Shown in pieces: positions 1 through 64,000 of a stretch of 64,000 bases of DNA. The DNA is from Arctopsyche grandis. Lineage: Eukaryota > Arthropoda > Insecta > Trichoptera > Hydropsychidae. How positions within the stretch are numbered: position 1 is the first letter of the stretch; every line of letters begins with the position of its first letter. The notes below the pieces were generated by a model. It saw only the letters and a list, made by a program, of their open reading frames with translations, was not told where the DNA came from and ran no database searches. The translations under genes were made by a program, and so were the position numbers. The DNA is taken from the NCBI RefSeq assembly GCF_051622035.1, contig NC_135367.1:7910501-7974500 (forward strand), read 5' to 3'.

Positions 1-330
1 ATTTTTGGCTTCTTGAGACTGAGATGAAGACAATGCGCTGTAATAATCTTGTATTTGTATAATGGCATTAGTAAAGCATTTTGAATAAAAGCTTTCTTTA
101 ATTCAAAATGCATCGATATTACTAGATTGCATTTGGTTGTAAATAATTTCTACATGCGGTATTAGTTTGTGAAAAAGTTCTAACCAAAATAAAAAATTGT
201 CATCGTTTAATGTATTCAGTAAATTGGTAGAATCTGTTATTGTTTTATCGGCATTTTCGGAAAAAGATTTAAGGTCTTGAAAATATTGCCTCAACTTCTC
301 TTGATTTTGATACACTTAATTAACAGTTGG
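1..330 (-). pseudogene. hAT-type transposase relic, ZMYM1-like (C-terminal part)
   Basis: On the minus strand, 315 to 103 reads as a 70-residue piece beginning MYQNQEKLRQYF and containing FWLELFHKLIPHVEIIYNQM followed by SSNIDA. The pattern FWL..F...PHV...YNQ.Q..NID is typical of the zinc-finger-MYM-type-1-like hAT transposases found in many animal genomes (family knowledge). Just upstream a TAA breaks the frame, and just downstream the reading shifts by one and continues toward base 1, so this is a decayed fragment running off the window edge. No TIR or zinc finger is visible here. The domain reading is likely, but the exact subfamily is an inference. Confidence 0.6.
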
Positions 331-1500
331 AGCCATGATTCTGTTTCGAAAATAGGTGCAAATATCGCTTTTAAAAAAATTAGTTTGCCAAATAAATTAG
401 AAGAAATAAAACTGTTACAGTGAGGTTTAGAAGGAAGAGTAGAAATGTAGAAAGTGTAAGAGGTGTAGAAGGAAAAACGAAAGCAGAAGAAATGACGAAA
501 AGTGAGAGGTGTCGGGCGCGCGCATACGACGCAAAATACGTATCGTACAGCCGGGAGTGACAGTACGATAGCAAGCTTCTAGCGCGAGCTCCCTCCCCGC
601 GCCCCTCCTTCGCCCACTCGGCATATTCCAACGAAAACCGTACTGCACAAAATCATAAACGATGCCTCACTTTCTGATATTAGTACCGCGATGTATGATC
701 ATTATTGGATGTACCGGTGTGTGGGCGAGCTTAATACACGCTTAAATAATATTGATATTTTCATATAATATACATACATTTATGTATATAATGATATATA
801 ATTTTTCTCAATTTCCTTGGGGGTGCTGCAGTACCGCAGTGCGTATGGACGAGCCGCCACTGTATATATGTACATACAATGCAGCAAATCAATATCAAAA
901 TCCTTGATGATTGAATATATTTTGATAAATTTCTACACTATTGATTTTTAGGGCTGGACCTGATTTTGATGATTTTTTTTTCGTGATTAGCTACAAAATG
1001 AAATTTGATAGATTTTTCTAATAATTTTAAGATGATTGTATTTTATTTTATTTTAAAAGAATTTTTTGCCATAGTGTCTTTACAGTTGCCCAGAACGACA
1101 CAGTGGCTTAACATTTTAATAACAAAAAATTCACATGAAAAAGAAAATAAAAATACACAAAGAAGAAGAAAAAACACGATAATTCAATCTATACCATTTC
1201 GAATCTTTCTTAAACAAATTAAAAGAGATTATTATGCACTTCAACTAACCAAAAAATTTGTACCTTACTGTTTTTCAAACTTACATATGTACATATACCT
1301 GGGAATACATATATTTTATTAGTAACGCCATTTTCATGCGTACTATTTGCTTTGAAGTCACAAATAGTAGCATCGAAAGATAAGTTTATACTAAACAGTT
1401 ATAATCAAATATCAAATAGGGATGCTTTTCGCACAAAAAAATGCTTTGAATACTAATGGTTTATTGTTATTTGAAAAGTATCCATCCAACGCCGATCTTT
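331..1500. other. intergenic, no gene recognised
   Basis: No convincing coding sequence. 500-620 is locally GC-richer (CGCGCGC, CCTCCCCGCGCCCC) than the AT-rich surroundings and could be an old transposon or promoter fragment, but no motif settles it. The open frame at 1005-1322 is low-complexity Lys/Asn/Phe-rich and has no recognisable domain. Confidence 0.4.
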
Positions 1501-1504
1501 GGTT

Positions 1505-1645
1505 ATAACTAGAGGTAGAACCGGAAACGTGCTGTTTATTGTTCAATTGTTGTAAATCCTTTGTAAAAAAGGTTCGGCAAATCTTTAACAATGCATTTAC
1601 AACATTTGAACAATATACAGCCCCCTCAGGGTCCGGGATTTAGTT
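1505..1645. repeat. small inverted-repeat element (MITE-like)
   Basis: 1539-1557 (TTGTTCAATTGTTGTAAAT) and 1595-1613 (ATTTACAACATTTGAACAA) are inverted copies differing at one position, separated by about 37 bases. Outside them GTTATAACTA occurs on both sides (1502 and 1639 regions). This could fold into one hairpin and resembles a short terminal-inverted-repeat relic. No transposase is present. Confidence 0.5.
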
Positions 1646-1879
1646 ATAACTACTATTTTTTTAACTTTATTTCATCTAAAATTAACATAACAAACAATCT
1701 GATTTTTTATTCACACGTAGATTATATATAGAATTAAATTAAGTTAGAATGTTGGAATACGTGGGGCATATTTTGTCGTCTTATGGCCAAATGTCGTTTG
1801 TACACAACTGTGAAAAGTTCTCATGTCTGGTGTATTGTGGCTAATTTTGGAATTGCAAAGAATGCGAAGTGATAATAAT

Positions 1880-2130
1880 TGAGTACTATAATTCGATTTA
1901 CCATAATTCGGGTTCGATTCCCACTAGAGTCTCGTTGTTGGCCACACCTTGGTTTCTCGAGACCGATCGTTTCTTATCAGAATTTTCCAATTTTTTCTTA
2001 TTTTCATTGAAATGGTTCCTGTAAAATTGGCTTTTCCTATCCAATTTTCTATTGCAAACCTTGAGTTATTGTTATATCTCAGGTTTCACCAGATTTCTCT
2101 CCATAGATGTCTCTATGGATGATAATTGAA
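1880..2130 (+). mobile_element. tRNA-derived SINE, copy 1 (diverged head)
   Basis: A Pol III B box is visible as GGGTTCGATTCCC near 1910-1922. It is followed by the SINE body shared with other copies in this window: GATCGTTTCTTATCAGA.TTTTCCAATTT, then GAAATGGTTC, then AAATTGG and a CATAGATGTC motif near 2103-2112. The tRNA-like A box is too diverged to place. The LINE-like 3' hairpin tail is absent, so the copy is 3'-truncated or degraded. Confidence 0.65.
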
Positions 2131-2469
2131 TGTAAAAATTCGTATTATTACATGAAAAATGTTATTGATCGTATTGTTTACGATGTGTGTAATGTCTGAC
2201 CATAGATGTCAGGTATTGTTTCATATAATTTCTTATATATAATTTTTCGAGAATTAATCTGTTTAGCACACTCGCTGCTTTGGAGCAATCTGTGCATTAT
2301 TAATTGAAATAAAATAAAATAAAATAAAAATAATGATTTATTATGGTATGCGAAACAATATCTCTCAAACTCTAATAAAAATAAAAAATAAATAATATTT
2401 AGGATCAAAACTCTTTGCAATCCACAGGCAGGGTTAGATCACTAAATGCATTAAAGAATAAGAATGCCC

Positions 2470-2655
2470 TAAATTAGCAGTACTATAATTCTATTTAACA
2501 TAATTCGGGTTCGATTCCCACTAGAGTATCGTTGTTGGCCACACCTTGGTTTCTCGAGATCGATCGTTTCTTATCAGAATTTTCCAATTTTTCTGATTTT
2601 CATTGAAATGGTTCCTGTAAAGTTGGCTTTTCCTATCCAATTTTCTATTGCTATT
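2470..2655 (+). mobile_element. tRNA-derived SINE, copy 2 (partial)
   Basis: Same body as the copy at 1880: B box GGGTTCGATTCCC near 2508-2520, then CACTAGAGTATCGTTGTTGG, GATCGTTTCTTATCAG and TTTTCCAATTTTTCTGATTT. It stops after the CCAATTTTCTATTGC segment. The two copies lie 600 bp apart in the same orientation and are more like each other than the other SINE copies, suggesting local duplication or a shared subfamily. Confidence 0.6.
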
Positions 2656-3680
2656 TCTATTTCTATAAAACAAAAACATAATAAAAAAATACATATTAAA
2701 AAAAGGTTTTTTCAAAAGCGGACTGCTTAAATTTGTTCATAATTTATTTTAATAAATTTTAAGTCTATTTTATTAGCAATCAGTGATCATTATCTATTTT
2801 ACACATTGTTGTCATTTTTGTTCGTATTTATAATTTCACTTTACATTAACGTAAGTACTTTAGGCATAATAGAAAAAAAGAGCTCCAAAACCTATAATAT
2901 TATACACATAATACTGAATATATATCTAGCGAATCTTCTATCGTACTCAAAAAAAATAATCCAGACCTAAACTAACATTGCGATCGAATATATAGATAAG
3001 TACGACACTGGATATTCCCGGAAACTAGTGGAAACAATAAGAATATAGTATACCGGACGCGCTACAACACAACGGTGATAATATCGTTCGCAAACCCGAC
3101 TATATATTATTGAGGGTGGCTATAGGCACGATTATTGGCCACCCTTTGTATTTATTAACTCGGAAAGACCACCGCCGTCGTAAATTATGCGTGTGCGCTA
3201 CTATTTCGATTTATTGCCAGTTTTTTTAGTTTTTATTTTGTGCACTTTTTATCGAAACTCATTATGCATAAACCAACATCGGAATAACCACCCCCATACC
3301 CTGCGTATTACGTTTATGTACGTACGCATGTGGAAATTCTGGAAAAATGGTAAAACTGAATACATGATTGGGTATTTTTTCATACGAAAAATATTCTGCG
3401 TCGTGCGTGCCGGACGATCTCGCCACACACAACATCTGATAGAAATCTAAGTGAGTACATATGTACATATGTATAGGTATATATGTATGTATGTATGTAT
3501 GTCCAAACGAGAATATTCAGAGCGATGCTTCTCAAAGTTTAGTGTTTGATAAGCTGGAATTTTAAATTGATTTTATTTATTGTAAGGATTCGTTAGTCGA
3601 TTGTGTTAGTAATGGTCGATTGTGATTTTTAACCTATTTATATACCCAAGATTGTGAAACTTCTAATTTTTATTTTATTA
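2656..3680. other. intergenic, no gene recognised
   Basis: AT-rich DNA with a ATGTATGTATGTATGT microsatellite near 3485-3502 and a somewhat GC-richer stretch at 3050-3430. The overlapping open frames on both strands at 3187-3468 have no recognisable domain. Confidence 0.4.
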
Positions 3681-3686
3681 TTATAT

Positions 3687-4061
3687 TGTAGCGTATGCTA
3701 AAAGGAGCGGCCGTTATAATTTGGTTTTCGAGGATTATCTCCAGGCTTAAGTGTTATCGGCTATCAATAAAGACCGCCAAATGGACTTAGTGGTCGGTAG
3801 CGGCACCCAGCCACTTCCCGCTAGAGTTCTCAGAACTGACAGAGCGAGACCGTGGGACTGCATATCTGTAATGTGACTATAGCAATAGGTAAACAAACTA
3901 AGATGCACTGAGCGACCTTCGCTTTCTAAGCAGGTACTTAGGCCATACCAAGGCATTCTGGATGGAGCACTGGCGGTGCGTGGACCTCCTAAATCACCCA
4001 ATAAATGCTGTGAAGCGACTTTGGCCTTTTATTTGGATCCTCCACCCACCCCTGCGCAACA
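3687..4061 (+). mobile_element. solo LTR, gypsy-like family A (copy 1)
   Basis: A 375-bp unit starts with TG (TGTAGCGTATGC) and ends with CA (CCACCCCTGCGCAACA). It is flanked by a 4-bp direct repeat ATAT at 3683-3686 and 4062-4065. The 3' half (AATAAATGCTGTGAAGCGAC, then GGATCCTCCACCCACCCC) matches the LTRs at 39352, 47734 and the nested minus-strand copy ending at 42334. It contains AATAAA as an expected polyadenylation signal. TG..CA ends plus a 4-bp ATAT duplication fit a Ty3/gypsy-class LTR, as in the Drosophila 17.6/297 group (known preference). No internal gag-pol remains, so it is a solo LTR. Confidence 0.8.
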
Positions 4062-4384
4062 ATATTATACATAGATACACAAAAATTAATATATTATAAT
4101 AATAAAAATAACAAATTAATGATCAATGTGACCTGACAGGTTGCCCCAATGCGTCACACCAGTCTCCCAAAAAAAAAGAACAAAGATACAAGAACAGTAA
4201 TAAATTAGAAACCATTCATCTCATTCAAATAGACTCGTGTTGAATCTCATGAAACTGATCAGTTCATTAAAATGACAATCAAACATGTCCAAATGCTCAT
4301 CTATCACATTATGGAACCAAGTCTTTACAAGACTTTACAACAGTCTTTACAAGAGACGAGTTTATATACATAGTTTGAGGTGCT

Positions 4385-4545
4385 TGTAGGTTGCCAAATT
4401 TTGTGCACGGACTTTTGACCGAATGGACACTTGACCGACGGACGCTTGGTTGATTGGACATTTAGCCGAACGGACATTAGGCCGACGGTCGTTTGACCGA
4501 ATGGGTGTTTGGTTGATTGAAATTTTAATTGCTCTAATTTCTTTA
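4385..4545. repeat. degenerate tandem repeat, about 19-20 bp unit
   Basis: A run of units of the form GACCGAATGGACACTT, GACCGACGGACGCTT, GCCGAACGGACATTAG, GACCGAATGGGTGTTT. The period is about 19-20 bases with many substitutions. It directly precedes the RTE tail at 4545. Confidence 0.6.
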
Positions 4546-4612
4546 TAAACAGCAGTGGATGGCGCATGGTTCTATATGATGATGATGATGATGATGACAA
4601 AAGAGATAAATA
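4545..4612 (+). mobile_element. RTE-clade LINE 3' end fragment
   Basis: The sequence AGCAGTGGATGGCGCATGG followed by a (TGA)n run (ATGATGATGATGATGATGA) matches the last bases and trinucleotide tail of the RTE LINE at 34523-36508 (there on the minus strand). Only the final tens of bases remain. Confidence 0.6.
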
Positions 4613-5300
4613 AAATGGCGTTGCAGTTGATTAATTATTTAAATTATAATGTTTGATTTGTTTAAAATATAAATAAAACAAAATTCAATGACGCACACAT
4701 ACTCTTGTTAGATGTCACCAGCTCATTGAGTGCCTTAAATATCGTTTTTATCGTTTACTATTTACTACATACAAATTTTATTTTTTAATTAATTTCGTAT
4801 TTTGATCGATTTTGAAAAAAAAATCTAAAATTTATTATATGAAAATTAATAATTGTGTATCAAAATTATGTAAAACTCACTAAAAATAGAAAGATTATTC
4901 AGAAACGGTACTATTTATCTGTCAACATTTTGAGTAAATTTATGGTCGACTTATCGAGATTATTTCTTGCTTACTGGCAATAAATTACTACAGACTATTC
5001 GCAGACTAGTCTGGTTGATATAATTTTAACTAGACTGAATCTCATTGTATATGGTATATGCTATCTGCTAGTTTAAAATATAACTTTATGAATATAATGG
5101 CAAATTGTCTGAAATATTAGTGTTTAGTTTAATGATTCGTACAAATTATTTGATTTATGTTTCAACTAGTTGTGCAATCGGTTGATTTAATATTATTAGA
5201 TCTTTCGGATTTTTCAATAACTTTTTTTATACATTTAATAATTCAACTTATAGTCAACACATTTTTTTGTTTGTCCTTCATTATCTGTAGTCTCTCAGTA
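4613..5300. other. AT-rich intergenic, nothing recognised
   Basis: Low-complexity AT-rich DNA without a supportable gene or repeat family. It may include the degraded 5' end of the LINE that follows. Confidence 0.35.
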
Positions 5301-5879
5301 AATTTTTACCGTACAATTTGAAAACTGAATATGGCGAAAGAGTTATTAGTTTGACTATATGTAGTTATAATATTTATTTCTCGATCTTCTCGAAGTATTG
5401 TATCGTTACTACAACTACGATCTATAAAAAAAAATCCAAAAAAAATTATTGTTAAATACGTTCCTAGAGATGTACCCGACGACAGAATTATGAAAATTTT
5501 GATAGAAGACTTCGGAACTGACGTCTCTAATAACATTAAATTCAGTCACCTAGCGGGTTCTCGGGAAGGGCCCACCTGCCACAGAGTGTATTCCACTTCG
5601 CCAGCACTCCGAAAAAAACTTGTAAACCAAGGAAGATGCTTCATAGACTGGAATTCGTGCAGGATCGATGACTACATTAGCGTGCTTAAATGCCCACGCT
5701 GCTGCAACTTCGGGCACTCTATAAAACTAGTGTTGGACCCGTTGATTTCAACGGGTGGTTTCGAAAAGGAATTGAAACTCGAATAAAAATAAAGTTAAAG
5801 ATATTAAATCGACTGGTTTCGGAAAGAAATTGATGCACGAATTACGAAGTGATTACGAATTACGAACTACGTTTTGTGC

Positions 5880-6265
5880 ATCGCCGACCTCCTGACGCCT
5901 TTGCCCCCGATGCCTCCGTCGCTCCGGGGCCTTCGGCCCCAGCGCCGCCGACGCCTCCGGCGCCCCCGACGCCTTCGGCACCCCGGGGGCTTCGCCCCCA
6001 GCGCCGCCGACGCCTCCGGCGCCCCCAGCACCCCCGATGCCTTCGGCACCCCGGGGGCTTCGCCCCCAGCGCCGCCGACGCCTCCGGCGCCCCCAGCCCC
6101 CCCGATGCCTTCGGCACCCCGGGGGCTTCGCCCCCAGCGTCCCCGATGCCTTCGGCATCCCGTGGGCTTCGCCCCCAGCGCCGCCGACGCCTCCGGCGCC
6201 CCCAGCGCCCCGATGCCTTTGGCACCCCGGGGGCTTCGCCCCCAGCGCCGCCAGCGCCCCCGGCA
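5880..6265. repeat. GC-rich hairpin-dense repeat block (locus 1)
   Basis: About 385 bp of repeated units with TTC/TTCG-capped palindromes such as GGGGCCTTCGGCCCC and GGGGGCTTCGCCCCC, interleaved with GCGCCGCCGACGCCTCCGGC. The major unit is about 57-60 bp. The absence of stops in several frames on both strands reflects base composition and repeat length, not coding. Compare the blocks at 16290-16375 and 48820-51240. Confidence 0.8.
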
Positions 6266-6665
6266 ATGAAAAAACTGAAAAAATGAAAAAAATGAAAAAC
6301 TGAAAAAATGAAAAAAATGAAAAAACTGAAAAAATGAAAAAAATGAAAAAAATGAAAAAACTGAAAAAATGAAAAAAATGAAAAAACTGAAAAAATGAAA
6401 AAAATGAAAAAACTGAAAAAATGAAAAAAATGAAAAAAATGAAAAAACTGAAAAAATGAAAAAAATGAAAAAACTGAAAAAATGAAAAAAATGAAAAAAA
6501 TGAAAAAACTGAAAAAATGAAAAAAATGAAAAAACTGAAAAAATGAAAAAAATGAAAAAAATGAAAAAACTGAAAAAATGAAAAAAATGAAAAAACTGAA
6601 AAAATGAAAAAAATGAAAAAACTGAAAAAATGAAAAAAATTAAAAAACTGAAAAATATGAAAAAA
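6265..6665. repeat. A-rich minisatellite (TGAAAAAACTGAAAAAA)n
   Basis: Tandem units of CTGAAAAAATGAAAAAAATGAAAAAA with variants of about 18 and 26 bp, about 400 bp in all. On the other strand this gives a Phe/Ile/Ser-rich pseudo-frame that should not be called a gene. It adjoins the GC-rich block and belongs to the same insert. Confidence 0.85.
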
Positions 6666-6957
6666 AAAAAAAATTTGTTCCCCATACTGGTTGATGGTTG
6701 ATCGTCCGTCACATACAAATATACAAATATATTTAGCGACAGTCCGTTTTTATATATAGTATATTGCAAAGAGGAAAAACCAAATTGTTCTCACTGTGCT
6801 TCTTCTGGTCATCTAGTTTCAAATTGTCCATCTACATCGAACCCGCCCAAATGCTTCAATTGTACTATAACTAACAAACCCAGCAATCATATGACAAGAA
6901 TCAACCAGTGCCCTGAACTTAAAAACCAGCTCACCATTATGATCAATAAAACGGATT

Positions 6958-9822
6958 ATGGCTACTAACATCAATAGAAATAACTTCTACATTAATGCTT
7001 ATCTTGAAATTAAAATTATGTATACGAATATCTCCTCAATAATTCCCAAATTCAGTGAGTTTCAACTTTACATAATTAATATCAATCCCGATATAATATT
7101 AATAAGTGAATCGTGGCTAAATAATAACATACCTGACAGTGTCGTAGAAATTCCTAATTTTGCTATTTATAGATCCGATAGGGAAGATAGAAGAGGAGGA
7201 GGTGTTTGCATTTATGTAAAAATTTCTTCTAATAATCCATGTATTGTGGTTGAAAGATTTTTACCATCCAATATCTCAATATCAGGCATCGAACACTTGT
7301 GGTTAAAGGTTTGTTTTAACTGCTGCGAATTTATCTTAGCGTGTATTTATAGACCTCCCACTTCCACATTTGAGGAAGACATCAAACTTTTCAACGTCAT
7401 CGCCAATGAAGGATGTAAAAGCTGTCCAACGCTGATTTTTGGAGACTTCAACTTTCCTACCATTAACTGGAAGTTTCTCAGCCCAGTTGGTCTTTCCGGC
7501 TCTGCAGCTGAGTTTCTTGATTGCATCGCAAATTCAGGACTAAATCAACTGGTAGACTTCCCTACTCGTTTTCGAGGATGTAATCGACCATCGACATTGG
7601 ACCTAGTTTTCTCAAACTCCCACAATTTCTTATCATCGATTCTCTCTGACTCCCCAATTGGTCTAAGTGATCATATTATAATTAACTCTCTGATTCAATG
7701 GTGTGATCGATCCCAATGTAAACCTCAAACTGATCCTTTCTTAAAGCGTAACTTTAAATTAGCCGACTATGAGAAATTGAATGATTTTTTTATAGACAGC
7801 GATTGGTCATTTTTAGAACTCGAAATTAATATTCATTCTAAGTGGGATTCTTTTTATCATATTATAAATGCTGGCATACAAAAATTTGTTCCTTTCCTTA
7901 AACCATTCAAATCCAAATGTAAACCGTGGATCAATAAACCTATATTGATTCTGATTAAAGAAAAACGGAAACTTTGGAACATTTATGCTAAACATAAAAC
8001 CCATGAGGGTTATGCTAATTATAGAAAACTTAATAATGAAGTCACTAAACAAATAAGAAACTCAAAGCGTGATTTTGAACTTTCAATCGCTTCTGGCGAT
8101 TGCAAAGTTTTCTTTAAATACTTAAACTCTAACCTAAAATCTAAAATTGTAGTTTCCACAATCATGAATGAAAAAAAGGAGCTTATTACGGATCCCCTCT
8201 TAATAGCCAACACTTTTGCTAAGGCCTTTAGCAACTCATTCATCAAAGAAGACTCTACAAATCTGCCGATGCTTCCTAACTTGTCCCGAAATTCAACAGT
8301 AATTAATAATATAATGTTTTCCGAAAAAGTCGTTGCAGAGGTTTTACACAACCTTGGAGACAACTCCGCCCCTGGTAATGATAACTTACCTTCACTTTTT
8401 TTTAAAAAAACTGCTCTATCCATATCTCGTCCCCTCTTTAAACTCTTCAATCATTCCTTTATATCTTCCTTTATACCCAACGAATGGAAAACTTCTAACA
8501 TTATTCCTATCTACAAAAAGGGAAACAAATTAGAAGCCACTAATTATCGTCCTATCAGTCTTTCACCCATTTTGCTAAAATGTTTTGAAAAAATCATCGC
8601 CTCTCAACTGACTAAATTTCTTGAGTCTTGTAACCTTTTATCTAAATACCAGCATGGTTTTATAAAAGGCCGATCAGTACTGAGTAACCTTTTAACCGTG
8701 CACAATGATTGGTCTCTCCTTCTTAATAATAATATACCCGTAGATGTCGTCTATCTTGACTTCGAAAAAGCCTTTGATAGAGTTCCTATCGATCGGCTTT
8801 TACTAAAAATCGAGCATATAGGTGTGAGAGGAAGGCTACTTGACTGGATCAGAGTGTTTTTAAAGTCTAGATACTTCTCGGTGAGGATTGGATCCTGCTC
8901 TTCAGAATCTCATCCCGTCCTTAGTGGTGTTCCCCAAGGCTCTGTTTTAGGGCCAATTCTTTTTTTAATTTTTATTAATGATATAGCAAATGACCTCACT
9001 TGTAAATATTCTATTTTCGCTGACGACATTAAACTTTATTGTCCTGCCAACTCAGATGGCAGAAATTCCCTTCAAAGCGATTTGGACACAATTGTCACGT
9101 GGTCTAAAACTTGGCTTTTAACTTTAAATGTTAAGAAATGCTCTGTTCTCCACCTAGGAAATAATAACCCAAATCTTTCCTACAAAATAAACAGCCTTTT
9201 CCTGAATTGCGTCCAATACCAATTAGACCTAGGTATCATCACCACTTGCGACCTAAAATGGTCCGCTCATATAAATCATATTGTCAACAAAACTTACTCA
9301 TTTTTGTATGTTATAAAGTGGGTATTCAATTTTCTAAATTTAACTATTTTAACAAAAATATATAAAACTTTCATCAGACCTAGACTTGAATACGCTTTTT
9401 GCATATGGAATCCTCATTTTAAAAAGGATATTACATGTATTGAAAGGGTTCAAAGGAGAATTTCAAAGATTCCTTCTGAACTCAAATCACTTTCTTATAA
9501 TGAAAGATTGAAAATAATGAATCTCACTACATTGGAGACGAGAAGATCTAGAGGTGACTTAATCGAAGTCTATAAAATTCTTAATAATCACTATAATTGT
9601 CATATGTCTAATGTTATTTCATTCAACATAAACACTCACCTCAGAGGTCACACGCTTAGACTCCAAAAAGATAAATCTAATAAATTGATCAGAGATACAT
9701 TCTTTTCTAACAGAGTGGTTTCAGTTTGGAATAGTCTTCCCAACGATTTAGTAACCTCTATTAATATTAATATTTTTAAGAATAAACTTGATACTTTTTT
9801 TAAAACCAAAGGATTTTTGTGA
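6958..9822 (+). CDS. LINE ORF2: AP endonuclease - reverse transcriptase
   Basis: A 954-residue open frame encodes the enzyme that nicks the target and copies the LINE RNA. The N-terminal apurinic-type endonuclease spans about residues 20-245, with ISESW (catalytic Glu near 51), GDFNFP (162-167) and SDH (237-239). The reverse transcriptase follows with NYRPISL, HGFIKGRS, LDFEKAFD (near 600), GVPQGSVLGPILF (near 657) and the active-site FADD (near 687). The C-terminal domain ends with SNRVVSVWNSLP, as in Jockey/CR1-like elements. The length is normal for a complete ORF2. The start ATG lies 11 bases upstream of the ORF1 stop, so translation likely depends on termination-reinitiation or the overlap. 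No frameshift or stop was seen. It is a mobile-element protein, not a host gene. Confidence 0.93.
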   Translation: MATNINRNNFYINAYLEIKIMYTNISSIIPKFSEFQLYIININPDIILISESWLNNNIPDSVVEIPNFAIYRSDREDRRGGGVCIYVKISSNNPCIVVERFLPSNISISGIEHLWLKVCFNCCEFILACIYRPPTSTFEEDIKLFNVIANEGCKSCPTLIFGDFNFPTINWKFLSPVGLSGSAAEFLDCIANSGLNQLVDFPTRFRGCNRPSTLDLVFSNSHNFLSSILSDSPIGLSDHIIINSLIQWCDRSQCKPQTDPFLKRNFKLADYEKLNDFFIDSDWSFLELEINIHSKWDSFYHIINAGIQKFVPFLKPFKSKCKPWINKPILILIKEKRKLWNIYAKHKTHEGYANYRKLNNEVTKQIRNSKRDFELSIASGDCKVFFKYLNSNLKSKIVVSTIMNEKKELITDPLLIANTFAKAFSNSFIKEDSTNLPMLPNLSRNSTVINNIMFSEKVVAEVLHNLGDNSAPGNDNLPSLFFKKTALSISRPLFKLFNHSFISSFIPNEWKTSNIIPIYKKGNKLEATNYRPISLSPILLKCFEKIIASQLTKFLESCNLLSKYQHGFIKGRSVLSNLLTVHNDWSLLLNNNIPVDVVYLDFEKAFDRVPIDRLLLKIEHIGVRGRLLDWIRVFLKSRYFSVRIGSCSSESHPVLSGVPQGSVLGPILFLIFINDIANDLTCKYSIFADDIKLYCPANSDGRNSLQSDLDTIVTWSKTWLLTLNVKKCSVLHLGNNNPNLSYKINSLFLNCVQYQLDLGIITTCDLKWSAHINHIVNKTYSFLYVIKWVFNFLNLTILTKIYKTFIRPRLEYAFCIWNPHFKKDITCIERVQRRISKIPSELKSLSYNERLKIMNLTTLETRRSRGDLIEVYKILNNHYNCHMSNVISFNINTHLRGHTLRLQKDKSNKLIRDTFFSNRVVSVWNSLPNDLVTSININIFKNKLDTFFKTKGFL

Positions 9823-9999
9823 TTCTTCTTTCCCATAATCATATTTCTGTATTTTTATCTTTTTTTGTTTATTTATTTTATATTTTTTTTTTCTTCTCTT
9901 ATTTTATTTTATTTTAATATTGTTTTTTTTTTAATGTATTTTAATTTTTCTCATTGTTTTATTGCATATATGTATAATTTGTAAAATTATGTTTATTCA

Positions 10000-10066
10000 A
10001 ACCCCTTGGGCCTATCGGCTTTGCCGCCTCCCCCAAGTATATTAAATAAATAAATAAATAAAAATA
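10000..10066 (+). repeat. LINE 3' stem-loop and TAAA tail
   Basis: CCCCTTGGGCC and CCTCCCCCAAG flank a short loop with GGCTTTGCC, giving a terminal stem-loop. It is followed by TAAATAAATAAATAAA. This is the probable reverse-transcriptase recognition end of the LINE. Confidence 0.65.
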
Positions 10067-11370
10067 AATCGGAGAAACTTTTGCATTATCTGTGAGTTGC
10101 TTTATATTTCTTACAATTCGTCGAGCAATACATTTGTAATAGTTAGTTGATTAAATTTCCAATTAGAATTAATTATACAATTCAAAATTTGATTCCAATT
10201 ACTCAAAAGTTGTTTAAAATAATTCTCTTATACATACAATTAATTATAAATATCTGTGTATGTAAGAAAATTCAAACACATCAGATATATCACGATATTC
10301 GTGGACAAAAAAAATTATTACAGCATTTCCACAACGCAAAAAGTTCTGTAAAACGAATTTCATTCCACCAGAGAGTATAATAATAAAGCATGCATAATAT
10401 TCGTAATTACGTTTAAATGTATGCAAAAACATTTTCTTATATTTCGTCTAATTATGCCCCCGGGACTCGGTCGTACATTTAACGTGCCACACAATTCTTA
10501 TTTATATCACGTTTCACACAAAACATTTCAAGTTGAATTCAACAAAACAAACATCACAAATATGATCTGTCGAATTATAGACATTTGTGTTACTTCTGTA
10601 TTATTAAATGTATAGGAAAATCGCTTTCGTATAGTATAGATCGAATACTAGCGTCGAATAAAGGAAGCCATTAAATTTGCCGCAGTGTATCGCACAAAGG
10701 TCTTCTTCGTTTATAAAAGAATTGCCGACGAGCGTAAATTTTCTCCCGGAATTGATAAAAAAACACAGGACGATGAATTTTTAATCCGATACGATAGCAT
10801 TTTAACGGACAGATATCATTCTGCAACAATATTTGCATCCGAAAGCCGACTGTGCAATTAAACGGGACTGGGAGCTTATCAGCCGGTCGTGTCAGAAGCT
10901 CGTCGTCTAAAGCAAACTTTACGGGTTTGACTTAATAAAAAGTTGGTGCAGGCTCGGACTGGACCATCTCCTCCCACATTCTCCTCCTCGTTTTCAGACA
11001 CTCTGCCACTTGTTTTCATTAAAATGCCGGTGCAGTGGCTTCTCTTCCCCTTTATGCTCCCTACGTGACATCGTTGTGTCGAAAAACGCGCTGCGAATAA
11101 CTGCCACGTGAAATATGACCTTCGACACGACGATTGAGATTATGTGTATTACACAAAGAAAACTTTTCATGCCGTCGAGAGATTTGGAAAGATCATCCTC
11201 CCCGATCCCCCAGTAGGTAGTTGAACGAGTGAAATATGAGATGAAGGGGTAACGGCAACAAGCAAAAAGAAATGAAAATATCATATAAGTCTCATTCAAT
11301 ACTTCTATCAGTGTTTCAATCTATTAAGATCACAGGTTTGAGATTAAAACATTGACCAACAGTATTTTGT
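10067..11370. other. intergenic, no gene recognised
   Basis: Unique-looking DNA. 10620-11300 is less AT-rich than its surroundings and has no long plausible coding frame; it could hold conserved non-coding sequence or short unseen exons. The minus frame 10994-11299 has no domain I recognise. Confidence 0.35.
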
Positions 11371-11377
11371 TTTCAAC

Positions 11378-11835
11378 TAAGTCAGCAGCATAGCTCGGTC
11401 GTTAAGCTACTGCTTAACACCGAGAGGCGCCGGGTTCGATCCCATGAGCTGACCTCGATTGAAAAGAACTTTTCTGAGTACATATGTAGTGCTGCTGGTC
11501 AGACTTGGATATTTGAGACTCCAGGTCGATCGTTTCCTATCAGAGTTTGCCAATTTTCTCTGATTTCATTGTTGAAACGGTTCCCGTTTAAAAATTGGCT
11601 AAAAATCCTTCCTACCTACTATGTCACCACTATTTGAGTATGATTAATGTTCAATAAAATGTATGTACAATTCATAGATGTCTCGTTATTTTCGAGTTTT
11701 TCAGTGTCTTGTTATTCAACGACTTACAATTAAAATGCTGCATTGTAATTTGTAATTGGCCAGGAAGGCGCATTGGGATTTACCTGTAAGGCCTTCCTGG
11801 TATATACATATGTAAAAATAAATACAATAAACCAA
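11378..11835 (+). mobile_element. tRNA-derived SINE, near full-length copy
   Basis: The head is a tRNA-like Pol III promoter: an A box in TAGCTCGGTCGTTAAG near 11392 and a B box GGTTCGATCCC near 11431-11441. The body has GATCGTTTCCTATCAGAG, TTGCCAATTTTCTCTGATTT and GAAACGGTTC. The tail is a stem-loop: CCAGGAAGGC (11759-11768) pairs with GCCTTCCTGG (near 11790), followed by an A-rich AATAAATACAATAAA end. Total length is about 450 bp. The tail is presumably shared with a partner LINE that supplies reverse transcriptase (inference from SINE biology). Confidence 0.85.
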
Positions 11836-12359
11836 GCCAAAGTGGCATTATAGGCTTACCAAACATAAAAATTCAAATCAAAATTGAACATATGTATAAA
11901 CACGTTTTGTAATGTGTGTGTTCTGAAAAACACAAATTTTTATATGTTAATATTGAATGTTGAATATGCTATCCAGCATAGATTCTATTTACTGTCCGTG
12001 ACGATTCAGTCTTTTTTGATAGCTTTTCAATCAACAGCTTTTTTGAAGAGGGTCTGTTTTAATTTTGATATAATAATATATGTGTTTTCAACAAAATTGC
12101 CTCAGTAAAAGTGGGTCAATTGATTACAAAAATTGAAATTTTATAAGCAATATTGAAGACTCATGATTTTAAGAAAATATGTATATGAACAACAATTTTA
12201 AGTAAATTTTATATACAAAACTCTAAGCTTTAAATTTGTATATAAATAATTTGATGGAATGATGGTTCAAAGGAAATGAGAAAAAATTATGTTTTGAAGA
12301 AATATTTGTTTGTGTTTTTAATAAATAAATAAATATGTAAATCGTAATGTGAAAACTCA

Positions 12360-12870
12360 AAAATCTTTTTACTTTATCTATGTACGTAGTAACAATAGAT
12401 GAAGTTTTGTGAACATGCGAAAATTCGAACTCGAGATTTTGACTGATTCGAACTCAAAATCAATTACTGATCACGTTTTCATGATCTAGAGAAATGTGTG
12501 TGTTTCTGTGTATTTTGGGGATTTTTTGAACACCATTTGTCCTATCGAACTGAAACATAGTATCGGTTACTGAAACTATTATCGACATGATTTAAATTTG
12601 TTTTCTTAAAGGCGTTCGTAATTTAAAAAAATCTATTTTCACCTAAATTTCATAAGGATCTATCAGTGGCGTGCTGACATTAGACTAGACTAGTCACCTA
12701 AAATCTTTTACCGATTACTGATCACGATTAATCGATTACTGATCACGTTTACATGATCTTGAAAAAATGTGTGTGTGTCTGTGTATTTTGGGGATTTTTT
12801 GTACACCGTTAGTCCTATCGAACTGAAACTTGTATCAGTTACTGAAATCTTTATCGATATGACGTAAATT
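12360..12870 (+). repeat. dispersed repeat X (copy 1 plus partial second copy)
   Basis: From GTAACAATAGATGAAGTTTT to GACTAGTCACCTAAAATC (12390-12710) this matches 31350-31690 in the same orientation and 58905-59100 in inverse orientation. A second partial copy beginning GATTACTGATCACGTTTACA follows directly (12735-12870). Key shared strings include GATTTTGACTGATTCGAACTC, GGGGATTTTTTG..CACC and TAGACTAGACTAGTCACC. No coding sequence is visible and the class is unknown. Confidence 0.7.
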
Positions 12871-13460
12871 TTTTTCAATTTTTTAAGTTGACCGGTAATG
12901 GTTCCTGGCCTTATAGGTGTCCCCTTTTTTTACTTACCTCTTATCAAGTTCACATGGTTTTCGTGTTAGTGGTCATTTTTTATTAAGTTTTTGAATTCAA
13001 TTATCTCTCAAACCGCTAACTGAATCGAACTGAAATTTTTTCATATGTAATAGAAATTATAAATTTTATAACCTAATATTTTTTGAATATTTTATCTGAA
13101 CTGGTAGTACAAAAAGTAGTACTTTTACTCTAGAGACTCGAAGTTTTTATGTTTTTCTCAGAAACCTTTTAGTTCATTGAACTGAAATTTCATATCTATT
13201 AGTTTAAGCTTAATACCAAGTTATTCGTAAAATTTTCGGTAAGCATCCGTCAACCGGAAGTGGCAGTTTACTCTTGTTCGATTTTTATTCCACTATTTTT
13301 TCAAATGTTAAACTTTATCAAATTAAAAATTACAATTTATCATATAGTATGTTCTTGCTGATATAATCCGATAGGTATCAGTAGTTCATTTGAAAATATC
13401 AAACCTTTAGAGTAGTTTTTATTCTGTTTCTTTGTATTTTTTACTTGTGTTATTTTTCTT
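12871..13460 (+). repeat. possible extension of repeat X
   Basis: This continues the same style of sequence (AATCGAACTGAAATTTTTTC, TCATTGAACTGAAATTTCAT, CAACCGGAAGTGGCAG), with the motif CGAACTGAAA recurring about every 170-330 bp from 12550. The same TACTACTTCCGG string appears near 17548. It may be the body of a longer unclassified element, but no second copy of this part is in the window. Confidence 0.35.
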
Positions 13461-16060
13461 TTATGGGTTTTAAATATATATGTATGCACATATGAATCAT
13501 ACATATATTTTAATAAGAATTAGGACGAAAAATCATTTAACATATATAAATAAGATTTAAATGTTGTGTTTAGCATAAATACATAAAATTTATTTGTACA
13601 GTAAAATATTATAATGAATAACGTAAACTGATGTAAATAATAAATATTTCTGTGTTTTATTTTATTCATGTATGTATATTTTCAACATTCGCTTTACTCC
13701 GACATGTAATAATAATGGAGAGACCATCAATTAGACTGTTTTTCTCAAAACACACTTTTACATTAATAACTTGTTAAAAAAAGAATTTCTAATTACTTTG
13801 TGAAAAGTTTTTTTTTGGGAACTTTGAGTATGATCGTAAATGTAAAATATATTATTATCCATGAAAACATTTCCCCTTTGGCGTCGTACCATACATGACA
13901 ATAGTATTATCCCTTATTCAATTCGCTTGCTAAACTCTAAAAACTATCGAGACACACTGAAAACGCGACAAAGTTGATCCAACGTAACGAATTACAATGG
14001 TCCCGAATAAAGTTTCAGTCAATTGTGTTATGGGATAACGAGCCCGAATCCAGGATTCTCATCAGTGCAAACAAAGCGGCTAATGCTCCTTTTTCGACCT
14101 GTAACTTGTTTATGGGCTAGTATGTATGTGTACATACATACCTATGCGAATAGGTGTCCAAACAAATAACTCTATTAGCTCGTGCGTTCTTTCTTGGGTC
14201 TTCTACGGGGCTCTTCCGATACCGGTTTGTCGTATTAAGCCAATAAATACTCGGCCAGCTTAATTACCCCCAGCTTCCAATGGCCTGAATCTAAATTACA
14301 ACCCCGAGACAAAAGTAGACACCGGCAGCACCCCGCTTGATACGAGAGGGTCGTATTTTTGGACAACGAGATTAAGGTGAAATCCGCCCCGGCGTAAAAG
14401 CTCGCTAGATAATGAACTAGAAGAAAAACTTGCTATCGGGATTTGCACTGTTTTACGTGATCGTAATAAAACGGGAGGATCGCCGGGAGAGAAAAAAATC
14501 CCGGAGCAAAAAACTAACCGGCAGAAGGGTAATTAATACGCCGTTCCTAGAAGTCGAATTCTAGAAACTGTCCGCTTTTCCGGTACGCTTTTCACGTAGG
14601 TACCGAAATTAGTTCAATACGAGCATGTGCCAGTGATTGACTATTTCTTTAGTAGCGTTGTGTCAAATGGTGTGGCTTTTCGGTGTTTCGAAAAATTATA
14701 ATTCATATATGAATGTATGTATGTGTACATATTTAATATTTATGTAGACCCTTATGCTTTGCCTTGATTTCCGCAAACACTTTGGCAACCATTAATTGCA
14801 TTCCCTTGTAACGCTCGACGAAGTATATATCAATCATATGTGAGTAATTCGCAGATGATGGATGGAGCTCTCTTCCATTATTTTCGTTTTAATTCCATTA
14901 CCTCGGAAATATCAAATTAACCACACACTCTCATGCGGGAATAACACGCTTTTTTAATAAGCGTACACAGAGAAATGTATTTAAAAGATTTCGAAAATTT
15001 CTCTCAATACATTTTTTCTCATTCAAAGAAACCATTGATAATTTTCTGCAGGAGCAACCTTTTTCTTAAACTTAATTATGATTCAATGGTACGTTATTTA
15101 AAAATAGAATTTGAATAAAAAATATATAATCAAAAGAACGTAATTTTGAAAAGCTACATAAATTGAATACCTGAAATTTATTTGTAGATTTTTTTTTTGA
15201 AAATTATTTCATATTTTATATTTGACTAATTTGGAAACGTACATAAAAGGTGTTCACAAAAATTCAATCGAATAAATGAAATTTACTTTTGAAAATCTTC
15301 AAATGTATTATATGTATAAATGTACATATATAGTGAATCAAATAATATGTGTGAGTATTTAATAACGTGGAAATAATATCAATAAGTACGTACATACATA
15401 TTGTACAGTAAAAATCGATTTTAGTAGAGTTTAACTTTTTTCCATTATATGTATGTACATACATACATACATTTCCATTATACCTTTTCGTAAAATAAGT
15501 TTGAAGATCTCTTTACTGAATGTACGTAATATGATATTAGCCATATTAGTAGATATTCATCAATCAACTGAAAGTAGCCATTTAAGATAAGATAATATTT
15601 TTTTTGTAAAAGAAATTCATTCGTTTTCCTATATAAATGGCCGGAAGATAAATAAATAGTACCGAGGTACTAATGACGTAATATTCTTATTATGATGAAA
15701 ACAACGGAAAAACAACATAACATCTTACACACCTTTATATAATATAATAGATATTATGAAAGTGAGGTCAAATCCATTTAGAGATTTTTTATTGAAAAAT
15801 TCTTGAAAAAAATTGATTAAGAACGCTTTCATCTTAAGGGAATGACGCTGTTTAACGCTAACATCAAAGGGAATGCCGCTGTTTAAAACTAATTTATATT
15901 TTTTACAAGTCTTTAAATAATGCGGAAAAATACCAAATGAAAAACAATTACTTAATTTAAATTAGTAAAACAAAAGACGATGAATTAAATTCCAAAACAT
16001 TTGAAAACAAAATGGAATTAATACTACTGATTAATTAACAATTATACTTATTATAATTAT
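13461..16060. other. intergenic, no gene recognised
   Basis: 13900-14700 is noticeably less AT-rich and has no repeats that I can match, so it may be unique host DNA with regulatory content. The rest is AT-rich with TGTATGTACATACATACA microsatellites (15450-15475). No supportable exon was found. Confidence 0.35.
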
Positions 16061-16069
16061 AATACGAAT

Positions 16070-16172
16070 GGCAAAATTAGTCTTTTGGGCGATCGCAATG
16101 TGACTAATAATGGTCACAGTGTCGCGTTAGAGTACTCTCTTATGTCACTGTGGCAAAAATATATAAATAAAT
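16070..16172 (+). mobile_element. LINE 3' tail fragment (hairpin type B)
   Basis: GGTCACAGTGTCGCG and TGTCACTGTGGC form a stem-loop, followed by AAAAATATATAAATAAATA. This is the same tail structure as at 24190, 42665 (minus) and 52895. Only the 3' end of the element is present. Confidence 0.65.
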
Positions 16173-16185
16173 ACATACATACATC

Positions 16186-16400
16186 TAATATATAATTTGG
16201 AAAGAGACTTTGTATATATGTATGTATGCATCCGTCGTTCGTAGAAATCCGTGACGTCATCGAACAAATAATTCGCACTTTTCCGATTCAAAGTATTCGA
16301 AGTTCCCGGGGGCGTAGGCGCCGAGGCCGAAGCCCTAGGGCTCCGCCCCTTAGGGGGCGCAGACGCTGGGGGTGTACATATATATTTTTTATAAGAGACT
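16186..16400 (-). mobile_element. short copy of the GC-block element (locus 2)
   Basis: It begins TATAATTTGGAAAGAGACTT and TGTATATATGTATGTATGCA, then GTGACGTCATCGAAC, then a GC block (16303-16375) of palindromic pieces such as CCTAGGGCTCCGCCCCTTAGG. The first two parts are the inverse of the end of the large element at 51270-51397 (GTTCGATGACGTCAC and AAGTCTCTTTCCAAATTATA). It is therefore a short minus-strand member of the same family, with its array reduced to about 75 bp. Confidence 0.7.
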
Positions 16401-17056
16401 TATTACATATGTTTGTTTGTTCGTGACAGTCACCTATATATTATTTTACCTAGGGCTTGAATTTTTTTCTAATAGTCTTAAAAACTAATGCCAGATGTCA
16501 TTTGTGGCAACTTAGTATTTTTTTTAATTCAATTATTCTCATATTATTTCCACAACTATCTAATTTCTTCATAAAATTATCAAACTACATACCCACATAA
16601 GCATATACATATGTATATGCATGTATATTAAAATTGAACATCATGATATTATTAAACCAACATATATTTTTACGTCATTGATCAACGCATTATTAGAGAC
16701 GTGTTTTCAGACATTTTATCTACCGAAAGACCATCGACCGAATACAAACACATTATGGTAAAAATATGCACAGTCGTGAACAAAGTTATCAGCACAGTGT
16801 CCGGTCCAGTGGTCACACCCGAGCGGATGACCACGCGCAACGTCCGTCACACAAACCCCCACGTGTCATTGACTTTTTTCACACCCTGTCGCACTTTTAC
16901 CCCTCACGTTGGTGCCCCTCAACTTACACACATCAGCACTGTACTATATTCGTATTTTTTTTTTCATTTTTTTAAATCCATTTAAGTGAAACGTTCAAGA
17001 CAAGCTATCTAATGCTTATTGAGGCGAAATTTTTCCAAGACACATACAAAAACTAG

Positions 17057-17457
17057 GGGTCTACGTGGCGAGCCAGAATGTTAAATTACAGAAAACACAA
17101 ATATCGGAAGGCAAAGATCGAAAATCGAAAGATCTTAAGTCGAAAGATCAAAAAAAAGGGTGCATGGTAAACGGTACATACTCACGTACATACTCACTTA
17201 ATTTGCGCGAGCAGAGTAGAACAGGAACAAGAGGAACAGGCTTTTCCTCCCGTATTCTGCGCGCGCACATTAATACGGGAGGAAAAGCCTGTTCCTCTTG
17301 TTCCTGTTGTATCCTGCTCGCGCAAATTAAGTGAGTATGTACGTGAGTATGTACCGTTTACCATGCACCCTTTTTTTTTGATCTTTCGATTTTCGATCTT
17401 TGCCTTCCGATATTTGCGTTTTCTGTAATTTAACATTCTGGCTCGTCACGGATACCG
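17057..17457. mobile_element. foldback element with long TIRs and 9-bp TSD (copy 1)
   Basis: A 401-bp near-perfect palindrome. Each arm runs from GGGTCTACGTGGCGAGCC through GGAAGGCAAAGATCGAAAATC and GAAAGATC to AGGAACAAGAGGAACAGGC, meeting at about 17265 (GCGCGCACATTAATACGGG). The flanks are a perfect 9-bp direct repeat AAAAACTAG (17048-17056 and 17458-17466). Long TIRs with a 9-bp duplication are the signature of Mutator/foldback-type DNA transposons such as MULE or Rehavkus (family knowledge). There is no transposase, so it is non-autonomous. The matching open frames on both strands are by-products of the palindrome. Confidence 0.85.
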
Positions 17458-17564
17458 AAAAACTAGATACGAAATTTTAGTTCAATACACCCAAAGGTTT
17501 CTGAGGAAAGTATAAAATACCTCGATTATCTAGAATAAAAGTACTACTTCCGGTTGTTAAATAT

Positions 17565-18365
17565 ATAAATCATTAGCTGAACCCGGCATGCGTTGCAATA
17601 CCACAATAACGCATTCAATTCCCGTTCCCATTCCCGTTCTCGTTCCCGTTCTCGTTCTCGTTCTCGTTCCCATTTGTCGGAAAAACGCAAGCAGCGAACA
17701 CATTTGAAATTATTCGATTATTTGTTTATTTTACCCTAACAACGCATGTCGCGATGTGAAAACATTTGAAATTATTGCGTTGCAATGTCTCTAAACTCAT
17801 TCCAGTTTCCGTTCCTGTTTTTGGCCGACTTTTTTTCACAGTAAGCTTCCCGGACATGCATACAATAAATCCTGAAAGTTCCATCGTTCAATAACACATG
17901 CAATTCCCGTTCCCGTTCCAGTTTCTCGATGCGTTTCGATAAGTGAATGTTTCAGTTTCAAATTAATACTTAATAATCAAATTAAATTATAGTAAAGTAT
18001 AGGAACGCATACGTGACAGACAGACAAACATTGATTTATATACAAATGTAGAATTGTTATGAGTACGTAATGTCAGGTTGGTATGAGTGGTACGTAATGT
18101 ATTTGTACGTTGGCATGCGTGCGCGCAAGTCAGTTACCAACGTAAACATTTCGGAAACTACAAACTGGCGCTTCATACATTCGCGTCGATAAAATCATAA
18201 TTACAAATATTATTATTAAGAGGTTTTATCCCGTTTTTTTTCACAGTAATCTTCCCGGACATGTATACAACAAATCATGAAAGTTCCATCGTAATCGGTT
18301 CAGTGGTTTAGGAGCCTATTCGAGATAGACAGACAGACAAACATTGATTTTTATATATATAGATT
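17565..18365 (+). mobile_element. unclassified interspersed element, CCCGGC head and (TA) end
   Basis: It begins near ATCATTAGCTGAACCCGGCA, holds a CCCGTT/CTCGTT hexanucleotide repeat (17620-17675) and a second CCCGTTCCCGTTCC near 17900. It ends with TCAGTGGTTTAGGAGCC, GACAGACAGACAAACATTGA and TTTTTATATATATAGATT. Part of the end (GACAGACAAACATTGATTTA) also occurs at 18018-18040, suggesting an internal duplication. The head AGCTG..ACCCGGC resembles 48592-48615. No coding sequence. Confidence 0.55.
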
Positions 18366-19550
18366 AAAAAAAAACTCCCAACACGGAAAAGTACTGGAAT
18401 TTTACCACCCGAGCAGAATAAATATTTCGATTGACCACCTTAATTTAATTTAAAGTTGCGCCAACAATTTCCACCTGGTCAGGGGTGGTGAAAGTGGCAA
18501 GTTTCGTTCTCCAGCACCAGGACGAAAGTAATAGGGGAAACAACAACAGCATCAGACCACACCTCGGTTCAATTCTGTAGATGTCTTTTACAACGAAAGT
18601 TAAATGCAGTGTCAACACGATCCGCTTCCGCAACAAAAACCTGCTGGCTTACGACGATAAGCCCGGTGCATAGCAGACATGGAAATGTGCAACACACCGT
18701 GCACACCGAAAATTGCACAAACATTCAATATTGTCAATTACATATGTCGCCTAAAGTTTGATATTTTTTTTATATTGTTTTGTTTTCGTTTCCACGTACA
18801 TACATGTTTTGGTATGTACGTATTGTGTTGTTGCGACAATTTGTGTGACGATCATTTTGCACGGCATGGTACACAAAGTGTTTCGCATTAGTATTGTGCC
18901 ATTTGTGAACGACACGCAATGCATAATTTTCACCGCAATTCAATTGATATGTACGTTTGTGTATACATATAAGTGGTATTTCTATGAAATTTAATTTTGA
19001 TTTTGTGGTGTATATCGCTTTCAAATTCTAACCCTCGTGTGTATTATATAGCGGTTGTATTGGCGATGACACGCCATAAATTAACATTAGCTATTATATA
19101 TGTGTAGTTTTATTATATTTAAATAAAGTTTCATATTTAAATTCGAAACATGTAAACGTTTGCTTTGTATATAATATTTATTAGTTTAAATTTCAAAATA
19201 ATAATTAGGTGCATATGTAAAATACCTATACGTATTACATTAGCAAAAGTATCCAATTTTATTAAAACCAAACTTCGTATATGATAATGTTGTACATATC
19301 TGAAACACAATCGAATTATTCGTTGTTCTGATGTATCATTTTAATGTTTCATTTATCAGAATAGATATTTATGTATGTATGTGTCAGTGGTGTGCCGTGT
19401 GGTGTATCAGTGGTGTGTCAGTGGTGTGCGTTAAAAAATATATTTTTAATTTTTTAATTATAATAATCTATTTTGTGGTGAGTATAAATTTTCATTTTGT
19501 GCTTACAGAAATATCCGAAGTAGTTTACCTTTCTAATTAAGATCTTGTTT
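18366..19550. other. intergenic, no gene recognised
   Basis: Mixed-composition DNA with several overlapping short frames on both strands (18445-19540) and no recognisable domain. GTGGTGT and CAGTGGTGTG repeats occur near 19385-19430. Confidence 0.35.
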
Positions 19551-19554
19551 GTCG

Positions 19555-20275
19555 TCAAAACTTCTGAATAATTTGTCGAACAATCTTTCGAGAATGCAAC
19601 ATTCCAAGGCTTCGTTATTTGTTTCTGCGCGCACTGATTTGCTTTGAGGGAATCATTTCGTGAGCCGTGTCTCTTGCTAATTTGTACTAAAGAATTTGTG
19701 TGTAAATATGTGTAACAAAATAAAGTAAAACAAAACTAAGAATGATGTTTGATACGGGTTTGCTGCAAATAATTGTAAGCCACCCGGCTGCATGCTCATT
19801 TCGATTGCATTATAACTGTTTAAATTTCAGCATGTACGAAAGACGAGATATTCATGGGGTTGCGCAGATGACATTTCGATTTACATTGATGATTGGCAAT
19901 TCTTAAAATTGAGTTGGATCTTTCTGGCTAGTTTAAAATGGCAAAAGCCGAGACAAAAGTATGAAATGAACATGCAGCGAAATGAGCATGCGCCCGCTTG
20001 GTTTGCAATCGTTTGTAGCGCAGGGGTTTGATACACAAATCAAAATATTCTTAATGACAATTCCATAAATGCTTGAAGAGACGAGTTAATCAAAAAATGT
20101 TTTATCTTCGATGAAATGCCTGTACATAACAGTTCTCCAGTACTGCGAAGAGAACAGAATTAAGACGGCGTGTACGTGCAAGCGAACGACACGGCGGACC
20201 ATATCGTAGCAATCCACTACCACTACCACTACTAGGGCCAATTCCGGTTGCTGAACTTCGCTAATCCGAGTGATG
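19555..20275. repeat. dispersed repeat Y (copy 1, inverted relative to 31765)
   Basis: The ends match 31765-32110 in inverse orientation. 19570-19680 (CGAACAATCTTTCGAGAATG .. TCATTTCGTGAGCC) corresponds to 31985-32090. 20165-20275 (GGCGTGTACGTGCAAGCGAA .. GAACTTCGCTAATCCGAGTG) corresponds to 31770-31880. The middle is longer here by about 350 bp. No coding potential; the class is unknown. Confidence 0.6.
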
Positions 20276-20524
20276 ATTGAATCGATTTATGGAGTTTTTG
20301 GGTGCCAGATCGAGATTTTAGTGAATCGATTTTTGCGGAATAAAAGCGACTTTGTGTATACGGAAATACGAATCATTTTTCTCTGCCTCGTCTAATTGTC
20401 TACATTCTACAAACAATACCGCTCGTAATCTGAAGCTGGCGACTGCGGGATCACGGCAGATAAGTGACTGCCTCGAATTGAATTACGAATAGATTTTGCT
20501 CACAAATTACCTAAACACAATCTG

Positions 20525-20795
20525 CTTTAGGTCATCAACTTTAGAGAGTATTTAATTAATATTATGTATTAGATGTATTATGAGCATTTATAAGAATTGT
20601 AAATAAGTTTTGGAGCTCTTTTTCCTATTGTGCTGTACATTAACATTAGAATAATATAATACTATGATTACTAACAAAATTAAATTAAAATTGTAAAATA
20701 GAAAATGATCAGTAGCTATTAAAATAGATATAAGATGTATTTTGAACATAATTTCGTAATAATAAAAAGCTTTTAAAAATCAAAAATGAAATACA
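20525..20795 (+). repeat. dispersed repeat Z (copy 1)
   Basis: From AAGAATTGTAAATA to TAATAATAAAAAGC this matches 52210-52425 almost base for base, including ATTAGAATAATATAATACTA and TAGAAAATGATCAGTAG. The A-rich end suggests a retroelement 3' UTR. The second copy carries a small GATCAGTAGATA duplication. Confidence 0.7.
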
Positions 20796-20799
20796 ATGG

Positions 20800-21720
20800 T
20801 CCAAATTTTCATAACAGAAAAATATCGGTGACACATAAGTTTTGATATTATGTTTCAATTCCGATTATATGTAGGCTTATTATATACATTTTGGGTATTT
20901 CCGCTCACCGATGGAAAAACACAACACAACAATTGCCGGAAATCTCAAGTGGCGTTTTATCAATGAGTTGAATAATAGACATCTTCATCTCTATCCGTTC
21001 CTGGCGAATGTTTATCAATTCGTGTAAATTGTTCAAAGGCGGCTTCTATTATGTTTTGCGATATATACACATATAATACATAGTTGGATATTAGAAACAA
21101 GTCCATTAATCACGGCTCATTGTATCGACGACCTGACACGGCGGCTTTGCCTTTGTTAAATCCTCGACAATGGCAAAGTGTACACTTCGACTGCGTATCT
21201 CAATCGTCTCGGAATCACTTAGGAGGAACGGTCCCGGGTGTATGTACACACTTTATTTGACGGTAGTTGGTCGGTGGTGGTTCAACTTTGCAGTCAAGTC
21301 CACTCAGCTCAACTGAGAATTTATAGGGTTTTGTCGCCCGCAGGCATAACTCTGGCCGAGTAGCGTTGGCGAAGAAGAGATTGCGATACAGTGCTCCCTT
21401 CCTTCCCCTCCCGTTCATAATTTAGGAAACTTTACTCGTTAAATTTAACCATTGCAATAAATCGACCATAAGTGTGTGTATGTATGTCTGTGCACACGCA
21501 GAGCACAGCCAACCGGGAGGGGACTCGAAAGGATGAAACTTTTGCCGTTCAAATTGGACCCGACGCGTTGAGATGATCCGAACCGATGAAATTTTTCACT
21601 TTTTTCAAGTTTCCACTGACGTCGACTCTATGCCAACATAAATTTGAAGGTTTTCAAAATGAATCAGGCATATACATATGTATGCATGTATATCGTAGTA
21701 CGTAGCATTCTAGAATTTTC
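20800..21720. other. intergenic, no gene recognised
   Basis: Moderate-GC DNA from about 20900 to 21640 without a recognisable exon or repeat. The minus frame 21215-21418 has no domain I know. Confidence 0.35.
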
Positions 21721-21725
21721 TCTCA

Positions 21726-22328
21726 TTATTTATTTATTTAAAGTTCAGACCGTTGTGGCATTACAGGAATTCCTAATGTGCCACAATGGTCAAAAAATAT
21801 AACACAAAAAAAAAAAACAAAATAACAATTAAACGGGTCTCCGTAACGAGACAGAATGTTAAATTACAGAAAATTAATTAAAAATTAATGTGCGCGCGCA
21901 GAATACGGGAGGAAAAGCATGTTCCTCTTGTTCCTGTTGTATTCTGCTCGCACAAATTAAGTGAGTTTGTACCGTTTACCGCACCATTTTTTTTTTGATC
22001 TTTCGATTTTCGATCTTTGCCTTCCGATATTTGTGTTTTCTGTAATTTAACATTCTGTCTCGTCACGTAGACCCCAATTAAACATATATTAATACATAAC
22101 GAAAATAATATACCAATCAATTATACATAACAAAATACATTTATAAATACATTTATACATAAACATAAATACATCCATATATAAACATAAAAAACGTCGA
22201 ATAGCTCTTGGGATAGGAGCAAATAGCTCGTCGAATAGAAGTCGAATAGCTCTTGGGATAGGAGCCATTCGAAAAAGAACCGTGCGGACAGGAGGTAAAG
22301 CCATCAAATGATGATGTCTACCACGCAC
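21726..22328 (-). mobile_element. LINE 3' fragment (hairpin type C), interrupted by a foldback element
   Basis: Read on the minus strand, the C-terminal coding remnant (R..LFRMAPIPRAIRLL near 22295-22210) is followed by a 3' UTR, then the stem-loop GACCATTGTGGCA/TGCCACAACGGTC (21747-21791) and a TAAATAAATAA tail at 21726-21740. The foldback copy at 21835-22074 lies in the 3' UTR. The same C-terminal motif, MAPISRAIRLLN, occurs at 59500 and 42980 in related LINE copies. Confidence 0.6.
21835..22074. mobile_element. foldback element, copy 2 (one arm mostly deleted), 9-bp TSD
   Basis: It starts GGGTCTCCGTAACGAGACAG and ends CTGTCTCGTCACGTAGACCC. The right arm is complete and matches 17270-17457; the left arm is cut to about 45 bp. 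It is flanked by a perfect 9-bp direct repeat CAATTAAAC (21826-21834 and 22075-22083). The independent 9-bp duplication supports the assignment made for 17057-17457. Confidence 0.85.
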
Positions 22329-22329
22329 A

Positions 22330-22570
22330 TAGTTATTAGGGACATAAAATCCCAGTCTCCGTTATATGGAGTCTTACCCATATGACTCATTCATTGAATA
22401 TTGAGAGAATACAAAAACGGTTTCTCAGATATCTTTATATGAAATTGTATGGCTATTATCTGAATTGTGTCTGTTACGATGTACTTCCTCCGACCACTCT
22501 TTGTAATGCTCGATGAGGTGAATTGCTCACGAGCGTTCAACCAGACACGCGAAGGTGGTCTTCAATAATA
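22330..22570 (+). repeat. LINE fragment, direct-duplication copy 1
   Basis: Nearly identical to 23137-23372. The first half encodes LINE RT C-terminal residues (LNIERIQKRFLRYLYMKLYG near 22395-22455), matching 43330-43400 on the minus strand. The second half (TGTTACGATGTACTTCCTCC onward) is non-LINE sequence, so the duplication includes a junction between two elements. Confidence 0.7.
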
Positions 22571-23084
22571 TCTGTTAACGTAAAAATATCAAATATAAAA
22601 TATAACATCAGGAATGTCTTGCACCTACTGCCAGTTCCAATAAATAAGAACCAACTGCAAATACACAACATCCCTGTGAGGCCCAAATGGAAGAGAGTAT
22701 ATCAAAATTCCACTCATAAATCACAATCAATCATGAAAACAATGATGAGCACAGATCAGAGTAATGAGTAATGTAGAGGTTCGAGATATAGGGAGGATTG
22801 CAGGAGAGATAAATCAAAGGCGATCTTAGTTCAACCTTATATGTTTATTGTACAATATAAGAATATACATAGCCGGTGGCCGCGGCCCCACTCTACTGTC
22901 CACCGGAGTCTGGGGTACCAACTCCTAACAGTGGTACACATGTGTACCACTGCCTGTATACCACCCCTCAACATTACTCATTACATAATTCACTCACACA
23001 CATAAAATCCCACAGTAATATCCGACAATTTACGCTCACTAAGGTGGAAAATATTACGTTCAGTCTCGGCAGCAACGATTTCAT
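22571..23084. other. LINE-derived spacer between duplicated blocks
   Basis: 22580-22780 matches 59215-59400 (CAAATATAAAATATAACATC .. CTCATAAATCACA), part of a minus-strand LINE 3' region. 23025-23100 matches 59430-59500 (TACGCTCAC..AGGTGGAAAAT, GCAGCAACGAT). In between (22860-22985) lies GC-richer sequence of unknown origin. Confidence 0.5.
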
Positions 23085-23372
23085 TAAGAAGTCGAATAGC
23101 TCTTGGGATAGGAGCCATTCGAAAAAGAACCACATAGTTATTAGGGACATAAAATCCCAGTCTCCATTATATGGAGTCTTACCCATATGACTCATTCATT
23201 GAATATTGAGAGAATACAAAAACGGTTTCTCAGATATCTTTATATGAAATTGTATGGTTATTATCTGAATTGTGTCTGTTACGATGTACTTCCTCCGACC
23301 ACTCTTTGTAATGCTCGATGAGGTGAATTGCTCACGAGCGTTCAACCAGACACGCGAAGGTGGTCTTCAATA
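23085..23372 (+). repeat. LINE fragment, direct-duplication copy 2
   Basis: Repeats AATAGCTCTTGGGATAGGAG and the 22330-22567 block, with only a few substitutions. The first copy has about 45 extra bases after AAGAACC. High identity indicates a recent local duplication. Confidence 0.75.
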
Positions 23373-23640
23373 CACCAACGGTGCTCTTCATACACCTATC
23401 TATGGAGACACGTGAAAGTGGTCACCCGAGACACACCTCTTGATGAACAGCTCACATCACTGAGCAGAAAGCATAGACCCGTCGGCAACGCACCTCATTG
23501 AGCACTCAGGAAAGTTATACCTTACTTAACAATAAACGAAGTACAAAGAAAGAAGAAGGCATCTTAATTATCTCCACACACTCCTATACATGGTCCGTGG
23601 AACCTTCTAATTGTCCTTGAAACTCCTATAATGGTCCTTG
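23373..23640. other. insert inside LINE coding region
   Basis: The LINE protein stops after the QKRFLRYLY region near 23280 and resumes near 23640 with AFLLGALGFNSLESRR. The intervening DNA, starting TGTTACGATGTACTTCC at 23277, is a foreign insert of about 365 bp. TG at the start and CA near 23645 would fit a solo LTR, but I cannot confirm a target duplication. Confidence 0.35.
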
Positions 23641-24262
23641 AACAATTCTAAACATTATCCTAGTGCATTCCTATTAGGGGCGCTAGGCTTCAACTCATTG
23701 GAGTCTCGTCGTGTTATGTTTCTGGGAAAGCATTTTTTTAAGCTATTAAATGGGACAGTACACAATCCTCAGGTTCTTAATGAATTTAGGTTTTATGCAC
23801 CTTGTAAGTTCAGGGACCTGAAGAATCGTGATTTGTTTGTTCCTCTTGGGGCTCGCACAAATATGTTGGCAACGTCTCCTACATATATCTAGGGCGATAT
23901 ACATATATGTATCTGTTCAACCGGGTTGCTGGTGAAATTGACCTCTTCAATGTAAACTATGCTAAACTGGTGGTTGTTGAGCAACGCCAGTGGTTGATTT
24001 CAGCAATTATAAATGTAAATGATTATTATTATTATTGTGATGTTATGATTATAATGATTTTATGTTATTATTATTATGATGATATGTTATTAGTATTATT
24101 ATGATGTTATGTTATTATTATGATGATGCTATGAATATTATGATGTTATGTTATATTATTATGATATTACATCAATATTATGTTGCTATGATTAAATGAC
24201 CGGCCACAGTGACGCGTTGGAACTCGCTGTAATGACACTGTGGCTAATATTTTAAATAAAAT
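23640..24262 (+). mobile_element. LINE 3' fragment with hairpin type B tail
   Basis: It encodes a LINE ORF2 C-terminus (AFLLGALGFNSLESRR, HFFKLLNGTV, CKFRDLKNRDLF, then after a frame break LFNRVAGEIDLFNVNY). Then comes a TTA/ATG-rich 3' UTR (24010-24185) and the stem-loop CCACAGTGACGCG/TGACACTGTGG with an AAATAAAATAAAAT tail. The minus-strand LINE at 42650-43220 has the same order. Frame breaks mark it as a dead copy. Confidence 0.75.
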
Positions 24263-24347
24263 AAAATATCGTTGCACTTACTTGACTTCATACATTCAAA
24301 AATAGCTTTTAAATAATACAGAGGATAATTAAGTTATATCTGTACAT

Positions 24348-24770
24348 AGCCAGCAGTATGGCTCGGTGGTTGCGTTTATGTTTAGTGCCGAGAGATTACT
24401 GGGTTCGATTCCGTGCTAATTTTTAATACTGCTAGTTAGACTTGGATAATTGTGACTCGATCGTTTCTTATCAGAGTTTGCCAATTTATCTAATTTTTAT
24501 TTTTGAAACGGTTCTTCAAATTGTCAAAAATCATCCTACCTGCTGTCAAAAATATCTGAATTTGATTTATGTACAATATGTAAAAATTTATGTACAAGTC
24601 TAAATCCATAGATGTCTTAATTCATCAATTAATTAATTGCTCTTCAGCCTCTCGAAATACAGCGATTTATGTAATTAAAATGCTACAATGTTTGTAATTA
24701 ATTGTCTAGGAAGGCGCATTGGGGTCTAACCGTTAGGCCTTCCTGATATATAGCAATGTAAAATAAAAAA
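24348..24770 (+). mobile_element. tRNA-derived SINE, full-length copy
   Basis: A box TGGCTCGGTGGTT near 24359, B box GGGTTCGATTCC near 24400, body GATCGTTTCTTATCAGAG and TTGCCAATTTATCTAATTT, and tail stem-loop CTAGGAAGGC/GCCTTCCTGA followed by AAAATAAAAAAAA. The start CCAGCAGTATGGCTCGG is shared with the copies at 11378 and 61090. Confidence 0.85.
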
Positions 24771-26280
24771 AATCTTCACAATGAATACAAAATACATATG
24801 AAAACAATAAGTTCTGTCTGTCTATTATATGAATATTATCATTATATTTTTGATGCTTACAATTTTCTTATTTGTATTTACATACATACATATCACTCCT
24901 TAAAAATGAATAATGCATATTCTGTTTACAAATGCTTGAAAAAATTCTACATTTAGTCTTTCAATCGATTGCCATCAGCTACAAAACTTCTTCTGCTTTA
25001 TCGCGTGCTCCATAGTTTCCGGAATCAAATTTGTGGAACCAATATTTAGTCTTGCGTGTAAACCTTAATGATTTTGTTTAATGTTTTGTCGATATCACAA
25101 ATTGCTTCCGTTTCGCCAATTTACATGGCACCTTCTAATATGTATATAATACATACATGAAACATATTGTCATATGGAAATTTCAAAAATTTCACCATAA
25201 CAAACTGCTCAAATTCACTTAGAAAGCATTCCTTACCACTTTCAATCTAAAATAATGGAAATTTTAATATGCACAGATTGTACCGGAATGGTTTTCTTCT
25301 ACTAAGTATTATGTTCGTATTGGTGTGTGTGTTTTTCGCATAATTATCAATGGCGGCAAACGTGTTAAGCGATCCCCCAGGATGGCCATTAGCGGGCCAT
25401 GGTCACACGCGAGTCAGTGATTTTTTCCCCTTTTTTGTATGACTCTATTATTTTATTCGCCGTAATTGCTTTTTAATACTGTCGACCCATTAAAACGTCA
25501 CTAATAGTCGAAAAACACACGATGAAAGTCCAAATTACAGGTGTCGTGCAATTTTTAAAGAGCGAAATTTTTCCAGCTGGAAAACGCCCCGACACTGGAA
25601 AACAAGCGATCGAACGCTAATCGCTGAAATGCCAAAAATTGCGTCACACGTGATGTAATCAAAGTGAACGTGTCACGCTTTATTTTATAACCCAAACATT
25701 CCACATAATAAACATATATATGTACATATATAAAATGCAATAAAATACAACTTAACTCGACTGTTGAGAGACCGACTACATTTGATCATAATATTCTGTA
25801 TTATATTCCACGTGTAAATTTCGTTCGTTCACAAGCATAGTGTACATAGTTTGTTCATACACGAACCAATCTCGTCAGCTATAGTATACACAAAAGAACA
25901 AATTTTCAAACGAACAAGTTTGTTCTTGCACAAACTAATAGGCATAAGTTGAAGTATTCTCAATCGTTTGTGTCATTATCTTTACATACATATATGCTTA
26001 CCCTTGGTTGCAATATTTTTAATACTAGCATAAAAGGAAATTATAGCAAACTTGTAATATGGTTTTCATAGGATTTTCCTTTTAAATACTTTGCGCTTTG
26101 ACATCTTAAAGCTTTTAATACCTAAAAGTTTCATACGACATCTGATGAGTCTATTTGAAAATGGCTTTTGACATCAATCAGTCTTGCAACAGATTGCTCC
26201 ATTGCGACGATTGTGCTATACAGATTAAGAATTCTTAATTATACATATATATATACAAGTATACAGCCATTTGGTTACGT
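24771..26280. other. intergenic, no gene recognised
   Basis: AT-rich DNA with a moderate-GC interval at about 25330-25640. No exon, LINE or SINE sequence was recognised. Confidence 0.35.
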
Positions 26281-26284
26281 CAAA

Positions 26285-26585
26285 TACGACATCTATGGCT
26301 CAAACATTGTACAGAAGTATTGTAAGTACTATACAAGGCAAATACAAACAACGATTAACATCCGTAGAGATTTTTTTGGACAAATTTGCAACGAAAGAGT
26401 GAAAATCAAGATGCTGAATAACTCGAACTTCTACCAAAGATAGAACAAGGTTGCCCATTTGTTGCAACCGTTTCAATGAAATCAGATAAATTGGCAAATT
26501 CTGATATGAAACGATCGACCTTGGAGTCAGCACACACCAGGGATAGAACCCGTGTCCACACAATTGAAAATATTATATGCTAATC
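26285..26585 (-). mobile_element. tRNA-derived SINE, minus-strand copy
   Basis: The complement of the B box is visible as GGGATAGAACCCG near 26540-26552. It is followed in reverse by CGATCGACCTTGGAGTC, ATCAGATAAATTGGCAAA and AACCGTTTCAATG, i.e. the SINE body reversed. The GACATCTATGG motif at 26288-26298 marks the region before the tail. The hairpin tail is missing. Confidence 0.7.
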
Positions 26586-26624
26586 ATTGATGTATAATAG
26601 TTCGTGTATGAACAAGCTAATGTA

Positions 26625-26722
26625 ATATGTAAATGCAATGTTTGTAATTGGCTAGGAAGGCGCATTTACCTGCAAGCCTTCGTGGTATATATCTATGTAA
26701 ATAAATAAATAAATTAATATTT
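26625..26722 (+). mobile_element. SINE 3' tail fragment
   Basis: TTTGTAATTGGCTAGGAAGG .. CTGCAAGCCTTCGTGG forms the same stem-loop as in full SINE copies, followed by AAATAAATAAATAAA. The head and body are absent, so this is a 5'-truncated insertion. Confidence 0.65.
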
Positions 26723-26980
26723 ATTTTATACGTATGTACATATATGTAATGACCTTGAAAGCATATATTTTATTGATTGTTTTTTTATTGATTATGTGTG
26801 TATTTATATTATCTACAGACGTCGTAAATGATAAGATAAAAAACAATAAATATTTTAATCGCTGATATTTTCAACATTAACCTTGTAATACAATCGATCA
26901 ATTAATTTTGAAAGTTGACACTTTTTATATTGTAGGTGTTTTATAAATAGTAATTATATATACATTTATAGCTTTTTTCC

Positions 26981-28205
26981 TCACAAACCAGCCAGATCTT
27001 GGATCCAGTCACGTACCGAGCTGACTTTGGCATACAATCCGGGAACATTCGGAGCAGAACAACCCACCCCACTGTAAACACCTGACACGACACCGTACTG
27101 AATCCCGTTTTGGATCGCTGGTCCACCAGAATCACCCTGAATTCAATTTAAAGTTAAAACCAACTACTGTGTAAGTCCAACAAATCGAATCGTTATTGAA
27201 TAAAATCCTACTTACAAAGCAAGAGCTCGTACCGCCTTGAGGAGTTCCTCCTAAGCACATTTGTCTACTAGTCAAAAAAGTGTATAAAAGTCTACACCTG
27301 TCACCATTCACGAGAGGCAGTTGCACTTCGTTCATCATTAGTGATGCAACATTCGACGTGTCCTTTAATGCAATTAAAATTAGAATTACTGCATATTGAA
27401 CCGTTTTGAAGGTCCACCATTCGGGAAGAGTGCGCAAAAGCAACAGTCAGTACATGACCATTGTATGCGCATCCTTTCCGTTGATTGGGGAACGACTTAT
27501 TTAAAAGATTGTTTTAAATATAGTTTAAATCATTACTGCTATAACTCCCCATCCTGATACGGTCAATAAGCTTCCGTCTTCTGGGTCATCTCCATACGCC
27601 AGTGGTATAACTCTCACATTTGCTCCAAATATGATATTTTCGCCTTCTTCGAACGATATTATTGCAATGTCGTAATCTAAAATTTCCACCTTATAATTTG
27701 GATGGGTTTCGAAAGTCTTAACTTTGAGCACTTGTCCGCCTTCTTTGTACGATGTTGAACCCACGCGAGCGTGCAAAATGGGAAGATTACTGCCACTTTG
27801 GCAGTGGGAAAATTAATACATTTCCGTTCTAAATTTAGAACAGCTCAAGCTTGTTATTTTCAATATTTTTCGAATGTATATTTGTATGCTTACGGATCAC
27901 AATGAGCAGCAGACAAGAGATGCTTGGAATTGATTATAGAAGCGCCGCACAAATGTTGTATACGATCGGGCCAAAAGTATTGTAAGGATGCTTGATACGG
28001 TCTCTTCTCCACTGTGGTTTCTATTCCGCCAATAATCCTTTCAAATCCATTGATCTCTTCAAATACTGAAGATAAAATAAATATGAGATTTTACGTGAGT
28101 ACACCCTCGGTTCATTTTTCCGTCCATGTTTCATAAAAATATCGAATTGTACTCACATGCAGATGCACAAAAGAATATCGCCAAAAGTAATCTCAAGGAA
28201 CCCAT
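26981..28205 (-). CDS. S1 serine protease, chymotrypsin-like (gene 1)
   Basis: Five exons: 28157-28205, 27894-28065, 27537-27789, 27216-27362 and 26981-27136. They total 777 bases, or 258 residues plus stop. Exon 1 gives signal peptide MGSLRLLLAIFFCASA. Exon 2 encodes a short propeptide ending in Arg, then IIGG (mature start) and LLSAAHC with the catalytic His. Exon 3 has LDYDIAII (catalytic Asp) and VSGWG. Exon 5 opens with GDSGGP (catalytic Ser). The residue six before that Ser is Ser (TSSCFGDSGG), as in chymotrypsin rather than Asp of trypsin. After VSG comes Val where chymotrypsin has Gly216, so specificity may be elastase-like (inference). Acceptors are AG; donors are GTGAGT, GTAAGC, GTAATG (weak, intron 3) and GTAAGT. 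It is the most diverged member of the cluster and is likely a secreted gut enzyme. Confidence 0.88.
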
Positions 28206-29509
28206 CTTGTATTTAATGTTGACGTAAGTAGACTGTCGAATACATTTTCACGATATTTATTGTAACTTGCGATGATTGTTGGATTAAAGTTATCATTTTG
28301 TTTATCGCGTTATCGGACGTTGCAGTTTTATCACTATCGGTGATGCAGTTAATCTTTACTTTTGTATTCTGAAACTGGTATCATCTACTTGACCTTTATG
28401 GGAAAAATGTGTATATATTATATTTCTGGATTGTGTTTAGTTTAAAAATTTCCTTTTGACCAAACTTTTTTTTTATAATTTGATAATTAAATAGGTCAAA
28501 AATGAAAAATCATAAACAATTTATCATTTTCATTTCATGAAAAATCATAAATTGTAACGGAAAGCAAAAAATATTATTCCTAAGAAGTTACGGAACAATA
28601 AGATAAGCAATTTTTTGAGTTATTTGTAAAATACAGTCACACATTTCTAATCACAAAAACGTGATTCAAGAATGATACTTCAAATATGTACATACATACA
28701 TACATATTTATATCAGTTGGAATCTCCAAGTTGATATTTTTCACGAAACAATGCTTTGTAAATATCTATTGGTAGAAAGAATAAAAATCTACATAATATG
28801 TCGTAGTACAAATTTAATTTTAATAATGAACTATATAGGTAGAATAGTTCAATCTGGTTTCACAGTCTACTCGCAAACAGCCTTAGGCAGTTGCAGAGCT
28901 TTGTAAAGCGAATATATCACATTTTGACCTACATATGTATGTATGTATGTATATTTGTATTATAAAGGTTGGGTTTAAATTTTTGTATTTATGTACATTA
29001 AGCTACATGAAATACAGTGAATTTTGGAATTTGGAAACGGTTTTTAAAGAACATCGATAATTGACTAATGCTTAAGTCACGCGCGATGAAGTTTCACATT
29101 TATTTTCGAACCTTAGCATTTTTTCTTAATGTTAAATTTTTCCATGTATATGATGAGGTAAATTAAAAAAATAAAGTTCTCAAATGAAGCTTGAATTTTA
29201 AAAAAACCCTTGAAAATCCGGCAAATTTACAATTTTCACAAACTTTAATTGGATCCAGGCAGTGCAAATAGTTTTCTTGCAATTTTTATATTATTTTTTA
29301 CGGATTTCCCATGATATTAAAAGGCCCTTTCCAAATTCGAAAATTCGCTGTTTTTATGTATCCTAATGTACATTCGTATGTATGTATAGGTATATACAGG
29401 TAAAATCTTGTGTGATACTAATACGTTATCTATAAAAAAAAGTTTGTTAAAAACATATTAAACACGATTGCATTTTGCACATAAATATTTATTATTTTTT
29501 TTTAACTAT
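28206..29509. other. intergenic between protease genes 1 and 2
   Basis: AT-rich spacer. 28855-29010 carries a unit (ACAGCCTTAGGCAGTTGCAG, ATCACATTTTGACCTAC, then TATGTATG repeats and ACATTAAGCTACATGAAAT) that recurs at 32360-32460 and 33285-33385. The rest shows nothing recognisable. Confidence 0.5.
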
Positions 29510-30579
29510 CTACACTCCAGTCATTTCAGTTATCCAATCTCGTCCTGATGAAATTTTAGCGTAAAGTCCAGGAACGTTGGGCTTCTCGCAACTGGTACCA
29601 CCAGATACCAAAGCGTATTGCACTCCATTTTGAACAGCTGGACCTCCAGAATCACCCTAAAAATAAATATTACTACAAATTTATACATAAAACACAAATA
29701 TTACCATAATATAAATCAAACTTACGAAGCAAGCACTCAAGCATCCTTGTGGGGTTCCACCCAAACAAATTTGCCTTGATGTCAGGAATAAGTACGAACG
29801 TCTGCACGTGCTATGATTGACAACTGGTAGATCAACCTCCCGTAGATTTGTAGGAATTTCACCCATCGATTCCTAAATGATTATACAATAGGCTGAATAT
29901 GCCTTTGTTATTTATAAAACAAAAATTGAAATTGGTTCAATTTGACTTACAGTTGTGACTCCCCATCCAGATATGGTCACCAAGCTTCCATCTTCAGGAT
30001 CGCTGCCTGTTGCCAACGGAATGATGGCAACATTAGGTCCTAGTATGATTTCTTGCCTAAGCGTAACTATGGCGAAGTCATAATCCAAATTTAAACTAAC
30101 GAAATTTGGATGAGTTGAGAAAGATGCTACTTTTACCAGCTGTCCACCATTGTCGAACGCTGTTGATCCAACTCGAGCATACATTTTTTCCAGCTCAGAT
30201 TCATCTCTTCATTAAAATAGCCTTCTCATTACTAGAATAATCATTTGTACTATATATGTATATATAATAAAAAAAATGCTTACGGATAGCAATGAGCAGC
30301 AGATAATAGGAATTTCGTGCTAATGATGGAAGCTCCACAGCTATGATCATATGAATCTGCCTTCAGGTATTGAAGAGATGCTTGGTATGGTCTTCGTTCG
30401 ATTGAAGATTCGATTCCTCCTACGATCCTTCCAAAACCATATACGCTGGGCAAAACTATAAAATAAAATGTGAAATAATATACACGCATTCAATTCAGTT
30501 ATTAAGGTATCTACATATATCTAAAATTACACGTAGCGCACAAGACGATGAAAATTACGACGAGTTTTATTGCGACCAT
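29510..30579 (-). CDS. S1 serine protease, chymotrypsin-like (gene 2)
   Basis: Five exons: 30531-30579, 30284-30455, 29951-30206, 29726-29872 and 29510-29656, totalling 771 bases or 256 residues plus stop. Exon 1 gives the hydrophobic signal [16 protein letters not shown]. Exon 2 has GFGR, IVGG and LLSAAHC (catalytic His). Exon 3 has NLDYDFAIV (catalytic Asp) and ISGWG. Exon 4 has [11 protein letters not shown], and exon 5 GDSGGP (catalytic Ser). The S1-pocket position is Ser (LSACFGDSGG) and VSGG follows, fitting chymotrypsin-like specificity. Six Cys in standard places allow the three disulfides usual for insect S1 enzymes. Exon phases equal those of genes 3 and 4, and exon lengths match except for 3 extra bases in exon 3. 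A TATAAAAA element lies at 30609-30616, about 30-37 bases above the ATG. No defect was seen. Confidence 0.9.
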
Positions 30580-30608
30580 CTTGACACATACGATATAATT
30601 GATGTGAT

Positions 30609-30616
30609 TTTTTATA
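30609..30616 (-). promoter_or_regulatory. TATA box of protease gene 2
   Basis: On the minus strand the sequence reads GTATAAAAAATCAC, about 30-37 bases upstream of the gene 2 ATG, which implies a very short 5' UTR. Genes 3 and 4 have a TATATAAA in a comparable place. Confidence 0.5.
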
Positions 30617-30619
30617 CAA

Positions 30620-31340
30620 TACTTATATATGTAGGTTTGTGATTGTACAATTATAATAATCTCTATATTGTCGTAATCAGCTATTATGAAAAGTTATATC
30701 TGTTATCTTAGATGTTATTATAAATATATATGTATTATATGTAGGTAGATAGCTCTACATACATATTACACGTACACGTACATAGCTCATTTCAGTCAAC
30801 TTGGCAGTATAAAGAGAAATATGTAATTGATTTCTGTTTAAATATACTGACTGATACAAATCGGCATTTAGAGTTTGCCTTCTGAAACGTTGACTGGAAT
30901 GAAGGATAAATTCATATGTAACAATATAATTACACTGTTCGACACGAAAAATGGTTCAGAGACGAGATATGACTTTTCTTATAGATCTATGCCCAGTAAA
31001 CACGAATCTAGTAATAAAAAATGTTGATTGGCTCGAGATTCGGAGATATATGTGTTTTTTAAATCGCGCGATTTTTCTATATCTTCGTGTTGTTCGGTCT
31101 CAAAATCTGTCAATTTCCTGTTCAAATTGAATATTGGAATCTATAGTCGGATATTTTATCTTTCATTTGTAGTACATTTCAGCTTTCAAATCTCTCTAAG
31201 TAGTCACCCAGTTCAAATCAAATGTCAAAAATACGTATTTTCGCTTGGGAATTTTTCCCTCTGTTAATACTATTTTATACTTTTGAACCAATCTCTGTTA
31301 TATTTGTAAAATACAAACATATACGTATTACTAATATAAT
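30620..31340. other. intergenic, nothing recognised
   Basis: AT-rich spacer upstream of gene 2, with TACACGTACACGTACATAG near 30768. The open frame 31028-31267 lacks any recognisable domain. Confidence 0.35.
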
Positions 31341-31344
31341 TTTT

Positions 31345-31690
31345 ACTTTATCTGTGTACATATGTAGGTACTAACAATAGATGAAGTTTTGCGATCATGC
31401 GAAAATTCTAACTCGAGATTTTGACTGATTCGAACTCAGAATCGATTACTGATCACGTTTTCATGATCTAGAAAATATGTGTGTGTCTGTGTGTGTGCAT
31501 TTTGAGGATTTTTTGAACACCGTTAGTTCTATCGAACTGAAACAGCAAGGGTTTCTGAAATTATTATCGACACGATGTAAATTTTTTTTCTTATATGCGT
31601 TCGTAATTCAAAAAAACTATTTTCACTTAAATTTCATAAGGATCTATCAGTGGCGTGCTGTCATTAGACTAGACTAGTCACCTAAAATCT
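31345..31690 (+). repeat. dispersed repeat X (copy 2)
   Basis: Matches 12380-12710 along its length: AACAATAGATGAAGTTTTG, GATTTTGACTGATTCGAACTC, GATTACTGATCACG, CATAAGGATCTATCAGTGGC and the end TAGACTAGACTAGTCACC. The conserved right border suggests a true element end. Confidence 0.75.
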
Positions 31691-31764
31691 TTTACATATA
31701 ATTTAAATACATCAACAATACAATTACAATTAATCAAAATCTTTGTCTATAATGATATTGTACA

Positions 31765-32110
31765 CTCGGATTAGCGAAGTTCAGAAACCCTAATCGGCCC
31801 TACCTGAGATAGTGGTAGTGTTAGTGAATTGTTATGGTATGGTCCGCCGCTTCGTTCACTTGCACGGTCTCGCCGTCATTTTTATTTAAAATATTCCGAT
31901 ATGTGTCTATCAAAAATCAATCTGGACTATTTTTTTCTGTTAAAATAACATATATTTACACAATTTTTTTTGTGGCAAGGGACTCGGCTCACGAGACGAT
32001 TCCCTCAGAATACATCAGTTCGCAGTACGCGCGGAAACAAATAACGAGACCTTGGAATGTTACATTTTTTTCTCGATTGTTCGTCAAATCAATCAGAAGA
32101 TTAAGTTTTG
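31765..32110. repeat. dispersed repeat Y (copy 2)
   Basis: Begins CGGATTAGCGAAGTTCAG and includes GGTATGGTCCGCCG, GGGACTCGGCTCACGAGACG and CGCGCGGAAACAAATAACGA. It is the inverse of 19555-20275 with a shorter middle. Confidence 0.6.
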
Positions 32111-32229
32111 AAGATAAAAAATATGTTATTAAGGGAGGTAGGCCATTTAGGATATATCTGTTAGTACAAAAATGAAAAATTATACTCATCACTTCAAGAC
32201 TTTTAAAATTATTACAATTATAAAATAAA

Positions 32230-32290
32230 TTTATTTACCTGTAAGGCCTTCCTGGTATATATGTAAAATAAAAAAAAAAATAAAAAAATT
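32230..32290 (+). mobile_element. SINE 3' tail remnant
   Basis: TTTACCTGTAAGGCCTTCCTGGTATATATGTAAA is the right half of the SINE tail hairpin plus the A-rich end (AAAAAAAAAATAAAAAAA). The left arm of the stem is missing. Confidence 0.5.
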
Positions 32291-32349
32291 TATCAATCCC
32301 TGGTCCTCTGTCTTAAAATTCACGACATGCCACTGGTACATACATATTT

Positions 32350-32465
32350 AACTGAAAAGATCAGCTAAAGCTTCACAAAAGACCTAAGGCGGCATCAGAG
32401 CTCGAGTGACCGTATCACATTTTGAACTACGTATTTTTATATATGAATGTACATACATAATATAT
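32350..32465. repeat. intergenic repeat shared by the protease cluster (copy 2)
   Basis: AGCTAAAGCTTCACAAAAGACCTAAGGC .. CAGAGCTCGAGTGACCGTATCACATTTTGAACTACG corresponds to 28870-28935 and 33278-33340. The spacing relative to protease exons suggests it travelled with gene duplication. Confidence 0.6.
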
Positions 32466-32652
32466 TCATCATACTTATTTAAAAGGCAATACAAACCTTG
32501 TATTTTGAATTAATAATATTATTTATTGGCTGTTAAAACTTTATTAATGTATTTCAAAACAATTTTTTTAATTTCTCATGATAAAATTTAACATAAAATA
32601 AGGTAAAAACAATTGATCATATCTATAATATGTATGCATCAGGGGATCTTTA

Positions 32653-32685
32653 AACTCCAGTCAAGCTAGTAATCCAGTCTCTTTT
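32653..32685 (-). pseudogene. relic of a further protease gene (last exon 3' end)
   Basis: On the minus strand this reads RDWITSLTGV followed by a stop, matching the C-termini of genes 3 and 4 (RDWIKSLTGV). It breaks off into TTTTTTCCATAAAATTTC, where a roughly 31-bp unit is repeated twice (32690-32750). Only about 11 codons are left, so the call rests on this short match and its position between genes 2 and 3. Confidence 0.6.
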
Positions 32686-32759
32686 TTTTCCATAAAATTT
32701 CTTACCAATACTAAAATTTCTCCATAAAATTTCTTACCAATACAGATCTACATATTGCG

Positions 32760-33819
32760 TGTATCCTGTCTTCACATTCCTTACAATGCAAATACTACAT
32801 ATAATAATTACATTTGCAAAAACAAATTTCGTGAAATACAATCATTTTTATATAGTGGTACAATTTGGCGTTATGTACTACCAAGTGGTACGCGAGTCAA
32901 AAAAGGTTGGGAAACGCTGACATATACAATAACTTAAAGTGTGTGTGTGGTATAAATTCAAAAGATAATCAACTGATTTAACTGATGATATTTGATATAC
33001 ATAATTTATTTTATCATATTTGTTTAACGTTCAGTATCTAGTTTTGATCATAAATGTTGTAAACGCTTTATTTATTTCTCTTGTAACATATTATACCTAC
33101 ATATATATAACCTTATTTAATATTCACTTAAATATCTACAATAGCGTAAAGTCTTATTTCTATGTGTATGTATAAACATCTTGTAGAAATGTTAGGCGTT
33201 AACATAATATGGTTGCATGTTGTAAATAACGAATAGTATTTTTTAAATTCGTAAATACCTAGATGTATGTAAATACCAGCTAAAGTTTCACAAATGGCCT
33301 TAGGTTTTTTCAGAGCTTAGTACAGTGACACGTGAACATACATATGTATATGTATGTATATATGTACATTAGGCTGGAGTGAAAAACGCGAATTTTAGAT
33401 TGACATCGATGGACCGAGTGGAAAATTTTCGTCGTATCAAGGGAACGTTAATTAAAAAAAATATTTGGTTTTATTCAATGGTCCTGTGTCTTCAACCAAT
33501 CGATTTATCTCGACAAAATTTTCGTACAAAACAGTTTTTTCATATCCATATATATATTTAGAGAACAGTTTAGATTATTTTAAAAATTAAAAAAAAAACG
33601 CTCAATACCCACTTATTGAAGTTTATTTGGGTCGATTATGATAAGTTTTGACGAGAATTCAAACTCGTCGTTTCGCTCGAAAATCCCCAAGCAAAGCGCA
33701 CCGTGCTCGCAATCGGTGATTGTATGTGGGAAACGTTATTTTCAGAAAATTTACATTTTTTGTTCCCGTGATTATTTATGCATTTACCTTTATTTGAATT
33801 TTTCAGCTTCATTCAAGGT
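32760..33819. other. intergenic spacer, protease cluster
   Basis: AT-rich. 33278-33400 contains the cluster-specific intergenic repeat (AGCTAAAGTTTCACAAATGGCC, GTACATTAGGCTGGAGTGAA). Short frames at 32755-32937 and 33379-33844 have no recognised domain. Confidence 0.4.
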
Positions 33820-34427
33820 CAGGAATCCAAACGCGCGCGATTAAGTCGAAAAAATTCTAAGAAATCTACTTAAACAAAACATCGACTGCACCAGCATCTA
33901 CATACATATAATACATACATAGTTTCGTAAAACAATTTCAAAGTTTGAATAAAAATTTTGATGAAATAGATCAAAATTTTATATTTAATTTACCGAGTAT
34001 TTGTCTGAAATACCCGGTTATCGAGTACCCTACAAAAGGCCGAGTACATCCGAGTATCGAGTACTCGGATTGGAAACTCTAATGTACATTCATATGTATA
34101 GGGCAAAATAAAACTAGGAGTCTTTTATAATAATCTTGTGTTGTACCCGATGACATATTATGTTATTAAATAATAATAAAAAAATGTGTCGGCTCGATCC
34201 GTACCTTTTACCTTTTATATAATATTTATATTTAATGGTTAAATATGAAAAAAGGTAAAAACTACCTACCTACATAGTAGGTAGTAAATAAATTTTCAAT
34301 AAATGGCGGTAAATTCTCTGCCAAAAGGAAACATTGGTAGCAAATAGTATATATAGATGTTTTTTTCTTTTATTATTGTACTTTCTTACTGAAGGGCCAA
34401 ATTCGATATTTTATATGAGTCGGCGGG

Positions 34428-34431
<4 letters not shown>

Positions 34432-34523
<92 letters not shown>
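34432..34523. repeat. (TA)n microsatellite, left side of RTE
   Basis: About 45 uninterrupted TA units abut the (CAT)n tail of the RTE LINE. Tyr/Ile-alternating pseudo-frames across it are artefacts. Confidence 0.95.
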
Positions 34524-36614
<2,091 letters not shown>

Positions 36615-36677
36615 TTATACATACATGTATGTGTGCGTTAAATAACTACAATAAAACAAATTAATAAGGTTAAAATT

Positions 36678-37700
36678 TTAATGACAATGATTAAGTTGTT
36701 TAATTTCTTTCGACATTTTCTGTATATCAGGTTTAAATTTGGTAGTAGAAATTTTTAAAACTGCCTGTAAGTGTTTATCTGTAATGCTTGATCTTAAGGA
36801 GCTTTTATTTAAATTAATTACGGAAAATGTCTGCTCACATACATATATGTATGTATATGTCGATCCGAAAATGAACAACATTTTTCTCGCAGTCTTTAAT
36901 TTTTCCGAATCTTTCAGAATTCAGGGAATTATAAAATTTGCAGATTTCTTCACGGCGGTATAAATCTTTCAGATCTGTATCGCACTGTAAATCTAAAATT
37001 TTCAGTTGTAGTTTACTCGGAATGTTGTTAACATTTGCTAAAAACGGATCACGGGTTATTGCTAGGCTGTTTTCAATTACTCGGAAGTCACTTAAAGCTT
37101 TGATGATGTCTCCGTATTTTTTAATTTTACTTTCATCAATATTTAATGATCTCAGTGTTGGGAAGTGATCCAGTTTCTTAATTAATATTTGACGTTAAAA
37201 CAGTTGGAGTTTTAAATTAAATGCATTCAAGCTTTTTATCGAATCGTGAGCATATACATTTTTACCCTGTAAAATGCAGTTGAAAGTGTTCAGGTGTGTC
37301 CAAAGTAAAAGCAAAATCACAAAGCCAGTCATTGATAGTGAATTCAGGAAAATCAGTTAAATGTTTCATTTCTAAAAATAAAATGATATCATCCTTTAAT
37401 TTCCCACACTCTTTGAAGTACTTTCCCTAAACTTTACCATCGAATATGGCTGTGAAAAGGAATATCTGTGTACTCTGCATCAAGATCTTCAAGAAAGCTG
37501 ATATATTGTCTGTGTTTCACTACCCGTGTTGGCCAGTCGAAAGATACTCACAAAATGGTCAAAAAAGGCTTAGGGATTATTTTTATGATTTAATACCTGG
37601 CGAATGGATGGTTCACAATAGAATTACCATGAATTTAGGTAAAAAAAGTCCACTTTGTAGGACTTCCCGCGCTAATTCGAATCGCACGAATTGCAGATAA
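36678..37700 (-). pseudogene. hAT transposase remnant (GTF2IRD2/ZBED-like)
   Basis: The minus strand reads NIDESKIKKYGDIIKALSDF, DPFLANVNNIPSKLQLKILD and LQCDTDLKDLY between about 37160 and 36950. Then come FGSTY and CEQTFSVINLNKSSLRSSIT with KHLQAVLKISTT (36880-36710), the hAT C-terminal dimerisation region. Between FGSTY and CEQ there is an extra run coding TYIYV, produced by an ACATACATATATGTATGTAT microsatellite inside the gene. Many stops interrupt the upstream part. Non-functional. Confidence 0.8.
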
Positions 37701-38148
37701 GACTATCCGCACACAACCCAACCCCGTGACAAGTCACAAGTTGATAAATGTGATTGCATTATAATAAATTATACTCACGGATACATTATAATACATGGGA
37801 TTGTATTATAATCACTTCACGGATATATTAAAAAAATGAATAAACACTATTTTAAAAAAATTGAAGGAAAATAAGTTATTTGGAAATAATCACGCGGGCC
37901 GCATGGAATTGCGTGGCGGGCCGTAGTTTGCCCAGGCCTGGTATATACGTTTTGGCAGTGGTTTACATATGTATGTCGAATCGAAACGACTATTATATTA
38001 CGGCGAGTGTATCTCAAACAGACACATAGAATAGCGAAATTATATATTATACATGATGTTGAATTTTCTTCAAATGTTGGCGGTTTGAAATTAATTAAAG
38101 CATCAAATAAGTGTGTTAGTTTATAAATGTTTATTGATTAAAATTTAT

Positions 38149-38295
38149 CGTATATACTATATCGTATATACTATATCGTATATACTATATCGTATATACT
38201 ATATCGTATATACTATATCGTATATACTATATCGTATATACTATATCGTATATACTATATCGTATATACTATATCGTATATACTATATCGTATCG
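38149..38295. repeat. 14-bp minisatellite downstream of protease gene 3
   Basis: About ten copies of CGTATATACTATAT. The equivalent place in copy B (46250-46270) has no array, so expansion happened after duplication. Confidence 0.9.
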
Positions 38296-38373
38296 TATAT
38301 CGTATTTAATTTATAAATATTTATCGTACATAGTAAGTTGAAGACAATTACATAAATTTAAATGAAGAGTTAT

Positions 38374-39840
38374 TTACACTCCAGTCAAGCTTTTAATCCA
38401 GTCTCGTACTGATGAAATCCTAGCGAAGATTCCAGGAATATTGGGCAACTCGCAACTGTATCCACCGGATACCAAACCGTATTGCACTCCATTTTGAACA
38501 GCTGGACCACCGGAATCACCCTAAAAAATTAAAACGGTTACATATTTATATAACACACATGAAAATCCGAGCATTATGTAAAGCAAACTCACGAAGCAAG
38601 CGCTCAACCCTCCTTGTAGGGTTCCACCCAAGCAAATTTGCCTTGCCGTAATGAACGAGTAAGTACGTCTGCAAGTATCTTGATTGACAACTGGAAGATT
38701 AGCCTCCCTCAGATTGATTGGAAGACCGCTGGCCGATTCCTAGACGATTTAATAACGGATTAAAATTTAGTTTTGTATATGTAATTTGATACAAATCAAT
38801 ATTGATTCAGTTTGACTTACAGATGTGACTCCCCATCCAGATACAGTGACCTGACTTCCATCGGCAGGATTGCTGCCAGATGTCAATGGAATGATGGCTA
38901 CGTTAGCTCCGAGTATGATATCTTGATTTAGAGTTACTACAGCGAAGTCATAGTCCAAAGTGTCCATGTTGTAGCTTGGATGAGGTGTGAAAGAGCTTAC
39001 TTTCACTACTTGTCCACCACTGTTGTAAGAGGTCGAACCGACTCGAGCATACAAAGATCCCAAGCTGGTTCCTCTATGGTTTAAAATTACCCTTTAAACT
39101 GGGATTATTATACATACATATATGTATGTAAAGATTTATTGAAAAAACAAACAGCTTACGGATTGCAATGAGCTGCAGATAAGAGGTACTTGGTGCTGAT
39201 GATGGAAGCTCCGCAGGTATGGGAGTATGAGCTTCCCGACAAGTATTGAAGAGATGCTTGGTATGGTCTTCTTTGGATCGAGGATTCAATTCCTCCTACG
39301 ATCCTACCGAAGCCATATGCGCTGAGCAAAAATTTAAAATACAAATAATATTGTTACGTACGCCGCGGATTGAGCGAATTGCACTTAGACCAACGGATAT
39401 CTGTTATCGGATTAACTAAATGCATACACTTACTTCCAAGGATTATATCTGGACTCTAAGTGCATTTAGGCTAAACAATGACCGTTATTAGTTATTTCTC
39501 AGAATCGGTAAGGAGAGACCCAATGTCGTGGAAATACATATCCGAATACGTGACTATACAACAGGTTAACAGATTAGGCGTCCTGAGAGATCTACCCTTT
39601 ATAAGGCGGTACGTAGGCGATATCATGTCATTCTGGACTGAGCACTGCCAGTGCGTTTATCTCCTGAATCATCAATAAATGCTGTGAAACGACTGTTGGC
39701 CTTTTACTTGGATCCTCCACCCACCCCTACGCAACAATATTAACTGAATTCTGTATTATATTAATTTCTAATTGGATTAATTGCAACTTACGCGCAGCGC
39801 ACAACACAACGAAGAGCCCGATTAGTTCGATTGCGACCAT
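38374..39840 (-). CDS. S1 serine protease (gene 3), splice site damaged
   Basis: Ancestral exons: 39792-39840, 39160-39331, 38821-39073, 38593-38739 and 38374-38520 (768 bases, 255 residues if spliced as in gene 4). Signal [44 protein letters not shown] and GDSGGP are all present, with Ser at the S1-pocket position (LSACF). However, the intron-1 acceptor, AAAG|TTTTGCCC in gene 4, reads AAATTTTTGCTC here, so AG is lost at 39332-39333. The next AG is 10 bases into the exon and would shift the frame. Intron 1 also holds a 385-bp solo LTR at 39352-39736, close to that acceptor. Other splice sites are intact (donors GTAAGT, GTAAGC, GTAAGT, GTGAGT). It is probably a recent pseudogene or a mis-spliced gene, unless another upstream acceptor is used. 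Confidence 0.8.
39352..39736 (+). mobile_element. solo LTR, gypsy-like family A (copy 2), in intron 1 of gene 3
   Basis: TGTTACGTACGCCGCGG at the start and CCACCCCTACGCAACA at the end, 385 bp, with 4-bp ATAT repeats at 39348-39351 and 39737-39740. Gene 4 has the empty site (ATAATATTTACTG), which proves insertion after duplication. The LTR lies antisense to the protease gene and brings its own AATAAA. Confidence 0.9.
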
Positions 39841-39886
39841 CTTGACGATCAAACCCGTCCGATATGTTCGATATGATTTTACCCCG

Positions 39887-39894
39887 TTTATATA
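39887..39894 (-). promoter_or_regulatory. TATA box of protease gene 3
   Basis: The minus strand reads CATATATAAACGGGG, about 47-54 bases upstream of the ATG at 39840. The same block (ATATATAAACGGGGTAAA) lies upstream of gene 4, so the proximal promoter was duplicated intact. Confidence 0.55.
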
Positions 39895-40289
39895 TGATTG
39901 TGAATCAGATTTCATCATTGCCATAATCTCATTTAAAACACTTATCACTTACTATGGCAATCACTTTATCCCTAATTAAATAGAACAATTCCAATCGCAA
40001 ACAATACAAAAATATACGTATTGACGTAGTGTTTCATTATTACATACATTTCACGGGCTGAAAACCAGACTAGTACAAGTGACATTTAAAAAAAAACTGG
40101 TTTTAGTGCAAAAATAATAGCATTTCATATATTCCTTATTGCGCCAAAGAGATCGAAGTGAATTATCGATAATAACGCCATTTATGAGCGAATGTGTCAA
40201 GTGACGTTATATGAAGCTAACAAATGTTGTATGAACTGATACAATTGTCGAAAAGGGCGTTCGATAGTTGACAGGGGTGACATTATCAA

Positions 40290-41650
40290 TGGATTTTAAT
40301 ATTTTTACAAATGATAGTGACGATTCTGTTGCAGGTACGTGTGAACTGTATACTTATCTTCGTTTTGGCAAAAATTTTTTGTAAGAAAATAATGTAAAAT
40401 CGGTTCAAAATATATATACATATATAATCATAAACATGATATAACCTCTCATTCATACAATTTTGTATGAAGTTTGTTTGCAATACTTCAAATTGTCAAA
40501 AATATCGCAAAAGTGTTTTTTTTTAGCTCAATTTTTTTTTAATGAATATTTATATTATATTCTCCTAATTTTATATGAATTTAATTATGCGCAAAAATTT
40601 ATGAATTACCTTTTTGGGGATTTTATTCGAGATATCAGTTTGACTAATGATTTTGTGATTTTTTTAGATGCAACATGGGTACCAGATGACCGTAATTTGT
40701 CTGTTTCTGCAACAGATGGGTCTTGCAGTGTTAGTGGAGCCCTGGATTCGCAGACTTCTTTAACCAATGTGGTGTCAGCAACTGAAAATAACAATTAAGA
40801 AATTCCTTCTGATGTTCCAATCCGATCACGCAAGAGAAAGAGAGACCCTATAAACTGGAAAAAAACATAAGGAAACAAAAGCGCAACTCAGGAATGGAGT
40901 ATGTGTCTTCGAAGGGGGTTACAGTTCCAGGCAAAACTTTATCAGCATTTGACCACAAATGTCGATACCAGTGTGATTTGTTTACTGAAGATGAACGTAA
41001 GCTTTTACATAGCAAATTTGGGAAATTAGGTAACTGTGAAGCCCAGACAAATTTTATCCGCTATGGCCTATGCCATATTGATAAGAAAAAGAAAAGTACA
41101 GAAATTTACATAAATTCTAAAAGGACACGCAAAGACTTTTTTTTGGAAACTCTAACAAATTCTAAAATGAGGTTCACATATGCAGCTTTTTCACAGAAAC
41201 CCTTGGACGGTACTTTTATAACAGACAACCGTGGCAAGCATGCACCACGAAATAGAATTACAGAAGATAAGCTTTTGGAAGTGAGAGCACATATTAACAG
41301 TTTTCCTAGGTTTAAGAGTCACTATTCACGTGAAAGTGAATAGTGACTCTTAAACTCTTATCAGTAACAAAAATGTACTCTCTGTATAAAGATAAAATTA
41401 CATCTGACGGTGGACAAATTGTCACCTTAGAATTTACCTAAGAGGATTTAGCACAAATTTTAATTAAGCATTTTACAAACTTCGAAGCGATACATGCAAC
41501 ATATGCGATAGACAGGAAAATATTTATAAAATTGAAAACGATTTGGAAAAAAAAGCAGTAATAAAACAACAAAAAGACGATAATTTTTCTGAAGTTGAAC
41601 GAATACATTGTGCAAAAAAACTATAATTATTATAGTTTATAATTCCCAAA
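40290..41650 (+). pseudogene. transposase-like gene with an intron, pseudogenised
   Basis: A first exon (40290 to about 40335) reads MDFNIFTNDSDDSVA and ends at a GTACGT donor. A second begins after TTTTTTTAG near 40667 and reads ATWVPDDRNLSVSATDGS. After a TAA (40797) and a lost base in an A7 run (near 40860) the protein continues as KRKRDPINWKK, SGMEYVSSKG, CRYQCDLFTEDERKLLHSKF, DNRGKHAPRN and FPRFKSHYSR to a stop at 41341. Beyond, SDTCNICDR-like residues appear near 41487-41515 with more breaks. The order basic KR..PENW-like region, Cys pair, RGKH, SHY.R, then a CxxC is shared by a large group of animal repeat-encoded proteins I associate with DDE-type transposons. I cannot name the superfamily. 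Not functional. Confidence 0.6.
41311..41354. repeat. perfect 19-bp hairpin inside the pseudogene
   Basis: TTTAAGAGTCACTATTCAC (41311-41329) and its exact complement (41336-41354) flank the loop GTGAAA. The right arm introduces the TAG at 41341. The arms are perfect although the surrounding gene is decayed. Confidence 0.85.
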
Positions 41651-42649
41651 AATCTATAATTATTATGAACCACAGGGTTTATATTTTTAGATTTTTGCGA
41701 GTCATAGTGGTATAAGTGATTTTATTTTTAATTTTGTGAGATAAATAATTATTGTATTTAACACTTTTCATGTCAGAAGTATTTTATTACGTAAGGATTA
41801 TATACATATGTATGCGGCCAGGCCATGCCAGGAATCCAAACACGCGCGATTAAGTCGAAAAAATTCTAAGAAATCTACTTTAACAAAACATCGACTGCAC
41901 CAACATCTACATACATAGTTTCGTAAAACAATTCCATAGTTTGAAAATATTGGATCAAAATTTTTATATTTAATTTTATTATTATCCGAGTATTTGTCTG
42001 AAATACCCAGTTATCGAGTACCCTAAAAAAGGCCGAGTACTCGAGTACTCGGATTGGAAACTCTAATGTACATTCATATTGTATAATGCTATTATAATAA
42101 ACGAATGTTGTACCAGATGACATATCATCGCATGGGTGTTGGCATATTATGTTATTAAATAATAAAAAAATAAATAAAAAAAATGTGTCGGTTCGATCCG
42201 CACCTTTTACCTTTAATACCATTTAAATATATTTAATGTAAGATTTATATTTAATTGTTTAATATGAAAACAGGTAACAACTACCTACCTACCTACCTAC
42301 CTATATGTAAACAATATAAAACACCAATAGAAATGTTGCGTAGGGGTGGGTGGAGGATCCAAGTAAAAGGCCAAAGTCGTTTCACAGCATTTATTGATGA
42401 TTAAGGAGATACAGTGCTCCGTCCAGAACGTCTTGATATCGCCTAAGTACCACCTTATAATGGTCCGTACGCACCAAACCAATGACGATTTTGGGCCAAC
42501 TTTTAAAACCAGTAGCGTACAAAATATCGAAATAAAAATTAAATAAAAAAATTGAAATTAAATATCAAAATTAAGCTAACGAGCGAGATTGAGCTAAAAT
42601 TAGATCATCGTTGATGTTTTGAATTACAACAATGTTTTGAATTACGACG

Positions 42650-44040
42650 ATATTTTTTTATTTTTTATTTATTTATTTAACATATTAGCCACAGTGACAT
42701 TACAGAGATCTCCAACGCGTCACTGTGGCCGGTCATTCAGTAATAATAACATGATAACAGTAATAATAACTTATAATAATAACAATATTAACACAACATC
42801 ATTAAAATCATAAAATCATAAAAAAAAGAAAAAACATAGATAAAGTAATAACAATCATTAATATTTATACTAGGCAAAATCAACCACTGGCATTCCTCAA
42901 CAACCACTCAACCAGATTAGTATATTTTATATTGAAGAGGTCAATTTCACCAGAAATCCTGTTAAGCAGATATATCGCTCTAGATATAGGAGCCGTTGAC
43001 AACATATTTGTGCGAGCCACAGGAGGAATAAACAAATCACGATTTCTCAAGTTCCTGAATTTACAAGGTGCATTAAACCTAAATTCCTTTAGAACCTGAC
43101 GATTGTGTATTATCCCATTCAACAGCTTAAAAAAGTGTCTTCCCAGTAACATATTCCGACGAGACTCCAATGAGTTGAAACCTAACGCCCCTAATAGGAA
43201 TGCACTAGGATATAGTGATCTTTTATGTATTGTCTGGCCACAGTGTCATATTGGGGTGACCTGTAAAGACTCTGTGGTATACTTGTATATTAAAATAAAT
43301 AAATAAATATAGCCAAGGATAATAACCATACTGTTTCAAATAAAGATATCTGAGAAACCGTTTTTGGATTCTCTCAATCTTCAATAAATGAGTTATATGG
43401 GTTGGATTCCATATAATAGAAGAAAATTCTAGAATACTACGTACTAAAGATTCATAAAGAATTTTAAGCACCAACGTACTCTGGAAAGGTTTGCTAACTC
43501 TTAGTAAGAATCCCAGCATTTTTGTTGCACGCAAACAAATATTGTCTATGTGTCGTTTAAATTGAAAATTATTCGAGAACAAGACCCCCAAATCACAATA
43601 TTCATCTACAAACTTTAATTCAACACCACTTAGGCGATATGGATAAATCAAGCGATTTGAAGATCTTGTCACATTGAGAACACAGCATTTTTGAATGCTA
43701 AAAAATAATTTATTATCGACAGACCAACTTGACAGCGCATCTATGTAAGTCCAATTGGAGAAGGGCTGCGTCACTATGAGACTTAACTGTCTTAAAAAGC
43801 TTAAGGTCATCGGCGAATAAAAGATAGTCTGAATACTTAATTATTTTTGAGATGTTATTAATGTAAATTAAAAAGAATCATGCACAGAGTCGTCATGCCA
43901 GGTTTCCGTTAGTACCAGGATGTCAGCACATTGAATAGCCGAGTTAGAACCTAATTCATCCAGTTTAGATTTAAGGCCTCGTACATTTTGATAGAAAATG
44001 CTTATATTATGCATTACAACCAGAGAAATATTATAATTAC
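42650..44040 (-). mobile_element. LINE with internal deletion (EN start joined to RT end)
   Basis: On the minus strand 44012-43862 encodes the endonuclease start: ISIFYQNVRGLKSKLDELGS and ADILVLTETWHDDS. It is followed at once (from about 43858) by FLIYINN, FADDLKLF (RT active site) and, after a frame break near 43740-43760, LSSWSVDNKLFFSIQKCCVL, LKILYESLVRSILEFSSIIW and IERIQKRFLRYLYLKQYG. The C-terminus (HFFKLLNGII, NRISGEIDLF) and the hairpin type B tail with AAATAAATAAATA follow to 42655. Most of EN and the front of RT are missing, so this is an internally deleted copy. Confidence 0.75.
43222..43310 (+). mobile_element. LINE/SINE 3' tail inserted in the LINE relic
   Basis: On the plus strand GGCCACAGTGTCATATTGGGG, CTGTAAAGACTCTGTGG, TATATTAAAATAAATAAATAA is a hairpin-plus-A tail lying in opposite orientation to the surrounding LINE. 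It breaks that LINE between KQYGYY and the AFLLGA-like segment. It is a small 5'-truncated insertion, the innermost level of the nest. Confidence 0.6.
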
Positions 44041-44199
44041 GAGCGAAAAAAACCTTGTTATTGTTTCTTATAAGTCGTCACGATACACCAATGTGTTTCG
44101 CCGTCGATGAAATATTTAACAAAAAAAATGTCGGTGATTTGTCAAAGGGTTTTTTTTTCTTTCGTCGAAATAAAATTAATAATCACATAAATTTATTAA

Positions 44200-44345
44200 T
44201 CCGATAAATTTTACCTCTGAGATGGATTTAATTATTTGATTTATTTCGACGAGAGAAACAATTGAAGACATTATCCGATAAAATTTACCTCTGAAATGAT
44301 TTAATTAATTGATTTATTTCGACGAGAGAAACAATTGAAGACAAA
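44200..44345. repeat. 72-bp tandem duplication
   Basis: Two units share CCGATAAA.TTTACCTCTGA and TTTATTTCGACGAGAGAAAC with AATTGAAGACA at the end. Few differences separate the units, so the duplication is recent. Confidence 0.75.
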
Positions 44346-44822
44346 AAAATTTCCTTTGATAAAACCGACAACGTCTCAGGTTGAAACCATCACTCGGTCA
44401 CCCATACTAACACATGATATATGCTCAGTAACTGCGCATTACGGGGAAGTAAAAATAATAATTCTTTGATTTTTTTTTTCGATCTTAGTGCGTATCTACG
44501 TAAGTCAAAACATCTTCGACAAACAAAAGTCGAGGATTATCTGTATGTGATTGTTGATGATCTAATTTTAGGTCAATCTCGAAAATTTATTTAAATTGGG
44601 CATGTTCTGTTTTAAATTTCAATATTTGATTTTAATTTTAATATATTGATTATAATTTTATTTTGATATTTGAATTTAATTTTAATATAATAATAATATT
44701 TTTAATTTTGATATTTAATTTCAATTTTTAAATTTAATTTTTATTTAGATATTTTGTACGCTACTGGTTTTATCCTGATGGTTAAATCGTTGGACCAAAA
44801 TCATCGTTGGTTTGGTCCGTAC

Positions 44823-45694
44823 TGTTACATTCGTGGGTGATGTGTATTTTGTTGTTATTAATATTTCCGCTGCCACCAAGCGTTTTTGCGGAACGCTACT
44901 CCGTAAATAAAACTCACTTTATTTTATAAGATGATTATCTTCTTTAATAGTAGTAAGTATACACGAGATTAGTTAGTATTACACGTTACTAGTTAGTAGT
45001 TTACTAGTTAAGTCGTCTAATCGCGAGTCACTAGTTAGACGGTTCAATTGTAAGTCAGTGATTAGTAAGAGACGGTTCGGTTGTAAGTTAGACGGTTCGA
45101 TCGCAAGTGATAAGTAAGAGACGGCTCAATCGCAAGTGACCTTCCATATGTTTAACATCAGTATATATTTAATAGGCGTAACAATTTGGACCAATCATAG
45201 TTCGTGATAAAATAGGGGGGAACTCGAGTTAAGTAAAACAATATCTTAAGACTTTAATACTTTGACCCTTGAGTGTATCGAGAAATGGTTTTCACACAAT
45301 TAGTTACGCAGCTTTAAAAGGGTTTTTGAGGGAATACGATTCGAGTCGACTCGTGTGAAAAATGCTGGTAAACTAATTAAAGACAATATTTTTAGTGTTT
45401 GCATATGTATCCCTTGAGGGTAGATTTCACGCAATTCGTTGTGCGGATTAAGAGTCGTGAGAATAATGCAGAAAAGCGATAAAGTTAGTTGAAAAACGAT
45501 ATTTTTAGTGTTAACATATGTGTCTTGAATGTATCGAGAAATGGTTGAGTAGAAGCACGCAATTTGTTGTGCAGGCTTAAGAAGGGCTTTGATATTTTTG
45601 GGGGAAACATGATTCGTCTCGCAGATTGATTTAAAGGTCGTGGGAGTAGAATACAGCTAACATAAAACAAATAAAGACTTATGTAGGTGTAACA
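44823..45694. mobile_element. solo LTR, family B, inside the family A LTR
   Basis: 872 bp, beginning TGTTACATTCGTGGG and ending TAGGTGTAACA, i.e. TG..CA with an imperfect 7-bp inverted terminus TGTTACA/TGTAACA. The flanks GTAC and CTAC are an imperfect 4-bp repeat. It contains two internal repeat sets: AGACGGTT(C)..AAGT units (45010-45140) and three roughly 110-bp units with TGTATCGAGAAATGG or ACGCAATT.GTTGTGC (45270-45600). No gag-pol. Confidence 0.6.
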
Positions 45695-46313
45695 CTACGC
45701 AGCATAAGGGACAGGTCTCTCAAGGCGTCCGGCTACTTCCCTATTGTTTAGGCATGTACCCGGATATGTATTCCCACGACACTCAGTCTCACGGTATCGG
45801 TCACTTCTGCGAAGGGACCAATAATGGCCACTTCGGTGGCCATTGTTTAGCCTACACCTAGATATAATCCTTGAAACCAATTATAACGGTCACACAGTCT
45901 CTGGGATGCTACTCGGCCTAATCCGATTGCACTTACTCGGCCTAATCCGAGTGTACGTAACAGAAAAAATAATTAAATAGATTTTCAATAAATGGCGTAT
46001 ATAGATATTTTTTTCTTTTGTTATTGTATTCGTATATAAGTTTTGGTAGTGGTTTAGCTGTGACGTAAAAATGCATGTCGAATTGAAACGACTATTATAT
46101 AACGGCGAGCATATCTCAAACAGACACTCAGAATAGCGATATAATATATTAAATATGATGTTGAATTTTCATCAAATATTGGTGGTTTGAAATTAATTGA
46201 ACCATCAAATAAGTGTGTTAATTTATAAATGTTTATTGATTAAAATTTATCGAATATAAGTATATGTACATAGTAAGTTGAAGACAATTACACAAATTTA
46301 AATGAAGAGTTAT

Positions 46314-47391
46314 TTACACTCCAGTCAAGTTTTTAATCCAGTCTCGTACCGATGAAATCCTAGCGAAGATTCCAGGGATATTGGGCAACTCGCAACTGTT
46401 TCCACCGGATACCAAACCGTATTGCACTCCATTTTGAACAGCTGGACCGCCGGAATCACCCTAAAAAATTAAAACGATTACATATTTATACAACACACAT
46501 GAAAATCCGAGCATTATGTAAAGCAAACTCACGAAGCAAGCGCTCAACCCTCCTTGTGGGGTTCCACCCAAGCAAATTTGCCTTGCCGTAATGAACGAGT
46601 AAGTACGTCTGCAAGTATCTTGATTGACAACTGGAAGATTAGCCTCCCTCAGGTTGATTGGAAGACCGCTAGCTGATTCCTAGACGATTTAATAACGGAT
46701 TAAAATTTAGTTTTGTATATGTAATTTGATACAAATCAATATTGATTCAGTTTGACTTACAGATGTGACTCCCCATCCAGATACAGTGACCTGACTTCCA
46801 TCGGCAGGATTGCTGCCAGATGTCAATGGAATGATGGCTACGTTAGCTCCGAGTATGATATCTTGATTTAGAGTTACTACAGCGAAGTCATAGTCCAAAG
46901 TGTTCCTGTTGTAGCTTGGATGAGGTGTGAAAGAGCCTACTTTCACTACTTGTCCACCACTGTTGTAAGAGGTCGAACCGACTCGAGCATACAAAGATCC
47001 CAAGCTGGCTCCTCTATGGTTTAAAATTACCTTTTAAGCTGGGATTATTATACATACATATATGTATGATAAGATTTATTGAAAAAACAAACAGCTTACG
47101 GATTGCAATGAGCTGCAGATAAGAGGTACTTGGTGCTGATGATGGAAGCTCCGCAGGAATGGGAGTATGAGCTTCCCGACAAGTATTGAAGAGATGCTTG
47201 GTATGGTCTTCTTTGGATCGAGGATTCAATTCCTCCTACGATCCTACCGAAGCCATATGCGCTGGGCAAAACTTTAAAATACAAATAATATTTACTGAAT
47301 TCTGTATTATATTAATTTTTAATTGGATTAATTGCAACTTACGCGCAGCGCACAACACGACGAAGAGCCCGATTAGTTTGATTGCGACCAT
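46314..47391 (-). CDS. S1 serine protease, chymotrypsin-like (gene 4)
   Basis: Five exons: 47343-47391, 47100-47271, 46761-47013, 46533-46679 and 46314-46460, giving 768 bases and 255 residues plus stop. Signal MVAIKLIGLFVVLCAA, a short propeptide ending [15 protein letters not shown] (His), LDYDFAVV (Asp), [16 protein letters not shown] and GDSGGP (Ser) are in order. The S1-pocket residue is Ser (LSACFGDSGG) and VSGG follows, arguing for chymotrypsin-like cleavage after large hydrophobic residues (inference). Intron 1 has an intact AAAG acceptor at 47272-47273, unlike gene 3, and lacks the LTR. All GT/AG sites are present; intron 4 uses GTGAGT. It differs from gene 3 by only a handful of residues, e.g. 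YNRNTLDYD against YNMDTLDYD. Confidence 0.92.
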
Positions 47392-47438
47392 CTTGACGAT
47401 CAAACCCGTCCGATATGTTCGATATGATTTTTACCCCG

Positions 47439-47446
47439 TTTATATA
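47439..47446 (-). promoter_or_regulatory. TATA box of protease gene 4
   Basis: TATATAAA on the minus strand, about 48-55 bases before the ATG, in a block identical to that of gene 3. Confidence 0.55.
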
Positions 47447-47733
47447 TGATTGTGAATCAGATTTCATCATTGCCATAATCTCATTTATAACACTTATCAC
47501 TTACTATGAAAATTAAAAATAATTGTAATCTTAGGCAATCACTTAATCCCTAATTAAATAGAACAATTCCAATCGCAAACAATACAAAAATATACGTATT
47601 GACGTAGTGTTTCATTATTACATTCATACATTTCATCTAAATACATTATTTTGAATATCTGCACCTCGTGATTCAAAATATCGACTACATAAGTGTAGTA
47701 CTAATTGTTTAAAAATTATAAATCTCATGATAT

Positions 47734-48178
47734 TGTTATGTACGCCGCGGACTAAGCGAATAGAATCCCAGAGACTATGTGACCGTTCTAGGATTATCTG
47801 TTAACGGATTAACTAACTGCTTGCACTTAGGATCAACGGATATCTGTTAACGGATTAACTAAGTACTTGCACTTACTTCCAGGATTATATCTGGACTCTA
47901 AGTGCATTTAGGCTAAACAATGACCGTTATTAGTCCTTTCTCAAAATCGGTACCGGAAGACCTAATGTCGTGGGAATACATATCTGAATACGTGACTATA
48001 CAATAGGTAAACAGATTAGACGTCCTGAGAGATCTACCCTTTATAAGGCGGTACGTAGGCGATATCATGTCATTCTGGACTAAGCACTGCCAGTGCGTTT
48101 ATCTCCTTAATCATCAATAAATGCCGTGACACGACTGTTGGCCTTTTACTTGGATCCTCCACCCAACCCTACGCAACA
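47734..48178 (+). mobile_element. solo LTR, gypsy-like family A (copy 3)
   Basis: 445 bp from TGTTATGTACGCCGCGG to CCAACCCTACGCAACA, with ATAT at 47730-47733 and 48179-48182. It contains a direct duplication of GGATCAACGGATATCTGTTA/GGATTATCTGTTAACGGATT, which makes it longer than the copy at 39352. AATAAA lies near 48116. Confidence 0.9.
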
Positions 48179-48233
48179 ATATGTTTATTTAACGTTAAAA
48201 GTTTGTTTATATCAACAGTACAGCTGAAGTTAT

Positions 48234-48590
48234 TTAGTGTTGTGCCCGTTGATTTCAACGGATGGTTTCGAAAAGGAATTAATACACGAAATAAAATAAA
48301 ATTAATTTATAGGTTTGCATGCGCACGTATTAATCGTAAAAAGTTGAGTGCGCGCATTACACGCTCACCGATCCAACCCATTCAGCCGTTCTAAATGATG
48401 AATGGAAGTGTGTGTGTGGCTTCGTGGATGTGTGTATGTGTGTACGCTCCCGTTGTTCGGCCTGACGTCATACATGTCAGATAATCCACACCCCCTCCTT
48501 TCCCCACTACCCCCTTCACAGCGTCTCCTTGACCACTTGACCATGTGGATCACTTGACTATGATTGGCTATGCACCTCTGTGTTTTATAT
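48234..48590 (+). mobile_element. head of the GC-block insert family (copy 2)
   Basis: TAGTGTTGTGCCCGTTGATT, TCAACGGATGGTTTCGAAAA and GGAATTAATACACGAAATAA match the head of the insert at 5729-5800. A GTGTGTGTGG-type run and CCCCCTCCTTTCCCC follow. Whether it forms one element with the GC block downstream or is a neighbour is not decided by the sequence. Confidence 0.5.
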
Positions 48591-48819
48591 ATTACTAGCT
48601 GTATTACCCGGCTTCGCTCAGTGTTTATAATATAAACCGCTTAAACATGACTAAGCTAATTTAATTAAAAAAAAAAAAAATTAAAAAAAAATTTAAAAAT
48701 TAAAAAAAAAAATAAAAAAAAATAAAAAAAAAATCAAAAAAAAAAATAAAAAAAAAATAAAAACAAAAATTTTAAAAAATCAAAAAAAAAATCAACATTT
48801 TTTTTTGCCTTCTAGGGCT

Positions 48820-49497
48820 TCGCCCTCGGCGCCCCCCTGAGCCTTTGCCTTCTAGGGCTTCGCCCCTCCACGCCCCATGAGCAATTGCCGTTTAGGGCTT
48901 CGCCCCCATGATCAGTTGCCTTTTAGGGCTTCGCCCCTCCGCGCCCCCATGATTAAAAGCCGTCTAGGGCTTCGCCCCCCTAAGTTAATGCCTTTTAGGG
49001 CTTCGCCCCCCGCGCCCCAAAGATTAATTGCCGTTTAGGGCTTCGCCCCCCTTAGTTAATGCCTTTTAGGGCTTCGCCCCTCCGCACCCCCATGATTAAA
49101 TGCCGTCTAGGGCTTCGCCCCCCTTAGTTAATGCCTTTTAGGGCTTCGCCCCCCGCGCCCCCAAGATTAATTGCCGTTTAGGGCTTCGCCCCCCTTAGTT
49201 AATGCCTTTTAGGGCTTCGCCCCTCCGCGCCCCCATGATTAAATGCCGTCTAAGGCTTCGCCCCCATGATCAGTTGCCTTTTAGGGCTTCGCCCCCCGCG
49301 CCCCCAAGATTAATTGCCGTTTAGGGCTTCGCCCCCCTTAGTTAATGCCTTTTAGGGCTTCGCCCCTCCGCGCCCCCATGATTAAATGCCGTCTAAGGCT
49401 TCGCCCCCATGATCAGTTGCCTTTTAGGGCTTCGCCCCTCCGCGCCCCCATGATTAATTGCCGTCTAGGGCTTCGCCCCCTTTAGTTAATGCCTATT
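48820..49497. repeat. GGGCTTCGCCCC short-unit array, block 1
   Basis: About 20 units of TTAGGGCTTCGCCCCCC alternating with CGCGCCCCCATGATTAAATG or TTAGTTAATGCC spacers, unit about 30-45 bp. Each GGGC-TTC-GCCC can fold into a tight hairpin. Confidence 0.9.
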
Positions 49498-50112
49498 AGG
49501 GCTTGCGCCCCATGAGGCTGGGCCCCCCGGGCCCCCTTCGGGGCCCCACGGGGCTGCGCCCCTTGTGGCGCCCCCTTTTGAGCCCCATGGGGCTGCGCCC
49601 CATTAGGCTGGGCCCCCCGGGCCCCCTTCGGGGCCCCATGGGGCTGCGCCCCTTGTGGCGCCCCCTTTTGAGCCCCATGGGGCTGCGCCCCATGAGGCTG
49701 GGCCCCCCGCGCCCCCTTCGGGGCTTCACGGGGCTGCGCCCCTTGTGGCACCCCCTTTTGAGCCCCATGGGGCTGCGCCCCATGAGGCTGGGCCCCCCGC
49801 GCCCCCTTCGGGGCTTCACGGGGCTGCGCCCCTTGTGGCACCCCCTTTTGAGCCCCATGGGGCTGCGCCCCATGAGGCTAGGCCCCCCGGGCCCCCACGG
49901 GGCTGCGCCCCTTGTGGCGCCCCCTTTTGAGCCCCATGGGGCTGCGCCCCATGAGGCTGGGCCCCCCGGGCCCCATGGGGCTCAAAAAAATGGGGCTCAT
50001 GAGGCTGCGCCCCTTGTGGCGCCCCCTTTTGATCCCCATGGGGCTGCGCCCCATGAGGCTGGGGCCCCACGGGGCTGCGCCCCTTGTGGCGCCCCTGGCG
50101 GGGCCCCATTAA
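49498..50112. repeat. 90-bp unit GC-rich tandem array, block 1
   Basis: Roughly seven units of 90 bp containing GGGGCTGCGCCCCATGAGGC, GGGCCCCCTTCGGGGCCCC and TTGTGGCGCCCCCTTTTGAG. Two unit variants alternate (CTTCGGGGCCCCACGG and CTTCGGGGCTTCACGG). The last two units are shortened. Because 90 is divisible by three, stop-free frames run through on both strands; they are not genes. Confidence 0.9.
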
Positions 50113-50165
50113 ACTACTCGCCTTGCGCCCCCGCGGGGGTGAATCCATTGAATCGAAAAAAACAA

Positions 50166-50560
50166 ATAGGGCTTCGCCCCCCTTAGTTAATGCCTTTTAG
50201 GGCTTCGCCCCCCGCGCCCCCAAGATTAATTGCCGTTTCGGGCTTCGCCCCCCTTAGTTAATGCCTTTTAGGGCTTCGCCCCTCCGCACCCCCATGATTA
50301 AATGCCGTCTAGGGCTTCGCCCCCCCTAGTTAATGCCTTTTAGGGCTTCGCCCCCCGCGCCCCCAAGATTAATTGCCGTTTAGGGCTTCGCCCCCCTTAG
50401 TTAATGCCTTTTAGGGCTTCGCCCCTCCGCGCCCCCATGATTAAATGCCGTCTAAGGCTTCGCCCCCATGATCAGTTGCCTTTTAGGGCTTCGCCCCTCC
50501 GCGCCCTCATGATTAATTGCCGTCTAGGGCTTCGCCCCCCTTAGTTAATGCCTATTAGGG
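50166..50560. repeat. GGGCTTCGCCCC short-unit array, block 2
   Basis: Repeats the order of spacers of block 1 (TTAGTTAATGCC, AAGATTAATTGCCGTT, ATGATTAAATGCCGTC), so the whole block was duplicated rather than grown independently. Confidence 0.9.
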
Positions 50561-51175
50561 CTTGCGCCCCATGAGGCTGGGCCCCCCGGGCCCCCTTCGG
50601 GGCCCCACGGGGCTGCGCCCCTTGTGGCGCCCCCTTTTGAGCCCCATGGGGCTGCGCCCCATGAGGCTGGGCCCCCCGCGCCCCCTTCGGGGCTTCACGG
50701 GGCTGCGCCCCTTGTGGCACCCCCTTTTGAGCCCCATGGGGCTGCGCCCCATGAGGCTGGGCCCCCCGGGCCCCCTTCGGGGCCCCACGGGGCTGCGCCC
50801 CTTGTGGCGCCCCCTTTTGAGCCCCATGGGGCTGCGCCCCATGAGGCTGGGCCCCCCGGGCCCCCTTCGGGGCCCCACGGGGCTGCGCCCCTTGTGGCGC
50901 CCCCTTTTGAGCCTCATGGGGCTGCGCCCCATGAGGCTGGGCCCCCCGGGCCCCCTTCGGGGCCCCACGGGGCTGCGCCCCTTGTGGCGCCCCCTTTTGA
51001 GCCCCATGGGGCTGCGCCCCATGAGGCTGGGCCCCCCGCGCCCCCTTCGGGGCTTCACGGGGCTGCGCCCCTTGTGGCACCCCCTTTTGAGCCCCATGGG
51101 GCTGCGCCCCATGAGGCTGGGCCCCCCGGGCCCCCTTCGGGGCCCCACGGGGCTGCGCCCCTTGTGGCGCCCCTG
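50561..51175. repeat. 90-bp unit GC-rich tandem array, block 2
   Basis: About seven 90-bp units in near-perfect register. The terminator segment GGCGGGGCCCCAT(G/T)AAACTACTCGC plus GCGCCCCCGCGGGGGTGAAT and CCATTGAATCGAAAAAAACA closes both block 1 (50096-50167) and block 2 (51173-51246), marking a tandem duplication of about 1.1 kb. Confidence 0.9.
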
Positions 51176-51399
51176 GCGGGGCCCCATGAAACTACTCGCT
51201 TTGCGCCCCCGCGGGGGTGAATCCATTGAATCGAAAAAAACAAATCGGCGCCCATGGATCGAAAAAAAAAAAAATCGAATCACGTGTTCGATGACGTCAC
51301 CGATCTACGGACGACGACGAAGACGACGAAGACGACGACGACGACGACCAAGGATATTTACATACATACAAAGTCTCTTTCCAAATTATAGATTAGATT

Positions 51400-52065
51400 A
51401 TTCTACATATGTGGACCTAATGTTCAATAACTACATGCCTGATAGCATCACAATATATGATAAAATAGTAGATGTAGTCGATAGTAATTTATATTTAGGA
51501 CAAATAATATATGTACATGTCCGGTAGTAATGAAGAAGAAATAAAGAGAAATTTTAATGGAGTGCATTTGGACGAATGAATGTGGATTTTAAGTCAAAAA
51601 TGCCACTTTGCCTGAAGAAAACGATCTTCGATCAATGTGTTTTGCCAGAGATGTCGTATGGATGTGAAACTTGGACATTGAACGCCAAGTTGCTTCACAG
51701 TCCAATGCACACAAAGAAGTATGGGACGTTGTATGCCTGACATAACTAGGAAATACAGGAAACGGAATACGTGGGTAAGAAGTATGACAAGGCTAGTGGA
51801 TATAGTGGATAGAGTGAAGAGATTAAAATTATTTTATATTGAACAGGTCACATGGCTAGAAGAATGGATGAAATATGGACAAAAGAAGTGCTACCCGAGA
51901 GAATGAAAAAGGGTAAAAGAAAGGCCGCTGGGAAGATGGGTAGACGAAATTAAGAATATATGTGAGATGAGATGAATGAGAGTTGCGCAAAACAGAGATG
52001 AGTGGAAGCGTGTTGGAGAGGCCTTCATCTAGCAGTGGATAGTGAATGGCTGTAAGTGATGATGA
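51400..52065 (+). pseudogene. RTE LINE 3' relic
   Basis: A decayed match to the end of the RTE LINE at 34532-35220: LMFNNYMPDSI, SNLYLGQII, PLCLKK.IFDQCVLPEM, YGCETWTLNAK, ITRKYRKRNTWVRSMTR and VKRLK occur in shifting frames, and the 3' end GATAGTGAATGGCTGTAAGTGATGATGATGAC gives the trinucleotide tail. The GC-block element ends just before it. Confidence 0.8.
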
Positions 52066-52194
52066 TGACAAATGTGGACATATTCATATCTTCCATAATG
52101 TGATGTGTTGTATCCAAAACAGCAGTAACGGAGACGATTTATTCATATTATATTTCCCTTGAGTCACGACGTAGTATACATTTGGGGAAACATA
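52066..52194. other. spacer, nothing recognised
   Basis: Short AT-rich stretch between the RTE relic and repeat Z. Confidence 0.3.
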
Positions 52195-52425
52195 TTTATA
52201 AATTGCTGCAAGAATTTTAAGAATTGTAAATAGGTTTTTGAGCTATTTTTCCTTTTATGCTGTATATTAACATTAGAATAATATAATACTATGATTACTA
52301 AAAAAATTAAAATAAAATTGTAAAATAGAAAATGATCAGTAGATAGATCAGTAGCTATTAAAATAGATATAAGATGTATTGTGAACATAATTTCGTAATA
52401 ATAAAAAGCATTTAAAAATCTAAAT
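52195..52425 (+). repeat. dispersed repeat Z (copy 2)
   Basis: Same sequence as 20560-20795, with a 12-base GATCAGTAGATA duplication near 52333-52345. It ends in AATAATAAAAAGCATTTAAAA. Confidence 0.7.
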
Positions 52426-52427
52426 CT

Positions 52428-52975
52428 ATAAATTGCTGGTTGGTTTGGTGAGCAATCTTCAAATTCTTGCAGAATTGAGCTTCAATGTTCCCAGCCAACT
52501 TAGGTACAACATTAGATGTTGCAATTTGTTCCCTTCTCCTGGGGCACGTACGTACCAATTTGAAGGTTGCTCAGGGCATCAAAACTCCTCAACTAGATTT
52601 CTGTTAACTTGGATTTATTGATCTGGTTGATATATTGTTCAGTTTGAGATCGTAAAAGTGTTTTTAACTCTGTATTGTATATGTAAGCCTATATTACCTT
52701 GCAAACGGCCAAAACTTGTCTAAACGTACTAAAACCGCGAAATACTGGATAGTATTAATAGAAACTCTCGTTTATGTGAGCTGTTGTGCTGTACTGTAGC
52801 CTTATATTACAATTTTAAAATGTTTATCATGTTCTTTCTTGTTTTTATTTTCTTATTTGTGTATTTTTGTGTGAATTTTTGTTGATTCAATTTTTAGCCA
52901 CAGTGTCGTTTTGGGCAACTGTAAAGGCACTGTGCCAAAAAAGCTTTTAAAATAAAATAAAAATATTTAAGCCGA
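52428..52975 (+). mobile_element. LINE 3' fragment with hairpin type B tail
   Basis: It encodes a C-terminal LINE segment (LLVGLVSNLQILAELSFNVP, YNIRCCNLFPSPGARTYQ). Then a 3' UTR and the stem-loop GCCACAGTGTCG/GGCACTGTGCC with a AAAATAAAATAAAAAT tail near 52965. It matches the general layout of 23640-24262 but is from a different subfamily. Confidence 0.65.
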
Positions 52976-54260
52976 TTTTGGCTTGCAGTCGTCCAAGTTA
53001 AGCATGAATGTGCCGAAAACAGACGGCGCTGTATAGTATGAATAGAAGAAGTCTTTTCCGTGCAGTGTTGTGCCGAGCTGTTGACGTGCAGTGCTGGATA
53101 ATATAAACAGACCTTAAAGTGGCGATCTTTATTGATTGAGTTTTTTAAAAATAATTAAACACCTTTAAAATATATATGAAAACATTGTGCGAGTTTTCAC
53201 AACGATTTAAATTTTATCTTATATGCTAATTGTAATTATTACTTACAAAATTATCAGAATGAATATTAAAATATCTTATCTATTATATATTGTTGTCTCT
53301 ACTTTTATCTAATGGATTTTCCAAGATTGAATCAAATACCAGTATATCCACTTGCTTTCATAACATTATAACACAATACAACAATAAAATAAATGCATAT
53401 AATATATTATTCAAATTTATTTTCCATAATTACATATATTTCATTACAATAATTACAATACTCTACAATAATATAAAGATTGTCTAAATTATTATTCATG
53501 TGATATGCTTATACCATTAATTTTTTTGTTTATTATTAAAAATAACTCTTTATTTCATTTTATATCGTGGTTAAAAGTTCACTTTCTTACTTGGTCCTAA
53601 CGAAGCATCGTTTCAAAAAGAAAAAGCTTTTAAATTAACTTTATTTACACATATTATTTTTTTAACACCACTACACACTTAATATTTTCGTTTGTTTATT
53701 ATGCAATGAAAATCAATTTATTTGTAAATATGCTGCGAATGAAATTGAGTTCAAACAAACGTTTATTTATGTCGTAATAATGATTTTATAATACAAATAT
53801 TACAAAATTTAATTTGCAAAACTTATACATATAATATTTACCAATAACAGCTAACATAAATGTCTTACGTGAATAATCGATAAAAGTGGTTCCTAAACTA
53901 TGTACATATATATTTTGAATCACGAATTGCACTTCAACCACATCTAAATATAATTAAACATTTAACTATAATACATATAACGTGATAATATGGAATGGGA
54001 CTGTGATGAGGCGATAAAATATTTAAACATCGAATTTCTATTAGGTATATATTTTTATATAAAATCATCAGCTTAGGAACCTTTTGTACGTGAAATTATG
54101 GACTAACACATGCCAGCGTGCACTAAGTATGTATTTACGGACAAATCATAATTGTGCACGTGCTACAAAATGGCGAACGAAATGCAACCGAACTTCGAAG
54201 CGAAACGATCGATGCGATGGGGAAAAATATTTAAATAGTGGAGTAGTTCAATTCGGAAAT
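52976..54260. other. AT-rich intergenic, downstream of the GT49 exon
   Basis: No gene recognised. Small open frames at 53290-53487 and 54084-54266 lack domains. The interval 52976-53120 contains GTGTTGTGCCGAGCTGTTG-like mixed sequence of unknown origin. Confidence 0.35.
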
Positions 54261-54267
54261 TATTAAT

Positions 54268-54273
54268 TTTATT
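54268..54273 (-). terminator. polyadenylation signal of the GT49 gene
   Basis: AATAAA on the minus strand about 70 bases after the stop codon at 54344-54346, the expected distance for a short 3' UTR. Confidence 0.55.
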
Positions 54274-54343
54274 TTTGGCCACATCCCCATCGAACGACCC
54301 TCCAGCCGAATATTTTATAGGAACAGTCGACGGGGGCCGGCTT

Positions 54344-54574
54344 TCATCCCTTGGCCGGAGGCTTCTGGCCCTTACGAGGCTGCAGCATCCTCAGGGGGTC
54401 CTTGTGGTACCTGGCGAACACCTCACGTTTGAAAACGTCAAAATGACGTCTGTTGACACTATTTTGGCGTTCACGCCACGCTGGTCTCGACTTCTTGTTC
54501 TGCAAACCCCAATGGCACGTGAAGATTGGCGACAGAACTTGGAATTGATATCCGGCGACAAACATTTCGTAAAC
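54344..54574 (-). CDS. terminal exon of a GT49 glycosyltransferase (B4GAT1-like)
   Basis: On the minus strand a pyrimidine-rich stretch ending in CAAG (54575-54600) is followed by an open exon of 76 codons plus TGA. It begins VYEMFVAGYQFQVLSPIFTC and continues HWGLQNKKSRPAWRERQNSV, FDVFKREVFARYHKDPLRML. The pattern YE...AGY.F.VL.P.F..HWG followed by a basic RP.WR..Q segment is that of the C-terminus of glycosyltransferase family 49, whose members act in the Golgi on glycan chains (beta-1,4-glucuronyltransferase 1 in mammals is the best known). The rest of the protein must be encoded by exons upstream, at higher coordinates or beyond the window; I could not find them. Codon use is GC-richer than the surrounding repeats, as expected for a conserved host gene. 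Confidence 0.78.
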   Translation of the reverse strand, partial: VYEMFVAGYQFQVLSPIFTCHWGLQNKKSRPAWRERQNSVNRRHFDVFKREVFARYHKDPLRMLQPRKGQKPPAKG

Positions 54575-54599
54575 CTTGAACAATGAAAAATAAACGAAA

Positions 54600-54955
54600 T
54601 TAGTACAAAAATATTTATAATAACTAAAATTGACTGTGTTATTTATTACAAGTAGTTAAATTCAATACCAAGGAGTTGAGCTTGATAATTGTAAGCTGTG
54701 CAGTCTGATACTGTACAATGGTAAAGTTAACTTAACGTAAAGTTATCTTAACTATTTGGTCAAGAATTCGGGTAGTAGATATAAGGCATCTTAGGAATGA
54801 CAATATCAAAGAGAGGATAAATCTGATTTTGATTTCATTTTTAAAAACGTTTTGTTGTTCACGATGTACATATCTTCTCATTGCCATGGATAAACGATTA
54901 TTATCTATTTTACACATTTTATTTTTTATACAGGTATACACCCATTCATTTTATT
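54600..54955. other. probable intron of the GT49 gene, nothing else seen
   Basis: AT-rich with GTAAAGTTAACTTAACGTAAAGTTATC near 54721-54746. No coding sequence. Confidence 0.35.
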
Positions 54956-54959
54956 TTAC

Positions 54960-55268
54960 ACGACATCTACGGTCAAACATTGTACGTTAGTATTATTCAA
55001 GATCATCGATTACAATCATAGATATTTATGGACAAAATTGCAGCATTTTACTAATCAGCGAGTTCGAGCTGTAAACTAGAATTTTGCTGCAAATGACAAA
55101 TCTGCCAATTTGTTGGAACCGTTTGAATGAAATCAAATAAATTAGCAAACTCTGATAAGAAAAGACCTTCTTTGGAGTCATATATCCAAGGTCTGGCCAC
55201 CAACACTGTCTGGGATCAAACCCGTGACAGCTCAATTTAAAGCATTCCACGCTCGCCAATGATGTATG
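54960..55268 (-). mobile_element. tRNA-derived SINE, minus-strand copy
   Basis: Reversed SINE order: GACATCTACGG (54962), then GCCAATTTGTTGGAACCGTT, ATTAGCAAACTCTGATAAGA, GGTCTGGCC and the reversed B box GGGATCAAACCC (55215), ending near GCTGCTGG at 55270. A 35-base internal difference separates it from the copy at 60570. Confidence 0.7.
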
Positions 55269-55610
55269 CTGCTGGTTTATTGATATCTTATATTAGTGTG
55301 TACTACATATTTCTAAGCCCGCTTTAAAGGTCAAGGAATTTGACCCTTAAAGCCCTCAACATGAGGCCACCACCCCCCCAACGAATACAGTCTAAGAGAC
55401 CCTTTCGTCGGAGAAATTTTCTTATATGTACTACATATAAGATTGAAACGAAATGAAGTTTAAGAATCTACTTATTTACAATTCTAAATGAGAGGAAATT
55501 TATAACATGAAAATGTTAGCTTTGCCACTTTATGATAGTCGAGAAATTTTCATAGTTTTATTCTGATCATCCAAAATCAACATTGAATTAAAGTTAAGCT
55601 GATATCTACT
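55269..55610. other. AT-rich spacer, nothing recognised
   Basis: No repeats or coding matches. A CCACCCCCCCAACG run is at 55368-55382. Confidence 0.3.
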
Positions 55611-55614
55611 ACGT

Positions 55615-55930
55615 AATATCACTCATAGCCATTTGCCATCCACTGCTGGACTAAGGCTCCTCCAACACGCTTCAAATCGTCTCTGTTTTGAGCAACTATC
55701 ATCCATCTCGTCCCACAGATTTTTCTGATTTCATCCATGGATCTCCCCTGTGGCTTTCCTTGTACCTTTTTACGTTTTTTATACTTCTTTTGTCCATTTT
55801 TTTCAATATCATTACTCTCAGTATTACATCAATCGCCTTTGTCACGCATCAAAACCACGTATTTCGTTTTATATCTCTTATCGTTATGCCAAGTATAGAG
55901 CGTTCCAATTTGTCCATGATGCTTTGTTAA
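55615..55930 (-). pseudogene. RTE LINE 3' relic
   Basis: GCCATTTGCCATCCACTGCTGG and CTCCAACACGCTTC at the start correspond to the RTE end at 34540-34590. Downstream CCACGTATTTCG and CGTTATGCCAAGTATAGAGCG match 34820-34870. Stops and indels throughout. Confidence 0.75.
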
Positions 55931-55954
55931 AAAAATATTCTAAAAATTTTATAT

Positions 55955-56045
55955 CAATGTTTGTAATTGACCAGGAAGATGCATTGGGGTTTACCTGTTA
56001 GGCCTTCATGTTTTTATATGTATGTAATAATAAAAATAAATAAAA
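55955..56045 (+). mobile_element. SINE 3' tail fragment
   Basis: TTTGTAATTGACCAGGAAGA, TTACCTGTTAGGCCTTCATG with an AATAAAAATAAATAAA end. The stem is weakened by two changes. Confidence 0.55.
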
Positions 56046-57650
56046 GAGTCAGTCACTGTTAAAATTTACAATATATTATACATAGATATGTGTATGATTT
56101 TATTGACCATATGATGTTATTAATATTCCAGATAAGCTCTTTTACATAAAACGAGCGCTGATAACTCGACTCACTATGTACATAGGTACATACATACATA
56201 CATATGTATATGTTTACATATAGCCAGATGGAGAATTGAATATAAGAGGCGCAATAACATTTATTTAAATAAAAATAATTATTTTTTCGAAATGCGTGTA
56301 TTTTCACGCCACATGTACGTATGTGTGCACATTAAGACGACACACGAATACAATATTCCGGATAATCCGGGGTAAAATTTTATATAGCGTATGCTTAAAT
56401 GAGAAATCGCTCGTATAATGAAGATTGATCGTATGCGAGGAAAAAAGCACATTTCCTATTTTCCTGCCGGCATTTATGTATGTATGTGTATGTATATGTA
56501 TGTACGTACGACCGGGAAACACACATCGTGTCTCGTGGGATTCTAGCGGACCTTTGACATATCCCGAGGCCCTCGTAAAAAGAAACGTAAAAAAACTATT
56601 TCAACCGGGCGTGAAATCGATGTCCTGTATCAGATTTATCCGTTTATTTATTCTAGTTTTTTTTCTATTTATTTATTTACTTATTTTTTATTTTTTCCAC
56701 TCTTTGCACTTTCGGCATACGAATATCGCACGTCCCATAAATTACGCCGAAGTAAATGAGCCGTGGTTGAACTTTCAGGTTCAAGTTTAACGGTGAAATT
56801 ATAAGTTATTTTAAGGCTGTACCAACTTTTGCAGTGACGCTGCCTTTTGTTCCGTGTATTGTATATGTATGTATGTATGTACATATTTCGATGGGAGAAA
56901 GTTGGAATTAATTTGGGAATTAATATGATATACACGTGTTGTCGTTTTGTTTGTAAATTCCGCACACGTTGATTTCGTTTGGCCGATAAATACAGTTTAC
57001 TTTATCGTGTAAATAGTTTTATTTTTGGGAAATGTTAATATTTATCGTCAATATAAGGTATCAGTGGATTTAGTATGGATGTATTTTCGCTTTAAGAGAA
57101 TAAATCTACACATATGAAATTCTCAACTTTGTAAATCTTTTTTGAACAATATAAAGGCAAAACCCATAAAATTTAGTAATAGTAGGCAACAATTGTGTTT
57201 TATTATTCTCTTGGTCGCTGTCGTTAAATGTTGTGAGTTTGCTTTTATGTGGTATAAAAAAGATTCATGAAGTTGGGGATGTCAAGAAACTACTTACATC
57301 GATTAGTTATATTAAAATTATCTCGGAGATAAAACTCCGTGAAGAGATATACTTTTAGTCGTGAAATGTCAGATTTGACATATTTGGCCAAAAATCAATA
57401 TATATCGTGTATTACATTACATGAAGCTAGACGCCAAATTTGAAATTTATATATACATATGAGAGTTAAAATTTTAAATATTTAAATATTAGAGATAACG
57501 AGAACCTATAGAGCTAAATTTTATAAAATATAGAGGGAATTATAGGCGTATAAACAATTAAAATCTAAAATGGCCATATCAAGGCGAAAAGGTTGAAGAT
57601 AGATTATGGTAGCTTTCCGTACCGTCATAGATGTCACCGTATCCGAGATT
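56046..57650. other. intergenic, no gene recognised
   Basis: Several TATGTATGTA/TACATACATA microsatellites and a moderate-GC segment (56480-56780). No exon that I can support; these may be GT49 intron sequences. Confidence 0.35.
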
Positions 57651-57654
57651 CTGG

Positions 57655-57790
57655 ATATTTGATACGCATTGTATACGATATTTTATCTCCAACGTAATGG
57701 CAGACGATTCATTACCGTATATTGATGACCATAATGAGCAATATGGCAAAGTATGAAAACGATCGGATAAGAGATAAAAATGATCACTAA
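57655..57790. repeat. dispersed repeat W (copy 1)
   Basis: TGATGACCATAATGAGCAAT, ATGGCAAAGTATGAAAACGA and TCGGATAAGAGATAAAAATG recur inverted at 62876-62935 and 63343-63412. Possibly a small mobile element. Confidence 0.65.
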
Positions 57791-58785
57791 CACAAAAGCC
57801 ATGTAAAACGTAAGGAGGTAAGTAAAAAATTACATATGTATATTACATAATAGGTCAAACAATATTTGAGCTAAATTTATCAAAAAAAAAAACAATGTAT
57901 CCTTTTCATAACATGTAAACATCATGTCTTGAGAAAGAATACACCTTTAGTGTTTTTCAATTGCCTTCTAGAGGAAGTCAAAAGCAATCTATGAAAAGGA
58001 ACAGTGATGATTTATTGAATATTTTGTGATAAAAACTAAGTTAGCTTTGACATTTAAGTTAGATGAAAACCTGACTAGATACGACCTCATAGGTTGGGTT
58101 ATTTTTCTGTCCTTTGAAATACATGGAACAAATTTAAATCTCACTGTAATTCGAAGCGTAGCGCACTAAAGTTGCGACTTGACCAAAGTTCCGTAAATCG
58201 TTCAATGTTTACTCAAGAAAAGTTGAATGGGGGTAGCGTCGAATTTTTCATTCGTAAATTACAACCCCTCTTGTTTGAATTCAGGCCCGTGTTTCGTTTT
58301 GTGTGCGGCAAATAAAATCGGAAATTAAACAGTGCAACTGTAAGATAACCGTGCGCGACAGAGGCGCACAACCGAAAGTTTTACGAGCGCGACTATTCCC
58401 TGTGAAATCTTGCGTAATTTTCCCCCCAAAACCCCCCCGAATCCCCTCACTCTGGTGTTTGCTCAGCAGCTATTTCGCGTCGAGAGGGTCGTGTTAATTT
58501 CGCCTAATACCCACTAACTCCCCATCCCAGTCGTGTTTGCTAATACGTTAATAAGGAAATTAGCGAGAGTGTTTTCGGTGCTTCGGCAACGGACGACGTT
58601 ACATTAAGAAATCTGTACCGCAATTATTAACTTTCACGCCACGCTTCATACAACATTCAACGCTATTGTTATTATAAAGTTTTAATCTTAATTAAAAACA
58701 AAATTTCCCAGTTGCGAAGCGCCAGAATTGCCAAATCGGATTTCGGCACAGAACTACAAATGTACATACATACATACATATATAC
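57791..58785. other. intergenic, no gene recognised
   Basis: 58140-58690 is GC-richer, with a CCCCCCAAAACCCCCCCGAA run (58422-58441), but no convincing reading frame. It could include a promoter or 5' exon, but there is no positive evidence. Confidence 0.35.
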
Positions 58786-58904
58786 ACACTTATTTATTTA
58801 TTTAAGTTTAAGTTGTCGCATTACAGGAGTCCAAAATGCGCCACAATGGTCAAATAAATTTGAAAAAAAATTACGTAGTGTCGATAAGAATTTCATTAAC
58901 CAAT

Positions 58905-59105
58905 ACTAAGTTTTAGTTCGATAGAACTAACGGTGTTCAAAAAATCCTCAAAATACACAGACACACACAATTTTTTTCTAGATCATGACAACGTGATCAG
59001 TGATAGATTCTGAGTTCGAATCAGTCAAAATCTCCAGTTTGAATTTTTGCATGATCACAAAACGTCATCTATTGTTACTACGTACATACATAGATAAAGT
59101 AAAAA
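58905..59105 (-). repeat. dispersed repeat X (copy 3, inverted)
   Basis: TAGTTCGATAGAACTAACGG, CAAAAAATCCTCAAAATACA, ATCATGACAACGTGATCAG and TCATCTATTGTTACTACGTA are the reverse of 31370-31545. Confidence 0.75.
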
Positions 59106-59580
59106 TACAGAGAGATGATAAAAATAAAAATATATACATATGTATGTATATACACAGACAAATAATACATTTATTCATAATCATAAAAAACAATACCATT
59201 TTAATAAAATGAGATAAAGTAAAAATATCAAATAATAAAATACAAAGTAGGATATGTCTTGCACTTATAGCCAGCACCAATATATAAGAACCAGCTGCAA
59301 ATTCAAAACAACACTGCGAGGCCTAAATGAAAGAGAGAAGATCAAAGTCCCACTCATACATCACATTCAATTGTGAAAATAATAATGAGCGCAAGCTACC
59401 AGACAAATAACTTAAAATAATCTCCGATAACCTACGCTCACCGAGGTGGAAAATGTCACATTTAGGCTCAGCAGCAACGATATTATTGAGAAGTCGGATT
59501 GCTCTTGAAATAGGAGCCATTCGAGAAAAAACTGTGCGAGCAGGAGGTACAACCATTATATATGATATGTCTACCACACG

Positions 59581-59785
59581 GTTCTACGTGACGAGACAGA
59601 ATGTTAAAAGACAGAAAACGCAAATATCGGAAGGCAAAGATCGAAAATCGAAAGATCTTAAGTCGACAGATAAAAAAAAAATGGTGCATGGTAAACGGTA
59701 CATACTCACTTAATTTGCGCGAGCAGGATACAACAGGAACAAGAGGAACATGCTTTTCCTCCCGTGTTCTGCGCGCGCACATTAC
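59581..59785. mobile_element. foldback element, copy 3 (single arm)
   Basis: GGTTCTACGTGACGAGACAG through GGAAGGCAAAGATCGAAAATC to GCGCGCGCACATTA equals the left arm of 17057-17265. The right arm is missing. A small inverted repeat, TACCCATATTTCTACC (59787-59802) with GGTAGAAATATGGGTA (59810-59825), follows at the deletion point. Confidence 0.8.
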
Positions 59786-60065
59786 TTACCCATATTTCTA
59801 CCTAGAGTAGGGTAGAAATATGGGTAATGCCCATACTCATTCCTATGTATATAGGAAACGAGAAATGATTTTTGCACTTTCTCAATCATAAGAGAGTAAT
59901 TTGCTTCATGCGGATTCCCCACAATCGCATTATACCCTAGTTTGCTTCTCACAAGCGAGTTGAAAATCAAGCGAGAAGAAAAAATGATTGGTGAATAATC
60001 TGATGAAGCTTGATGACTTTTTTCCACTTTCCAAGAATAAAATCGTAATATGTATATCAAAAAGG

Positions 60066-60565
60066 CCTAATCAATCGAATCATAATTTTAAATATTTTTA
60101 TAAATCAGCGGCACCGATAGTCATTTATGATTGTGGAGTACAATCATAGTTAATTGTAAGTTTCTTTCAATACAATTTTTGCTCGTTTTGACATTTCAAT
60201 GGATGGCTTCGTAATTGAATTGATGCTTGATTTAAAATTAAACCTAAAAATATAAAGAATGTCTATTGACAAAACAAACATTTTTTGAAATATTACCATT
60301 CGGCTCCATAGAACATAGCATTTTTTATTTAATCAATCATGTACATTCTTCTAACAGATTGCTCCAACACCACAAGTTTTCAATACAGATTAAGAATTGT
60401 TTATTAATTGAATACCGAAAATAAAAAGGATCTACATACATACATATGTGGCATTTTTAATATTTTTAGATACATCGGTTTTTGACCATGCATTGTAAAA
60501 CAATTGAATAAGCAATACAAACTTTTTTGGCACTTTCGGAACAGTGACCTTTTCCGCAGGCCATT
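60066..60565. other. AT-rich spacer with a weak match to the GC-block insert head
   Basis: CATTTCAATGGATGGCTTCGTAATTGAATTGATGC near 60192-60226 resembles the insert head at 5746-5780, without a GC block. Otherwise nothing is recognised. Confidence 0.3.
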
Positions 60566-60569
60566 TATT

Positions 60570-60835
60570 AAACACAACATCTATGGCCAAACTATCAACA
60601 GCCTCAGAGACATCTATGGACTAATTTTTGCAGCATTTTCTAATCAGCGATGGGACAGGGTTGCCAATTTTTGGAAACCGTTTCAATGAAATCAGATAAA
60701 TTGGGTCATAGAAAGCGATCGACCTTGGAGTCACATATCCAAGGTCTGGCCAGAAGCGTACGGGATAGAACCTGTGACCACACAATTTAAATCATTACAT
60801 GCTAACCGTTGATATGTGCGGCTGTTGGTTATTCA
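60570..60835 (-). mobile_element. tRNA-derived SINE, minus-strand copy
   Basis: Contains ACATCTATGG, AACCGTTTCAATGAAATCAG, AAGCGATCGACCTTGGAGTC, CCAAGGTCTGGCC and the reversed B box GGGATAGAACC (60763). The head ends near GCGGCTGTTGG. Confidence 0.7.
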
Positions 60836-60854
60836 ATCTAAAAGTGAATTAAAA

Positions 60855-61060
60855 AAGGAATATGAGAAAGTATAAAAGCTGATAATATTAAATTTAATGG
60901 AAAATGAAAAAAATAACTGTTTAACTGTTTAGCCTGTGAGTTGTGAAGAGGCGGTAAAAAGACGTGTTTCGATAGCTAGCTGTTATCGCTTTAATCTAAC
61001 ACAAGATTACGATGGAATTTTCAATGAGTTCATTAATGATTAAACTACCCTAGCTTCATA
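60855..61060 (+). repeat. direct repeat V, copy 1
   Basis: GAAAGTATAAAAGCT, CTGTTTAGCCTGTGAG, AAAAAGACGT and TTTTCAATGAGTTCATTAATG ATTAAACT are repeated in order at 61965-62160. Identity is uneven, with a 29-base identical end. Confidence 0.65.
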
Positions 61061-61089
61061 ATGGAAACATTAGCTTCATATTGAAGACA

Positions 61090-61500
61090 TCAGCCAGCAG
61101 TATGACTCAATATTAGCGTGTATGATCAAGGTTCGATCCGCTATACTGTTGGTTAGATTTGAGGGTATTTGTGACTCCAAATTGGTCGTTTCTTAGAGTT
61201 TTCCAATTTTATCTGATCATTGTTGATCAACGGTTCATCAAAATTGGAAAAAAATCCTGTTGTCACTAATCTTCTGTATTTATTGTATGTACAATTTGTA
61301 AAAATTATGTACAAATCTAAAATCCATAGATGTATCAATGGATTAATTAATTATTTAATTGTTATTTCATGTTCTTAAGCTTCTCGAAATACAGTGATTT
61401 ATGTAATAATAAAATGCTGCATTGTTAGTAATTAATTGTCCAGGAAGGCGCATTGGGGTCTTCCTGTCAAGCATTCCAGGTAAAATAAATTAAAATAAAA
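61090..61500 (+). mobile_element. tRNA-derived SINE, full-length but decayed
   Basis: Starts CCAGCAGTATGACTCAATAT with B box AGGTTCGATCC near 61127. Body TGGTCGTTTCTTAGAGTTTT and CCAATTTTATCTGATC, tail CAGGAAGGCGCATTGGGG and CATTCCAGG. The A box is degraded. It lies between the two copies of direct repeat V. Confidence 0.75.
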
Positions 61501-61954
61501 TTTCTTCAATGTTAACTAGCCTCCGTATCTCGGTAAGATATCAAAGAGACCTGAAGTGGTTCAAAATCAGATCACAATTTTTGACGGGCAGGAATTTTTC
61601 GAATAATAACATTCATAAAAATCTTGTTTTAAAAATGCTTTTTATACCATAATAATTTAATTTTATGTTTTTTAGAGTTCCAGATTTTTGTATTTTGTCT
61701 AACCTAGCAATGTAATTCTTTAATGCGCACTACATATAGTAATTTCACACTGCTAATGTCACCGTAGTTTTGCCCAGCATCAAAAAAGTATTAATCCTAA
61801 ATATATTCTTGTCGATATCCTTATTCCTGAGGAACGCGACCTTTATTAGTCTTCTAATGAAGAGTGTCGACACTCCAAAATATCTTTATCCAATACTCTC
61901 TGCGCCAAATCTCGGATATATAACTATATTTAATCTTTTTGTGAATTGAAAACT
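61501..61954. other. intergenic, nothing recognised
   Basis: No coding or repeat match found. Confidence 0.3.
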
Positions 61955-62165
61955 TATGTGAAAAAGTATAAAAGCTTGTAATATTAGGTTTATATGAGAT
62001 GAGAGTAAATCAGAGCGAAAAATGCAAATGTTATAACTGTTCAACAGTTAAGCCTTCGAGCTGTGAAGGTGTGGTCAAAAGACGTTAGCTGTCATCATAT
62101 CAATCTGACACAAGATTTCAATGTAATTTTCAATGAGTTCATTAATGATTAAACTCCGCTAGGTC
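61955..62165 (+). repeat. direct repeat V, copy 2
   Basis: Partner of 60855-61060; contains AAAAAGTATAAAAGCTTGTA and TTTCAATGAGTTCATTAATG. Both copies hold a TATAAAAGCT string that could act as a TATA element, but no gene follows. Confidence 0.65.
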
Positions 62166-62865
62166 TTCCAAGTTGAAAGTAATTTCATTCAATTTGATTA
62201 ACATGGCGTATGTTTAACCATACGTGAATATTATGCTATGACGCTATTTGCAAGCTTTGCATATTGTGCATTGTCTAAATGCGACACATTTAATTTAAAT
62301 TAATTCGCAATAATATATAGTGGAAAAGGTAGTCGATGTGCTCATAACAGACTCGGGTGGACCGCGAAGCTGAGTAAATATCGTTAAGAGGCGGCCCGCA
62401 TGACGCTCCCTCTACTCAGATATGAAAACTGCCAGGCCCAACTTGCAATGAGAATTTTCCTGGTAGTTTCCCCGGCAGAGGTGTTCAAACACGAATTTAA
62501 TCTGATAGACAAATATAGTAATGCCTGTCTGTCTGTCTGTCTGCGGGCGATACGTTCCGACCGAACGGAACTGACTTAAGCCAACACGTGTATAACATCG
62601 TATGTATGTGTAGAGATTAAAATTTACTTTAGCAAGTAAATGTAAAGTGTATTTTTAGTTTCACGATTTCTGGTGCTGCAAATTTGATTTATTTTTTTTA
62701 GATTGAAAGTTGGTGATGTTCCCTTTTTGAGAATTTCCTGAATGATTTGATGCGAATCGACATTTATTTTCTCACGTATGTACAGTTGAATGGAAACTTT
62801 CGAATATTTTTATATTTTTACATACCTCCTTTTAGCTTCACTTACGATTACAATTCAGGAAAAAG
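62166..62865. other. intergenic, nothing recognised
   Basis: 62330-62580 is GC-richer, with a (CTGT)n run (62525-62543). The short frame at 62747-62974 overlaps repeat W and is not a gene. Confidence 0.3.
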
Positions 62866-62869
62866 TTTG

Positions 62870-62940
62870 CCTCTAATCCGATCGTTTTCATACTATGCCA
62901 TATTGCTCATTTTGGTCATCAATATAAGTAAATGTATCCT
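62870..62940. repeat. dispersed repeat W (copy 2)
   Basis: CCGATCGTTTTCATACTATG, CCATATTGCTCATTTTGGTC and ATCAATATAA are the inverse of 57720-57775. Confidence 0.65.
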
Positions 62941-63339
62941 CCGCCTTTACGATGGAGAAAAAAAATCGTTTTAGACGCGTTTGAAATTTGAATATCTGAA
63001 AAGTGCCTCACGTTTATCCAGTTTTAGATTTAAACATAGATTGTGGTAGTAAAATAAAATTATTGGTATTTTTATTCAAAATAATTATGCAACAAAAATA
63101 AATTCACTCGGTTTTTAATGAAAAATATTTTGTTCTTTATATTTTTAACTTGATGTAAATGATGATTTCAATGTGAAATGGAACTAAATCAGTTTTAAAT
63201 TGATTTCAATTCATTTGAGTTCATTGTAATCGATTTGTTTCATTTAAAATATTTGTATCACAACTCTTCGGATTTCAATTTGGTTTTTATTCACTTTCTA
63301 CAAACGTCCTTTATGTTTCACATTAAGACGTCTTTTTTA

Positions 63340-63418
63340 TATCTCTTATCTCTTATCCGATCATTTTCATACTTTACCATATTGCTCATTTTGGTCATCA
63401 ATATAATTAACTAATCCG
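63340..63418. repeat. dispersed repeat W (copy 3)
   Basis: ATCTCTTATCCGATCATTTT, CATACTTTACCATATTGCTC and ATTTTGGTCATCAATATAAT, same orientation as copy 2, adjacent to the (TA)n tract at 63428. Confidence 0.65.
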
Positions 63419-63421
63419 TTC

Positions 63422-63427
<6 letters not shown>

Positions 63428-63478
<51 letters not shown>
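63428..63478. repeat. (TA)n microsatellite
   Basis: About 25 TA units, just after repeat W copy 3. Confidence 0.9.
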
Positions 63479-63485
<7 letters not shown>

Positions 63486-63794
63486 CACAGCGGAGATGTA
63501 GCATGAATACTATTTTTTATAATTAAGCATGAGTAATATAACTGCTGGTTTGATGCTACGTATATTTACTGTCTCATTTCATTCCCTTAGAGATATAGAG
63601 TTGGTTTAAAAATTTAAACCACTATTCGAGCTCGTTTTTAACTATGTAATTAGTAACGCTAAGTGTACATATAATAATATTTATGCTTATTAATAGTTTA
63701 TGATACTTACGTAATGTATAATAATTGGAATATAACAAAATAAATATGTGAGGAAACCTCTAGTATTTTTACACCATGATCGAATTTAGGTGTT

Positions 63795-63930
63795 TTGATA
63801 TCTATTTATTTATTTTTAGATACATACATCAAATGTAACATGACAGGAATTACTCCATGGCGACACATTTAGACTAATTTTTGTGGACATCTATGGTTAA
63901 CATCTATGGACAAACAATATTTTTTTTATG
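63795..63930 (-). mobile_element. LINE tail and SINE-like remnants
   Basis: TATCTATTTATTTATTTTTAG at the start and ACATGACAGGAATTACTCCATGG resemble a reversed hairpin type C tail. GACATCTATGGTTAACATCT at 63887 resembles the SINE end motif. Both are short and decayed. Confidence 0.4.
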
Positions 63931-64000
63931 CACAATAGCTTTGCAAGAAATACATTATGTGGGTAGCTTTTTTTAATATTCAACAAATTTGAAATGTTAG

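Follow-up and report, generated by a model that had tools for sequence, protein, structure and literature searches.

A very probable non-autonomous Helitron with a GC-rich hairpin minisatellite core in Arctopsyche grandis

Helitrons, which are rolling-circle transposons, include Helibat, HelibatN, and Helraiser, for which excerpts of the published account give TC...CTAG ends and an A|T target, high-copy non-autonomous families, and insertion beside another Helitron (PMC4778049). In HINEs such as DINE-1 and in the oyster Cg_HINE, fixed ends enclose central tandem repeats of variable number, often a microsatellite, and these elements insert at T-rich TT sites and have Helentron partners (PMC7492417, PMC4067079, PMC9957191, all in excerpt). 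The repeat-rich unit of A. grandis described here (family B) shares the listed features of canonical Helitrons, but B and a second family, C, differ from them in having a GC-rich minisatellite core, which makes up most of the element in B, and also in the weak 3′ hairpin of B and the TA start of C. Fixed ends and variable-number central repeats are likewise common to B and the HINEs, whereas B inserts at A|T, and GC-rich hairpin repeats do not appear in the excerpted descriptions of DINE-1 or Cg_HINE. Among the titles and abstract beginnings returned by literature searches, none dealt with a Helitron whose core is an array of GC hairpins, and none of those returned for the word GGGCTTCGCCC was about repeats. 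GC-rich minisatellites in general change in length by multiples of their unit, and the arrays of B do the same, but here a transposon carries the array about as its own body. Central tandem repeats have precedents among Helitrons; what is new is that two families in a single genome have a core of GC hairpins.

The window, which is the whole stretch of 64,000 nucleotides analyzed (contig NC_135367.1, positions 7,910,501–7,974,500), contains a 2.8-kb unit that is very probably a non-autonomous Helitron with a GC minisatellite riding along, inserted serially at AT. The preliminary description had placed this unit at 48590–51397 and knew of no standard class for it; its right border is exact, but the left border lies at 48595, and the class of non-autonomous Helitrons does fit, with A|TC...CTAG|T and no target duplication seen. 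The features in window coordinates are as follows.

5727–6761, minus strand: family C Helitron within LINE ORF1, with a GC array at about 5900–6264 and an A-rich array at 6265–6674
16185–16372, plus strand: diverged relative of family B, represented by its 5′ part and a short GC block; 5′ end 77% identical over 82 bp
48234–48594, minus strand: second Helitron-like copy, of family A/C type by its 3′ end, without GC array, adjoining B with no spacer
48595–51397, minus strand: complete non-autonomous Helitron of family B, 2803 bp, with borders common to 31 complete fetched copies and flanks A|T; 5′ TC at 51397 and 3′ CTAG at 48595–48598 in the minus-strand reading
48595–48660, minus strand: 3′ end of B (CTAG; weak hairpin GCGAAGC); mean pairwise identity 0.994 (99.4% over 66 bp, gaps excluded, n = 32 copies)
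48661–48806, unstranded: A-rich block, scored in 32/32 elements
48807–49498, unstranded: P1 array of alternating 31- and 40/41-bp units, with GGGCTTCGCCC
49499–50090, unstranded: Q1 array of 90-bp units, with GGGGCTGCGCCCC and GGGCCCCCTTCGGGGCCC
50091–50166, unstranded: T1 segment, 96% identical to T2 over 80 bp
50167–50557, unstranded: P2 array within the duplicated block, from the alignment of P1Q1T1 with P2Q2T2
50558–51168, unstranded: Q2 array within the duplicated block, from tandem-repeat and block alignment
51169–51246, unstranded: T2 segment, from its match to T1
51247–51397, minus strand: 5′ end of B, TCTAATCTATAATTTGGAAAGAGACTTTGTATG...; mean pairwise identity 0.985 (98.5% over 151 bp, gaps excluded, n = 32)

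Read on the minus strand, the element starts at A|TCTAATCTATAATTTGG (51397) and finishes at CAGCTAG|T (48595), and both unique ends and the A-rich block flank the GC block. The initial claim of about 2.4 kb of GC-dense sequence in AT-rich DNA holds, with 67% GC in 48798–51263 against 33.7% in the remainder of the window, and so do the two 90-bp arrays (49499–50073 with 6.4 copies and 50558–51173 with 6.8 copies), the repeated "terminator segment" (T1 and T2), and the duplication of the block as a whole, in which 1006 of 1047 aligned bases of P1Q1T1 and P2Q2T2 are identical and the longer copy has 299 unmatched bases at its start. For the two arrays of alternating 31- and 40/41-bp units, TRF also gives periods of 72 and 143 bp. 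Stems take the forms GGGC-TTC-GCCC and GGGCCCC-CTTC-GGGGCCC, so that the palindromes reported earlier are present but their label "TTCG-capped" is loose. Elsewhere in the window, positions 38146–38293 hold a 14-bp tandem repeat, TATCGTATATACTA, in 10.6 copies at 100%.

A search of the window's own genome (476 Mb) with the 5′ end of B returned 1220 first-look candidates, and the 40 that were scored are 95–100% identical (42 match rows, one of which spans just 50 bp, the others being at 95–100%), in keeping with a numerous and young family. The best of these matches were fetched as twenty 9.9-kb regions, and the sample is thus not random, since its loci were picked for their likeness to the 5′ end of B itself; within it, both B ends enclose a GC array at 20/20 loci, and the two terminal segments of the preliminary description do recur together around other GC blocks. 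Complete elements, defined as a plus-orientation 3′ end followed directly by a nearly complete 5′ end, number at least one per locus and 31 in total (32 with the window copy), cut or diverged copies such as those in L034, L036, L037, L038, L042, L044, and L047 being left out. These 32 are 983–3222 bp long with 50–62% GC and keep one module order throughout (3′ end, A-rich block, P array, 90-bp Q array, T segment, and 5′ end); L044 2400 lacks the P motif, and seven elements lack the T word. The P-Q-T series is doubled in the window copy and in L044 5283, and the A-P-Q part is repeated in six copies (L031 6155, L033, L034 6231, L035, L038, and L039 6197). The array had been presented as cargo of a dispersed family; it is mobile, dispersed, and amplified, but all 32 complete copies examined carry it, which makes it a constant core in these copies and not an occasional cargo. 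Within the 20 loci the GGGCTTCGCCC motif is confined to Helitrons: 645 of its 710 occurrences fall inside complete elements, and the remaining 65 belong to copies that are incomplete, diverged, or of family C, apart from one that lies next to a diverged B-type 3′ end. No exact match was found to end or array words in viral contigs or to the end word in bacterial and archaeal genomes. L049 (8430–8802, oriented) contains a pair of B-family 5′ ends that point toward each other across about 75 bp.

In window orientation, 29 of the 32 elements have CTAG with A as its left neighbor at the 3′ border and three have ATAG (terminal base lost or changed), and the 5′-TC end is present in B in the minus orientation. 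The right flank base is T in 20 elements, C in 10, and A in two, and each of the 10 C bases is the C of an abutting CTAG, which belongs to a further B element in nine cases and to family C in one. Of the 32, 14 have no B or C copy adjoining them; their flanks share no border bases in nine and one to three in five, so that the target-site duplication expected of a SINE or TIR transposon was not seen in these elements. A further search, with the joined flanks of 21 insertion clusters, covered the window and the fetched loci, excluding spanning matches for L034 and L036, whose flanks contain other Helitron copies. Paralogous empty sites were recovered for 3/21 clusters and show no target duplication, namely a clean one for the L050 insertion (window 59293–59128) and AT-rich ones with fuzzier alignments for L043 and L031; no usable empty site was present for the other 18/21 in this search space. 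A LINE with reverse transcriptase has two copies in the window (34532–36645 and 51417–52089; 82% over 693 aligned columns), the second of which begins 20 bp past the 5′ end of the Helitron; it was rejected as an empty site for B because the LINE match lies in the right flank only, from 51417.

Transposition would involve a Helitron-type Rep/helicase encoded elsewhere, which would nick the TC end, copy one strand up to CTAG, and then insert the product at AT sites. Helitron Rep sequence is found in the genome as 16 stretches matching PF14214, several being parts of one copy. The single Rep locus viewed, as two 3-kb pieces (G000:C13:5357200-5366800; L051 and L052), has an 836-aa open frame, a helicase C-terminus, and a sub-threshold Ulp1-like match and is possibly an autonomous Helitron-like element, but no autonomous partner with the ends of B was found there, the best match to the B and C ends being only 16 nt (E 0.013). 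At G000:C3:20710636-20738034, Rep-domain matches recur in four copies at exactly 9032-bp spacing, as a tandem unit with Helitron Rep sequence. Speaking against the Helitron assignment, the hairpin at the 3′ end of B is weak, at −0.5 kcal/mol, and those of two older relatives reach −2.7 and are likewise not beyond their shuffles.

The second family with a GC array, C, was seen in the window (5727–6761), L035, and L047, and its ends differ from those of B. It starts with TA, not TC, its GC array with GGGGGCTTCGCCCCC precedes the A-rich array in an order opposite to that of B, and its window copy has a strong 3′ hairpin (−7.9 kcal/mol, z −3.15). A genome search with its 3′ part brought up 1504 first-look candidates, and the 40 that were scored match at 99–100%. 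When the flanks of the window copy are joined at A|T, the LINE frame is kept and a CX2CX4HX4C motif results; with either junction, Pfam matched the neighboring knuckle alone (E 0.015, below the cut-off) and not the knuckle completed by the joined site. The B and C arrays may be homologous, and the best local score between them was reached by 2/200 shuffles. Matches to family C, including G000:C3:10164527-10166819, form close groups about 0.9–1.2 kb apart on one strand, as if head to tail, and window positions 60193–60242, which resemble the family A/C 3′ region (76% over 50 bp), are perhaps a relic copy.

Near-identical copies differ by gaps, in one pair of whole units, and array length therefore seems to evolve faster than array sequence. 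For example, L033 and L034 6231 are identical at 2004 of 2010 aligned bases, and L033 lacks 270 and 90 bp of the Q array, sizes equal to three Q units and one. Compared with the same L034 copy, L031 is short by 21 and L039 by 12 GC-rich bases, L038 has no gaps of at least 5 bases, and L035, with its extra A-P-Q block, aligns poorly (96.7%). Slippage or unequal exchange, aided by short direct repeats and hairpins, would add or remove entire units and entire P-Q-T blocks of the minisatellite; the unit-multiple differences are compatible with the slippage-type growth suggested at the outset, in comparisons that do not separate slippage from unequal recombination. Diverged, older relatives without an array, recognized by eye, are about 220–240 bp long (L038, L041, and L037; two of the three without clear CTAG), and others have a single GGGCTTCGCCC at one place (L042) or one Q-like array (L037). 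The relative at 16185, in opposite orientation to B, confirms the earlier observation that the right end recurs inverted beside a small GC block; its 3′ end was not found, and a comparison of its GC block with the first P unit of B gives 21 identical bases in 22, above all 200 shuffles. The simplest reading is that a seed expanded inside the element, with array loss by deletion as the alternative. Derivation of the array from the Helitron's own 3′ terminator was rejected, since the shared 8-mer GCGAAGCC is reached by 57% (P1) and 44% (P2) of shuffled arrays; with the query shuffled instead, the figures are 21% (P1), 18% (P2), and 2.7% (family C array).

Head-to-tail B elements with zero spacer occur at 8/20 loci (10 pairs), as could be expected of rolling-circle concatemers produced by read-through of the 3′ end. 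That origin is improbable, because eight neighbor pairs share 0.43 of their 25-mers against 0.47 in 220 matched different-locus pairs, a level that 84.6% of random re-pairings reach or exceed for the neighbors, and because a family C element adjoins B head to tail in like manner (L035). The two remaining neighbor pairs share 0.39 and 0.28 (0.39 in 53 control pairs), and the unmatched comparison (0.41 in neighbors against 0.53 in 483 different-locus pairs) is biased, the search having favored similar elements. Neighbors no more alike than controls favor serial insertion at the 5′ border, and the head-to-tail neighbors look like serial insertions: the clusters would arise because the B 5′ border (...A|T in window orientation) is an AT target, at which later elements may insert successively. 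The copy at 48234–48594, which abuts the window B element, has a 3′ region 87% identical over 71 bp to 5728–5798. Membership among the Helentrons, as a HINE such as DINE-1 or through mobilization by a Helentron-type Rep, is given only a small probability against the canonical Helitron reading. Central tandem repeats and microsatellites are frequent in HINEs (PMC7492417 and PMC4067079, in excerpt), and B has such repeats, which are not exclusive to HINEs; the Rep locus viewed combines a helicase C-terminus with an Ulp1-like match just under the cut-off, and a proto-Helentron with a Helentron-type Rep yet 3′ CTAG and A-T insertion is described in the excerpted part of PMC4067079, so that the ends alone do not fix the Rep type. 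HINEs, however, go into T-rich TT sites, between T and T, whereas B has TC/CTAG ends and lies between A and T.

Under the canonical Helitron reading, the array may be a passenger or a working part that pauses the helicase or shields single-stranded DNA, offsetting the weak 3′ hairpin. The latter is unlikely, even though a GC-hairpin array lies beside an A-rich block in two families with different ends, all 32 complete copies examined have the array, and the 3′ hairpin of B is weaker than in the two older relatives folded. Short relatives without the array occur, a constant array can be inherited without selection, and no selection on the hairpins was seen. Short inverted repeats with arms of 4 number 154, against a dinucleotide-shuffle mean of 67.9 (sd 10.3), a total inflated by tandem repetition, and the first P array alone shows no excess with arms of at least 5 (1 against 3.2 in shuffles). 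A 143-nt P stretch folds as DNA no more stably than its shuffles (z +1.0), and one 90-nt Q unit is moderately more stable (z −2.8 and −1.6 on the two strands). Compensatory stem evolution in B was rejected, with no case among 732 P-type and 172 Q-type hairpin occurrences, so that function of the array is possible and not supported; in family C, three position changes come from 19 occurrences of possibly different hairpins. It is similarly doubtful that two Helitron families acquired or exchanged the GC-hairpin and A-rich module because it aids rolling-circle transposition, with many weak internal hairpins pausing or terminating in place of one strong terminal hairpin, which would make the elements GC-minisatellite factories in an AT-rich genome. 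GC-rich repeats are hard to assemble, which could suggest an assembly or contamination artefact, but 32 elements spread over 10 contigs have one layout while differing in unit number and by scattered substitutions, and an artefact, as already named in the preliminary description, is exceedingly improbable.

In one genome, copies with long arrays and near-identical ends coexist with diverged relatives that are array-free, single-unit, or short-array, and this natural series lends itself to studying how minisatellites are seeded and expanded by Helitrons. Many cases of Helitrons located at one another's 5′ borders are likewise available for study.
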